Source: Rugalucina vietnamica
Lineage: Eukaryota > Mollusca > Bivalvia > Lucinida > Lucinidae
Length of the DNA stretch: 64,000 nt
Direction: 5' to 3'
Assembly: GCA_964017185.1 (NCBI GenBank)
Contig: OZ024871.1
Coordinates: forward strand, 56,905,226-56,969,225
Shown: positions 1 through 64,000 of the stretch, piece by piece
Layout: each line of letters opens with the position of its first letter
Position numbering within the stretch: position 1 is the first letter of the stretch
Translations under genes and position numbers: made by a program
Notes under the pieces: generated by a model
Seen by the model: only the letters and a program-made list of their open reading frames with translations
The model's database searches: none
Told to the model about the DNA's origin: nothing

Positions 1-1272
1 AATAGACTTCAAATCAAGAATGTTCCATCCCAACATAACTGAATAATTGAACTATGATCAAGAATGTAGAGAAAATGTGCTGATCTTATAGCAAAAACAA
101 ATGTGCTGGTCAGCTGCAATGTAATTGATCTACACATTTGTTTTTGCTTTTATATCCATAAAAGATTTTCAATCATTGTGTCTCAGTGTTATGTCTGGTA
201 TGTGTATATATTATTCATTCCATTTGTTGATATCATCAACGTAAACCAATGTTGTCATTTGTTAAGGATATTCATCAATCATTTAGCCATGTTTCAAAGA
301 AAATGCATTCATTGTTGTAAATTCATACTGTCTGAAATAAAGGATTCTGCTACGGGAATGTTCCTTGGAATTGTATTAGAAAATCAGGAAAGCTAAGATC
401 TTAAATTATTGTTTATTGATTAAAATAAAATATTGATTGAAAAAAGATACATACTTTTCAGTTCATTTAATTGGTTTTAACTAAGTTGATATTTGGAAAG
501 TGTGAGATTACATTTATTATCAGACTGCTTTTATGTCCAGAGACTTACAAAAAGCTGTTCTATCAGTGTTCTTCACATTTTCTTATCTTGACAATGTTGT
601 GCTAATAATTTTAGATTATCGATACACTCCAGAGTTGACTTTCTTGGAATGTTCTGGTAGCTCCTGAATTCAAAGTGCAGAATTAATGTAATGTACCTTT
701 AAAACTGTGAAGTAAATCACTTATGCTTTAAATCTATTTCAAACTGTTATATTTCAATACCTGGAAGTTACAAACAGTAGACACCCTTTTCTCTCAATTC
801 GCCTGTCATTTTTGTCATCACAGTCGTCATAATAAAATGTATAAAAAATCAGAAGTTTGTGTTTTATTTACACCCATGTTATGTTGTTTGAGCTCCACTG
901 GTCGAGTTATGTCCTTGAGCAAGTTGCATTAACTCCCCATAGTACTGGTTATTTATATCCAGGACATGGTTGCTGGGGCCCATCATGACTGAAAATTGTT
1001 GAGAATGACCAGGGATGTTGAACCACAAACTATTTCTATGGTTAAGTATAGCATATGATGTTTACTGTTGTGTGGAAAGTCAAAACATACCCTGTAGTGA
1101 TTTACAATCTTGGTCAGTTAGGCGTGACAATCTTCAAACCCCAAACACAAAAATCAGACAGCACATGAAATGAAATGACACACTTTTAGACAAGGTCATT
1201 TGTCCTGTTAAAAGTACAGAGCTGTTTGATATGAAAAGGTGTTGAAATTTCCAATAATTGTTTGAATGTCCG
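1..1272. other. AT-rich intergenic stretch, no gene recognised
   Basis: Open frames here are short and show no family motif or splice structure. A cluster of AATAAA-type signals near 425 and 830 could belong to the 3' end of a plus-strand gene lying to the left, but nothing else supports that. Confidence 0.4.
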
Positions 1273-2780
1273 TTTTTAGCTCACCTGAGCCGAAGGCTCA
1301 CAGGTGAGGTTATAGGATAGGGAGGCACCCGGCGTCCGTCCGTCAGCGTCGTCCGTCGTCCACCATTTTCAAAGATCTTCTTCTCTGAAACCGCTTGGCC
1401 AATCAAAGCCAAATTTTATGTGAAGCATCAATAGGAAGGGGAAACCAATGTGTATATAAGAAATCCAGGTCACATGACCAAGATGGCCGCCATGCCCATA
1501 TATGGTAAAAACCCTTCAAAAATCTTCTCCAGAACCAGTGGACCAATTTCAACGAAACTTGGCATGAAGCATGGATGGCTCAAGCACTACAATGTGTATA
1601 TAAATCGTGACCCTGTGATGACCTTGACCTATTTTATGGCAAGGTCAACATAGGTCGCCAATGCATTTGAATGGGGAAAAATTTTAAAATGTCATTTCAA
1701 GTGAACATCTTGCAGGAAATGGGCAGTAGGACTGAATATTGATGATTCTGAAAAACATTTGACCCCAGGGGCTCATGTGCCCCCACCCCGGGGCAATATA
1801 CCTGTACATTACCATAATATTCAAACATCATCTCTGAAACCGCTTGGCCAATCAAAGCCAAATTTTATGTGAAGCATCAATAGGAAGGGGGAACCAATGT
1901 GTATATAAGAAATCCAGGTCACATGACCAAGATGGCCACCATGCCCATATATGGTAAAAACCCTTCAAAAATCTTCTCCGGAACCGGTAGACCGATTTCA
2001 ACGAAACTTGGCATGAAGTATTGATGACTCAAGTACTACAATGTGTATATAAATCATGACCCTGTGATGACCTTGACCTATTTTACGGCAAGGTCAACAT
2101 AGGTCGCCAATGCATTTGAATGGGGAAAACTTTTGAAATGTCATTTAAAGTGAAAGTCTTGCAGGAAATGCACAGTAGGACTGAATATTAATGATTCTGA
2201 AAAAGATTGGTCCCCAGGAGCTCATATGCCCCCACCCTGTGGCAGTATACATGTTTATTTCCATAATATTCAAACATCTTCTCCTCTGAAACCACTTGGC
2301 CAATCAAAGCCAAATTTTATGTGAAGCATCTATAGGATGGGGTAACCAATGTATATATAAATAATCCAGGTCACATGACCAAGATGGCTGCCATGCCCAT
2401 ATATGGTAAAGACCCTTTAAAAATCTTCTCCTCCGGAACTGGTGGACTGATTTCAAAGAAACTTAGCATGAAGCATTGATGGCTAAAGTACTACAATGTG
2501 TATATAAATCATGACCCTGAGGTGACCTTTACCTATTTGACGACAAGGTCAACATATGTTGCCAATGCATTTGAATGGGGAAAACTGTTAACGTCATTTA
2601 AAGGGAATAAATAAAATAGAAATTGGCAAATAGACAGAATATTGATTATTCTGAAAACAAATGGCCCAAGGGCTTCATCTGCCCCTGCAGTGGGGCTAAA
2701 TACCATAATATTCAAACATGTTTATTGGCATATGTAGCAGATCTCAGGTGAGCGTTTACAGGACCATTGGTCCTCTGGTT
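1273..2780 (-). mobile_element. Pearl-like (HINE-type Helentron) element A
   Basis: In minus orientation the element starts at AACCAGAGGACCAATGG and ends with a hairpin built on GGCTCAGGTGAGCTAAAAA. The same two ends bound 19746-24170 and 32861-38275. The interior holds three diverged direct repeats of about 450 to 500 bp (marked by a TTGGCCAATCAAAGCC block and a GACCTTGACC block). An ACGG-type tail lies next to the hairpin (reads GTCCGTCCGTC near 1335). This architecture matches the bivalve pearl elements, which are considered non-autonomous Helentron relatives. There is no coding capacity. Family assignment is by architecture, not by database match. Confidence 0.75.
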
Positions 2781-3181
2781 ATTTTTTTCATTCACACTTT
2801 TTAGAATAATTCTACATTATAAATGATCTTTTTCTAATTGCTTGCATCTTTACTCTTCAGTTTATAATGATGTTCTGTTGTTTTTTTACATATAAAATAT
2901 TGATTAGTTCATTTTGACTTATTTTTCCTTTTCACTTGACATGCCAATAGTGCACTTGAAAGCGGTGTCAATAGTACCAAAATAGATATAATCATGGTCC
3001 AAAACAGTGACAATAAAGTTTGAATGATTTGATTTGATGCTTTACGTCCCAGTCAAGAGCAATGGTCATGTCGGGATGTTACCTCCATTTTATGGGGCTT
3101 TTTCCCAACATTAGGATGTAATGACACTCAATATAATCACCCAACTAAGCCAATAAGGCTTATATGTATGGATGGTGACAA
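2781..3181. other. Intergenic, degenerate repeat
   Basis: AT-rich. A phrase around TTTACGTCCCAGTCAAG at 3041 recurs at 3950 (AACGTCCCAGTCAAC) and 8650, so a further old dispersed repeat family is present but its ends cannot be set. Confidence 0.35.
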
Positions 3182-3322
3182 CAATGTTCAAAATTACATA
3201 ACATTTTTGGGTCATGAGATCAAATGTACTAACTTAGAAGGTCACCCCATCATGGTGTGACCCCGAGTTAAGTACATTTGATCTCATGACCCAAAAATGT
3301 TATGTAATTTTGAAAATTGTTG
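3182..3322. repeat. Palindromic fold-back element
   Basis: Two arms of about 60 bp are reverse complements of one another. The outer arms include ATTACATAACATTTTTGGGT and its complement; the loop is near 3245. No target duplication is obvious. Probably a fold-back MITE. Confidence 0.7.
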
Positions 3323-3388
3323 CCCCAGTCTGACCAGCATTGTATATAATCAGGTTTTACTATAAAAACCTATCTATTAATAATGGGC

Positions 3389-3626
3389 GGCCCCCGTGGC
3401 CGAGCGGTTAAGAGCGTTGTTTCTTAATCACTCGATCATCTCACCGCTGTGTCTGGTGTGGGTTCGAGCCCTGCTCTGGCCACGTGAGACAAGCCAAGTT
3501 CTGCTTGCGGGTGTGTCAGGTGTTTTTTCTCGGGGTCCTCCCATTTTCGCCCCACCTACTGATTGGCCCCTCTCATATGAGCTGAAATAATCTTGAAAGG
3601 GACGTAAACAGAATTTAAAAAAAAAA
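3389..3626 (+). mobile_element. tRNA-derived SINE with 14-bp target duplication
   Basis: The body begins with a tRNA-Leu/Ser-like head: an A box reads GTGGCCGAGCGGTTAAG and a B box reads GGTTCGAGCCC at about 3470. A non-tRNA body and an A-rich tail follow. A perfect direct repeat, TATTAATAATGGGC, flanks it at 3375-3388 and 3627-3640, showing target-primed insertion. It is a SINE rather than a tRNA gene because no acceptor stem closes and the body continues past the B box. Confidence 0.9.
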
Positions 3627-3640
3627 TATTAATAATGGGC

Positions 3641-4559
3641 TGTTTTGAAGAAGAAAGCCTCAATCTACAGGATCAGCTTGGCAATAATAAATAAAACACA
3701 GACTTCTCAGTTAATGGTTTAATAGAAAAGATGAAACAAAATGGTAAAATTTCATAGGTCATAATAGAATCTATAAAAAGAAAAAGCTAACAAACTCTTG
3801 CACTATCTACTAAGACTCAACTGATAAATGTTCCGGAAGATGAGCTCTTTATCTGACAGAAAACTCCCTTATCTCATTTTCATCTCCTTTCAAAAGGAAA
3901 ATAGCAAATTTGCAAAACAACAACCGGTTTAATTTGTTTGTATTGAGGCTTAACGTCCCAGTCAACAATTATTCAGTCATGGCGGAACAGAAAAACAACC
4001 TGTTTAAGTGTCTTTTTCCAAAATGCTTACTTTCCTCATTTTTCTTAGAGCATTTACCTTTAAGAACATGAAGCCATTTGGCCACAAGGTGAGAAAACTT
4101 ATCTTCAGGGATCTCAGAATTAAATACCAAAATACCTGCTTATGCAGTATTAAAAGTAAAGACCAATTTTGAAACTCTGCTGGCGCTTTTACTTTTTAGA
4201 ATTGGTGTTTCCCTGTTGCAAACAAGTTTCAATCATCATGTGACTCTACCCTTTGTTGTAATAAATAACATAAATCTAAGATCTACAAAACCACTGTATG
4301 AACAATCAAATTCAGGCATGTTTCATACCCGTCAAAGAGTTGAAGAATTTTTTGAGTTTGATATGAAAGTTGCATTTACAATGTTTCACGCCACTAACTT
4401 CAACACAGAACAGCATGTCCTTCAGCTCAGTAAGGATTCACTTGACCAAATGTGTCAGTTTCAATAAGTGCTTCATGATGAAACTGTGTGATATCCAATC
4501 AGTCAATGATTACTAAACAGCAAAAAGTGACTACAGGATCAGACAGAAAGTTCATAATT
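3641..4559. other. Intergenic stretch, no gene recognised
   Basis: No convincing exon or element ends seen. The frame at 4216-4467 has no recognisable motif and no splice signals that extend it. Confidence 0.35.
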
Positions 4560-4793
4560 GAGCCGCCTCATGGGAAAACCAACAATCTGCATATGCGAAA
4601 ACAAAGACGCAGATCAGCTTCGCGGTAACCGCGAAGCTGATCAGCGCCTTTGTTTTTGCTACTCGGAGAGTACAATTCCTCTTCTACTTAAATCCGAAAT
4701 TTCAAGCTTCTAGCCAGCTTCTGTGCTTGTACAGGCCGGTTTGTGTCGAACCTGTTCGGGAACCACATTGTTGGTTTTCCCACGAGGCGGCTC
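4560..4793 (+). mobile_element. GAGCC palindromic MITE, copy 1
   Basis: About 234 bp with terminal inverted repeats GAGCCGCCTCATGGGAAAAC and its near-complement, plus an internal perfect palindrome CAGCTTCGCGGTAACCGCG. It is flanked by AATT on both sides (4-bp target duplication). Ten copies lie in this window. The 4-bp duplication fits few DNA-transposon groups (Sola1-like, for example); the superfamily is unproven. Confidence 0.85.
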
Positions 4794-4797
4794 AATT

Positions 4798-5250
4798 ATA
4801 TTGCCAGTTGTTTCATGTTAAAATGCTCTATTCTGCTGATCTATGATAATTTTGTTAGATTCTTCTAAAATTCAATATGCTATCCATAGGCGTACCTCCC
4901 ATTACGCACAGTAGGCATTGCGTAATGTAAAAAGTTAAAAGTAGCTACATTTACGGTGGTTTTTATCATTTTTCAATATAAATTTAGCCTTTTTTGCCCT
5001 TGGTGCGTATAAATTAAAATTTTCTGGTTACGCCTATGCTATCACCACTGTCTAATACATAGGATTTCAGCTACACACTACAATAAATCAAGCCCTGCCT
5101 GATGCATCTTTGCTGAGTATGATGAATCAGAAATGCCCACAAATTATTACACGCCAGCTGTTACACGCAAACATTAAGATCAGGCTAGTGAAGGCTAACT
5201 TAAGATATGTCTTGGGTTGTTACCGGGTTTGGCTTGCAGGAGACATAATT
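4798..5250. other. Probable distal MICU1 3' flank
   Basis: No reading frame of note. A TTACGCA-type motif at 4890-4930 and 5025-5040 is inverted and may bound another small repeat. Confidence 0.3.
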
Positions 5251-5486
5251 GAGCCCCCTCATGAGAACACCAATAATGTGGTTTTGAACAGGTCCAACAC
5301 AAACCGGCTGTACAGCTCAGAAGACAGCTAGAAGCATGAAATTTCCAATTTCTGAAGAAGAGGGATTGTCCTTTCTGAGATCTGAAGCAAAAACAAAGGT
5401 GCTGATCAGCTTCACAGTTACTGGGAAGTGGATCTGCGCCTTTGGTTTCGCATATGCAGATTGTTGGTTTTCTCATGAGGCGGCTC
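5251..5486 (-). mobile_element. GAGCC palindromic MITE, copy 2 (in probable MICU1 3' UTR)
   Basis: Same family as 4560-4793 but in inverse orientation. It ends only 37 bp beyond the MICU1 stop codon, so it most likely lies in the 3' UTR. The two flanks (AATT and ATAT) do not match exactly, which suggests later mutation. Confidence 0.85.
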
Positions 5487-5522
5487 ATATACAATAATTT
5501 CTATAAAACTTAAATTATATGA

Positions 5523-5674
5523 CTACTCGAAGATTGCTTTAGTCTGGTGTTTAGTACATGTCCATACAGAGTTAATAAGTTTAGCAAATCCGGTATCTTT
5601 AGGTCTCTCTAGCCCTCTCATCAGTCGACGTTTCATCACAGATACAAACTCCTTGTTACTTAACTGACCATCCT
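5523..5674 (-). CDS. MICU1: MICU1 coding exon 11 and stop
   Basis: Acceptor TTTGCTGTTTCAG. It completes the loop [12 protein letters not shown], then [19 protein letters not shown], nearly identical to human MICU1, ending [14 protein letters not shown] and TAG. Confidence 0.97.
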
Positions 5675-5850
5675 CTGAAACAGCAAATAGGTACAGGTTG
5701 ATGGGCAGATAGGAAAAGTTGTCTTTAGTTGCTTTTTTCTTGTTTGTCTGAACTGCCCTTCTGCCCTTTTTCAATTGCATTATACTTTGGGTGACCTAGT
5801 TCAGAATATGGAAAAATATTCAACCAATGTCAGTAGTTAACATGAACTAC

Positions 5851-5895
<45 letters not shown>

Positions 5896-8800
5896 TTTTT
5901 TTTTTTAAATAATCCTGAGAATTGCAAAATACCCAAGTATTTCATAATAGTCACTAGGGATGTCATTCGGTGTCAGATTTAGGGTTCGGACGTTCGGAAA
6001 CAAACATCCGGAAGGTTCGAACATTCACATTTTTTTGGATCAGGTCATAATATTGCATATACATTTACATGTATGTTAATCGAGTGTTCCCTTGAATGAA
6101 CATTCATACTCAAGAGTTTCTGAGCTGGGCGTTGTTTCCGTTGATATGACGCAGAAACGAAACGAAATCCCATGTAATTTATGAAACTGCAACGGAACGT
6201 TTACAGAGTTCCCATTTTGTCGAATGGCGCGTCAGCAAAGAAATTTAATTAAGTCACATTATACATGTAGAAAAAATATGGTCTTCTGTATTTGTTTCTT
6301 CTTTGCATAAACGGGTCAGCTTAAGAAACCGCATATTTGATTTGTCAAATTAAGATCATAGGAAGCATACTTGTTTCGTTTAATCCCAAAACATATCTGT
6401 TAATCATCAGTGATCTTACATGTTGTTTTGTTGGGCAACGGTCTGTATAATTATGATCAATTATTATTTTTAAAACTTGATAAGTGTGAATCCTATCGTT
6501 TTCAAAAGGAAACAAAAGAGGCCAATTATCATCTTTAATCCTTTCTTTGTTTAGCGTCGCTTCCCCTTGACCTGTATTGTCCCGTTAATCAGTTACCTTA
6601 TTGACCTTTGACACTACATGTTTAGCAATTCGTATTAAATACCATGTTTCATATTCTGCTAAGTAGATATTGTGTATTTTTGTGATATATTAATAGAAAT
6701 TTAACTTAATATTGGACACATTGATTTTTAGCGAACGTCCGGATACTGAAATTTGGATCCGAACTTCGGTATGGGATCCGAAGTCCGAACGTTGGGACTC
6801 CGGTTGACATCCCTAATAGTCACAAAGGCTCTGATTTAAACTTTCTGACTAAGTGCAATTAAAATATGAGCCGCTGTTTTAGAAATCCTGACATGTATAG
6901 GCCAAAATTTAATGGGCTTTGTCTTGGCAACATGTGAAGCTGTTACACTTACCATTTTCATCAAACAAAGTGAAGACAATATTAACAACATGGTCTGTCA
7001 GATCTACATGAGCAACAGTCTTAGCCACATGCTTCAGAGTTTCTGTAAATAGAACATATACATCATTAAAAATGTATTGAAATCACAAGTCCTTGCAAGC
7101 ATTAAGCGATGGCGCTTATTTTCAAAAGCAAGTTCTATTCCATGCGCAAGATACCACCCACCTTTCAATAGAACATTTCATTTCTGAACATTAGTTTGTC
7201 TGCAATACAAACCATAACACTTTACATTAATTTTCATTTTCTTTACTTTCATCTTATCATCAGGTCTTATAGGCACCGCTGTGGGCGTTTTGTGGTCAAA
7301 TGTGGTGGAGGAAATAGGAAAATGGGCGCCCACTACCCTGTCATATGCCTTGACCTGGATTTGAAACTAGACAAAAGAGGTGAAAAGTGAGTGCATTATC
7401 CAGTACGCTATCCAGTCTCCAAGCTGAGCTGCCCCATAAACTGGGTAACAGTATCTTGATTAAAGCTATATCCTTACCTGGGTCTATAGACACCCCAGCA
7501 AGATGAAAGAAACTCAGAGCTTTATCAAAATCAGTTATGTTCTGTTCCTTACCTGGGTCTATAGACACACCAGCAAGATGATAGAAGCTCAGAGCCGTAT
7601 CAACATCAGTTATGTTCTGTAGAAAACTCCAGAAGTTCTCATATTCTTCAAAAGATACACCCTGTGGATAGTATAGAATGAAAGCAATTACAGACTGCAA
7701 ATGCTACATCTACTTGAACCAGAAAATTTCCAACATCTTTAAGCTTTCATCGAGGTTTCTTCATAAGGTGCTTATAATTACTGTTAGAAAAGAAACATTT
7801 TATCTTCAGTTAAGTTGGGTAAATCAGTCCTGCACAATCTCAAATGAAGTGCTCTAAGAGCTAATCTGTATCTAGTTTGCAGTTTCAACAGCAAATCATT
7901 TATTTGTTATTTTGAGTCATTTCCTGGTCGAAAATCTTGTGGACAGATGATTAATCAGGCTCATATATTACATGATTTGCAATTTATATATATTATGTGG
8001 CAAGCCTGTGTAGTGATTCATTACTATGAAATGACTACAAACTACATGTTTTACTTACTTTTGCATTTTCATCATTCTTGAATGTCCGTTTCACCCTACG
8101 CTGCATTAGTGCTTTCTTTTTATCCGGGAATCCTGCGTAGGTCAACAATAATGCACAGAAATCTCGCTCAGATATTCTGCCATCTTCTGGTTCATACCGA
8201 TTGAACTAAAATAAAATAAAATAAATTATTCCGAGAATAAGCACTTTCTTGGTACAATGTATTCAGATGAGAAGCAATCTCACACTTTCATTAGTCGAAC
8301 AAAACAAAGACATAGATGAGATGAGCCGCAACATGAGAAAACCTGGTCTTCCGGGTTTCTGACCTGGTCTGATGCAAACCGGTCTGTGCAGTTACAGATG
8401 ATCGCTAGATGCTTGAAATTTCGGATTTACAAAGTAGAGGAATTGTACTATCCGGGTAGCGAAAACAAAGGCGATGATCAGCTGTGCATTTACTGCACAG
8501 CTGATCTGCGCTTTTGTTTTCGCATATGCAAAAATCTGGTTTCCTCATGATGCGGCTCAGATAGTAAACACACGAAGTGACAAATTGATTAAGTTCTATT
8601 GTGAGAAAATATTCACAAGATGGTTCATTCCAGTCTGTTTGTCTGATTAAAGTTTTACATCCCAGTCACCAATTTTTCAGCTGATTGGGGTGTGCCACTA
8701 TTTCCTAAGCACTTGATGCAGGAGATAAAATGTCTTGCAGAAACTCAGTAAGGGATGCTAGGACCTCTCAATCTAGAGTGTGATGCTGTACCACATTTAT

Positions 8801-11800
8801 ACTTCCCTAGTTTCATTCAGAAACTATTTGTTTTATGAAGTCTAAATGTAATGAGCCGCATCGTGAGAAAATAGGATTTTTGCCTATGTGAAAACAAAGG
8901 CGCAGATCAGCGCCTTTGTTTTCGCTACTTGGATAGTACAATTTCTCTTCTTCTTATATCCGAAATTTCAAGCTTCTAGCCTGCTTCTGTGACTGTACAG
9001 GTCCGTTTGTGTCAGACCTGGTCGGAAACCCTTAAGACCGGTTTTCTGGTATTTTTTAATGAGGTCTAAATGTAATCATTATATTACCTCTAGCTTGAGT
9101 ATTTCCTTCTGCAGCTCGTGTTGGAACTTGATAAATTCTTGAGCTGTGAGTTTCTTGTTACCATCAGCACCAAAGAAGTAGGTCTGTAGTGCCGAACTGA
9201 CCTCTCCTACCACGTTACCTGTCACAGCATGGTCTCTGTGCCGCTTACCTACACTGGTCTGACTCCGCAGGATGTTACGTACCTATATACAATGGAATAA
9301 CTTGTAAATATTGGGCAGTATAAGATTCTTGCACATTATCTAAGGTATTCCTAGTTTTGGCCAGGGTCAGAACTTTCTGTCTTATCCTAGTAAGTTCTCT
9401 AACCCTGTGGGCATGAGTTTCTGTTTAACATTAGTTGAATATGATGTCATATGACTAAAAATTATGTATTTTACTGCAATTACACAGAAAGGTCACAGAG
9501 CTTATATACCCAATCTTGAGGGTAGGGATGATGGCATTATGTTATCAAACATGGTGCGGGAAACCAGAGAACCCTGAGAAAACCACCCACCTTGGATGGG
9601 CAACCACTACCCTGTCACATGCCTTGACCTGGAGTTTGACTTGGACTGCAGAGGTGACAAGCGAGTGTTATCCACTACATAATTTGATTGTAACGACGAA
9701 AGACCCCAAAAACATCCATATTTTGATCTCAAAACGGTGGAAATAAAAGAGCTTTCAATGTGTAAATCAAGCATTAAAAGATTTATTTTACTTCAGAACC
9801 ACTTTGTTCAGGCTCGTAAAAGATGTATAATGCAATAACGTCTTTTCCTTGGCTAAAACTTCAATCCAGACCTACCCTTCCAAATTCTTTATTGTCCACC
9901 TCACCGTCCCCATTGATATCAAACATCTGAAAGGCTATCTCAAAGTTCCTCGGCGGGGCTGAAATCACAAATATAACATACATCACATACTGCAAATACA
10001 CTCACATCATAGTGACTCAGACCAATAACTTTGTGTCTTGTAATACAAGGGCATAAAATTGACTATAACAGAATTATATCAAATTAAATGTAAATACACT
10101 TGAACTTTCATGTATTACATTGTGAGAAACAAAAAGTCTTATCCACATGCTCCAAGCTTCTTAAAGATGTTCATTGTTGTTAATACTTACTGGACAGTAC
10201 AGTGAGTAGAAATATGTAATCTGAGAAAGAAATGAGTCCACACTCGCCCAATTTGTTGAAGATGTTGTTAATACTTACTGGACAGTACAGTGAGTAGAAA
10301 TATGTAATCGGAGAAAGAAATGAGTCCACACTCGCCAAGCTTGTTGAAGATGTTGTTAATACTTACTGGACAATACAGTGAGTAGGAATATGTAATCTGA
10401 GAAAGAAATGAGTCCACACTCGCCCAGCTTGTTGAAGATGTTGTTAATACTTACTGGACAATACAGTGAGTAGGAATATGTAATCTGAGAAAGAAATGAG
10501 TCCACACTCGCCCAGTTTGTTGAAGATGTTGTTAGTACTTACTGGACAATACAGTGAGTAGGAATATGTAATCTGAGAAAGAAATGAGTCCACACTCGCC
10601 CAGCTTGTTGAAGATGTTAATACTTACTGGACAATACAGTGAGTAGGAATATGTAATCTGAGAAAAAAATGAGTCCACACTCACCCAGCTTGTTGAAGAT
10701 GTTGTTAATACTTACTGGACAATACAGTGAGTAGGAATATATAATCTGAGAAAGAAAGGAGTCCACACTCGCCCAGTTTGTTGAAGATGTTGTTAATACT
10801 TACTGTACAGTACAGTGAGTAGGAATATGTAATCTGAGAAAGAAATGAGTCCACACTCGCCCAGTTTGTTGAAGATGTTGTTAATACTTACTAGACAATA
10901 CAGTGAGTAGGAATATGTAATCTGAGAAAGAAATGAGTCCACACTCGCCCAGTTTGTTGAAGATGTTGTTAATACTTACTAGACAATACAGTGAGTAGGA
11001 ATATGTAATCTGGGAAAGAAATGAGTCCACACTCGCCCAGCTTGTTGAAGATGTTGTTAAATATGTAATCTGAGAAAGAAATGAGTCCACACTCGCCCAG
11101 CTTGTTGAAGATGTTGTTAATACTTACTAGAGAATACAGTGAGTAGGAATATGTAATCTGAGAAAGAAATGAGTCCACACTCGCCCAGTTTGTTGAAGAT
11201 GTTGTTAATACTTACTGGACAGTACAGTGAGTAGAAATATGTAATCGGAGAAAGAAATGAGTCCACACTCGCCCAGCTTGTTGAAGATGTTGTTAATACT
11301 TACTGGACAGTACAGTGAGTAGAAATATGTAATCTGAGAATGAAACTAGAAATTGGCTGCAAGCAAGGCTTTCAGTATACCCCCTGCAAAATTATCTGAA
11401 GCTGGCCAATAACTTCCTAAGTCAAACACACAGAAAATTTGTCAAAGATATCTTTTTAGTATTATAATTCTTCATGTACATCCTCAGTATGCCAGTCACA
11501 TCTATAAGATATTAAAAGAATGTATTGAAAGCTTGATGTTGATTTCACTGTATGCACTATGATCATTGTTGTTTATCATGAGAAATGGTAAAAAATTGGC
11601 TAAGTTAAAGAAAAGCTGAAAATTTGTCAAAAATTATTTTTTCAGCATGAAAATTATTCATGCACATCTAAAATATATCTGGAACAAATCTACAAAAAAT
11701 TTAAAAGAAACACTGAAAGCCCTATGAGGAGTTGATTTCACAAAGTATGCACCACCAACCATTATTGTATATAAGAAATAGTCAAGAAATGGCTATGTTG

Positions 11801-14800
11801 AAAAATGATGTAAATTTGTCAAAAATCACTTTTTCAGTACATGTATTATAATTCTTCATGCACATCTTCAATATGTGTGGAACATGTCTGCAAAGTATTG
11901 AAAAGAAATACTGAAAGCCCTGGGAGGAGTTGATTTCACAAAATATGCACTACCAACCATTATTGTATATAAGCAATGGTCAAAAAATGGCTATGTTAAA
12001 AATGCTGTAAATTTGTCAAAAAATTAATTTTTCAGTATTATAATTCTTCATGCACATATTCAATATGTGTGGAACATGTCTGCAAAGTATTGAAAAGAAA
12101 TACTGAAAGCCCTAGGAGGAGTTGATTTCACAAAATATGCACTACCAACCATTATTGTATAAGCAATGGTCAAAAAATGGCTATGTTAAAAATTGCTGTA
12201 AATTTGTCAAAAATTATTTTTTCATCATCATAATTCTTCATGCACATCTTCAATATGTGTAGAACATGTCTGCAAAGTATTGAAAAGAAATACTGAAAGC
12301 CCTAGGAGGAGTTGATTTCACAAACTATGCACTACCAACCATTATTGTATATAAGCAAAGGTAAAAAAATGGCTATGTTGAAAAATGCTGTAAATTTGTC
12401 AAAAAGTATTTTTTTATCATTATAATTCTTCATGCACATCTTCAATATGTGTGGAACATGTCTGCAAAGTATTGAAAAGAAATACTGAAAGCCCTAGGAG
12501 GAGTTGATTTCACAAACTATGCACTACCAACCATTGTTGAATATGGCAATTATCGAAAATTGGCTAAGTTCAAAATGCTGTAAATTTGTCAAAATTTATT
12601 TTTTCAGCATCATACTTCTTCATGCATATCTTCAATATCTCTGGCACATATCTGCAAAGTATCAAAACAGAATATTGAAAGCTGTAGGAGGAGTTGATTT
12701 CACAAAGTATGCACTATTAGCACTATGGCAAACATTCTATGCATAGGTTTAAAAAGTCCCATAACTCTTGCAAAACTGACCCTTTGGCCCCTAAATTCAT
12801 ATCACACATGTGTTGTCTAATGGTGCAGGTGTGTTGAAAATTTGAAGAACATCGGGCAAAAACTACTTAAGTTATTCAGCAAAGATGTCAAAATGTTGAC
12901 GGAATGACGGAATCACGGAGTCACGGAATCACGGAATTACGGACAGGCTGAAAACAGTATACCCCCCTTAAACTTCGTTTTGCGGGGGGTATAAATATAT
13001 CTGGAACAAATCTACAAAGAATCTAAAAGAAACATTGAAAGCCCTAGGAGGAGTTGATTTCACAAAGTATGCACTACCAACCATTATTGTATATAAGCAA
13101 TGGTCAAGAAATGGCTATGTTGAAAAATGATGTAAATTTGTCAAATATCATTTTTTCATTATTATAATTATTCATGCACATCTTCAATATGTGTGGAAAA
13201 TGTCTGCAAAGTATTGAAAAGAAATACTGAAAGCCCTAGGAGGAGTTGATTTCACAAACCATCATTGTATATAAGCAATGGTCAAAAAATGGCTATCTTA
13301 AAAAATGCTGTAAATTTGTCAAAAATTAATTTTTCAGTATTATAATTCTTCATGCACATCTTCAATATGTGAGGAAGATGTCTACAAAGTATCAAAAAGA
13401 AATACTGAAAGCCCTTGGAGGAGTTGATTTCACAAAATGTGCACTACCAACCATTTTTGTATATAAGCAATGGTCAAAAAATGGCTATGTTGAAAAAAGC
13501 TGTAAATTTGTCAAAAATTATTTTTTCAGCATTATTATTCTTCATGCACATCTTCAATATGTGTGGAACATGTCTGCAAAGTATTGAAAAGAAATACTGA
13601 AAGCCCTAGGAGAAGTTGATTTCACAAACTATGAACTACCAATCATTATTGTATATAAGCAATGGTCAAAAAATGGCTATGTTGAAAAATGCTGTAAATT
13701 TGTCAAAAATTATTTTTTCAGCATTATAATTATTCATGCACATCTTCAATATGTGTGGAACATGTCTGCAAAGTATTGAAAAGAAATACTGAAAGCCCTA
13801 GGAGGAGTTGATTTCACAAACTATGCACTACCAACCATTATTGAATATGGCAATTATCGAAAATTGGCTAAGTTCAAAATGCTGTAAATTTGTCAAAATT
13901 CATTTTTTCAGCATAATACTTCTTCATGCATATCTTCAATATCTCTGGCACATATCTGCAAAGTATCAAAACAGAATATTGAAAGCTGTAGGAGGAGTTG
14001 ATTTCACAAAGTATGCACTATTAGCACTATGGCAAACATTCTATGTATAGGTTTAAAAAGTCCCATAACTCTTGCAAAACTGATCCTTTGGCCCCTAAAT
14101 TCATACCACACATGTGTTGTCTTATGGTGCAGGTGTGTTGAAAATTTAAAGAACATCGGGCAAAAACTACTTAAGTTATTCAGCAAAGATGTCAAAATGT
14201 TGACGGAATGACGGAATCACGGAGTCACGGAATCACGGAATTACGGACAGACTGAAAACAGTATACCCCCCTAAAACTTCGTTTTGCGGGGGGTATAATG
14301 AGTCCACACTCGCCCAGCTTGTTGAAGATGTTGTTAATACTTACTGGACAGTACAGTGAGTAGGAATATGTAATCTGAGAATGAAATGAGTCCACACTCG
14401 CCCAATTTGTTGAAGATGTTGTTAATACTTACTGGACAGTACAGTGAGTAGAAATATGTAATCGGAGAAAGAAATGAGTCCACACTCGCCCAGCTTGTTG
14501 AAGATGTTGTTAATACTTACTGGACAGTACAGTGAGTAGAAATATGTAATCGGAGAAAGAAATGAGTCCACACTCGCCCAGCTTGTTGAAGATGTTGTTA
14601 ATACTTACTGGACAATACAGTGAGTAGAAATATGTAATCGGAGAAAGAAATGAGTCCACACTCGCCCAGCTTGTTGAAGATGCTGTCAGGTTCTATATCC
14701 AACTCGATTTTCTCTAACTGCAAGAGAAAAAGTTATGTTTTGCGTGAATTTCTTACAAAATATAATGAAATTCAATGACTTGATTACACATCCAACATTC

Positions 14801-17800
14801 TGAACAGGGGAATTCTAAAATACTGAAACCAATTTAATTTTGTTTGCTGTACATTAATTTCTAATTTTTGCAAACCTCTGAAGAAGCCCCATTTGTTACA
14901 TGGTATAAGGAAAATAAACAATTTGCCAGTAAAATTAACCATGTTAAATGTATGGCACTTTTTCCCCACCATAAATTGTTGTCAATGATCAAATGAAACA
15001 TTTTAAGGGACTCAGTATTTTTTTTTTCACTTTTGAAATTAAAAACTCATTGAGTTTTAGTCTAAAGTAAACAAATCTGGTTAAAGTTATTTCTGCATAA
15101 GTCTTGTCTACATTTTTCTAATGCTACATGTATTAGACAAAAAGCTTATTAAATCTACAGCATTCAATCATCATCTAACTTATACTGCCAAATGAGCTGT
15201 GTCATGAGGAAATCAGATTTTTGCCTATGCGAAAACAAAGGTGCAGATCAGCTTTACTGTAACTGCCAAGCTGATCAGCGCTTCGTTTTCGCTACATGGA
15301 TAGTAAACTTCCTCTTCTACTTATATCCCAAATTTCAAGCTTCTAACCTTCTTCTGTAGTTGCAGATGCCGGTTTGTGTCGGACCTGGTTGGAAACCCCA
15401 AAGACCAGTTTTCTCGAATTGCGGCTCAAATAATACAGACTTGATTAGTTCAAACATAAGCTCCAACCTCAACACTCCTTTTTACTATGACAGTACATGT
15501 ATATTGCTGCTGAAATGACACACAACATGAAATATCCTGCTCTTTTTGCCAGGTTTATACGGTCACTGATGAGGATCTTTGAAATATACAAGAAATTAAG
15601 AAATGACCCCTCTTCTTCTGAGTTTGACAAGATACAACACAAACTGAATTTTACCAGCTACAGAAGATATAGTTTGAGGCTTTACTTTGAGTTAAACAGT
15701 GGTATGGAGGGATTGTACTACTTGTAGACTTGTACGGGGAAAAACTGCATAACTGCAAACTGCACAGTTTATGTGCAGCTAATCTTTATTTCCTCATACA
15801 AAAAGACTGGTTTTCTCATGATTAAGGCTCAAATGACCTTTCAATCGGGTTATTCTATTTTTTTTTTTTTTTTTTGCTCTTTCAACAATGTTTGAGTACC
15901 CCTAGCTGAAACAACTTTCTTAGACCACAGGAAATCAGAATTGATAAAATCAAGGACATCCCATTCAGTTTATCTTAGTAGAATGAAAGAAGAAGACCAT
16001 GTTGCAAAGCACTTGTTCATAAAATGGCTAATGAAAAGAAAGATTCTAACGTTGTGAAAAAAGATGACTAATTCACTAGACATTTGTAACCACTGACCCC
16101 CACCCCCTGGGGAGGGCGGGGGATAGCTGTGGAAATGAGCGGGGCTTTGACCAAATTTTTGCCACAGTACTGCAGGGGAAATACCTGGAGTTTGCTTTAT
16201 ATAGGCAAAAAGGTCCATGAAATGAAAAGATGGCAGGCTGCGGGGGAAATCAACGAGCAGTCCCGCCGGCTTGGGCTTGTAGCAGGAATTTGCTGGACCA
16301 AAAGTCAAAGTCCCTGCTATTCCCTGGGGGTGGGAGGTGGTGGTTACAAATGACTAGTGCATAAGAACATTATAGACTGAATTGCATCAAAAGTTCTAAG
16401 CAAATTAACCCTGGCTGTAATACCGCTCTCACATATACAGAATTTCCCTTGCGAATGCCCTACCGAATGCAATTTTCCGCAAATTCGCATTGATCGCTAG
16501 AAAATCGGTAGCATTCGGTAGTATTTGTAAGCATTCGTAAGCATTCGGTGAAAATTTCAAGTTGTTGCGAAAATTAGGAGCATGCTATTCGTAAAATAAT
16601 CGTAAGCAATTCGGATTGATTGCAAGACATTTGTAACGATGGCATGGCATTCTTAAGGATTCGGTAGCATTAAAATCTATTGAGTTTCGATGTCCGTAAA
16701 GAATCGCTAGAGAATCGCAATATTTTCACATTCAAGACTCAATTTTAAGCATAGTTTATTTATTTATTTATTTATTCTGGGACATTCCTTCAAGTAAAAG
16801 CCATTATTTATGGTGTTATGCATTAAGCTATCCATAAATGTATGGCAGGCAAATTAAAGCCCTGTGAAATTTAGGTTTGTTCAGTAAAATTGTCTTCTTT
16901 ATTATGAAAATCGCAACTTCAGATAAACAACAAAGTGTTGTGTGTTTCAAGAGAAGACTGGGATCAGTAATGACATATTTTTCCATGTCCCTTGGTATTG
17001 TAGATTATTTCGATTTACATTGATATTATTTTGCTACAATGCTTGCGAATAAGTGACAAATTCAAACAATTTGTGACAAATTCAAACAATTTGGCAAGGC
17101 GTTTGTAAGACGTTCGCATTATTTGTAGCGGCATTTGCAGGCTGTCAACCAAGTCTTCTAAAAAATATAGGAGTTTATATAGGAATTTTTTCTAAGAAAT
17201 ATAGGTTTTAGCTCATTTTGAGGAAGAAATATAGGAGTTTTCTCCTGAAAATCGCTTCATTCTATGCCCTTATACTAACAATCCTTACCTACACACTCAC
17301 TTTTTCTACATTAATATATGTCTAAAATATCTAGATAAAGTAACCATTCAGTTCCACAGACAGGTAACCATTCATGTGATGATGAAGTGTGCTGAAGCAT
17401 TATGCAGAATGGTTAATTCTACACAGGCCCATTAGCAGACTCTCACAGAATTAAAGGTTATACAAAGGCATTCGTTTGGCAAAATAAAGACTTTTTCATT
17501 GAAAATATATATTTATAAAGAATAAATAGAAAATTTAGGTCAACATCTTTTCTACTTCTTAACTTAGATCTTCTTTTATTTTTCACTAATCATATATAAA
17601 AGTAGAAAATACCAAAAAAAAAAAAATAACATTGTGAAGAAGTGAGTTATCTTTCTTAAAGATAAAATAAATCCACAACTTCGAATCTCAGCTGGAATTT
17701 GAAAGTCTATAATATAAAACCGAATGTTTATTAATACATGTACTGTATGTAATAATCTCTTGAAATTAGGCGGGGGTCTGGGGGCCCCCCAGGCCCCCAG

Positions 17801-20800
17801 AAGCTCTAAGGCACTTACCTTTGTCTCCTGTGATCTCAGCTTTTCCTGGGATCAATTATACACTGTACAGTTGCATCAATTTACACCAAAATTAAGGCAT
17901 AGAAAGAAAGAAAATAGATATAAAAAAAAAGACACAATGTAAAAAATATGACAACTTTGATGGAAACTAGGATATATAATTTATTAATTGTTATGAAAAT
18001 GGGACAAGCTTTTGACTTAAAAGTAATCCTGACTAAGGAGTGACATTATGACCATTTATGCACTATATAATATACAGTATGAATATGATTTTATTTAAAA
18101 AATAAATATTTAGTTATTTACAATATATAATCATTCATCCGCAACAAATTTTACTAAAAATATAGGAAATATTTTCAAAATATAGGAGTATTTATAGGAA
18201 TATAGGAGGTGCTAAAAAATATAGGATTTGGACCCAAAATATAGGAGAGGATGGTTGACAGCCTGCATTTGTAAGCGTTCGTAATATTCGTAAGGCATTT
18301 TCAAGAATTCGGCGGTGTGGATGATAATCAATCGCAGCCTTCTTAAGACATTTGTAAGGATCCGCAAGCATTCTTAACGAATTCGCAAAAACATCGTTTT
18401 CTACAAGCCCCGCCCTGTCCATTCTCATCATATTCGGTAATTTCAGCGCGAATTTCAAATTTTAGGATTCGCAAGGGATATTCGGTATATGTGAGAGCAG
18501 CATTAAGGAGGTTTGAAAATAATGCTCAAATGGAATTGCTTGTTAAGGATAAATTTCAGCATCTCAGTCAACAATTTTTCTATCATTTTGGAACGAAGCC
18601 ATTGCTTCCTGGGTACTTTACCAGCATTTATATAGACAGTAAATGAGCCGCCTCATGGGAAAACCAACAATCTGCATAGGCGAAAACAAACCGTGAAGCT
18701 GATCAGCGACTTTGTTTTCGCTACTCGGATAGTACAATTCCTCTTCTATTGAAATTCAAAATTTCAAGCTTCTAGCTCTTTCCTGTGCTTGTACAGGCTG
18801 GTTTGTGTCGGACCTGTTCGGAAACCACATTGTTGGTTTTCCCACGAGGCGGCTCAAATGTATTTTTCTGAGGAAGCAGAAGGTGTTGAACCTCCGACCT
18901 CTCATTCTATTCTATCGTTACGAATACATGCCTATGTAATATACAGATCTTTAAAAATTGTAAAAACTGAAAATTTTTAGTTGAAATATTTTGATATTTT
19001 TCTTATTTTTGCTCAAAACATAGATTGTGGGTACAAGTCAGAATCACCTGACCGAGGTGATTCTAACGAGTATCAACAATCTATGTTTTAGACTAAAAAT
19101 AAGAAAATAAGGTATACCCCTACAGACCCCAATTTTTACTATATAAAAGTGGGGTTTAAGGGGGTATGCATTTCACCGACATGTTTTCCTGATGGATTGA
19201 GTCATTGCACTCTCATTGACATGAAAACCAGGACTAGTTGTTCAATGCATTGTTGGTGTAATATATTGATTTTATAGATCAGCTTTTTTTTTTAGAATTT
19301 GCAAAGCACACAACTATTAACATATCAATGTGTAAAATTACAATAAATTTTAATAACTTTATTGTTTTTGAACAACTGGCCCAATGAATATGTGCAAGAA
19401 GAGTTGGAAAGCCAATTGTGCATAAAAATATTCTACTCTCTACTTGTACACTGCAATGATCTTAATGTAATAGACACAGCTTCTAATTATTCAAACACAA
19501 GTTGAGTAAAATCTTGGTGATATATTTTCTTACCTCATTACTCTGTAAGGTAGGGCAGAATACCATATTATAAATACAAAACTACAAGAGACCCTCTTTA
19601 AAACATTATTTTTGACCAAATTATTTGAAATAGTTGTTATCCCGTAAGTTCAGAAATTTTTGTGTGACTTTATTTTATATCTTTTCTATTACAAATTATT
19701 AGCATGTTCTCGAATTTGTGAGTCATGCAGTCTATTTGGCTTATAAACCAGAGGACCAATGGTCCTGTAAATGCTCACCTGAGTCTGCTGCATATACCAA
19801 TAAACATGTTTGAATATTATGGTATTTAACCCCAGTGCAGGGGCAGATGAAGCCTTTGGGCCGTTTTCTTTTTTCAGAATAATCAATATACTGTCCATGG
19901 ATGCTTCACGCCAAGTTTCATTAAAATCAATCTATTGGTTTCAGAGAAGAAGATATTTGAAGGGTTTTTACCATATATGGACATGGTGGCCATCTTGGTC
20001 ATGTGACTTAGATTATTAATATACACATTGGTTCCCCCATCCTATAGATGCTTCACATAAAATTTGGCTTCAATTGGCCAAGTGGTTTAAAGGAGAAGAT
20101 GTTTGAATATTATGGTAATATTATACAATTATTGACTTCAATGAGGTAGATATAAGGATTTATCTACCTGAAAAAGTGATATTCACCGAGGCCGGAGGCC
20201 GAGGTGAATATCACTTTTGAGGGTAGATAAATCCTTATATCTACCGAAATTGAAGTCAATAACTGTTTTGTTATATGACTTTTCAAGTATTTTAATGTCT
20301 ATTTTATAACAAATAAATAAACAAAATCATATCAGGTGTTAACGAAGGCTAGACAATGAGGAACAATTGATTATGCTTGAAAGATAAGTTTTTAGTTCTT
20401 AATAAAACCTATGTTATGGGTACTCATAACCATGACGAGGCAATTCCAATGGATACCAACAACATAGATTCTTATGAAAAATAAACAAAATTATCCCTTA
20501 ATTATCATTAAGTACATCTCACTATCTAGTGCTTTGTTTACCTGTAATAGTGTGTTACTGCAAAGCCTGTATATTTCATGAACTGAAATGAGTTCAGGCT
20601 ATTTATAGCTAACTGGCAGGTTTTAAACACAAACATCAAATCATGTCAATTTCATGAAGCCCAAGTTGATTTCATGCTGGTGCTATTTTTGGGTACTCAG
20701 GAGCGTAATATAGATTTTGGAGGTTAATATAGAAAACCTGTCAAAATAATTAACCTCCAGGAACTGGTTTGATCTGGTTTTCATCAGTTTGGTCTAGTTT

Positions 20801-23800
20801 CAGAGAAATATAAGGATTTATTAATACTGAATGAACCAATCAGGAGACAGGATTTACTTCAGTCATATAACAAACATGTATATTGCCCCGGGGTGTGGAC
20901 ATATGAGCCCTTAAGCCCCGTTTACACATTCACGATTTTTTCTACGATTCACCACGATTCACCCCGATTTTTCATGGTCAGAAAAATCGGGATGGATCGT
21001 GGTGAATCGTGGCGAAAAGTGGAAATATTCAGTATCTCTACGATTCTAGTAAGAATGTCCACGATCTGAGTACGGTGTCTGTAAGGTATCGCTACGAATC
21101 AATGACGATTCATGACGGCAACGCTACGGTCAATGAGGATTAACCATGATGGCACAACGAATGCTCACGGTGCTTGCACGGTTCGATACGGTATTAGTAC
21201 GATTCACGGCGGTAGCCGTCGTGGCCAATCGTGGAGCTCCGTAGCGAAACCGTGGATGATTCGTAGGACAACCGTACACAATTCGTGGTGAATCGTGAGA
21301 GTTTGTGGTGTAAAAGATTCCAAGGTTTCGCAACGGAGCTCCACGATTGGATACGATCTCTCACGAATAGCCTTGAATATAGCTACGGTGTCAGTAGCAA
21401 TAAGCAAGATTCCGCTACGGTTGCGCTACGAATTAGGCCACACCCATTTACCACCACAATTCACCACGGTACGCCACGAATGTTTTAAACAGTTTAAAAC
21501 TTCCGTAGCGCTGCCGTAGAGTTTCCCGAATCATCACGATTCATCAAGATTCACCACGATTCACTACGGTTCTACTACGAATGACCACGGTACACGACGA
21601 TTTTACAAATCGTGGCGAATCGTAGCGGCACCGTAGCCAAAAATCGTGAATGTGTAAACGGGGCTTTAGGTCCATTTCTTTTTCAGAATCGTTAATATTT
21701 AGTCCTACTACCCATTTCCTGCAAGATTTTCACCTCAAATGACTTTTTAAAAGTTTTCCACATTCCAATGCATTGGCGACCTATGTTGACCTTGTCGTAA
21801 AATAGGTCAAGGTCGCCACAGGGTCATGATTTATATATACATTGTAGTACTTCAGCCATTGGTGCTTCATACCAAGTTTCTTTGAAATCGATCCTCAAAA
21901 TTCGGAGAAGAAGATTTTTGAAGGGTTTTTACCATATATGGGCATGGCAGCCATCTTGGTTATGTGAACTAGATAATTTATATATACATTAATTCCCCCA
22001 TTCCATAGATGCTTCACATACAATTTGGCTTTGATTCGCCAAGCGGTTTCAGAGGAGAGGATGTTTGAATATTATGGTAATATACATGTATATTGCCCCG
22101 GGGTGGGGGCAGATGAGCCCCTGGGGACCTATGTTGACCTTGCCGTAAAAAAAGGTCAAGGTCATCAGAGGGTCATGATTTATATGCACATTGTAGTACT
22201 TCAGCCATCGATGCTTCATGCCAAGTTTCTTTGAAATCGATCCACCTTTTCTGGAGAAGAAGATTTTTGAAGGGTTTTTACCATATATGGGCATCGCGGC
22301 CATCTTGGTCATGTGACCTGGATTATTTATATATACACTGATTACCCCTTCCTATTGATACTTCACATAAAATTTGGCTTTGATTGGCCAAGCGGTTTCA
22401 GAGGAGATGATGTTTGAATATTATGGTAATATACATGTATATTGCCCCGGGGTGGGGGCAGATGAGCCCCTGGGGTCCGATTTTTTTCAGAATCATTAAT
22501 ATTCAGTCCTACTGCCCATTTCCTGCAAGACTTTCACTTTAAATGACTTTAAATGACATTTTAAAAGTTTTCCCTATTCAAATGCATTGGCGACCTATGT
22601 CGACCTTGCCGTAAAATAAGTCAAGGTCATCACAGGGTCATGATTTATAAACACATTGTAGTGCTTGAGCCATCAATGCTTCATGCCAAGTTTCTTTGAA
22701 ATCGATCCACCTGTTCTGGAGAAGAAGATTTTTGAAGGGTTTTTTGACCATATATGGGCATTGCGGCCATCTTGGTCATGTGACCTGGATTATTTATATA
22801 TACATTGATTACCCCTTCCTATTGATGCTTCACATAAAATTTGGCTTTGATTGGCCCAGCGGTTTCAGAGGAGATGATGTTTGAATATTATGGTAATATA
22901 CATGTATATTGCCCCGGGGTGGGGGCATATGAGCCCCTGGGGTCCAATTTTTTTAAGAATCATTAATATTCAGTCCTACTGCCCATTTCCTGCAAGACTT
23001 TCACTTTAAATGACTTTAGATGACATTTTAAAAGTTTTCCCCATTCAAATGCATTGGCGACCTATGTTGACCTTGCCGTAAAATAAGTCAAGGTCATCAC
23101 AGGGTCATGATTTATATATACATTGTAGTGCTTGAGCCATCAATGCTTCATGCCAAGTTTCGTTGAAATCAGTCCACCGGTTCTGGAGAAGAAGATTTTT
23201 GAAGGGTTTTTACCATATATGGGCATGGCGGCCATCTTGGTCATGTGACCTGGATTTCTTATATACACATTGGTTCCCCCTTCCTATAGATGCTTCATAT
23301 AAAATTTGGCTTTGGTTGGCCAAGCGGTTTCAGAGAAGATCTTTGAAATTGTGGACGGACGGACAAACCCACGATCAGGTACATCCGTGGCTATGCACTA
23401 TGTGGCAAAAATCACTATGTGGCTACCAATTTAAAGTGGCAAAATTCTATCCAAGTATCAAGTGGCAATTTTCTTCTACCAATATAAAATTCTGTCCAAT
23501 ATTCAAGTGGCAACTCTTTTAAGTGGCAAATGTCTAAATTTTTGTGTGGTAAATCTTATAATTGATCTACAAGAACAAATTTTAAGTGGATTTTGTTTTT
23601 CACTGCACTAGGGTTATCCCCCTTATTATAGCTTTTGGACAGTATCAATGTGGAATGAAAACAAGTTTTTTTTATTTTCTGTCCCTAACTTTAGCCCCTT
23701 AAATTTTAGGCACATAGTATATGGACACCAAGTAGCCACTTAAATTTTAGGCACATAGTATATGGACAACAACTTGCCACATAAAACTTAGCCACATGGT

Positions 23801-26800
23801 GCACGGACAGAAAATTGCCACTTTAAAATAGCCACATTGTGCATGGGAGTTTTCCAGAAGCCACACTAAATTTGTCCAAAGTGTTGGACACCTAGAGCAA
23901 TGGGACAATTGTTTATCCATATTTAAGAGCCTTGAATACCAAATGTGTAGGGGTTACCCCCCTTCATTCATTGACAATGTCCAAAACTTGCTCTTATGTG
24001 GCTAGGCACATAAAGCATTTTTGCCACCTTTGTATCAAATATGCTGATCCTTAGCCACGTATGTACCCTCTCATGGGAACGGACGGACGGACGACGGACG
24101 GACGGACGCCGGATCATGGCCATCCTATAAGCTCACCTTGTGAGCCTAACGGCTCAGGTGAGCTAAAAAATCTTTATTATCAAGAACTTTGAATTTGTGA
24201 GGCGACAAATTTGCAATAAGAGCTGTCGCAGGACAGCGTAGCTCGCCTGACTTGTGCTTTGTCACTACATCTGTTAAAATCTATGACCCATGACCTTGAC
24301 CTCAAGGTCACTCAGGTGGGTCATGATGGTACAACATAAAACTTCAGACCAATGCAAAGTATCAACTTGATCAATCTACATGTTCAAGAGATATAGACTT
24401 ATAAAAACATTAACCAAAACTTAAAGACAAAACTTCCAAGTCCGTGACCCTGACCTCAAGGTCATCCAGGTGAGTTGTGATGTACAGCATAAAACCCGAG
24501 ACCAATATCTATCAACATGCAAGTATCAACTTTATCCATCAACATGATGTTCAAGAGATTTAGACTTTAACCAAAAAATTTAACACAAAATTTCTAAGTC
24601 TGTGACCTTGACCTCAAGGTCACCCAGGGTAGGTCATGATGGTACTGCATAAAACTTCAGACCAATATCTACCAACATGCAAAGTATCAACTCGATCAAT
24701 CAACATGGTCAAGAGATATAGACTTACAAAAACTTAAATCAAAAACATAAACACAAAATTTCTAAGTCTGTGACCTTGACCTCAAGGTCACCAAGAGTGG
24801 GTCATGATGGTACTGCATATAACTTCAGACCAATATCTAGCAACATGCAAAGTATCAACTCAATCCATCAATATGGTCAAGAGATATAGACTTACAAAAA
24901 CTTTAACCAAAAACTTAAGCACAAAATTTCTAAGTCTCTGACCTTGACCTCAAGGTCACCCAGGGTGGGTCATGATGGTACTGCGTAAAACTTCAGACCA
25001 ATATCTAGCAACATGCAAAGTATCAACTCAATCCATCAATATGGTCAAGAGATATAGACTTACAAAAACTTTAACCAAAAACTTAAACACAAAATTTCTA
25101 AGTCTGTGACCTTGACCTCAAGGTCACCCAGGGTGGGTCATGATGGTACTGCGTAAAACTTCAGACCAATATCTAGCTGCTAAGCAACATGCAAAGTATC
25201 AACTCAATCCATCAATATGGTCAAGAGATATAGACTTACAAAAACATTAACCAAAAACTTAAACACAAAATTTCTAAGTCTCTGACCTTGACCTCAAGGT
25301 CACCCAGGGTGGGTCATGATGGTACTGCGTAAAACTTCAGACCAATATCTAGCAACATGCAAAGTATCAACTTGATCCATCAACATGGTCAAGAGATATA
25401 GACTTTTAAAAAACTTTAACCAAAAACTTAAACACAAAATTTCTAAGTCTGTGACCTTGACCTCAAGGTCACCCAGGGTGGGTCATGATGGTACTGCGTA
25501 AAACTTCAGACCAATATCTAGCAACATGCAAAGTATCAACTTGATCCATCAACATGGTCAAGAGATATAGACTTTTAAAAAACTTTAACCAAAAACTTAA
25601 ACACAAAATTTCTAAGTCTGTGACCTTGACCTCAAGGTCACCCAGGGTGGGTCATGATGGTACTGCGTAAAACTTCAGACCAATATCTAGCAACAAGCAA
25701 AGTATCAACTTGATCCATCCACATGGTCAAGAGATATAGACTTTTAAAAAACTTTAACCAAAAACTTAAACACAAAATTTCTAAGTCTGTGACCTTGACC
25801 TCAAGGTCACCCAGGGTGGGTCATGATGGTACTGCGTAAAACTTCAGACCAATATCTAGCAACATGCAAAGTATCAACTTGATCCATCAACATGGTCAAG
25901 AGATATAGACTTTTAAAAAACTTTAACCGAAAGTGTGACGCGGACGCACACGTAAACGTAAACGCGCACGACCGAGGTGACTACAATAGCTCTATGCACT
26001 TCGTGCAGGCGAGCTAAAAATAAGTAAAAATATACATGGATATTTCCAAACTTCACCAGTCCTCTACTATTGAGCCATAAGCTCAACCCAAATTCAATTT
26101 CTATGCGGCTTCAAACATCTAACTGCTGAAAACTTGTTGGCATTATTACAAACTTCCCTTGACAACTTCACCACCTTTCTCCAATCCTCTGTATGAAACT
26201 GAACAGCTAGCATGTTATCAATACATGTATTAGGAAAATATTATCGAACAATGAAAAGACAAACAATTTTAGTTCACAAACTTTAACAAAAAATACTAAA
26301 TGAAACCAAGTCTGGGTCTTTCCTTCACCAAAACATCTTATATAGGGAGGCTTAACATACAAATCATAAATAAACTCAACATAATAAGCAAACTAAACAT
26401 AATACAATAATGCAAAACTACAGAAAATTAATGAACCTATCCCAAGGGTGGGGCAATTTGTATCCAACAAAATTCACCAATATGTTTGACCCTGTCAGCT
26501 GAACTATGCTAATTTATATCCACTCTGCACCCATGATAAGAAAATGCTATGAGTAAGAACATTGTCTATGGAATCTTTTTGGCATCGGACAGTGAACAAA
26601 TCAAGCTAGAATGAGACGTCAGTATAGTGGTCATCCTGGCAGGGTCAAAACAATCTCGATATTTTTCAATGAGCATTGGAACAAAACTCTAGAAAATCAA
26701 TAAAACATCCACTCATTTCCTAGAACATTCAGTTGGGTTGGAGACACAAGCAACATCTGAGGCACAAAATAACAACTCAGCCTAGACAATTCTCATTATC

Positions 26801-29800
26801 GCAGCTCATTTACATCCTCATCAAATGTTGATGTTAAAGCAAAACATAATAGGATGAGTTTCATACATTTAAGGAATAGCAAACAAAACCACAGCTATCC
26901 TAATTATCTTTTATACAAAAGGAACTACTGATCTGTGTCTATTATATGGAGACAATTTTGAAGTTTTTTTAGCTATGTCATTTTTAACAAAATTCATGAA
27001 AATACCAAATAAATAAACAGTTTCTATTGGTGTATCTCCACAATCTAAAATGAAATGAACTTTGTGAATATAATTAGAATAACTATGGTACATTCAGAAA
27101 CTGGCAATCACTCATGAGGGCGGCACAAACTCATACCATCTGTTTCCTCTGAAAATGAAGTCCAATATAACTGTGTGAAACTGGCTGTACATTATGTTGT
27201 ATATCTCAGGTCACATGACAATGATGGCATGTATATTCTTATAAATAAATTGCTCAGCAACAAGTTCACTGTAAGACCATACCCCAAATTTGGTTTCCAA
27301 GTCCTGAACATTGCACACCATATGACATATTGCTGAAGTCTACATGTACACTAAAAAAAGTTATAAGAGGCCACCTCATATTTTTTCATCTAGTTCAGAA
27401 AGTAAATTACGATCAATTAAAATTCATGATCAAATTAATAAACCAATGTCTAACAGTGGCTCTGAGAGTGTCTGCATTCCAAAATGCGTGATATGTCTCA
27501 CGCAGTCGAAGCATGAGTAAAGGTACCCTCTTTTCGAAAATCACACTTTATTATCATCAAATTAAATGTCATGTTATGACGTTGTGTTTTATATTTTAAT
27601 TTATTTGAAAGTGCTACTGACTACCATGGTGCAAGACAAAAAATTAAGTCAGATGTGTTTCTGCAATAAGAATCTTCGTTTCTGTTTTGTACGTGCAAGA
27701 AGACAGCAACATGAATAACATGAATTCAGCTTTTTGTATGCAATTTGCATACAAATTTTGTTCATCTCTGGTTGCATTATTATCAGCAGTATGGAATTGA
27801 AATTTTCAGCGAGTATTAAGGTATGATACTAGAATCTGATAAACTTTGAGAATTTAAAAAATCGTCCATAAATTTCGTTATTTTGTTCGTTAAAAATTGA
27901 CATTGAAACCGGAAGAGTGCGTCAGCCCTGACCTGTTTGTCCTCGAAAATAGTCTAAAATAGCTCCCTCGGGTTATATCTCTCATTTCCAGGCTTCATCA
28001 AGTGAATTTAATAGCGATTAATATGTTTAAGAGGCACATTGATGACACCCGCTCATAATTTCAATTAATGTTGTGCTTTATCAATTTTTTTATTCAAAAA
28101 CATTGATTTTTGCATTTTTACTCCAAAATCGCGTTTAGTGAAAGAAAATTATTTCTGAACACTTTGGAACTTTACTTACTTGAACGACACGTCTTTAGAC
28201 TAAAAATCGTGCAATTTTGAACATGGCTTAGTTACAAAAAATGAGTTTGAAAACAGGCCTCTTATAACTTTTTTTCAGTGTAAATGATATTTTCAACTTG
28301 CATATTGCAATGTGTAATGACAAAACAAAAAGCTTTACATTGTATTTGCATTTCCCTCACTTTGCATCACGATTTTCAAGAAAGGCATTTGAACAGCAGC
28401 AACTCCTTGCACTTGAAAGAAAAAAAAAGAAGCAAATATAAATCAAGATCATCAAAACCAAATTACTACAATGTTAAATCCAGCAACTAAAACACAAATA
28501 GTTAGCTTCCAGAGGTAAGTGGCTCAAAGCGTTATTATCATTTGTGCCATCAAATTATCAAAAAATATAAATAATATACAATTGGTACAAGCTGATTATA
28601 TTATCAAAGACTCCTATATTGTGTACCCAAAATCATTTAATGTTGATTTAAGAAATTAAACAGCACTAGTACCTGTATATTTCTATATTACATGTATTAT
28701 TATTATTATTTAAAATAATTCACAGTGACTTGATCCACTTGATAAGCATGTAAATTATTCTTCAGCTAAATTGAAACAGAATAATAAAAACTGTAATTGT
28801 AACATATCTAGCTAATAAATGATAAAATCACTGTACATTAAAAATTGGATAGAAATCGGATGGCTGCATGCAAAATGGTTGTTAAAGTTTAAACAAAATT
28901 AAAAAACAATTGAAGACCTTAAAACTTGTGAGAAAGACAAGCATTAGGCATCATCAAAATAAAAACAGAAATACAAAGTTTTGTTTGTTTCTTTGCTCTT
29001 TGAGGTTTTCTGCCTTGGGACAGTATGATATAACATCCATCCACACTGTTCATGAACAAAGTGAGTTTATATAAGTATGGTCAAGTATGTGTCGTGTGAT
29101 GCTAATATAATCTGATCACGATTAAATGCTACTTGCAGAAACAGCTAATGTGTGTTTTTTTAACTGGCTGGACATAAAATCTTTCAGCTGGCTACAGTCT
29201 TTAACTCATTTAAGCCTGGCATCCTTTTATGGGACATAGGCAAACAGTATAGCCCCGGATGTGACGCCGCAGAACACTGAGTCCCATCTGGCGCTATTCT
29301 GTTTGCAACCAGAAATTTCAACAAAAAATGAGATTAAAATTCAAAATCACTCCTAACGCCCCTGAAAATGACAATGAACTCATCCGAATGATAGGAGTCC
29401 ATTCGTCATATATGGGTTAAGATAAAGGGACGAGTGCAGCTATTCTTTCAAGGCAAAAAGTAAAAGTGCTACTCATTCTGCATACATGTATATGCAATAA
29501 TCACCTGATCTGCACCTCCATCTTTGCGAAGGAGATGAAAAATGTGTTTAATGATGAGACGCGCCATGGGAAAACCAGATTTTTGCCTAAGCGAAAACAA
29601 AAACAAAGGGGCAGATCAGCTTCGCAGTAACTGCAAAGCTGATCAGTGCCTCTGTTTTCGCTACACAGATAGTACAATCTCTCTTGTCCTTAAATCCAAA
29701 ATCAAGCTTCCAACCATCTTCTGTGGCAGCACAGGCTGGTTTGTGTGAAACCTGGTCGGAAACCCCGAAGGCTGGTTTTCTTATGTTGCTGCTCATATAA

Positions 29801-30243
29801 TGTAAGGTGAGTAAATGTAAAACAAATGTAAAAAGATGATACATGATATAAATGAAAAACATTGATACAATACATGAATGAAAAAGGTGGTTCATGAAAC
29901 TAAAAGTAAGGACTGAAAATAATGGAAGTGGAAGGTCTTTAGTGCTTTTCCACATCCAGTTACCATGCCAATTTGTTTGTTTAAAGACATGTTAAATAAA
30001 GGAATATTGGGATCAGATGGATTTTTAATAACCTAGGCTGCATTTTCATCACTGTTAAAAACATACAGGCATTTTTAAAACCAAATTTTTGGAACATGGA
30101 ACTTTCATAACGGACAGGGTACATGACTGCATGGCCAGTTGTATGTTTGTTGAGAGGAATATATCAAGCAAAGACCAGATTTAGAGGGTATTTAGAAATA
30201 TACAGTAATCCCAGCAAAATAATTATTACAACTCAACATAAAA

Positions 30244-30281
<38 letters not shown>

Positions 30282-33200
30282 CTTAAGCTGGCGCTGATCA
30301 TAAAAAAGAGCCTATAATTCTCAAATACCCTTTTCTGGGTTAGCTTATACTAAAAGCAAAGATAACAATACTTTATTACTTAGTTAAATGATAATGAAAG
30401 ATGAACTTATTCTTAAACAAAGATTGCACCTGGCTGCCATTTTATCAAATGAGTGATTCAAAAAATTTAAAATTGAACTAAAGTACATGTACATGAATAA
30501 AAGTAATGTGTTCCTGTGTATCATTTTTTAAAAGTGAAGATAGGCATAAAATTTACACCATACTATATCAGCAATTTCAATATGTGCAATTTTTTTTTTA
30601 TCAAAATTTTATTTCTAATCTTATTTCTAACACAAAGTACATGTACATTCTTCACTTAATAACAACTCATTGATCAATGAGTGTATGTCCACTGTATAAA
30701 TTAAATTTGGTGATAAGGTTCGCTGTATAAATATAGGGATCAACCATGGTTTTCAGTGGTCAAACATTTGATGGATCACGAGGAAGGTGTTTGAACACAA
30801 GGCCGCAGGCCGCATGTTCAAACCCCTTCCGAGTGATCCAGCAAAGGTTTGAACACTAAAACCTACCATGGTTGATCGCTATTCTTGCATTTTCTCTCTA
30901 ATCTACTTAAAATATGTGGAAAATAACATTAACAACGTCAAAACTCTTCGAAAACCGAGGAGCTCCTTCAACGTCTACGAAAAGCATGACGTCATGCCGC
31001 ATTGACCAATGACGTCAGCCGAAACGTATGTTCAAACGGCACGTGAATTTCATGATTTGAATATGGGTTTTGCTGTTTGAACACGGCTTTCGACCAATTG
31101 AAAACGCCTTCAAACAGCTATGCACATAGATATCTACGTGGGTTGGGATTTAAGTTTGTAGACTTTCTTTGTAAAAGATCAGATGTCTGTCACACAGAAA
31201 TTAAAATGCTATAATCTGAAAATACATTCTTTTACCTATCATATAACGTATAAAGCATTGTTCTACTCAAAATGGTATTCGCACAACAATGAATTAAACA
31301 CATTGACCTTTCATCACCCGGGGCACGTCGTGGAAATTCTGACGTCAAAACTACGTCAAATTTCAATAGGTGTCAGCATTAAAACGCCTTGTTTGTAACC
31401 AAACAACAAGACATCCCTTTACTTATTTGCAAGATTTCCTTTAGGGATTTCGGAATTATTATTGTGGAAATACTTCGATCATCAGATATAGTGCTTATAC
31501 ATAACTTTCTATGCGTATTATGCATATCAGTGTTTTAAATCAAGAATGTTGGCCGTAGCATTTGAAGACTAATTGTAGACGAGTGCATTTCACATCGTTA
31601 AAATTCAAGTACCTCCATCTTAAATCTCACATACCATTTTAAAATACCACTGCACGATCTGTTCCACAACTGTACAACACATCCCTATCATTTTGAATGT
31701 TTCTGTGGGTATTTTGGCTAATCAAACATAAGATTTGATCAATGCTGTTGTTTTCGACGTTGCCTGTTAACGCCATTTTTCTTTTCAAAGCAGCGCGACT
31801 GGCAATACATTTTCTCCAAATAACAAATCAAGTCGTCGACATAATGCTTAAAACTTTAAACTCAGATAACAACATGATACTGCAATGCCTTAAACTGATT
31901 TAGCTCAAGTTTTGGTTTACAATATGATAATTATTGGTGTGTTCTTCAACGCCACATAACTTCAGAATTGTTAGGAATTCGACGTGCCCCGGGTAGCGAA
32001 ACCTAGGTTGCTATGGAGACCATTTCATGAGCACTGCGCAAAGTGTCTTGAAAAATAATGTAAACGAGAAACAAGGAGACATTGTTTCTTTATAATAATG
32101 CATAAAATATCGGATAAATGCTGTTATATTCAATCTGTAGCGAAAGTCTACGAACTTAAATCCCAACCAGACCTGTTATCGATTACTTTCAAAGTTAATC
32201 ACTAACGATTACAATTACTTTCAATCTTACGATTAATGATTACGATTAAAAATATTTTTTTCCTGAATGTAATCGATTACCATTACAATTGATTTGCAAA
32301 AGTAATCGAATAATCAATCGATTAGTTTTGCATTTATAATCTACCGGGGTAGCTAGCCTTGAATTACGCGGTTATGATTTAACTGTATATGGTATTATGT
32401 TGGCATGTAGGAATCCTCTTGGTGTATTGGGCACTTTATCTTCAGATTGTAGACTTTACAAAACAGAGAATCATAAACATAATTTTAGGTCAGTCTCATG
32501 ATTCCCAACCCTCGTATGCAAGAATACATGTTATAAAATTTAATTGATTTTTGACTGCAAGTCTTATGTTCTAACATTACATTTGTCAATTCAGAAAAGA
32601 CTGCCCCCTTCAGTATGTTCAGACTATTTAAAAAGACAAATAAAGCAAAATCAGTTTAGAAAAGCCACTCCATAAAGATGCCGGCACACTTCAATTTTAA
32701 TAAAGCATGAATAAAGCAAAATTCGTGTAGTTCTCTTTTAAAACACATTTGTGTTTCCATGAAAATTCATCAGACAAGCATCAATTTATTTATGAATAAA
32801 TGTAACAATTAGAATTGGGCTCATAAATGTGGTAGTTTTTATAAATTTATTGAGAATATCAACCAGAGGACCAATGGTCCTGTAAACGCTTACCTGAGAC
32901 CTGAGATATATACCAATAAACTTGTTTGACTAGAATGGTAATATACATGTATATAACCCCAGGGCAGGTTCAGAGCAACCTCTGGAGTCAACTTCTTTTT
33001 TAAATCATAAAGATTCAGTCCATTTGCCAATTTACTGCAAGTTTTGCCCTTCAAATGACATTGTAACAATTTTCTCCATTCAAATGCATCCCAAAGATCC
33101 CAGTGTCATGATTTATATAAACTTTGTAGAGCTCCATTGCCTGAGGCTTCATGCCAAGTTTCAAAATCATAGGCCTTCTGGTTATGGAGAAGAAGATTTT

Positions 33201-36200
33201 TAAAGGTTTTTGCTATTTATAGCCATGGCAGCCATCTTGGTCATGTGACCTTGACCATTTATATAAGCTGTCATTCACTCTTCCTAAGAATGCTCCACAT
33301 AAAGTTTGGCTTTGATTGGCCAAGCGGTTTCAGAGAAGAAGATGTTTGAATATTATGGTCATACACATGTATATAGCCCCAGGGCAGGGGTAGAAAACCC
33401 TCTGGGCCCAAAATGTTTTCATAAACATAAATCTTCTGTCCATTTGCTCATTCTTTGCAAGTTTTTTGCCATTAAATGACATTTTCCTATTTTTTCCAAT
33501 TCAAATGCATGGGCGGCCTAAGTTGACCTTGCTGTTAAATAAAAATCAAGGTCATCCCAAACTTTGTAGAGCTTCACTGCCAGAGGCTTCATGCCAAGTT
33601 TCAAAATCATAGGCCTTCTGGTTATGGAGAAGAAGTGTCACAAGGGAAAAATAGTAAACTATGCTTTTTATGTAAAGTTGGTAAATCTATACTTTTCAGA
33701 AGAGACATGGTGGTACTAGTTGTTCAATATGACCAGAAGTAGTAAACAGATGTACAATAATTGTTTAAGTTGAACTCTAAAGATACCTAATTTATAACAT
33801 ATATGTGTTGAGCTATTAACAAAAGAAAACATATAAAAATACTAAATTATTCATAAGTTACAATCTGGGCAGTATGTCCATTCTCCAAACAAAAGAAATC
33901 TTTGTAAAGAAAGTTTTACTCTCTGCATCAGGATCAGTTCTATGTTAGATTTTGGAAAGGCAACATCTTACTTAAAAGTGGAGAAAATAATAAATACAAA
34001 AATGTGACTTTTAAGATTATTCAGAAAATGCAAGGGCTTCGGCCCTTGCCTAGAAAATATGATTATGTGGAAACAGGACATGTACAACTACATTCAGATA
34101 TCTGTGTTTAAGAATTTCAAGATGAAATAAAGTGTTTTATGCATTAAAAGAAAATTGAAAACAGAAGAAAGACTTGCTACTCAATTCAACCTCAACAAAA
34201 TAACAACAAAAACAAGAACTATGCAAAAACTCTTTTATAAATTTTGGTGGATGAACCGTGGTCGAAAGACTTTTTAGCTCTTTCAACGATTCCGGGACAG
34301 CTCTACAAAAGGATAATCAAAATTTCTAATTCCCCAGGACTCAAAATTTTAAATGGTATTATGATAGAACTCAACAAAGGTACGGAACTAACTCACATGG
34401 AGAACTTGACAGAAATTTTAAATGATGGTGATGAGCTAAGCTATTTTGGGATCAAGGATTCACTTTATTCGAGACAGGACATTTAAATCTAAAATTGATA
34501 GAGTACCTATAAACATTCTTGGACAAAATATATGTGAGCTTTTTCGAGAGGAAATTCTATTTTAAAGTGACATTTCCTTGGATGCTACTGATGAGAAAAA
34601 TCTAAGAAACAATTAAGAAACTGTTTAATACCTATACTGAAACATTTCATTCATAAATCTGATTATCTTGAGGACTTACATTTGCAATTGTTTTACCATT
34701 TTCACACATGTATGCTTTATATCTTGTATGTTATGTATGTTTTATGACTATGTTTTCATTTGTATTTGTACATGTCCTCAATGCCATATTGGAATATATT
34801 TGAAGTCAAAATAAAAAAGCAAACTTCTAAAATCAAGTAATTCTAATTTAACAAAACTAAATTTTTAACATGAATTAGTGAAATGCAGAATATATTAATA
34901 AGAAATGACAATATGTAAACTTCATGATATGTAGTTTTAGGTTTTGAATGTGGTATAAGGTGATTTCAGCATATTTTTTCATACCGGAGTGAAATAATTA
35001 TGTTGTTATCTGAAATTTGGTTTGTAGAGGACTGATCATCCTGCCTATAAACTAAAATCGGTCCACCTTCATATCATGCGCAATAATTACATATATCGCA
35101 GAAACATCTTTTTAATATGTAATTTAAAGAACTGGGATAGTTGTCTCATAATTTTTGTATATTTTATGAATTGTGATGTTCAAAACAATGAAGGGTGAAC
35201 TTTACAGTAAAATTAAAGATGATGCCATTAATGCATTAGACCAAAGATATTACATAAAAATTAAAAAGTAATGGTTTGTAATGCAGAGGATGAGCAGTCA
35301 TGGGTTGATTAAAGGTGGCACTGCCGAGAAATGCCTTTAATATAAAATAAAAATAATGAAGATATAATGAAGATCACTGAAAGTTACCTTGAATGTTTTG
35401 CAACGATACTATATCACAGACAATATAAAAGACTATCCCTTCTAACAAAATGCATAAAATGTATGTTTTGTGAAAAATATAAACAAATATATTTAATTAC
35501 ATGTTGTTTTGAGGACAAAACATTTTCAAAAGGGGCGGGAAATTTGTCACAAGGGAAAAATAGTAAACTATGCTTTTTATGTAAAGTTGGTAAATCTATA
35601 CTTTTCAGAAGAGACATGGTGGTACTAGTTGTTCAATATGACCAGAAGTAGTAAACAGATGTACAATAATTGTTTAAGTTGAACTCTAAAGATACCTAAT
35701 TTATAACATATATGTGTTGAGCTATTAACAAAAGAAAACATATAAAAATACTAAATTATTCATAAGTTACAATCTGGGCAGTATGTCCATTCTCCAAACA
35801 AAAGAAATCTTTGTAAAGAAAGTTTTACTCTCTGCATCAGGATCAGTTCTATGTTAGATTTTGGAAAGGCAACATCTTACTTAAAAGTGGAGAAAATAAT
35901 AAATACAAAAATGTGACTTTTAAGATTATTCAGAAAATGCAAGGGCTTCGGCCCTTGCCTAGAAAATATGATTATGTGGAAACAGGACATGTACAACTAC
36001 ATTCAGATATCTGTGTTTAAGAATTTCAAGATGAAATAAAGTGTTTTATGCATTAAAAGAAAATTGAAAACAGAAGAAAGACTTGCTACTCAATTCAACC
36101 TCAACAAAATAACAACAAAAACAAGAACTATGCAAAAACTCTTTTATAGAAGATTTTTAAAGGTTTTTGCTATTTATAGCCATGGCGGCCATCTTGGTCA

Positions 36201-39200
36201 TGTGACCTTGACCATTTATACAAACTTTCATTCACTCTTCCTAATAATGCTCCACATAAAGTTTGACTTTGATTGGCCAAGCGGTTTCAGAGAAGATGTT
36301 TGAATATTATGGTCATACACATGTATATAGCCCCGGGGCAGGATATTTTCATAAACATGAATATTCTGTCCATTTGCTCATTCCTAGCAAGTTTTTTGCC
36401 ATTTATTGACATTTTTCAATTTTTTCACATTCAAATGCATGGGCGGCCTAAGTTGACCTTGCCGTAAAAAAGGTCAAGGTCATCCCAGGGTCATGATTTA
36501 TACAAACTTGTTGGACAAATTGTTGGAATTCCGATGGGTACAAATTGCGCACCTCTCGTAGCTGATTTATTTTTATACTGCTACGAAAGAGATTTCATGG
36601 ATTCTCTTAACCATGATAATCAAGCTGATGTTATCGAGGCTTTTAATTCCACATCTAGGTACCTCGATGACCTTTTGAACATTGACAACCCTTATTTTGA
36701 AGGTATGGTCAATCAAATTTATCCACCTGAACTTCAGTTGAACAAAGCTAATATCTCAGATACCGAAGCCCCCTTTTTAGATCTACATCTTTCTGTTGCA
36801 AATGGATTTGTTTCTTCTAAAATTTATGATAAGCGCGATGACTTTGATTTTGATATAGTAAATTTTCCTTTTTTGGGTGGTGACGTTCCTCGTCGTGCTT
36901 CTTATGGTGTATACATTTCGCAACTTATTAGGTTTGCTAGAGTCTGCAATCATGTTACAGACTTCAACGCTCGAAATAAATGTTTAACGGCAAAACTTCT
37001 CCAACAGGGCTATCGGTATCATAAACTTCGAAAAACCTTTTCTAAATTTTATCGGAGACACTATGAATTGATTTCCAAATATAATGTTGGGTTAAAGACA
37101 CTTTTAAGTGAGGGCCTTTCGGAACCTGAATTTTATGGTGACTTGGTTTACAAATTATAGAAACTTAACGGAATAAATGATTTTTCTCTTCAGTTCGGAA
37201 AAATCATATCACGTTACAGACGTATAGGTTATAACTTGAATGTTATGCGACAGTCTGCATGCTTAGTTTTTAACCCAATCATGGTTGATAACTATGCTGC
37301 CTTCTTTAATTGCACGCCGGTGGGTCGGGCGTCAGACTCTATGATGGCCCCGACTTAAAGCTATTCATTTTAGTTGGTTGGGGCCGGAGCTTCTTGTCTG
37401 TTGCTTGGCCCACCGGGGTCCAACTGGTGTTTTTCTTTTGCTCCGGAGTTAGTAGGTTATTCGGCGCCCAGGGATCTCCATCGTCGGGCAGCTTACTCAA
37501 TCTGTGAGTCCTGGTTTTTGATTCATCAGGATGTTTATCATGATTTATTTGTTTGTTCTTGATGATTCATTGACTAGTTAGAGATTCACCACGAGGACCG
37601 AAAAACTAACTAAATGTTGTGAACCACTGCAGAAGCTGAGGGTGAGGTTAGGTACCTGTAAAACCGGTTTAAGCCCGCCAGTAACTTTGTGTTACTGATC
37701 GTTCCAAGTCGATACTTCTGTAGTGGTTCTTTTTGTTTTATGTCTTGGTGTTTAAAATTTTTTGTGCTGTTGGCGCCTTATGTATGTTTTCATATTTTTA
37801 GTTAAGGTAACTGAGTGGCCACCTATTGGGAAAATAGCTGCTCATTCGGCTTACGATATGTTTCATGGTATAAGTACCTGATTGTTAGTTTGGTTTTTTC
37901 CCACCTCGGTTTTTGGAGTGGGAATCTTTTTCTGATTGCGCCTTTTCCTGATCTTTGCCTACTTGTACCTTTTTGTAGAGCTCCATTGCCTGATGCTTCA
38001 TGCCAAGTTTCAAAATCATAGGCCTTCTGGTTCTGGAGAAGAAGATTTTCAAAGGTTTTTGTGGTCATGTGACCTTGACCATTTATACAAACTTTTGTTC
38101 CCCCTTCGTAAGGATGCTCCACATGAAGTTTGGCTTTGATAGGCCTAGTGGTTTCAGAGGAGAAGATCTTGGAAATTGTGAACGGAGGACGCCGGCCGCC
38201 GACTGATGACGGACGACGGAGCATGGGTATACTATAAGCTCACCTGTGAGCCTTCGGCTCAGGTAAGCTAAAAAGACTTTTCAGCCATTATAACCAGCAT
38301 GTTTTTATGGAGAAAAATTAAAAATATTCTAAAATACCCTCCTATCAGGTCTATTGATCATGGTGGCATTTACAAGAGAAGAGGAATCGGCTTGAGAAAT
38401 TCTGAAGACAAATAAACACACATTGACTTTATCAAATCAGACTTACCACAGCCATGAGATTGTCTTTCTGGTTTGTAAACAAAAAGTTGTGAATTTTGTG
38501 TCTTGGCTTTTAATGGATTTATTTTTAACCAGGTACAGTTACATGCCTAGTCAGTAAGGATGCTAACCCAAGATCCAACATCTTGCAAACTTCTTTCATG
38601 AAAATATTTCTACAGCTGTTCTTCCTCTTATGCTGACTTAAGAACAGCATTTGTCAGTTAGTGGTGACAGAAATGAGCACCAAGTACTGGTAATCTGTAT
38701 CTGGCACAATGGTTAGTACCGGTTATAAATGACTATCACAATCACATGAACTTAGCTGTTGACCATGGATGGAGAGCATGAAATCAAATGAAACTAGAAT
38801 TATCAGAGGATCTGACTATAGCCCCGCTTCTGAGCTCTTTGCCAGGTTGAGAAAACAATGACGGGCAACAATCCCAAGCTATATCTTGTTAATATTGATG
38901 CACATAAAAAGATTGGTCAGACTCTGTCAATTTGTTCTCAAGATATTGAGCGGAAACAAAATTCTGACAGCAATCAAGGGCTGTAACTCCGTCAAAATTT
39001 TGCGAAAAATGACGGGCAACAATCCCAAGCTAGATCTTGTCAATGCTGATGTGCATACAAAATTTGGTTAGATTCTGTCAATTCGTTCTGAAGATATTGA
39101 GCAGAAACGAAATTCTGACATCAATCAAGGGCAGAAACTCCGTCAAAATTTTGTGAAAAAAATGATGGACAACAATCCCAAGCTAGATCTTGTCATTGTT

Positions 39201-42200
39201 AATGCGCATACAAAATTTGGTCTGATTCTGTCAATAGGTTCTCAAGATATTGAGCGGAAACAAAATTCTGACAGCAATCAAGGGCTATAACTCCATCAAA
39301 ATATTGCGAAAAATGACGGGCAACAATCCCAAGCTAGATCTTGTCAATGTTGATGTGCATACAAAATTTGGTCAGATTCTGTCAATTTGTTCTCAAGATA
39401 TTGAGCGGAAACGAAATTCAGACGTCAAACAAGGGCCGTTACTCCGTCAAAATTTTGCGAAAAATGATGGGCAACAATCCCAAGCTAGAGCTTGTCAATG
39501 TTGATGTGCATACCAAATTTGGTCAGATTCTGTCAATTTGTTCTCAAGATATTGAGCGGAAACAAAATTTTGACGTAAATCAAGGGCCATAACTCCATCA
39601 AAATTTCGCAAAAAATGATGGGTGACAATCCCAAGCTAGATCTGGTCAATGTTGATGTGTACACAAAATTTGGTCGGATTTTGTCATGCCATTTTTAAGA
39701 TATTGAACGGAAACAAAATGTTCACCGAATGACGGAATCACGGAACCACGGAGACAGGGTGAATCCAGTATAGCCCCACTTTTCCAAAGCGGGGCTATGA
39801 CTAAGAATTTTGCAAAACTAGTGCATTTGTTACCGTTTATGAATCTTTTTCATTCCTGATTATTTTTTAACAACACTCTGCCACAAAAGACAACTGTCTA
39901 CACAAAACAATCATATAAATACATATAAATCTATGATGTGTCATGAATATGATATGAAATACATGTATAGTATCAATAATTTTAATCATTTGAAACTTAG
40001 TTGCACTTGAAGTTTCGGCATTTATTGGGACATGGTGGAATTCGTTACTACACTTTCGTATAAAACAAAATTAATACTATGATAGGAATAAACCCACAAT
40101 ACAATGAAACAGTCCCTTTCGAATATTACATGTATGTTTCAGATTCAAATGAATATGTCATTTTTTATAAATCACATAAAGAAATTTTGACTATCAAGTT
40201 TGGAAATAAAAACATTTTTAAACTAAGCAGTGGTCGTGTCATAAATCAAATTGCACTGAAAAGGACTAGCATGAGAAAGGAACTGCAATGCATTATTAAT
40301 CTGTTCAAACTGTTGTAGTGACTGCCCTCATATCTTTAATTTCGTAACAAAGTTTACACTAACCTGTGGATCAAATCTCTTGAATGAGTCCAGTCCTAGA
40401 CCTACAATGAAATACACAATGATCAGTTTAGATATTAAATTAGTCTTGAACAAACTGAATGTCATCCACCCATCAAAGGCATGTAAAGTCACCCAGTGAA
40501 TCATTTTTATATTGTATTTTAGTGTAAATGTAAAGCCCGACCCAAAATGCTCAGATGAAAGCAAAAGGTCACAAGGTTTTCTTGAATTTGAAAGTTGGAA
40601 ATCAGGTTGGTGAACATTAAGGGCAATGCAAATGCAAGTTTTAGCTTTTGCAAATTGAAAACCAAGTCCTATTAAAGTAGGAAGAGTGCCAAAAAAACTG
40701 CAAATAATGAGAAAATAGAATATTAGGATGAAGGATTGATGTCTCTAAGCTGATTATAAGTTCATATTTTGTAGGGATGTCAACCAGAGTCCGAACGTTC
40801 GGACTTCGGATCCCGTACCGAAGTTCGGATCCAAATTTTAGCGTCCGGACGTTCGCTAAAAAATCAAAATGTCTAATGTTTAGGTAAATTTCCATTATTA
40901 TATGACAAAAATACGCAATATCTGCTTAGCAGAATTTAATACAAAGTGTCAAAGGTCACGGTCTAACAGGTTTAAAGAGGTAAACGGGACAATGCCGGTC
41001 ACGAGGAAAGAAAGGATTAAAAGTGATAATTTGCCTGTTTTGTTTTCTTTTGAAAACGATGTGATTGACACTTCTCAAGTTTTAAAAATAATAATTATAC
41101 AGACCGCCGCCCGGCAAAACTACAATAGATATGTTTTGGGATTAAAGAAAACAAGTACATGTACTATGATCTTAATTTGACAAAATCAAATGCGGATTCT
41201 TAAGCTGACCCGTTTATGCAGAGAATACCATTAAATTTTCTACATGTGTAACAATGTCATACAGTTAGTTTTAGCATCATGATGTTTGAATGTAGATAAA
41301 ATTTCCTAAACTGCATGGAGTTTCGTTTCTGCACCACATCAACAGAAACAACGCCAAGCTCAGTAACTCTTGATTATGAATGTACTTTCAAGGGAACACT
41401 CGACAAACATCCATTTATGTATGGTTATATTCATACATATGTGCACATACTGATAAGTATGATCTGATCCGAGAAAAAAATGCGAACGTTCGAACCATCC
41501 GGATGTTTGTTTCCGAACGTCCGAACCTTAAATCTGACACCAAATGACATCCCTAATATTTTGTGCTCAGAATGACTAAACTACTGTGTCAAACAACCTA
41601 CAGGAGCAAAAACATCGATTTACACATACTGGTCTCAATGGAACCTCTTAATAATTCAAAGGTCATTATTATTCAAAGTATACCTTCAGGTTGCAGTACT
41701 CCAGGGGTCAAGGACCTCACAAAATCCTCCGGTGTCATAAACACCTCCCAGTCTCCGCTGCCTGTATGCACTTTCAATGTGGCAAAGTAGCGAAATATCT
41801 TGTCGGGTGTCGAGTAAGCTCGGATTCTGTCTTCATACCCAATCATCTTGTAAAAGTGAAATATACGTCCCATATATTTCATATAGTATTTGTGGACAAA
41901 ATTGTCCTGATCCAACTGATATTGAAGACAAAGACCAAATTGATGAAAGTCTGCACAGTATTATATGAGCCGCCTCGTGGGAAAACCAACAATGTGGTTT
42001 CCCAACAGGTCCGACACAAACCGACCTGTACAGTCACAGAAGATGGCTAGAAGCTTGAAATTTTGGATATAAGTAGAGGAAGAATTGTACTATCCGAGTA
42101 GCGAAAACAAAGGCGCTGATCAGCTTCGCGGTTACCGCGAAGCTGATCTGCGTCTTTGTTTTCGCCTATGCAGATTATTGGTTTTCCCATGAGGTGGCTC

Positions 42201-43844
42201 ATATATTATCAGAAACAAACAATTGCCTCTGTATCAACAAAACAAAGATCATGATGAAAAGATCCTCATTAAAACATAGAAAATATTATTAGTGTGAAAC
42301 CAGATTCAAACATTAAACTGTAGACTGGTTTTGTAATTTACAAATGTTTATCAGAATTGATAAAAAAATCAACTCATAATCATTTAACATAATTAAATTA
42401 TCTTAATTCACCTTTCTATCATGGAAACCAATTCTCTTCTTTTTCTTTTTCTCTGTGCCAGTTGTCTCCCCTTCTGCCACTTTCTGCTCCTCACCACCTT
42501 CCTCTGACCCCTCAACTTCTGGGTTTGTCGCTGCTTTGACTTCGGTATTCAACATTTTGGCGGCTTTCCTCATTTCCAGTTTTTCAGCTACATAAGCTGG
42601 ACTGAAACAGACAAATATCATTTGAGCCTGTACGTGACAAAACCAACAATTTGGGTTCTGACCAGGTCCAACACAAACCGGGCGGTACAGTGACAGAAGA
42701 TGGATAGAGGCTGGAAATTTTGGATTTAGAAAGTAGAGGAATTGTAGTATTTGTGTAGCAAAACCAAAGGCGCTGATCAGCTTCGCAGTTACTGCGAAGC
42801 TGATCTGCGCATTTGCTTTTACCTATGCAGATTGTTGGTTTTCCGATGCGGCGGCTCATTTAATCATTACAATACATAAAATCTACCAGACAATTAAACT
42901 TTAACCAGACAATACCTTCTGCAACTTTGGCAAAAGGGGCTAGAACCTGGCTGATTAAAAAAAAAATACAAATAAGCTTTTTTTCGGCTTTCAAAGAATT
43001 GTTGTTGTTGTTGTTTCATGCTTTTAAGTGAAAAATGTCTGCACATATAGCTAGTAACAGCTGAAAACAAATTACATGTACAATGACATTACAATAATGT
43101 ATCTGTAACTGTGTTAAACTCAGATTGTACTAATTGGGTACATCCAAGATACAAAGAGCATTGTTCATAATGGAACCACGTTATGAGAAAACTAGATTTT
43201 TGCCTATGAGAAAACAAAGGCGCAGATCAGATCAGCTTCACAGTAACTGTGAAGCTGATCAGCACCTTTGTTTTCGCTACACAGATAGTACAATTCCTCC
43301 CCTACCTATACCCAGTATTTCAAGATTCTAGCTCTCTTCTGCGACTGTACAGGCCAGTTTGTGTCGGACCTGGTCGGAAACCCAGAAGACCGGTTTTCTC
43401 GCATCGAGGCTCAATGCACAAAAGATTTCTTTTTTCCAATTACTCTCTAGGTATGAACATAAAACAGCTTATCAATCATGATGTTCTTAATACTTACACA
43501 TTACATCCAGCAAACAACATCATGAGCACTAACATAGTAAAATAAACCTTTTGAAATGTTGAGGCTTTACGTCGCTTGTGACCAAAATGACTGTAGCGTG
43601 TAATTTTTGTGCCCCTTGTCTGTTGCGGCCAAACACTGGCAGAACTCAACAGAGAATCAGGTCTGAGAGTCACATGTTTATAGCAGCCATTATCCCTCAG
43701 ATTTACTCTGATGCTGTAGTCTCTTCTAAATATCACAGATGTTATTCTGAATGGCGATTGGGCCTGATCAAAATGTAAGGGAGGTCGGAATATTCCATGA
43801 GCAAACACTGATCTAAGTTCCGCCAGAGATCTTGCAGCGCTCAT
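5523..43844 (-). CDS. MICU1: Mitochondrial calcium uptake protein 1 (MICU1), 11 coding exons
   Basis: MICU1 sits in the mitochondrial intermembrane space and gates the calcium uniporter (MCU), usually as a dimer. Coding exons, in order: 43844-43498, 42601-42412, 41846-41684, 40401-40364, 14717-14609, 9958-9876, 9282-9088, 8205-8059, 7661-7553, 7042-6953, 5674-5523. Every junction is GT-AG, phases agree, and the 1623-bp sum encodes 540 residues (human 476; the extra length is N-terminal). Visible: Arg-rich presequence; membrane segment near residues 100-115; KKKKKR near 165-172; the [16 protein letters not shown] block; first EF-hand loop [12 protein letters not shown]; second loop [13 protein letters not shown]-terminal VWTC cysteine (the human equivalent forms the dimer disulphide). 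The ATG at 43844 is the first in the open frame. An acceptor-like TTTCTGTATTGCAG at about 43875 suggests a 5' UTR intron. MICU2 and MICU3 fit less well at the C-terminus. Confidence 0.95.
5852..5906. repeat. Poly-T tract in MICU1 intron 10
   Basis: Run of more than 40 T, interrupted once by G. It would be poly-A in the MICU1 transcript. Confidence 0.9.
5955..6815. mobile_element. hAT-type non-autonomous element, copy 1
   Basis: 861 bp bounded by TAGGGATGTCA and TGACATCCCTA, with subterminal inverted blocks rich in TCGGACGTTCGG. Flanked by a perfect 8-bp duplication, ATAGTCAC. Eight-bp duplications and short A/G-rich termini are typical of hAT elements. No transposase remnant seen. It lies in MICU1 intron 10. 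Confidence 0.9.
6953..7042 (-). CDS. MICU1: MICU1 coding exon 10
   Basis: Encodes [19 protein letters not shown] and FTLFDEN, the start of the second EF-hand. Donor GTAAGT; the loop is completed by exon 11. Confidence 0.95.
7478..7552 (-). CDS. MICU1: In-frame partial duplicate of MICU1 exon 9 with its own donor
   Basis: A 75-bp diverged copy of the 3' part of exon 9. If the downstream donor at 7477 is used, 25 extra codons are read in frame without a stop, giving a second [18 protein letters not shown] after the first. Substitutions (DVDT to DFDK, Y to F) show it is not a recent assembly artefact. Whether it is used cannot be told from DNA alone. Confidence 0.6.
7553..7661 (-). CDS. MICU1: MICU1 coding exon 9
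   Basis: Encodes [16 protein letters not shown] and [17 protein letters not shown], matching human [20 protein letters not shown] and so on. Donor GTAAGG. Its 3' 75 bp, with the donor, is duplicated immediately downstream. Confidence 0.95.
8059..8205 (-). CDS. MICU1: MICU1 coding exon 8
   Basis: 49 codons, with [12 protein letters not shown] corresponding to human DPVDGRITERQF, one of the degenerate EF-hands. Donor GTAAGT. Confidence 0.94.
8323..8558 (-). mobile_element. GAGCC palindromic MITE, copy 3
   Basis: Same family as 4560-4793; flanked by AGAT on both sides. In MICU1 intron 7. Confidence 0.88.
8853..9063 (+). mobile_element. GAGCC palindromic MITE, copy 4 (degraded right end)
   Basis: The right terminus is eroded. 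The flanks carry a longer direct repeat, GTCTAAATGTAAT, at about 8841-8853 and 9064-9076, unlike the 4-bp duplications of the other copies. It ends 25 bp from the exon 7 donor in MICU1 intron 7. Confidence 0.75.
9088..9282 (-). CDS. MICU1: MICU1 coding exon 7
   Basis: 65 codons exactly. Contains [27 protein letters not shown] and [16 protein letters not shown], all aligned to human MICU1 between the two EF-hands. Donor GTAATA. Confidence 0.95.
9283..9875. other. MICU1 intron 6, no element recognised
   Basis: Contains a frame at 9516-9746 without motif or splice support. The phrase near 9600 (CACTACCCTGTCACATGCC) recurs near 7330, so a short shared repeat is likely in introns 6 and 9. Confidence 0.4.
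9876..9958 (-). CDS. MICU1: MICU1 coding exon 6: first EF-hand
   Basis: Encodes [10 protein letters not shown] followed by the loop [12 protein letters not shown], with acidic or Asn ligands at loop positions 1, 3, 5, 9 and 12: a complete calcium-binding site. Donor GTAGGT. Confidence 0.95.
10185..11345 (-). repeat. 88-bp tandem array of MICU1 exon 5 3' end plus donor (distal block)
   Basis: Thirteen copies of GTAAGTATTAAC (minus strand) occur at a constant 88-bp spacing (one unit 85 bp; one unit lost its donor near 11060). Each unit carries the exon 5 coding segment for [16 protein letters not shown] and the donor. In most units TTCTCCG of the parent exon has become TTCTCAG, creating an acceptor 30 nt before the donor. 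The donor reads into TAA in frame, so simple read-through would truncate the protein. See findings for the microexon interpretation. Confidence 0.95.
11346..12992 (+). mobile_element. Pearl-like element F1 inserted in the exon-derived array
   Basis: Starts beyond GAGAATGAAA and includes CAGTATACCCCC. It carries about 185-bp diverged tandem repeats (marker CTTCATGCACATCTTCAATA), a series of ACGGAATCACGGAGTCACGG motifs, and a terminal hairpin of CCCCCC and GGGGGG around TTCGTTTTGC. The plan resembles the GTGAGCT elements in this window, with unrelated sequence. Noncoding. Confidence 0.8.
12993..14298 (+). mobile_element. Pearl-like element F2, head-to-tail with F1
   Basis: Repeats the core units and the same ACGG tail and hairpin directly after the hairpin of F1, but lacks the F1 leader. 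The tail blocks at 12727-12992 and 14033-14298 are nearly identical and 1306 bp apart. After its hairpin the 88-bp array resumes at ATGAGTCC, so F1 and F2 sit in the array as one composite insertion. Confidence 0.8.
14299..14608 (-). repeat. 88-bp array, block adjoining MICU1 exon 5
   Basis: Four donors at 14339, 14427, 14515 and 14603 (plus-strand starts of ACTTAC), exactly 88 bp apart. The unit nearest the true exon keeps the parental TTCTCCG; the farthest one reads CTCAG. Confidence 0.95.
14609..14717 (-). CDS. MICU1: MICU1 coding exon 5 (parent of the 88-bp array)
   Basis: Acceptor TTTTTCTCTTGCAG, donor GTAAGT. Encodes [19 protein letters not shown] and LLTVLS, aligned to human [19 protein letters not shown]. 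This is the only copy with the true acceptor. Its internal sequence reads CTTTCTCCGATTAC, so it lacks the AG that most array copies have at this point. Confidence 0.95.
14718..15193. other. Start of giant MICU1 intron 4
   Basis: AT-rich, no gene or element ends recognised. The frame at 14784-14972 has no support. Confidence 0.4.
15194..15427 (+). mobile_element. GAGCC palindromic MITE, copy 5
   Basis: Flanked by AAAT on both sides. Internal palindrome and termini as in copy 1. Confidence 0.88.
15670..15829. mobile_element. Diverged relative of the GAGCC MITE
   Basis: The right part carries a TGCACAGTTTATGTGCA palindrome, then CTGGTTTTCTCATGATTAAG and GGCTCAAAT. The left end is not clear. 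Confidence 0.5.
15830..16420. other. Intron 4 stretch with inverted blocks
   Basis: A T-run lies at 15861. A GGGGG-rich pair near 16095 and 16327, plus AATTCTG-type pairs, suggest another degraded inverted element around 15960-16360. ORFs on both strands (15970-16308, 16129-16353) mirror one another and are not credible genes. Confidence 0.4.
16421..18503. mobile_element. GCTCTCAC inverted-repeat element (PIF/Harbinger-like?)
   Basis: The ends share GCTCTCACATATAC followed by AATTTCCCTTGCGAAT-like blocks in inverse orientation. Flanks read TAA on both sides. Both arms are filled with variants of GCATTCGGTAGCATTCG and TTCGTAAG. About 2.08 kb long, but 1.13 kb of this is a nested second element (17139-18264). 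The 3-bp duplication favours PIF/Harbinger, tentatively. Confidence 0.7.
17139..18264. mobile_element. Nested hAT-like element
   Basis: 1126 bp bounded by AGGCTGTCAACC and GGTTGACAGCCT, with inner arms rich in AAATATAGGA. Flanked by GCATTTGC and GCATTTGT (7 of 8 identical), an 8-bp hAT-style duplication cut into the outer element's GCATTTGTAAG repeat. The frame at 17724 is not supported. Confidence 0.8.
18645..18855 (+). mobile_element. GAGCC palindromic MITE, copy 6
   Basis: 211 bp, with part of the internal palindrome deleted; flanked by AAAT on both sides. Confidence 0.88.
18985..19112. repeat. Fold-back element with ACATAGATTGT arms
   Basis: Arms CTTATTTTTGCTCAAAACAT and ACAATCTATGTTTTAGACTA are largely complementary. 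The centre, AATCACCTGACCGAGGTGATT, is itself a palindrome (split here by a few mismatches). Half-copies occur near 20398-20483 and 58560-58625. Confidence 0.65.
19113..19745. other. Intron 4 stretch, nothing recognised
   Basis: AT-rich without credible frames or element ends. Confidence 0.4.
20121..20870. mobile_element. Insert with two fold-back palindromes inside element B
   Basis: Interrupts the element B phrase ATGGTAATA / CATGTATATTGCCC. It contains a long hairpin at 20127-20271 with central GAGGCCGGAGGCC and arms including GATATAAGGATTTATCTACC, plus a smaller palindrome at 20398-20483. The left and right ends share ATATAAGGATTTAT in the same orientation. Superfamily unknown. Confidence 0.6.
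20914..21665. mobile_element. PIF/Harbinger-like MITE made of CACGATTC repeats
   Basis: 752 bp bounded by AGCCCCGTTTACACATTCAC and its complement, flanked by TTA on both sides. The interior is almost wholly variants of CACGATTC, CGTGGTGAATCGT and GCTACGG, which produce overlapping frames on both strands at 21130-21519 with no genuine coding. Nested in element B. Confidence 0.88.
23368..24077. mobile_element. Inverted-repeat element inserted in the ACGG tail of element B
   Basis: The left end CCCACGATCAGGTACATCCG and right end (complement CCCATGAGAGGGTACATACG) match over about 26 bp and are followed by GTGGCTA in each arm. ACGGACGGAC flanks both sides. The interior repeats AAGTGGCAA and GCCACATAGT. 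About 710 bp, non-coding. Confidence 0.75.
24219..26020 (+). mobile_element. Pearl-like element D with about ten ~168-bp repeats
   Basis: Starts AGAGCTGTCGCAGGACAGC and ends in a hairpin (GCACTTCGTGC) then GGCGAGCTAAAAA. The core has about ten tandem units, each with the palindrome TGACCTTGACCTCAAGGTCA and phrases GTGGGTCATGATGGTACTGC and CAAGAGATATAGACTT. The most 3' units are nearly identical to one another. In place of (ACGG)n it carries a short GACGCGGACGCACACG tail. Confidence 0.85.
26021..27348. other. Intron 4 stretch, nothing recognised
   Basis: AT-rich single-copy-looking sequence. Only the minus-strand frame at 26911-27093 exceeds 60 residues and it has no recognisable motif. Confidence 0.4.
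27349..28280. mobile_element. TA-flanked inverted-repeat element
   Basis: 932 bp with termini CACTAAAAAAAGTTATAAG and CTTATAACTTTTTTTCAGTG, extending into AGGCC on each arm. TA on both sides suggests a Tc1/mariner-type 2-bp duplication. No transposase frame. Confidence 0.75.
28281..29555. other. Intron 4 stretch with one possible old MITE
   Basis: Mostly AT-rich. About 29199-29425 is GC-richer and is bounded by TTAACTCATTTAAGCC and ATATGGGTTAAG, which are inverted in part. No credible gene. Confidence 0.35.
29556..29794 (+). mobile_element. GAGCC palindromic MITE, copy 7
   Basis: Termini diverged (GAGACGCGCC, GTTGCTGCTC), internal AGCTTCGCAGTAACTGC palindrome retained. The flanks TGAT and ATAT do not match, so this copy is older. 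Confidence 0.8.
29795..30730. other. Intron 4 stretch with long T-run
   Basis: A T-run of about 29 lies at 30251. No gene or element ends recognised; the frame at 30123-30317 runs through the T-run and is not credible. Confidence 0.4.
30731..30900. repeat. Fold-back element with GCCGCAGGC centre
   Basis: Arms TAGGGATCAACCATGGTTTT and AACCTACCATGGTTGATCGC are complementary. The middle pairs GGAAGGTGTTTGAAC with GTTCAAACCCCTTCC around GGCCGCAGGCC. Confidence 0.75.
31141..32168. mobile_element. Inverted-repeat element with second inverted pair inside
   Basis: Outer ends GGTTGGGATTTAAGTTTGTA and the matching TTAAATCCCAACC at 32156-32168 are inverted over about 27 bp. An inner pair, ACCCGGGGCACGTCG at 31316-31330 and CGACGTGCCCCGGGT at 31980-31994, bounds a nested 679-bp segment. 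No coding remnant. The target duplication is not clear. Confidence 0.75.
32185..32345. repeat. Cluster of AATCGATTA motifs
   Basis: Four or more copies of GATTAC/TAATCGATTA in both orientations within 160 bp; probably the remains of a small inverted element. Confidence 0.5.
32346..32860. other. Intron 4 stretch, nothing recognised
   Basis: AT-rich, no credible frames. Confidence 0.4.
33636..36148 (+). mobile_element. Non-autonomous LTR retroelement, 604-bp LTRs
   Basis: Two direct repeats of exactly 604 bp, 33636-34239 and 35545-36148, appear essentially identical and start TGTCACAAGG. The internal part is only 1305 bp. A purine tract AAAAGGGGCGGGAAA lies just before the right LTR. A candidate primer site, TGGTGGATGAACC, lies just after the left LTR. 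Host bases AGAAG flank both ends (5-bp duplication). Each LTR has a hairpin AAGGGCTTCGGCCCTT followed within about 80 bp by AATAAA, fitting a polyadenylation region. The internal frame at 34244-34486 (80 aa) has no Gag, protease or polymerase motif. Confidence 0.88.
36506..37974 (+). pseudogene. YLDD reverse-transcriptase retroelement, copy 1 (5' truncated, stop codon)
   Basis: The frame starts in [20 protein letters not shown], keeps the catalytic [10 protein letters not shown], and runs to LVYKL before a TAG at 37158. Reading continues in the same frame as [12 protein letters not shown] and [20 protein letters not shown], ending SDSMMAPT. The other copies read FK where the stop is, so it is a nonsense change. 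The fingers and N-terminal domain are absent. A shared 3' UTR of about 600 bp ends CTTGTACC. The family has a Y-x-DD box and may be Penelope-like; this is an inference, not a match. Confidence 0.8.
38276..38816. other. Intron 4 stretch, nothing recognised
   Basis: No credible frames or element ends. Confidence 0.4.
38817..39798 (+). mobile_element. Pearl-like element E with six ~152-bp repeats
   Basis: Starts TATAGCCCCGCTTCTGAGC. Six units are marked by AATCCCAAGCTAGATCTTGT. The tail ACGGAATCACGGAACCACGG is followed by a terminal hairpin pairing AGCCCC with GGGGCT around ACTTTTCCAAAGC. Frames at 38886-39592 are repeat-derived. Confidence 0.85.
39799..40363. other. Intron 4 end next to exon 4
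   Basis: The plus-strand frame at 40079-40318 lacks any motif. Nothing else recognised. Confidence 0.4.
40364..40401 (-). CDS. MICU1: MICU1 coding exon 4 (38 bp)
   Basis: Small exon encoding [13 protein letters not shown], aligned to human LGLDQYIIKRFD. Acceptor TTTCATTGTAG, donor GTTAGT. Its short length and the 25.6-kb intron that follows make it easy to miss by automatic annotation. In vertebrates the muscle microexon of MICU1.1 is inserted near this same point. Confidence 0.9.
40772..41555. mobile_element. hAT-type non-autonomous element, copy 2
   Basis: 784 bp, same family as 5955-6815 but inverted, in MICU1 intron 3. Perfect 8-bp duplication ATATTTTG on both sides. The frame at 40902-41180 is element sequence. 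Confidence 0.9.
41684..41846 (-). CDS. MICU1: MICU1 coding exon 3
   Basis: Encodes [20 protein letters not shown] and [13 protein letters not shown], the most conserved N-lobe block of MICU1. The acceptor ends AAG, which is unusual, but alignment with human MICU1 keeps the same length across the junction. Donor GTATAC. Confidence 0.95.
41967..42200 (-). mobile_element. GAGCC palindromic MITE, copy 8
   Basis: 234 bp, flanked by ATAT on both sides; MICU1 intron 2. Well preserved, including the perfect internal palindrome. Confidence 0.9.
42412..42601 (-). CDS. MICU1: MICU1 coding exon 2: acidic linker and polybasic stretch
   Basis: Acceptor TTTGTCTGTTTCAG, donor GTGAAT (weak). It encodes an acidic Glu/Gly-rich linker followed by [14 protein letters not shown]. 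This matches the human polybasic KKKKR region, implicated in MICU1 interaction with the uniporter. A MITE begins 22 bp upstream of the acceptor. Confidence 0.93.
42624..42857 (-). mobile_element. GAGCC palindromic MITE, copy 9 (22 bp from exon 2 acceptor)
   Basis: 234 bp, flanked by ATTT on both sides. Only 22 bp separate it from the first base of MICU1 exon 2, so the branch site of intron 1 is probably within or at the edge of the MITE. Confidence 0.9.
43173..43412 (+). mobile_element. GAGCC palindromic MITE, copy 10
   Basis: 240 bp, left terminus GAACC instead of GAGCC, flanked by AATG on both sides; MICU1 intron 1. Confidence 0.88.
43498..43844 (-). CDS. MICU1: MICU1 coding exon 1: presequence and membrane segment
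   Basis: 115 codons plus 2 bases. It starts [12 protein letters not shown], has many Arg/Ser and few acidic residues (matrix-targeting style), then [13 protein letters not shown] as the membrane segment. Donor GTAAGT. Poorly conserved relative to human, as expected for this region. An upstream in-frame GTG exists but ATG is preferred. Confidence 0.85.
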
Positions 43845-44773
43845 TTTGGTAATTGTCACTTCACTTCATGTACAACACCTGCAATACAGAAAGTTAATGT
43901 AATTATGTGACCAGTGAATAAACTCTCGCCTAGAAAGAAAAGGGGAAGAAACACATATAAAACTATTTTCACTGAATAAATATGTGAAGAAAACAAATAC
44001 TTATTAGTTTTGTAATTCTGATACAAATGGAAGTGATAGACTATAATGTACATTGAGAGACAAATGAAAAAAAAAAGTTTAAGAGGCTACCTTGCTTTGC
44101 ACTCTGCATGAGATGAGGAAAGTGTTTTTTCTCCCTTGACTAAATTCTAAATTTAGCCACCCACCCCACACCTGAGGTGATGATCAGAAATTGATCGACT
44201 CAGTATCAGAAGATAGATAAGTACTGGCTTGTCTTTGAAATAAGGTGTACAAGACTAACAAGAAAAATTGTCCAATAATAGAAAAAATATCTTTATTAAA
44301 TCAATGTGTGTATGCTACAGTAGCCATGTCACCAGTACAATCATTTGGAGGACTGTAAAGTGGGTCATATTTCACAATTACATCTAAGGTGATGATCAGA
44401 AATTGATCGAGTCAGTATCAGAAGATCTATCATGTCAGCTATCAGGCTCAAAAGATAGAATCTGGTTTCTGCTTACATTTCTGACAGTTTTATGTAATCA
44501 TTAATGACGTAACAATTCTCTCAAATGCAAACCGTGTGTGATGACTGGGAACCAGGCTAGACATCTATTATTCTTATCACCATGTCTGTTTCGCCTCAAA
44601 TGTAGAGACTATATGGCTCACCTCATATGTAGGAAGTGATGATCAATATGTTTTTTTCAACTGTGACTGTTACTTAATGGTATAAATAAGAATTCAAAAT
44701 TTAAATAAACTATGACTAAATAGTTGAGCTGATAATCAGAAAATGATCGACTCATTAACTGTAGATTATGTGA
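43845..44773. other. MICU1 5' leader and upstream stretch
   Basis: Directly before the ATG the minus strand reads TGACAATTACCAAAATG. A plausible acceptor TTTCTGTATTGCAG lies near 43875, so the leader exon may lie farther up (higher coordinates). A phrase GGTGATGATCAGAAATTGAT occurs at 44178 and again at 44390, a local duplication with a shared AGTATCAGAAGAT. No promoter element can be assigned. Confidence 0.4.
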
Positions 44774-45127
44774 CAGGGATTTTTTTCGAGTGTCTCAGGG
44801 GCCGAAATAAGGCCCCTTTCCCAATGCAAATTAGGTGACTTTTTTCCCAATTTGAAGGAAAAAATTCCCAATTCACAGCTGAAAATAATTCTCAACAGTT
44901 CCTAAACATTGTGAAAATCAAACTCTGCTGTTTGAAATGATGTTAAATTTGATTTTAAGATATTATTTAATGATTTAAAATGATTAAACATAATTAACTA
45001 TGTCAAATTGGAAAATATCATAATCTTTGAATGTTTTGAAAAATTCCCAAATTCTGGGTTTTGTCGCTAATTTTCCCAATCAGAAAGGCCCTAGGGCCCC
45101 TTCCCAAAATTGCAGAAAAAATCCCTG
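44774..45127. mobile_element. CAGGG-terminated MITE with 5-bp duplication
   Basis: 354 bp bounded by CAGGGATTTTTTTC and GAAAAAATCCCTG, with inner GGCCCCTTTCCCAA and TCCCAAAATTG blocks. TGTGA occurs on both sides. Similar in kind to 55970-56136. Confidence 0.8.
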
Positions 45128-45487
45128 TGTGATAATTTATTATTGGAATGCTTGGCCTTCTAAAGGCTAGAGTAAGGGGACATGATTTTGCACACTTTTT
45201 AAGCTTTTCTTGATTTCACTGCAAATCACTCCATCTTATCACACGACTACTGTTGTTTAAACAAAGATAGACAAGTTTATTATAAAACACCATACATTTT
45301 ATGATGCAATTGATAGTAATTTTATAAACTTTATAGTGTGCAAAATCAAATAAAACAAATAACTTACAGATTTAAAGTTATAAATGCAATACAAAGTTCT
45401 TTCGTGTACCCATCATATAACATTGTCCAAATTGGCTATGTAATAAAATCATGTTTATATATGTTTCCCTCTACATTTCACACTAAA
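45128..45487. other. Intergenic stretch, nothing recognised
   Basis: AT-rich; no frames or element ends. Confidence 0.4.
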
Positions 45488-45513
45488 AGGTTGGTATCAT
45501 TGCATTAAATCAT

Positions 45514-46365
45514 TTAAAGCACCCTGCAACCTAGCAATGTAATTGTCTATGCAGTACAAATGCTTAGCGTAAGGATAAATAAAATGAATCCAATCTCATT
45601 TTTCTAATTAGCATATTTTTCAGGGGTCCATCTAAAAATAAATGATCAGCGGGATCATCAGCCTTGGTCAAAAATCTAACTTCTTGTAAAGTGCCGAGAT
45701 TACTTGGAAAGCATACAGAATCAGAATCAGAATAGTTTACTGGTGACACGCCAAATGACATTATTTCACCAGGGGGTTCGGATGGGGGGAAAAATTAGTC
45801 CCTTGAACGCACGAGTGAAGCGAACTTGGACACACAATCATCTGACATTTCAGCAGTAGAAAACAGAGAGTCAGGGAGGTCATTCCAGTCCCTGATAGTC
45901 TGGGGAAAGAAACTACATTTATAGGCCTCTATACTAGCAGATGGAAGCTGAAATGCCTTGGAGTGGCTATTTCTACAACGCCTAGTCTTTGGGATAAGGT
46001 CATCTGTAGGTATTCTGGCTTTACCCTTCAGACCTTTGTATAGTAATATAAGTCGATTATCCGTCCTCCTTTTCTTGAGAGATTCCCATCTGAGTTGTTC
46101 AAGAATGCCAGTCATACTACCTTCCTCGAAAGTATAATTCCTAGTTACAAATCTAGCGGCACGATTCTGAACCTTCTCCAATTCCTCCTGGAGGCATTTA
46201 GTATGAGGATCCCAAACAGAACTTCCATATTCCAGGACTGGGCGCACCAGTCCTTTATAAGCTGCTTCTTTAACATCTTGGGGGCAAGAAAATAAGTTTC
46301 TCCTCAAGAATCCAAGTGTTCTGTTGGCTTTAGTACAGATATTATTGATATGGGTATTCCACTTG
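45514..46365 (-). pseudogene. 5'-truncated LINE with long target duplication and extra 3' segment
   Basis: Holds the last 170 codons of the same LINE as 47404-49101 (FSCPQDVKEAAYKGLVRPVL to the terminal LVRSRD), still open. The LINE 3' end, with a short ATTCTGATTCTG microsatellite, is at about 45718. Yet the 26-bp direct repeat AGGTTGGTATCATTGCATTA(...) that flanks the insertion lies at 45488-45513 and 46366-46391. About 205 bp between tail and repeat is therefore non-LINE. Confidence 0.8.
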
Positions 46366-46647
46366 AGGTTGGTATCATTGCATTAAATCATGTTAAAATG
46401 TTTTGAAAATGAGATTTTTGCAGCAAACAATGATATTTTCTAAAATTCTTAAGACTTGAAAATCTAAATAATTATGGCGCCAAATTGCATGCCACATTCA
46501 AGTGACGTAATTTATGGCATATGTAGGCTTTTATCAGATGTAAACATTATAATAAATATCAAAGTGAGTAAATAAGGATACAACAAACTTATTCTGATGC
46601 AAAGTAGTTTTGGTGTGCAAAGTCATGCCCTGTGCGAAATTATGTCC

Positions 46648-46991
46648 GCTTGTTTTGTTTTTTGTTTTCTTGTTACTCCCATCAATCAATTTCTGATTAT
46701 TCTTGGGAGGTGTACATTGTACACTCCGGTGTGTTTGCAGGATGAGCCTACATGCATGAGGATAGAACCTGTGTAGGGATCTTTAACCTGCACAGGGGAT
46801 GACTGTCCCTGCACAGGGGGCCTCCAGTTAACGTCCCGATCCGAAGGACGGCGCACTGTATCATGTCATTCCTGCAAATGACACGAAGGGAAGCAAGCTC
46901 GGACCAACAAATTTTCCTCGCCGCCGGCGGGGATCGAACCCGGGACCTCTAGCACAAGAAGCCAGTGCGCTAACCACTCGGCTATCTCGCT
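46648..46991 (-). mobile_element. tRNA-derived SINE (second family)
   Basis: On the minus strand it starts GCGAGATAGCCGAGTGGTTA (A box), with a B box GGTTCGATCCC, then a body with ACGTTAACTGGAGGCCCCC, ending in an A-rich tail with AAACAAAAAACAAAAC. The head folds as a tRNA only in part. Confidence 0.8.
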
Positions 46992-47325
46992 TAATCTATG
47001 CCTAATTTCATATTAGATGCATGTTAAAAAGACAGCAATTGGTCAACACTTTCAGGGAATATTTGGAGTTTCTATGTATCACTAAAGGGAGTCAGTGGAA
47101 ACTGGTACCATATGATGCTCATGATTGATGTATCACTAATTTCACAAACCTGTTTCCGATATACTGTGCAGCTGAATATAAAACCAATTTTATGCACAGA
47201 ATAAATAAAATGTTCTTGAAAAATGTCAAAACTCGTAATTGTAAACAGATGCATTAGAGGAAGATGACAGATAGTATCCGAATGAGTCTATTGATATGAA
47301 CATCGTGTATCATTTGGTAAACATA
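46992..47325. other. Intergenic stretch, nothing recognised
   Basis: AT-rich; the minus-strand frame at 47072-47254 is unsupported. Confidence 0.4.
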
Positions 47326-49152
47326 GCGTGTGTTCGGGGTTTTCCAATGGTACCATTTGTACCAATTGTACCAAAATTGGTGCAAATGGTAAAAATGGTA
47401 ATACCTATTGGCAAAAGAATTAGGACCTGTATTTGCACATCTCTTCCAGCAGTCAATCAATACGGGTGAAATCCCCAAGGAATGGTGTTTTTTTCTCTAC
47501 ATTCAGGATGGCATATCAGTATTTCGATTGCTTTCTATAGATTCTAGACATTTTTTTTCTAATTTTGCAAGGTCACGACTATTGCAGAAAAGCTCAAAAA
47601 GATAACAAAAAATATAATTGTAAGTTTTGAAAAAAAAAGAGTACAAGTATGAGCTTTTGAAAAACCCCAAGTATCTGTGATATTTGTCCACTTTTCAAGA
47701 AAGGTGACAGGTCCCTTGCTTGTAATTACCGCCCAGTTTCTTTGACTTGTATTCCTTGCAAACTTCTAGAACATATTGTCTGCTCAAATATCATGGGTCA
47801 TCTTGACCAGTATAATCTTTTGTCGGACAAACAGCATGCATTCAGGAAATGGCATAGTTGTGAAACTCAGTTGATTACAGTAATAAATGATTGGGCAAAA
47901 ATATTGGACAAAAAGGGTCAGGTTGACACTTTTATTTTGGACTTTGAAAAAGCTTTTGACACCCCTCCACATGAACTTCTTAAAAGCAAATTGTTTAGTT
48001 ATGGTATAGGTGGAAAGACATTGGAATGGATAAATGCTTTTTTGTGCTTCAGGCAGCAAAGGGTAGTAGTTAATGGTGTTAAATCTGACTGGGCCCCTGT
48101 TGTGTCTGGTGTCCCTCAAGGCACCGTTCTCGGTCCATTGTTGTTCTCCTTGTACATAAATGACATACCCGTTGGCATTGACTCTCAAATCAGGCTTTTT
48201 GCTGATGACTGTGTTTGTTACCGTGAAATTAGAACAGTAGAAGATACATTAAAACTTCAGAAAGACATTGACCTTTTAGGGAGCTGGGCCCGAAAATGGG
48301 GCATGAGATTTCAACCTGTCAAATGCAACATGATGCAGCTGACAAATAAGCGGATAAATAAAATTGAGGCCTCGTACACCCTCGAGGGAACGGTATTGGA
48401 AAATGTTAATAGTATTAAATATCTAGGTGTAACAATTACAAATGACCTCAAGTGGAATACCCATATCAATAATATCTGTACTAAAGCCAACAGAACACTT
48501 GGATTCTTGAAGAGAAACTTATTTTCTTGTCCCCAAGATGTTAAAGAAGCAGCTTATAAAGGACTGGTGCGCCCAGTCCTGGAATATGGAAGTTCTGTTT
48601 GGGATCCTCATACTAAATGCCTCCAGGAGGAATTGGAGAAGGTAGTACAGAATCGTGCCGCTAGATTTGTAACTAGGAATTATACTTTCGAGGAAGGTAG
48701 TATGACTGGCATTCTTGAACAATTCAAATGGGAATCTCTCAAGAAAAGGAGGGCGGATAATCGACTTATATTACTATACAAAGGTCTGAAGGGTAAAGCC
48801 AGAATACTTACAGATGACCTTATCCCAAAGACTAGGCGTTGTAGAAATAGCCACTCCAAGGCATTTCAGCTTCCATCTGCTAGTATAGAGGCCTATAAAT
48901 GTAGTTTCTTTCCCCAGACTATCAGGGACTGGAATGACCTCCCTGACTCTCTGTTTTCTACTGCTGAAATGTCAGATGATTGTGTGTCCAAGTTCGCTTT
49001 ACTCGTGCGTTCAAGGGACTAATTTCTCCCCCATCCGAACCCCCTGGTGAAATAATGTCATTTGGCGTGTCACCAGTAAACTATTCAGATTCAGACTAAT
49101 GGTACAAATGTTACCAACCAATGGTACCATTAGGAGAACCCCGAACACACGC
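47326..49152. mobile_element. GCGTGTGTTCGGGG inverted-repeat element carrying a LINE
   Basis: Ends GCGTGTGTTCGGGGTTTTCC and the complement of GCGTGTGTTCGGGGTTCTCC, with ATA outside on both sides. The subterminal parts are GGTACCATT-rich on each arm. Only about 130 bp belongs to this small element; the rest is an inserted LINE (47404-49101). Confidence 0.75.
47404..49101 (+). pseudogene. LINE reverse transcriptase, 5'-truncated, near-intact ORF
   Basis: The open frame 47742-49022 (426 codons, opening on a non-ATG) covers the RT thumb side of a CR1/Jockey-like LINE. It has the finger remnant NYRPVSLTCIPCKLLEHIV, DFEKAFDTPPHELL, the signature GVPQGTVLGPLLFSLYINDI, catalytic FADD, then the typical C-terminal NRAARFVTRNYTFEE and FFPQTIRDWNDLP. 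Upstream frame LAKELGPVFAHLFQQSINTG (47408) belongs to the same protein but is cut off by about 190 bp of foreign sequence (47486-47677) before ICPLFKKGD. No endonuclease is present. Ends in ATTCAGATTCAG. Confidence 0.88.
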
Positions 49153-49445
49153 ATAATAAAGTTTCCTTTCCAAAGGAAGGCTTCACCAGGTATGGAAGAC
49201 ATTTCAGTTGTGTTCTGACTATTTTTAAACTGTTTTATGCACATTCCACAGATTTAGTGTTGTAGTGAAAACTAACATTAACAAATACGCCGAAAGGTGG
49301 TACGCCTATACACTGACGGAATATACATCTGAAAGAAAGAAAGAATGAAAGTAAAATACAATCCAACCTGTCTTAAGCAACGCCACTATTAAGCAAGCAC
49401 CTGTCTTAAGCAAGCACTTTTACGTCCTCCAACTGATTTTACATG
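49153..49445. other. Intergenic, TTAAGCAAGCACCTG repeat
   Basis: 49371-49435 and 50117-50165 carry the repeat TTAAGCAAGCACCTGTC, which is rejoined when the 49446-50105 element is removed. Another fragment occurs at 56895. Perhaps an old DNA transposon terminus. Confidence 0.5.
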
Positions 49446-50105
49446 GTATAGCTATATAGCGAAAGGAACGTTCCTTTCGCGAAAGGAAGATTTTCACACG
49501 AAAGGAAGATTTCATTTCAAAATTTTGAACTCATTGACTATAATTGTGCATGTTTTAAGTTTTAAACGGGTAAAGGAAATAAGTAATAGTTTTTGTATGA
49601 AGTTCACTTCACTTTAAATTGATTTTATAAAACTGTAAGGCAGCAATGAACCTTCCTTTCGTAGCGGAAAATCTTCCTTTCGCCAGTGCGGCTAGTGTCA
49701 AATTTCATTTGCTGTCCTCCATTTCGACCAAATTTTCTTAATAGTAAAATTGTATTTTACTTTATCTTCTTATTATTTTATTGCAGAATGCATAAAAAGA
49801 AGAAAAAAGTGTGGGTAGAGGGGGGGGGGGGATATGCAGCAATGATGATAATGGTATATAACGTTCATTTCATAGGCTAACTTCCTTTCGTCGCCTAAAT
49901 TTAGTGAGGTTTCTTTATTTATAAGTTACGCTTTTTGCACCAAATAACTTTTTTTTACAATTTACACATTTTACTTGATATTGTTTTATTACAAAATGCA
50001 ATTAAAATCTGTTAAATATCAATGGCGATAATGATAAAATGTTCCTTTCGTACAAAAATCTTCCTTTCGCGAAAGGAACCTTCCTTTCGCTGTTTAGCTA
50101 TACCC
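49446..50105. mobile_element. Mutator-like MITE with CGAAAGGAA repeats
   Basis: 660 bp with about 50-bp inverted ends: GTATAGCTATATAGCGAAAG on the left, complementary on the right, and AAAGGAAGATTTT inside each. CGAAAGGAA or its complement occurs more than ten times. Flanked by the 11-bp direct repeat GATTTTACATG at 49435 and 50106. Long inverted ends and 9- to 11-bp duplications fit Mutator-like elements. The frame at 49686-49880 is not a gene. Confidence 0.82.
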
Positions 50106-50167
50106 GATTTTACATGTAAATGGACCTCTGTTAAGCAAGCACCTGTCTTATGTGGCAAGAGGCCACT

Positions 50168-53100
50168 TAGTACGGTACATGAAACTGAAACTTGGCGATA
50201 AAATGCACCCATAAGGGGAAAGGACAAACTTGGTCTCAAATGAAAGTTTATCACCCCTGCTATTGATTCCCGGTTGTCGTAGCTTTCCAAAAATGTAGCG
50301 TCATATTAGAAAAAAGGGGAGATAACTCCCTACTATAACAAAGCAAGTTTCGACAGACAGTTGTTTCCGTTAGAAAAAGTCATAGAATTATTTTTGGAAC
50401 AACGTGCATTTCCAAATTATGTAACACAAACATGTATTTCGCGGCGATTGGTTGCTGTTTAGGTTCCTTGAACGCCAAGACGATGTTATTACGTAATATT
50501 ACGTAATATACCCATAAAATCGTTGTAAATGAATATTTTCAATTTAATTTGCGCATTTCATAAACATTGTTTTGAAGCGAATTTTCTTTAGTCGTATAGA
50601 TAATTTCATAAGCTTTTCAGCCATATAAACTACGTTTCTGTACAATTTTTATTTATTGAGTTATATCCCTTTGAAGTACGACATCCCCCTTTAAAAACAT
50701 GCACATTTTAAAAGTGAACAGATAATGGGGGGTACACAAGGAAAACGGACCATATCTCAGTTGTTTTTTTATCATAGATCACAGAACTTGGTCTCATTTT
50801 AAAGCGGAGACATATTTCTGATATCGTATGATAAAAATGTAAATTATCTAATTTGCATATTCATGAATTTTAATTAATTCATCAAAATGACAGTATAAAT
50901 CATAAAAACAATAAATAAACTAATTTCTTATATACACTATTACTATGACACATTGTTATTGCACCAATAATACCATGTGACAAAATTGTTGATGTCATGT
51001 ACCTAAATGAAAATTATATTATTAGCATTTTCATGAATATTAATGAAAATTTCAAAAATCAGGAAAAACTAGGGGGAAATATTTTGCCATTGAATACTTT
51101 TGGGCGGGTAATATGATCTACCTTACACTCTTAGACACATTTTTATGGCGGCCGGTTTTGTCAGAAGAATATTAGATTGCCCAAATGTGTTACCTTCAAC
51201 ACTGAACACATTTATATGATGTAAATGTTATAGTTTCCCAACCAACATCGAATGTGATCATAAATAATAGGGGTGTACTTACTCATATACCATCAACATT
51301 ATTCTCTAGAAGATTATCATTTTTTCCAATAGTAATACATGGACATAAAACTTTTACATAAATACATATTATTATTCAAATCATTGGTTTTGCATATTCA
51401 TGAAATTAATAAAACATAAGAAAATCGGTACAATATAAGGGAATAGTTACAGAGTCACTCAAATCTGAGCTGTTTATGAACATAGAACATTGAAAGTGGT
51501 ATCAAGTGAATGCTAAGACAATGATAGATCACCCTGATGTCTGATATAAAACTAACCTGAGTTTCTTTTTCATGAAAATTAATGAGAACTTGAAATTGGA
51601 GAGAAAAAATAAAATAAAATAAACGGGAAAATCTACAAAATGACTTGTTTCTCAGCAACCAAAAACCCTAAAGTGCTGAAATTGGTATCAAACGATTGCT
51701 ATGGCAAAATTATATCACTCAATTCTACAATATCTTAGTCATTTAATTTTTGTTTTAATCAAATCTGTAGAAATTGGAGAAAAATGAAGAGGGTATACCT
51801 ATATTACCACACCCATCTTGTCTACTGATATACCCAGAGAGCTGAAATTTGAATAAATTGTTTGCTAGGACACTTGACTATAACCAAATACTAAGAAATA
51901 TACATCGGCTGACTAACGTATTGTTCAATTGTTAATAAAACTTTAGAGTGTTGAGAAAAATCACTGAAAAATGAAGGGGTATATCAATAAAATCGATTAT
52001 ATTTCAGCTAGTAAAAACCTTAGATTTTTGTGAATGGTACAAAATGATTGCTATGACATTTTTCCATAACCATGTAATAAGATACATTGATACGCTGAAT
52101 TCTTGTTGTTTTATTTGAATATGAAATATAGATATTAGAGAAAAATCACAGAAAAATGAAGAGGGTATATCAACCAAATCGCTTATATCTCAGCTACCGA
52201 ACGCTATAGAGTGATGAAAATGGTACCAAGTACTTGCTAGGACAATGCCCTATAATCATGTAATAAGCTATGTAAGCTATTTGACTTTTTTAATGTTCGA
52301 ACATTAACGAAAACAAAATAGATAGAGAAAAAAAGCAGAAAAATGAAGGGCGTATGCCAACAAAATCACAAATATCTCAGCTTCCAAATGTCTTAGCGTT
52401 TGAAAATGGTACAAATTGATTGCTAGATCAATGTTCTATATCCATGTTATAAAATATATAAATCATCTGAGTATTTGTTGTTCGAATATTAATTGGAACA
52501 TTAGATATTGAAAAAAACATCACCAAAAGTACAGGGACTATACCAACGAAATCGCTTATATCTCAACTAGCAAAAAACATAGAGTGTTGTAAATGGTACC
52601 AAAGGATTTCTAATGTGATGCACTATTGCCCTGCAGTATGATATATTAACCACTTTAGATAACGTTAAGTGAATGATACGTAAAACATCAGAGAATGTTA
52701 ACAAAACAGAAAAAAATAAGGTTGTGCTCAAACAAAACCATTTGTACATTTGTTTTAAACCAATTAATATTGTAAATCTGGCCATATGGCAAAGACTAGT
52801 AGTCGTAGAAATTATTTGATGCAATTTTGAATAATATATGGATGTTTACAACTGACAAACAGATGATTTTGTTGGTATACCACTTCAATTTTCCTCGATT
52901 TTCACATATTGTTGTGGGTTTCATGAAAATTCATGAAGCAAACATTCATATCATCATCAATAAGATTAAATGTGTATAGTGCATTGTCGTAGCTATTATC
53001 AAATGCAAAGTCTAATTCTCTAGGGTTATTACTAGCTAAGATACGTTTGGTTTTATAGGTATACCTCCATATTTTTTCTGCAATATTTCTCCGATTTCTC

Positions 53101-55398
53101 AAGATTTTATTCATAGTCATGAAACGAAAGTCATATGACATATATTTTATAGTGCAGGGTGTATCATATTGTCTATGTAATATTTTACATGTAATATTTT
53201 ACACCAATTTCAGTACATCAGACCTTTTGGTTGCTGAGATACAAGTCATCTTGTAGGTATACCCATTTAATTTTCAAGCTTATTATCACCAATTTCTATT
53301 TTTCATTAATAATTACCATAGCATGTATTTGATACTATTTTCAGTGTTCTATGTTTGTGTACAGCCCAGGTAAAATTGTCAGGTCCAAGTATTAATATAA
53401 TACAAATCTTAGTAACTTTGTCAATTGTTAATGGAAAATTAGCAATCTAGTAGGTTCACACCGTTCAAACGAATTATATTATGGGTAGAAAATAATGGAA
53501 AATTTGTAATGTTATGTCATTCCAACGTTTCGCTACCAGAGACATATTTTTTGCATTTTGGTGGTCCCTCTGAAAAATAACAATTTGATATATGTGAGAA
53601 ATCGATCTACAGTTATAAGGTAGATGTTATATCCATATACCAGCCCAATCTCTTAGTGACAGATATTCCATTACTTTCCCTGATTAGTCGACGTTTTGAT
53701 AAATATTAATGGATATGTAAATAAGATAATAAAAATAATTGTTAGACCTTTGGAAGCAGGAAAACATTCAAAGTGAGACGATGGGTCATATTGTACAATT
53801 TCGGGTAATGAACCTTCATCAGTGACCCTTTACAAAACTGGCAGCGATAGCCAGACATTTTGCTGCAATTTCAAGAATTTACATTTGTGTCGTCTAAATC
53901 AAAGACTCATATTCCCAAAGGGGCCAAATAATCAAAATACTGTTAAGAATATGATTCTTAACGTACAATATATTTGAAATACTCCAAATATTTTCACTGA
54001 TCCCAAAGGATCAAAAGAAAAATATAATCAGCACTATGGATGATGTACGGGGAGACTTTTTAGGGCCGCCGCACGGCACAACACCAGCTGCAGTAATAGC
54101 AAATAGAAATAATTGACAGACCCTTTGGAAGCAGGAAAACATAAATAATCATAAAATAAAACATACATGTAAGATAAGCTTATTCAGGTCCATGTTATTA
54201 GCAAATGTGTCAAATGGTATCACTGGTACAAAAGCAATGTGCCACAATAATGTTTTGGGTCTAAAATATTTGGGGTTTGAATGCTTTTCTTTCATTATTG
54301 ATATTTTATTGATGTTCCATGAATATGCATTAGATTAGTTGTATTAACCAGAAGAAAAAAACTATATTTAAGCTCTAAACTGAGACCAGGTTAGTGGTCT
54401 GGGATTACTAGCAGTGGCAATAATATTGATTTAGTATTTTACACTCAAAACGAAACATACATATAAAATATTGTACATGTATTTCTGAGTGTTATGGTAT
54501 AGGGTTATCTCCCCAATTAACGATATGACGGTACACATTCCGGATACGGCAATAAGAAATAACAGATAGGAGGGACAATAATCTTTAATTTGACATGCTT
54601 TTTAGCACTCTGTTGCTATTTCTGGTCGAGGTGCAAGTCATTTTTGTAAGTATTCTGTTTAGTTTTTTCCGCATTTTTCTGCATTTTGATGTTTTCATTA
54701 ATATTCATGAAATTAAAATATCATGATTGTATAACTGAATTGTTCATTGTCTGAGCATTCATTGGAAAATTACGTTCAAAACCCTATGTCTAACAACAAC
54801 CCAGGTACATGTGTTTTTGTAGGTATTGTCCCTCAATTTTTGCATGATCTCGGATTTTACTAATATTCATACATATGCAAATGAGACGATTTTCCTACAG
54901 GTTCATATCACGATAAAACTTGTCAAATTATATTAGATCTAGCGGTGCAATCAAAGTTCGCCACAATGGTGATTTTGGTCTTACTTGATTTACTTTTTAT
55001 TTTAAATGATATTGAAACATGCTTTGTCATGACATTTTTAATGATTTTATCAATATTCATGAATATGAAAATTAGATAGTTTGCATAACTTACCTGTAGA
55101 TGAAAGGGGGATGCCTACGCTTTAGAATGAGACCAAGTTTAGTCATCTAGGATAACTAACAGTGGAGATATGGACGATTTAACACTATGCACCCTTTAGA
55201 ATATTGCATTTTATAAGATTTTAGTACAGAGTTATCTCCCCATTTTACAATATGACGCTACACTTTCCGGACACTACGACAATCGGCAAATGAAAGAAGA
55301 GATGATAAGCTTTAATTTGAGACTAATTTAAACCTTTCCCTACAAAGGTGCATTTTTTGTTCGATTTAAGCGTCGTACAGGATTCATGTACCGCACTA
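50168..55398. mobile_element. 5.2-kb non-coding element with >130-bp inverted ends
   Basis: Left end TAGTACGGTACATGAA and right end TTCATGTACCGCACTA are inverted. The match continues, with gaps, through AAATGCACC, GGTCTCAAAT, TTGTCGTAG, TGTAGCGTCATATT and GGGGAGATAAC on both arms. ACT flanks each side. The interior is AT-rich with diverged tandem repeats: about 178-bp units from 51400 to 52600 (GGGTATATCAA, TATCTCAGCTA) and a 725-bp repeat of the right end (54390 and 55120). There is no frame above 90 codons and none with a motif. Confidence 0.75.
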
Positions 55399-55969
55399 AC
55401 TAGATTTTATCCAAAGTTTGTCTTTAAGAACTCACTGATTTCATCAGATATGTAAACACAAATGTTTTGACATGTATATTGAAACTCAGCCAGGTGTTAA
55501 AATTGTCTTCACACCTTCTTAATACCAAATGTATGCATATTCGTAGTGTTTCACCGTTGAATTATCGGCGCACCTCGTTTTAACCCCGAATAAGGGTATT
55601 ACCATCACCAGACTCCTGTAATAATCCTTTAAGATTATGTGTTTTGATAACAGGGAATTAACTCATAAAGAAGTCGTTCTTATTTTGTTTTTGTTTATTT
55701 GTAAAAATGGTGTTCTATTATCAACTATTCCAAAAAGCAAAAGTGAATTCAGCACAAATAATATTAATAATTTTGGATGTTATATCTCAAAGTCCAACAA
55801 ATTTAGAATTAGAATTTCGAAATCTTGATGTTAAAAAGTAAGTGTAAAAGTGACCAGCTTCAACAAATGCTGGGTCTTTCATACCATAGTGATTTTACAA
55901 ATATGGCTACTATACTTCCTGTCTGCTCCCACACTCATACATACATTAAACAAATATGGTTACTACATG
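55399..55969. other. Intergenic stretch, nothing recognised
   Basis: The plus frames at 55637 and 55825 have no motif. Confidence 0.4.
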
Positions 55970-56136
55970 CAGTGGTGGATTTAGAGGGGGTTCGGGTGGG
56001 TCGCTTGAACCCCCTTCTGAGACCAAATTATTTCAATTTCATGGGAAAATTTATGAAAAATCAGGTAGAATGTTGAAAACGAACCCCCTCTTGATGGATT
56101 TGAACCCCCCTTCAAAAAATCCTGGATCCGCCCCTG
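55970..56136. mobile_element. Short MITE with 5-bp duplication
   Basis: 167 bp, bounded by CAGTGGTGGATTTAG and its near-complement ATCCTGGATCCGCCCCTG. ACATG lies on both sides. Termini of this kind are very common in animal MITEs of the hAT-related type. Confidence 0.8.
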
Positions 56137-56574
56137 ACATGTACGCTTCCTCACCAAACAGACTCATCCGCATCTATCATCCTATAAGGCAAACCCACTT
56201 CCTGGCATCACATTCTCACAGAAGTTATAATTAGAAAATTCTGAAATATCAACCTTCCTGCTTTTTCATATATGGACGAAGAGTTTCCTGTTAAAACCAC
56301 AAAAACATGTGATACATTTCAAGAGTAAATGAAAATTAGATTGGCATCTAGATAAGTATTGTATATCCTGTGTAGGAGTGGATAGGGGAGAGTGAGAGAA
56401 AAGGTTAAAGATTAAACACAGGTAAAAATAGAAAACTACAATATAACAATATATTGCCAATATATTACACTCCAATGATAGAACTACACTGCCAGCCACC
56501 AACCATTACCTTAATATATTTGCTGCATTCCTATCATTGAAGTTATCATTATCATTTTTTACCTTTTAGAGAGA
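56137..56574. other. Intergenic stretch, nothing recognised
   Basis: The minus frame at 56266-56502 lacks motifs. Confidence 0.4.
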
Positions 56575-56735
56575 AGAGAAGCCAGTGCTTGCCTTATCAA
56601 TGCTAAGCGCCAAGTAAGGTAGCCACTGGTACCATTTTAACGTCTTTGGTATGACGCGGGCCGGGATCGAACCCACAAACCGCCCCCCCCCCCCGCACCA
56701 ACACAGACGTTCTAACTATTACGCTATCGGGACCG
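56575..56735 (-). mobile_element. tRNA-derived SINE fragment (third family)
   Basis: Minus strand: CCGATAGCGTAATAGTTAG (A box) and GGTTCGATCCC (B box) with a 12- to 13-bp G run between them, then a short body ending near TTCTCTCTAAAAGG. Confidence 0.7.
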
Positions 56736-57690
56736 GTATCAGTAATTTATTGTAAATAATCCTAGACAAACTGTCTGGGATTTTGGAGGGGTTGGTAGCA
56801 GTTACAGTAGTAACAAATTATGCATTATTTAACTTACAACGTCTTTTCTAGTTAACATGGTAAGGATGCTCACCCTAGTGTTATAACACACCTTCCATTA
56901 AGCAAGCACCTGTCTGAAGCGAGCGATTTTAGTATTTTCCTTAGCCTTAGCCTTAGATCAAGGCGGAGTATTAACCAGGGTATTTACAGCACAAGATAGA
57001 GAGTTAATGTTTTTGACTGTTGCGGAGTCTCTCTCTAACATGCAAGTGAGCCTGGTTTCAGTAAAAGTTTTCCCCCCCCCCACCCTTATTCTTGAACACT
57101 TACATTTAGTGGTTCAGTAAAGATGGTAACCAACGATACGTTACATTTAGTCATTTCACTATGGCTTAACTGGAATGCATGTATGGTATTTAAGGAAACA
57201 CCGTGTAACTGGTTCTTGATAATCAGATTTATCCCGTTTGATCAGATGTGATCTACTTACATGTAAGCTGTAAGCATAATTACTGTTAAATAGGAGAGCT
57301 TCTGAAGGAGCTTAAGTGGTACCACTGTTTATTCCTTTATGATCCCTGCTGGTGTAATCTGGTGCTTCGCGATGTTATTTTTAATGAAATATTATTGTGT
57401 ATGACTTTCCGTCAGGGAAACTAAGGCAGACTGGCAAATGTATTAGCTTTGTGTGCGATACCAGGTTCGAATCTCTGGATTTAAAGCATTTTAGGAACAA
57501 TGGTTATAAAATATGAGGGAGATTCTTAGTTTCAAGCAAACATGGATTTATTCAAAATATGACATGGTATGATAAATTGAGTTTGAATAGGTTTTACACC
57601 ATTTATGAATGTATTTGGAATGTAAATAAGTTTTACATCATTTGGATTTGACATTGTATTGAGATTGAATGTGGTTCAACTTGACATCTT
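56736..57690. other. Intergenic stretch with simple repeats
   Basis: Contains TTAGCCTTAGCCTTAG at 56940 and a C-run at 57071. A lone B-box-like CCAGGTTCGAATCTCTGG at 57460 has no A box. No gene. Confidence 0.4.
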
Positions 57691-57823
57691 ATATTTGAAG
57701 GTTAACAATATATTGGTTCTGAATGAGGATTTACTTCACACCTTATACAAAAAGTTACAAAGTAACCTCATGAGGTAGAAGAATAAAAGGGTGTTCCATG
57801 GAGGGTAAAACAATGGAATCATT
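57691..57823. repeat. 133-bp inverted repeat, left arm
   Basis: Exact-length reverse complement of 59080-59212, with essentially no mismatches seen. Includes GGTGTTCCATGGAGGGTAAA and CCTCATGAGG. The arms are 1256 bp apart. Confidence 0.9.
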
Positions 57824-57983
57824 CGAGAGAACATTTGATAAGTTATTGAGAGAACAGCCTGCATATTACTACTATAACGAGGTGATAAAACCCACCGGAT
57901 ACGACAAGTATATACAGAGTGAAGAAGAATTAGAGCTGGTCCAACAGGTCGTAACAGACCTTCTACCAGAAGAGGATTTGTGA
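57798..57983 (+). CDS. Unidentified 61-codon acidic ORF starting in the inverted repeat
   Basis: An ATG-initiated frame whose first 9 codons fall in the left arm of the inverted repeat and whose remainder is unique. The protein is hydrophilic and acidic at the C-terminus (SEEELELVQQVVTDLLPEED), with four consecutive tyrosines. I do not recognise a family. Amino-acid composition looks more protein-like than neighbouring chance frames, so it could be a small gene or an exon remnant carried between the arms. It is equally possibly chance. Confidence 0.3.
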   Translation: MEGKTMESFERTFDKLLREQPAYYYYNEVIKPTGYDKYIQSEEELELVQQVVTDLLPEEDL

Positions 57984-59079
57984 GAAACAAGAGCATTCTG
58001 CTCAGAAACGCATATGCTTCCTCCGAAACGCATGGGCTTCCACAGATGAACGCTGTCGTGCAGCAGCTCTTATCTCATCTCACACTTAATAACATGAATA
58101 TTATAAAATACCAAAGTAAGCTTATGAGCTTTTCCCCATAGAGTGTGTGTCAAACAGAACTGAAATCTGTTAATGTAATCTAAGCTCAACAATGCAACCT
58201 GCAACTTACAAATTCCATCTCAGCGTATACTAAGAGGACCATATAAAACCTATGTACATACTACAATGTGTCTAATAGAATTTGACCTTCAAACTTATAA
58301 TTTCAGCTGTAATATACTACATTTTTTCTTTAATTTCTTTATAGTATAAATCATTAATTTTCAATCGATTAGCTTTAAGTCGACAAATTAATTCGATAAA
58401 CACGCATCATTTTCACACTTAAATTGATAGAATTAATAACCAGTTACCATGCATCAGCATTGATGATTGAAAGAAACGAGTTTTCACACCTAGATAATTA
58501 TCCATAAAATAAGCTCAAAGACAGAGGCATCAGTGGATTTTCAGCAGATTTTTTTTTGACATTTTTCTTATTTTTGCTTAAAACATAGAATGGGTACACG
58601 TTAGACCCACAATCTATTAATTGATTAAAAACGTTTCTAAACGAAAATCACAAGGAGACTTTCTTTTTTGTCGAAGACATCTCAGATCATTTTTGACCTG
58701 CATCCGGGTTTTTTCTATATGGAAGATGAAAAAGGCAACAAACCGCATCTCTTCAAAAAGTACTTAAAGATGATGTTTTTTCTACTATACAAGTCATCAT
58801 TGATCCTTATTGTTATTCATTTTAATCGCTTTTTGTGTGACGAAAGCTTTTGCAAAGAAAAATTAAAATAAAAAATCTGTGGATTTTGAAATTTTATGAT
58901 CCATGCAGGCCATCGTAGATAAGATGCGTTCGGATTTTCTCCATTGAATATAGGCGTGTTCGGATCAAATGCTCTGCTTCACAGAACGAGGTGTTTCCGC
59001 CAGTAAGGGCTCACCGCACAATAACGATATTTTTACTACTTCTTATATTTTATATTTACTACTTCTTCGATATTTTTAC
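57984..59079. other. Spacer between the inverted arms, no gene recognised
   Basis: AT-rich. 58560-58625 resembles one half of the fold-back element at 18985-19112. Confidence 0.4.
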
Positions 59080-59212
59080 AATGATTCCATTGTTTTACCC
59101 TCCATGGAACACCCTTTTATTCTTCTACCTCATGAGGTTACTTTGTAACTTTTTGTATAAGGTGTGAAGTAAATCCTCATTCAGAACCAATATATTGTTA
59201 ACCTTCAAATAT
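59080..59212. repeat. 133-bp inverted repeat, right arm
   Basis: Pairs with 57691-57823. Beyond both arms the sequences differ, which sets the boundaries. Confidence 0.9.
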
Positions 59213-59549
59213 TTTTCATCAGATTTATATCCAGGAATTTTGGGGTAGGTATATATGCATTAAAACTGTCAACGTTAAAACGAATAGGTACAGTTTTTTT
59301 TCACTGAGCGTTTAGCTGTCAGGCTAAGGTAGTGATGTCATTTCAACAACAGAGCAAACTAGTCTTGTGTCCGTCAATGATGGATTCAGTCCCAAAACTA
59401 TATATCTTGTGCTTAGGTATCACTACTACATCACTGAGCTTCTATGCATTGTCAACAATTTATATTTTAGAATAAAGCATAAATAATATGTACATCATGC
59501 ATCCTGTACCCTATTGCTGAACAGATATTAATCTTCGACAGTTATCTTT
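59213..59549. other. Intergenic stretch, nothing recognised
   Basis: No credible frame or element end. Confidence 0.4.
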
Positions 59550-60376
59550 TTTAAAGATGTTGGTTTACAAATTTAAGAAACTTATAGGAAGTAATGATTT
59601 TTCTTTTCAGTTTAGAAAAATCATAACACGTTACAGACGTATAGGTTATAACTTGAATGTTATGCGACAGTCTGCATGCTTAGTTTTTAACCCAATCACG
59701 GTTGATAGCTATGCTGCCTTCTTTAATTGCACGCCGGTGGGACGGGCGTCAGACTCTATGATGGCACCGACTTAAAGCTATTCATTTTAGTTGGTTGGGG
59801 CCGGAGCTTCTTGTCTGCTGCTTGGCCCACCGGGGTCCAACTGATGTTTTTCTTTTGCTCCTGAGTTTGAAAGTTATTCGGCGCCCAGGGATCTCCATCG
59901 TCGGGCAACTTACTGAATCTGTGAGTCCTGGTTTTTGATTCAACAGGATGTTCATCATGATTTATTTGTTTGTTCTTGATGATTCATTGACTAGTTAGAG
60001 ATTCACCATGCGGACCGAAGAACTAACTAAATGTTATGAACCACTGCAGAAGCTAAGGGTGAGGTTATGGCCATGTAAAATCGATTTAAACCCGCCAGTA
60101 ACTTTGTGTTACTGATCGTTCCAAGTCGATACTTCTGTGGTGGTTCTTTTTGTTTTGTCTTGGTGTTCAAAATATTTTTGTGCTGTTGGCGCCTTATGTA
60201 TGTTTGCATATTTTTAGTTAAGTTAAAGTAACTGAGTGGCCACCTATTGGGAAAATAGCTGCTCATTCGGCTTACGAAATGTTTTCATGGTATAAGTACC
60301 TGATTGTTAGTTTGATTTTTCCCACCTCGGTTTTTGGAGTGGGAATCTTTTTCTGATTGCGCCTTTTCCTGATCCC
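59550..60376 (+). pseudogene. YLDD retroelement, copy 2 (last 70 codons and 3' UTR)
   Basis: Open frame VYKFKKLIGSNDFSFQF to SDSMMAPT (59563-59772), then the same 3' UTR as 37355-37960, including the GAACCACTGCAGAAG stem domain. The left boundary, at TTGGTTTACAAATTT, is at the same site as copy 3. Confidence 0.85.
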
Positions 60377-60648
60377 TTTTTCTTGTAAGAGGAAACCTTT
60401 CTTTCTTTTGTGTGTATTTTCCTCCAGCCGCTGTGAGCACCCACGTAATGTGGTAAAATGTCAATTATATCAATGAAAGTTTTGTATTAAGAATCTAAAA
60501 GTTTGTGAACTCTACAGTTTTATGTGAACTCCTTCACCAGTGTCAGAATATCACTATATATACGTATATACAGTGTCACAGCACACACCAATAAGAGAAA
60601 AGAGTAAAATGACCCTCCACCAAACCACTAAAACTTAGATCCACGTAG
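60377..60648. other. Intergenic, short
   Basis: Nothing recognised. Confidence 0.4.
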
Positions 60649-61270
60649 CTAAGCTTCTGGAGCCCTTTTGACAACAACAGAGCAGGCAAATTTGTGAAAT
60701 CCCCAGTCCTTCCGTTGACAGTCAGTGCTACAATATAGATCTTGTGATGTGACAGCGGGCGCACCGCTTGAGTTCAGTACCTTCTTTTGGTTCACGGTAA
60801 TACAGTTAGCACAAACTCCTGTGTCACCAAAATCGTCGTCGCTGTCAATATTAGCTGCAAGGAAGTCCTTGAGAATTTCCTGCTCCTCTTGTGTAGAAGC
60901 CGGAAAGAAAACACCAGATGTTTGGTTATCAAGATGGGCGGAGTTGCTTGTCTCGCTACTGGTTTCAGATTCCACCAGCACAGATTGATCGGCTCTTTCC
61001 TGATCTATGACCTCCAGTGAAAGGTCCAGTTCCTTGGGGACGGATTCCGGTTCCTTTGAAATGGTTGCTTGAGAAACAGAACGCTTCGGAAAGGTTGCTT
61101 TTTCAGCAGCCTTCTTCTACAGGAAACGTTGCTGTCTTCTTCTAACTCGTCTTCTTGCAGATGGCGGTTTCTTCTTTTTCTTCCGAGGATTCACAGGAAG
61201 TGAAGAGTCGACCTTGGCATCATTATCAGCTTTGGCGGGAAATTTACATTTCACAAAAAGTGACACATTT
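60649..61270 (-). pseudogene. Broken reading frame with basic stretch and MYND-like finger
   Basis: The minus strand reads, from about 61250, PVNPRKKKKKPPSARRRVRR, then an in-frame stop after QQRFL (about 61115). It then stays open to the TAG at 60649, through an acidic Ser/Glu-rich linker and CANC ... YCSTDCQRKDWGFHKFAC. The last part fits the second half of a MYND finger (C-x3-C, H, C), and CANC fits its first pair, but the usual middle cysteine pair is missing. The basic PPSARRR style is seen in ORF1 proteins of invertebrate retroelements, so a LINE ORF1 remnant is the leading guess; a decayed host gene is the alternative. Confidence 0.5.
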
Positions 61271-61299
61271 TCCAGATTTCTGGTCAACTTCCATTCAAA

Positions 61300-61659
61300 T
61301 CACAGACACCAAAGAGTTGTTGTTAATGGCGTTAGATCTGACTGGGCTCCTGTTGTATCTGGTGTCCCTCAGAGCACCGTTCTTGGTCCCTTGTTGTTCT
61401 CTTTGCATATAAATGATATCACCACAGATATTGAATCGGAAATTAGACTGTTTGCTGACGATTGTGTTTGTTATCGTGAAATTGAAAATGTGGAGGATAC
61501 AGTGAAACTTCAGAAGGATATTGATCGTTTAGGTAGTTGGGCTCGGAAATGGGTAGTGCAGCATGATGTATCATGTAGCTGACGAACAAACGGACTAGTA
61601 AAATTCAGGCTTCTTACAAACTTGAGGGTACAGTGTTGGAAAATGCTGAAAGTATCAAA
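61300..61659 (+). pseudogene. LINE reverse transcriptase fragment, left part of a split copy
   Basis: Reads QRVVVNGVRSDWAPVVSGVP and then STVLGP where the intact copy has GTVLGP, catalytic FADD, ending near AESIK. A frameshift or stop near 61582 breaks the frame. It continues after the inserted retroelement at 62833. Confidence 0.88.
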
Positions 61660-62832
61660 AGGTACAAGTAGGCAAAGATCAGGAAAAGGCGCAATCAGAA
61701 AAAGATTCCCACTCCAAAAACCGAGGTGGGAAAAAACCAAACTAACAATCAGGTACTTATACCATGAAACAATCGTAAGCCGAATGGGCAGCTATTTTCC
61801 CAATAGGTGGCCACTCAGTTACCTTAACTTAACTAAAAATATGAAAACATACATAAGGCGCCAACAGCACAAAAAATTTTAAACACCAAGACATAAAACA
61901 AAAAGAACCACCACAGAAGTATCGACTTGGAACGATCAGTAACACAAAGTTACTGGCGGGCTTAAACCGATTTTACATGGCCATAACCTCACCCTCAGCT
62001 ACCGCAGTGGTTCAGTGATATACAAGAAATAAGAAAAATCATATTAAGAAAATACTAAACATAGATACCAACGTTTAACATGAATAACGGAAAGCAGGGT
62101 GAGCAGCTATTGAAGGTATTAGGTGGTCACAGTGCTAGCTTGGACAGAACAAGTAAAATGCAGAGGGCTAAGTGAACAGCCAAATTATAATCGGGTGGCC
62201 ACAAAGCCATGCAACATGAAACTCGTAATCGGAATAACTTTGATAAGTGTGAACCACTACAGTAGTACCGCCTTGGAACGGTCAGTTATAAATAACTGGG
62301 GGGCTTAAACCGGTTTTACATGGCCATAACCTCACCCTCAGCTTCTGCAGTGGTTCATAACACCCAGTTAGTTATTCGGTCCTCGTGGTGAATCTCTAAC
62401 TAGTCAATGAATCATCAAGAACAAACAAATAAATCATGATAAACATCCTGATGAATCAAAAACCAGGACTCACAAACTGAGTAAGCTGCCCGACGATGGA
62501 AATCCCTGGGCGCCGAATAACCTACTAACTCCGGAGCAAAAGAAAAACACCAGTTGGACCCCGGTGGGCCAAGCAACAGACAAGAAGCTCCGGCCCCAAC
62601 CAACTAAAATGAATAGCTTTATGTCGGGGCCATCATAGAGTCTGACGCCCGACCCACCGGCGTGCAGTTAAAGAAGGCAGCATAGTTATCAACCATGATT
62701 GGGTTAAAAACTAAGCATGCAGACTGTCGCATGACATTCAAGTTATAACCTATACGTTTGTAACGTGTTATGATTTTTCTGAACTGAAAAGAAAAATCAT
62801 TAATTCCTTTAAGTTTCTTAAATTTGTAAACC
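61660..62832 (-). mobile_element. YLDD retroelement, copy 3, inserted in the LINE
   Basis: The last 70 codons (62834-62619, minus) and 3' UTR of the family, inverted relative to the host LINE. LINE codons resume directly after it, with AAA shared at the two junctions. The 105-bp stem domain of the 3' UTR occurs twice (61903-62009 and 62253-62357), separated by 243 bp not found in copies 1 and 2. Confidence 0.88.
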
Positions 62833-63792
62833 AAATATCTCGGTGTAACAATAACTAAGGATTTAAAATGGAATACTCACATCAGCAATGTGTGCACTAA
62901 AGCCAACAGGACCCTTGTTTTTTTGTTTTTTTAGACGAAATCTGTTTTCTTGCCCCCCCCCCCCCCCCCCCCAAGATGTGAGAGAAGCTGCATACAAAGG
63001 ACTGGTGAGACCTATTCTTGAATATGCTCAGTTTGGGACCCTCATTATGAAGGTCTGATAGATGATCTGGAGAAAGTGCAAAAGCGTGCAGCTAGGTTTG
63101 TAACTTGGAACTATACATATGAAGGTGTAACAATAACTAAGGATTTAAAATGGAATACTCACATCAGCAATGTGTGCACTAAAGCCAACAGGACCCTTGT
63201 TTTTTTGTTTTTTTTTTTTTAGACGAAATCTGTTTTCTTGCCCCCCAAGATGTGAGAGAAGCTGCATACAAAGGACTGGTGAGACCTATTCTTGAATATG
63301 CTCAGTTTGGGACCCTCATTATGAAGGTCTGATAGATGATCTGGAGAAAGTGCAAAAGCGTGTAGCTAGGTTTGTAACTTGGAACTATACATATGAAACA
63401 GGTAGTATGAGTGACATCCTTAAAAAACTAAAATGGGAATCCTTGCAGAAAAGAAGGAAGGATAATAGAATTATATTGCTTTACAAAGGGAGAGCAAAAA
63501 TACCCACGGATGACCTTATCCCCAAAATAGGCGTTGTAGGAATCAACACTCCTTGGCATTTCAGATACCTTCGACAAGTACAATTTACATAGTTTCTTCC
63601 CCCAGACTATTAGAGATTGGGATGAACTCCCTGATTCTCTGCATGATCCCCTCTGCTGAAATGCCAGATGATTGTGTGTCTAAATTAACTTCGCTTGTGA
63701 GAGCTCGGGACTAATCCCCTCCGGTCAAGCCTCACCCCCCTGGTGTGGTCAGTTTGACGTTTCACCAGTAAACTATTCTGATCCTGATTCTG
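62833..63792 (+). pseudogene. LINE fragment, right part, with 282-bp tandem duplication
   Basis: Resumes at KYLGVTITKDLKWNT. The segment 62842-63123 is repeated at 63124-63404 or so; the copies differ in T-run and C-run lengths. Continues with KVQKRVARFVTWNYTYE and a frameshifted C-terminus, ending with ATTCTGATCCTGATTCTG. Multiple frame breaks. Confidence 0.85.
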
Positions 63793-64000
63793 AAATCGGT
63801 AGACTACCTGTCTAGAATGCCTGCGAAGGCGTATGACAGTAAGAAAGAAAGACTATGTCTCTTTCCAAAGCATTAATGACTTGGACGATTGTATCCGGGA
63901 TGACAGCTGGTAGCTCCATTAGCTGTTTTTCACAAAAAAAAAGAACGAAAAATTCCGCTATGTGGGTGCTCCCGCGTCGCCATCGTATCACGATTTAACG
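63793..64000. other. Window end, nothing recognised
   Basis: Too short to judge; includes a small AAGAAAGAAAG run. Confidence 0.4.

Follow-up and report, generated by a model that had tools for sequence, protein, structure and literature searches.

Exon-tail duplications that carry splice donors in a MICU1-like gene of the bivalve Rugalucina vietnamica

Introduction

MICU1 is a regulator of mitochondrial calcium uptake. In the vertebrate form MICU1.1, a single tissue-specific exon inserts EFWQ behind residue 181, at the junction of human exons 5 and 6, according to PMC8909990. Two other described systems start from tandem copies of coding sequence. In intron gain by tandem genomic duplication, as outlined in PMC4974935, exonic tandem copies supply new GT and AG sites. 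In the dual-specific arrays of polyubiquitin UBC, as outlined in PMC10809524, each unit of a coding tandem repeat holds a potential donor/acceptor site with an AGGT core, and the frame is kept regardless of the units used. Among the matches listed, none concerned an array in MICU1 or mollusc MICU1 splicing, as judged from titles and abstract openings.

The locus described here lies in a 64,000-nucleotide stretch of assembly GCA_964017185.1 (contig OZ024871.1, positions 56,905,226 to 56,969,225), referred to below as the window. Tandem copies of exonic sequence with splice motifs are present at two places in its MICU1-like gene, in an array after exon 5 and in a 75-bp pair at exon 9. The exon 9 pair corresponds to the AGGT case of PMC4974935, and the exon 5 array likewise consists of exonic tandem copies that supply GT and AG sites. 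The array departs from that outline in several respects: a donor that was already there lies within the copied segment, and the copies therefore lengthen an intron rather than create one; it holds 17 donors; and any new intron in it would be a putative one. With the UBC arrays it shares a coding tandem repeat, a potential donor/acceptor site per unit and a frame kept regardless of the units used. The AGGT core of UBC is absent, however, and is replaced by CAGTAAGT or close variants, with cleavage points one base apart, in an intronic setting and with a putative use.

In the comparison with MICU1.1, the gene is the same, and in both cases a short in-frame addition would lie N-terminal to the first canonical EF-hand, but the junction is another one, the sequence is unrelated and the source is an exon-derived array. 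The first-pass annotation had placed the array junction near the MICU1.1 site. By human numbering and the position of exon 4, the MICU1.1 insert would instead map some 36 residues upstream of it, where exons 4 and 5 meet in this gene.

Results

The gene and its exons

The gene looks like MICU1 by closest sequence, rather than MICU2 or MICU3. Joined exons 5-11 gave 5.6e-111 against human MICU1 structures, compared with best values of 1.3e-40 for MICU3 and 2e-35 for MICU2. The first-pass reading was right on the gene and the exon, on the donors and acceptors, and on the phase and the peptide. The exons referred to below are:

40364..40401, minus strand: MICU1 exon 4 (exact ends read by eye)
14609..14717, minus strand: MICU1 exon 5, the parent of the array, phase 1 at its end
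9876..9958, minus strand: MICU1 exon 6, first canonical EF-hand, acceptor 4.2 bits
7553..7661, minus strand: MICU1 exon 9, donor CAG/GTAAGG (slash, cleavage point)

Exons 5, 6, 9 and 10 measure 83-109 nt. A simple weight matrix gave 4.2-9.7 bits for seven real MICU1 acceptors (4.2-5.4 for exons 6-8), an eighth row at 41861 having been dropped as the mere edge of a protein match. The AG-free zone of these seven is 16-47 nt, and in one of them it is shorter than in most array units; two have no match to the branch motif. The window contains 40 open reading frames of at least 90 aa, ten of which were scanned against Pfam. Four matched: two reverse transcriptases (one slightly under the cut-off), a short MYND match and a sub-threshold DUF809.

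Anatomy of the exon 5 array

The array sits on the minus strand in the intron after exon 5. Each 88-bp unit combines the final 73 coding bases of exon 5 with the donor and nine more intron bases. Full units align to the exon 5 tail at 91-97% identity, mostly from exon base 32 to the end. The 17 GTAAGT donors noticed at first pass were confirmed from 14608 through 10190, a count that includes the donor of exon 5 itself, as was their near-uniform spacing: 13 of the 16 spacings are exactly 88 bp, and the remaining three are 3041 (a transposon), 148 (a unit that lost its donor) and 85. Deletions of 3 nt and 28 nt occur among the units. Across the whole window, GTAAGT is found 38 times on the minus strand versus 6 times on the plus strand. 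A 2953-bp element at 14298-11346 splits the array.

14299..14608, minus strand: proximal block, with the exon 5 donor, units with donors 14520, 14432 and 14344, and the 5' half of the unit that the insertion interrupts
11346..14298, minus strand: HINE-like (non-autonomous Helentron) insertion, 2953 bp
10176..11345, minus strand: distal block, with donors 11303, 11215, 11127, 10979, 10891, 10803, 10715, 10627, 10542, 10454, 10366, 10278 and 10190, and a donor-less unit around 11070
10089..10171, minus strand: far edge of the array, probably an older and degenerate unit, local score 40

None of 1000 shuffles attained the score of this probable unit. Of 2767 pieces drawn at random from the window, 5 did so, the best with 74; pieces were left out only if they started inside the array, and a few of the 5 may overlap exon 5.

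The insertion carries ~192-bp tandem repeats, a TATACCCCCC..GGGGGGTATA hairpin, an 8-bp microsatellite and a CTAG right end. Like the oyster HINE/Helentron elements outlined in PMC7492417, it has a left subterminal inverted repeat, a microsatellite, central tandem repeats, a T-rich target and no target-site duplication, the last if its start is TT. The 3' terminal palindrome of those elements was not evident on folding (177 of 200 shuffles of the last 60 nt folded at least as well), and the likeness is one of structure.

Variation among units

Fifteen of the 73 coding bases vary across units, seven with variants shared by at least two units and eight as singletons. All seven shared variants are synonymous, against an expectation of 24-30% (P = 5e-5 to 2e-4). 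The singletons agree with the neutral expectation, 3 of 8 being synonymous (P = 0.30-0.45), and the two classes differ (Fisher P = 0.026), in a test of 15 sites from one assembly whose singletons could include sequencing errors. Counting exon 5, 7 of 21 site pairs show the four-gamete pattern, which recurrent mutation could mimic; leaving it out, 5 of 21 do. Exon 5 has a combination of variants present in no other unit, and it is one base apart from the units at 14520, 14432 and 11215. A point against the minisatellite reading given below is that neighbouring units are barely more similar than they are after shuffling (P = 0.051). No selection for retaining the donors could be detected when the linker (1 of 15 bases variable) was compared with the coding part (15 of 73; P = 0.29).

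The array is probably a minisatellite within the intron that derives from exon 5 and trades sequence with it, the normal mRNA being made by a 14608-to-9958 join. A tandem duplication of the exon 5 tail, the donor and nine intron bases would have started it, probably at a short microhomology between exonic CAGCATCTTC and CAACATCTTC at the joint, and slippage or unequal exchange would then have enlarged it. Exon 5 would be the end unit, swapping sequence with the array. Because of this exchange, the shared variants would have arisen, or been filtered, while the sequence was coding, and the copies remaining in the intron would drift. One unit is cut in two by the HINE-like transposon, which must have inserted later; the array is the older of the two. 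The acceptor TTTCTTTCTCAG would be a chance product of a synonymous TCC/TCA change that spread with the units. Most mRNA would be expected to follow the normal join, with array sites rarely used or noise.

Candidate 30-nt exons

An AG exactly 30 nt upstream of the donor, noted at first pass in about ten units, is a real pattern and occurs in 12. The putative exons (first exon base/donor) are 14374/14344, 11333/11303, 11157/11127, 11009/10979, 10921/10891, 10833/10803, 10745/10715, 10657/10627, 10572/10542, 10484/10454, 10396/10366 and 10220/10190. Five units have CCG instead, at donors 14608 (exon 5), 14520, 14432, 11215 and 10278, and one further AG without a donor has its first exon base at 11069.

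These sites could define microexons, with TTTCTTTCTCAG acceptors and GTAAGT donors splicing at least one 30-nt exon between exons 5 and 6. As had been claimed, the 30-mers are stop-free and phase-compatible with both exons (12 of 12 open and in frame, NYIFLLTV[LF][SY]), and the acceptors are good: they score 7.4-12.6 bits versus 4.2-9.7 for the seven real ones, and 10 of the 12 exceed the best of these. The branch-like site fared less well. CTCAT is present in 10 of 12 units, but its A is only 12 nt from the exon and it is missing from the other two; eleven of the 12 have a TATTAAC-like motif 44-47 nt away, but one or two AGs intervene. Before the 30-mers, the AG-free zone typically spans 20 nt (11 of 12), the one exception having 10 nt. 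A branch site for the array acceptors is thus not convincing, although as an argument against microexons this is weak, because two of the seven real acceptors have no motif match either.

Other observations also count against microexons, which we consider unlikely. The exon would be just 30 nt, with introns of 58 nt between adjacent units, and the insert would probably extend a hydrophobic helix ahead of EF-hand 1. Four of the seven shared synonymous sites fall outside the 30-nt segment, upstream of it, so the constrained sequence would have been the exon, not a microexon; the unit-unique changes look unconstrained, 5 of 8 altering an amino acid. The proposed role as an isoform generator is therefore not supported, and selection for the 30-nt peptide was set aside as the main reading on the same two patterns.

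A typical array acceptor scores 10.6 bits versus 4.2 for the true exon 6 acceptor, an observation that runs against the minisatellite reading; because the array acceptors outscore that of exon 6, silence of the array is not obvious.

Candidate 87-nt exons

The sequence at each donor can also be read as CAG/TAAGT, which makes the unit-to-unit intervals testable as exons. All 15 testable intervals are open and in frame, the 16th, which spans the transposon, having been left out. Their lengths are 84, 87 or 147 nt, all multiples of 3, even across the 3-nt and 28-nt deletions. Each site could then serve as a donor (TCCA/GTAAGT) and as an acceptor (TCCAG/TAAGT), with the whole unit as an 87-nt exon, comparable to polyubiquitin. 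The acceptor scores, 3.8-5.8, overlap those of real exons 6-8, and 87 nt is near the size of exons 5, 6, 9 and 10. This dual use is nevertheless quite unlikely. Open frames throughout would arise by chance at about 0.08, not counting a further ~1/3 that we reckon for the unit length, and are weak evidence; the matrix score is modest; and unique changes are again unconstrained, with the amino-acid-changing singletons joined by a linker change that replaces I with T.

That all 12 30-mers and all 15 testable intervals of 84-147 nt are still open is another observation that runs against the minisatellite reading. A broader proposal combines both exon types: a living splice-site array of frame-preserving exons (87 nt via CAG/TAAGT or 30 nt via TTTCTTTCTCAG) would yield variable-repeat MICU1 proteins and feed synonymous variants back into the exon. 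We regard it as quite unlikely.

Decoy donors are structurally possible and very unlikely: distal GTAAGT sites would compete with exon 5's own and cut MICU1 output by premature stops and decay. In favour are the 17 GTAAGT in duplicated exon context and the translation from distal donors 14520 and 10190, which does give S-K-Y-stop through the linker GTAAGTATTAA that adjoins exon 5 itself. Against it, the proximal donor is equally strong (7.2 bits versus 6.3-7.2) and nearest to the acceptor, and there is no sign of selection for or against distal donors in the linker comparison.

A second duplication at exon 9

7470..7544, minus strand: second copy of the exon 9 75-bp tandem repeat (68 bases of exon tail plus donor)

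Both copies contain CAGGTAAGG and end in CAG/GTAAGG. The second donor starts at 7477, and read-through to it would add 25 in-frame residues in an open frame. Read by eye, the 68-base tail has six differences, three synonymous and three amino-acid changing (V to F, T to K and Y to F), the latter at residues common to human MICU1 and exon 9. This 3 to 3 split gives no clear sign either way of a selected isoform.

Two of six mid-size tandem loci span a MICU1 donor (P = 0.0026 for two or more under random placement, a comparison chosen after the fact). The six loci include the transposon's own repeat, and the eight donors include two approximate ones and leave out exon 2. A shared mechanism for the exon 5 and exon 9 duplications was not retained, given the post hoc choice and the approximate donors.

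Discussion

Even if silent, the array is a natural experiment on splice-site choice: 17 GTAAGT donors in near-identical exon context compete for a single acceptor, and the gene is a conserved one in which choosing the wrong donor leads to a stop. It looks like a record of exon 5's synonymous history and lets one test directly whether intronic repeats and a coding exon trade sequence. If the living-array proposal were true, the array and the exon 9 copy together would show an animal gene in the act of assembling new exons and introns out of copied exon tails. Two duplications of an exon tail plus donor in MICU1 raise the testable question of whether such events occur often in this lineage and contribute to the gain of introns or exons.

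Exon 5 of MICU1 and its array

MICU1 lies on the minus strand of the window. Joining seven exons, from 14717 to 5523 (-), gives an open frame of 294 residues that matches human MICU1 structures (E = 5.6e-111), with MICU2 and MICU3 far worse. A 26-kb intron separates exon 5 from two upstream exons:

41861-41685, minus strand, exon 3, by protein match
40401-40364, minus strand, exon 4, short, ends placed by eye

The 88-bp array sits in the intron 3' of exon 5, each unit comprising 73 coding bases of the exon's tail, the donor GTAAGT and nine further intron bases. Seventeen donors are intact, counting exon 5's own, with a spacing of 88 in 13 of 16 cases; one unit is split by a 2953-bp element. 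The first-pass annotation's description of the sequence is confirmed, with a somewhat richer picture than it reported. At 10171-10089 lies a probable degenerate copy that aligns over most of a unit. Its score of 40 was attained by none of 1000 shuffles and by 5 of 2767 random pieces of the window (some possibly overlapping exon 5), and it has the appearance typical of an array's edge.

Variation among the units

The units were compared as 18 rows of 73 coding bases, omitting the transposon side of unit 11303 (units are named by donor position) and the donor-less unit past its deletion. Fifteen sites vary. The seven variants common to at least two units are all synonymous:

AAG/AAA, CTG/TTG, TCT/TCA, TCC/TCA, TTT/TTC, TTG/CTG, TCC/TCT

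With an expected synonymous share of 24-30%, depending on transition bias, this has P = 5e-5 to 2e-4. The eight variants seen once (three synonymous, five nonsynonymous) fit the expected share (P = 0.30-0.45); a comparison of shared with single variants gives Fisher P = 0.026. These counts are most naturally explained if the older variants originated in the coding exon, or were filtered there, before spreading to the units, with the intronic copies drifting at present.

All four combinations occur in 7 of 21 pairs of shared sites, and in 5 of 21 without exon 5; recurrent mutation instead of exchange is an alternative source of such pairs. Exon 5's combination of variants is found in no other unit, with units 14520, 14432 and 11215 each one base away. 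Similarity between adjacent units exceeds that of shuffled ones only marginally (P = 0.051).

Splicing potential of the array

The 30-nt microexon proposed in the first-pass annotation is open and in frame in all 12 units that carry it, as claimed. Its sites also look as good as was claimed, since on a generic weight matrix the scores are 7.4-12.6 bits for the 12 array acceptors that have a donor, against 4.2-9.7 for seven real MICU1 acceptors, and 6.3-7.2 bits for array donors, against 5.4-12.3 for six real ones. The suggested branch-like site is less convincing: CTCAT is present in 10 of 12 units, but it lies 12 nt before the exon and is absent from the other two. Eleven of the 12 units carry a TATTAAC-kind motif at a distance of 44-47 nt, separated from the acceptor by one intervening AG in some units and two in others. 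The branch-site argument against the array is weakened because, among the seven real acceptors, those of exons 6 and 11 have no such motif whatever and the AG-free zone of exon 7 (16 nt) is below the array's usual 20. The minimum sizes of exons and introns and the branch distances used here are general background values. At the distal donors 14520 and 10190, the two translated, the reading is S-K-Y-stop. The synonymous pattern does not point to the 30-nt peptide, since four of the seven shared sites fall elsewhere in the 73 coding bases.

The units may alternatively be spliced whole through dual-use sites. The context of most donors is TCCAGTAAGT, four units having TCTAG or TACAG, and a cut after AG rather than before GT gives an acceptor of 3.8-5.8 bits, overlapping real exons 6-8. 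Pairing each such acceptor with the donor that follows it gives 15 testable intervals, of 87, 84 or 147 nt, a sixteenth spanning the transposon and falling outside the set. All 15 are open multiples of three encoding a 29-residue peptide or close variants, and the frame of the 87-nt reading survives both array deletions. Because the neutral chance of the intervals staying open is ~0.08, with a further factor of ~1/3 for unit length by our own estimate, these putative exons are a lead rather than a result. The arrangement resembles the dual-specific sites of polyubiquitin as described in the available text of PMC10809524, but the array core is not AGGT.

A HINE-like element within the array

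The first feature of the interrupting element (11346-14298, -) is the hairpin formed by TATACCCCCC..GGGGGGTATA (z = -5.3 on folding); an 8-bp microsatellite and ~192-bp tandem repeats follow, and the element ends in CTAG. Its flanks, GGACTCA and TTTCATTC, rejoin into uninterrupted sequence as in unit 14344, with no target-site duplication provided that its first bases are TT; its insertion is later than array formation. The element matches the available description of oyster HINEs (PMC7492417) apart from the 3' palindrome, of which folding gave no evident sign. A second left end is nested within it at 12994.

Duplication of the exon 9 tail

7470-7661, minus strand, tandem duplication of exon 9 tail and donor, 75-bp unit (exon 9, 7661-7553)

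Seven intron bases past exon 9 lies a copy of the exon's last 68 bases and donor. Both donors are CAG/GTAAGG, with equal score; the copy is open and in frame, and use of the second donor would add 25 residues. Because the site is AG/GT, normal mRNA would also result if the copy were spliced out as an intron of 75 nt. The copy has six differences from the tail (three synonymous, three altering residues common to exon 9 and human MICU1) and one in the intron, too few for judging constraint. Of the six tandem loci whose period falls between 40 and 200 bp, two span a MICU1 donor (random placement P = 0.0026, post hoc).

Satellite-like tandem arrays also occur at 24352-25932 (169 bp) and 38857-39719 (151 bp). 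A 453-aa reverse transcriptase ORF at 47661-49022 (+) (RVT_1, 4.5e-32) probably belongs to a retroelement. A weaker second reverse transcriptase fragment at 61073-61579 (+), just under the Pfam cut-off, overlaps slightly with an ORF on the opposite strand (60652-61116, -) that has a short match to MYND.

Interpretation

The vertebrate MICU1.1 insert is EFWQ after residue 181, as given in the available text of PMC8909990; the array is one junction off from that position. The isoform generator proposed in the first-pass annotation is possible but unsupported, the synonymous pattern not pointing to its peptide. The array is best read, from its sequence, as an exon-derived intronic minisatellite that would share sequence with its exon and be mostly spliced out.
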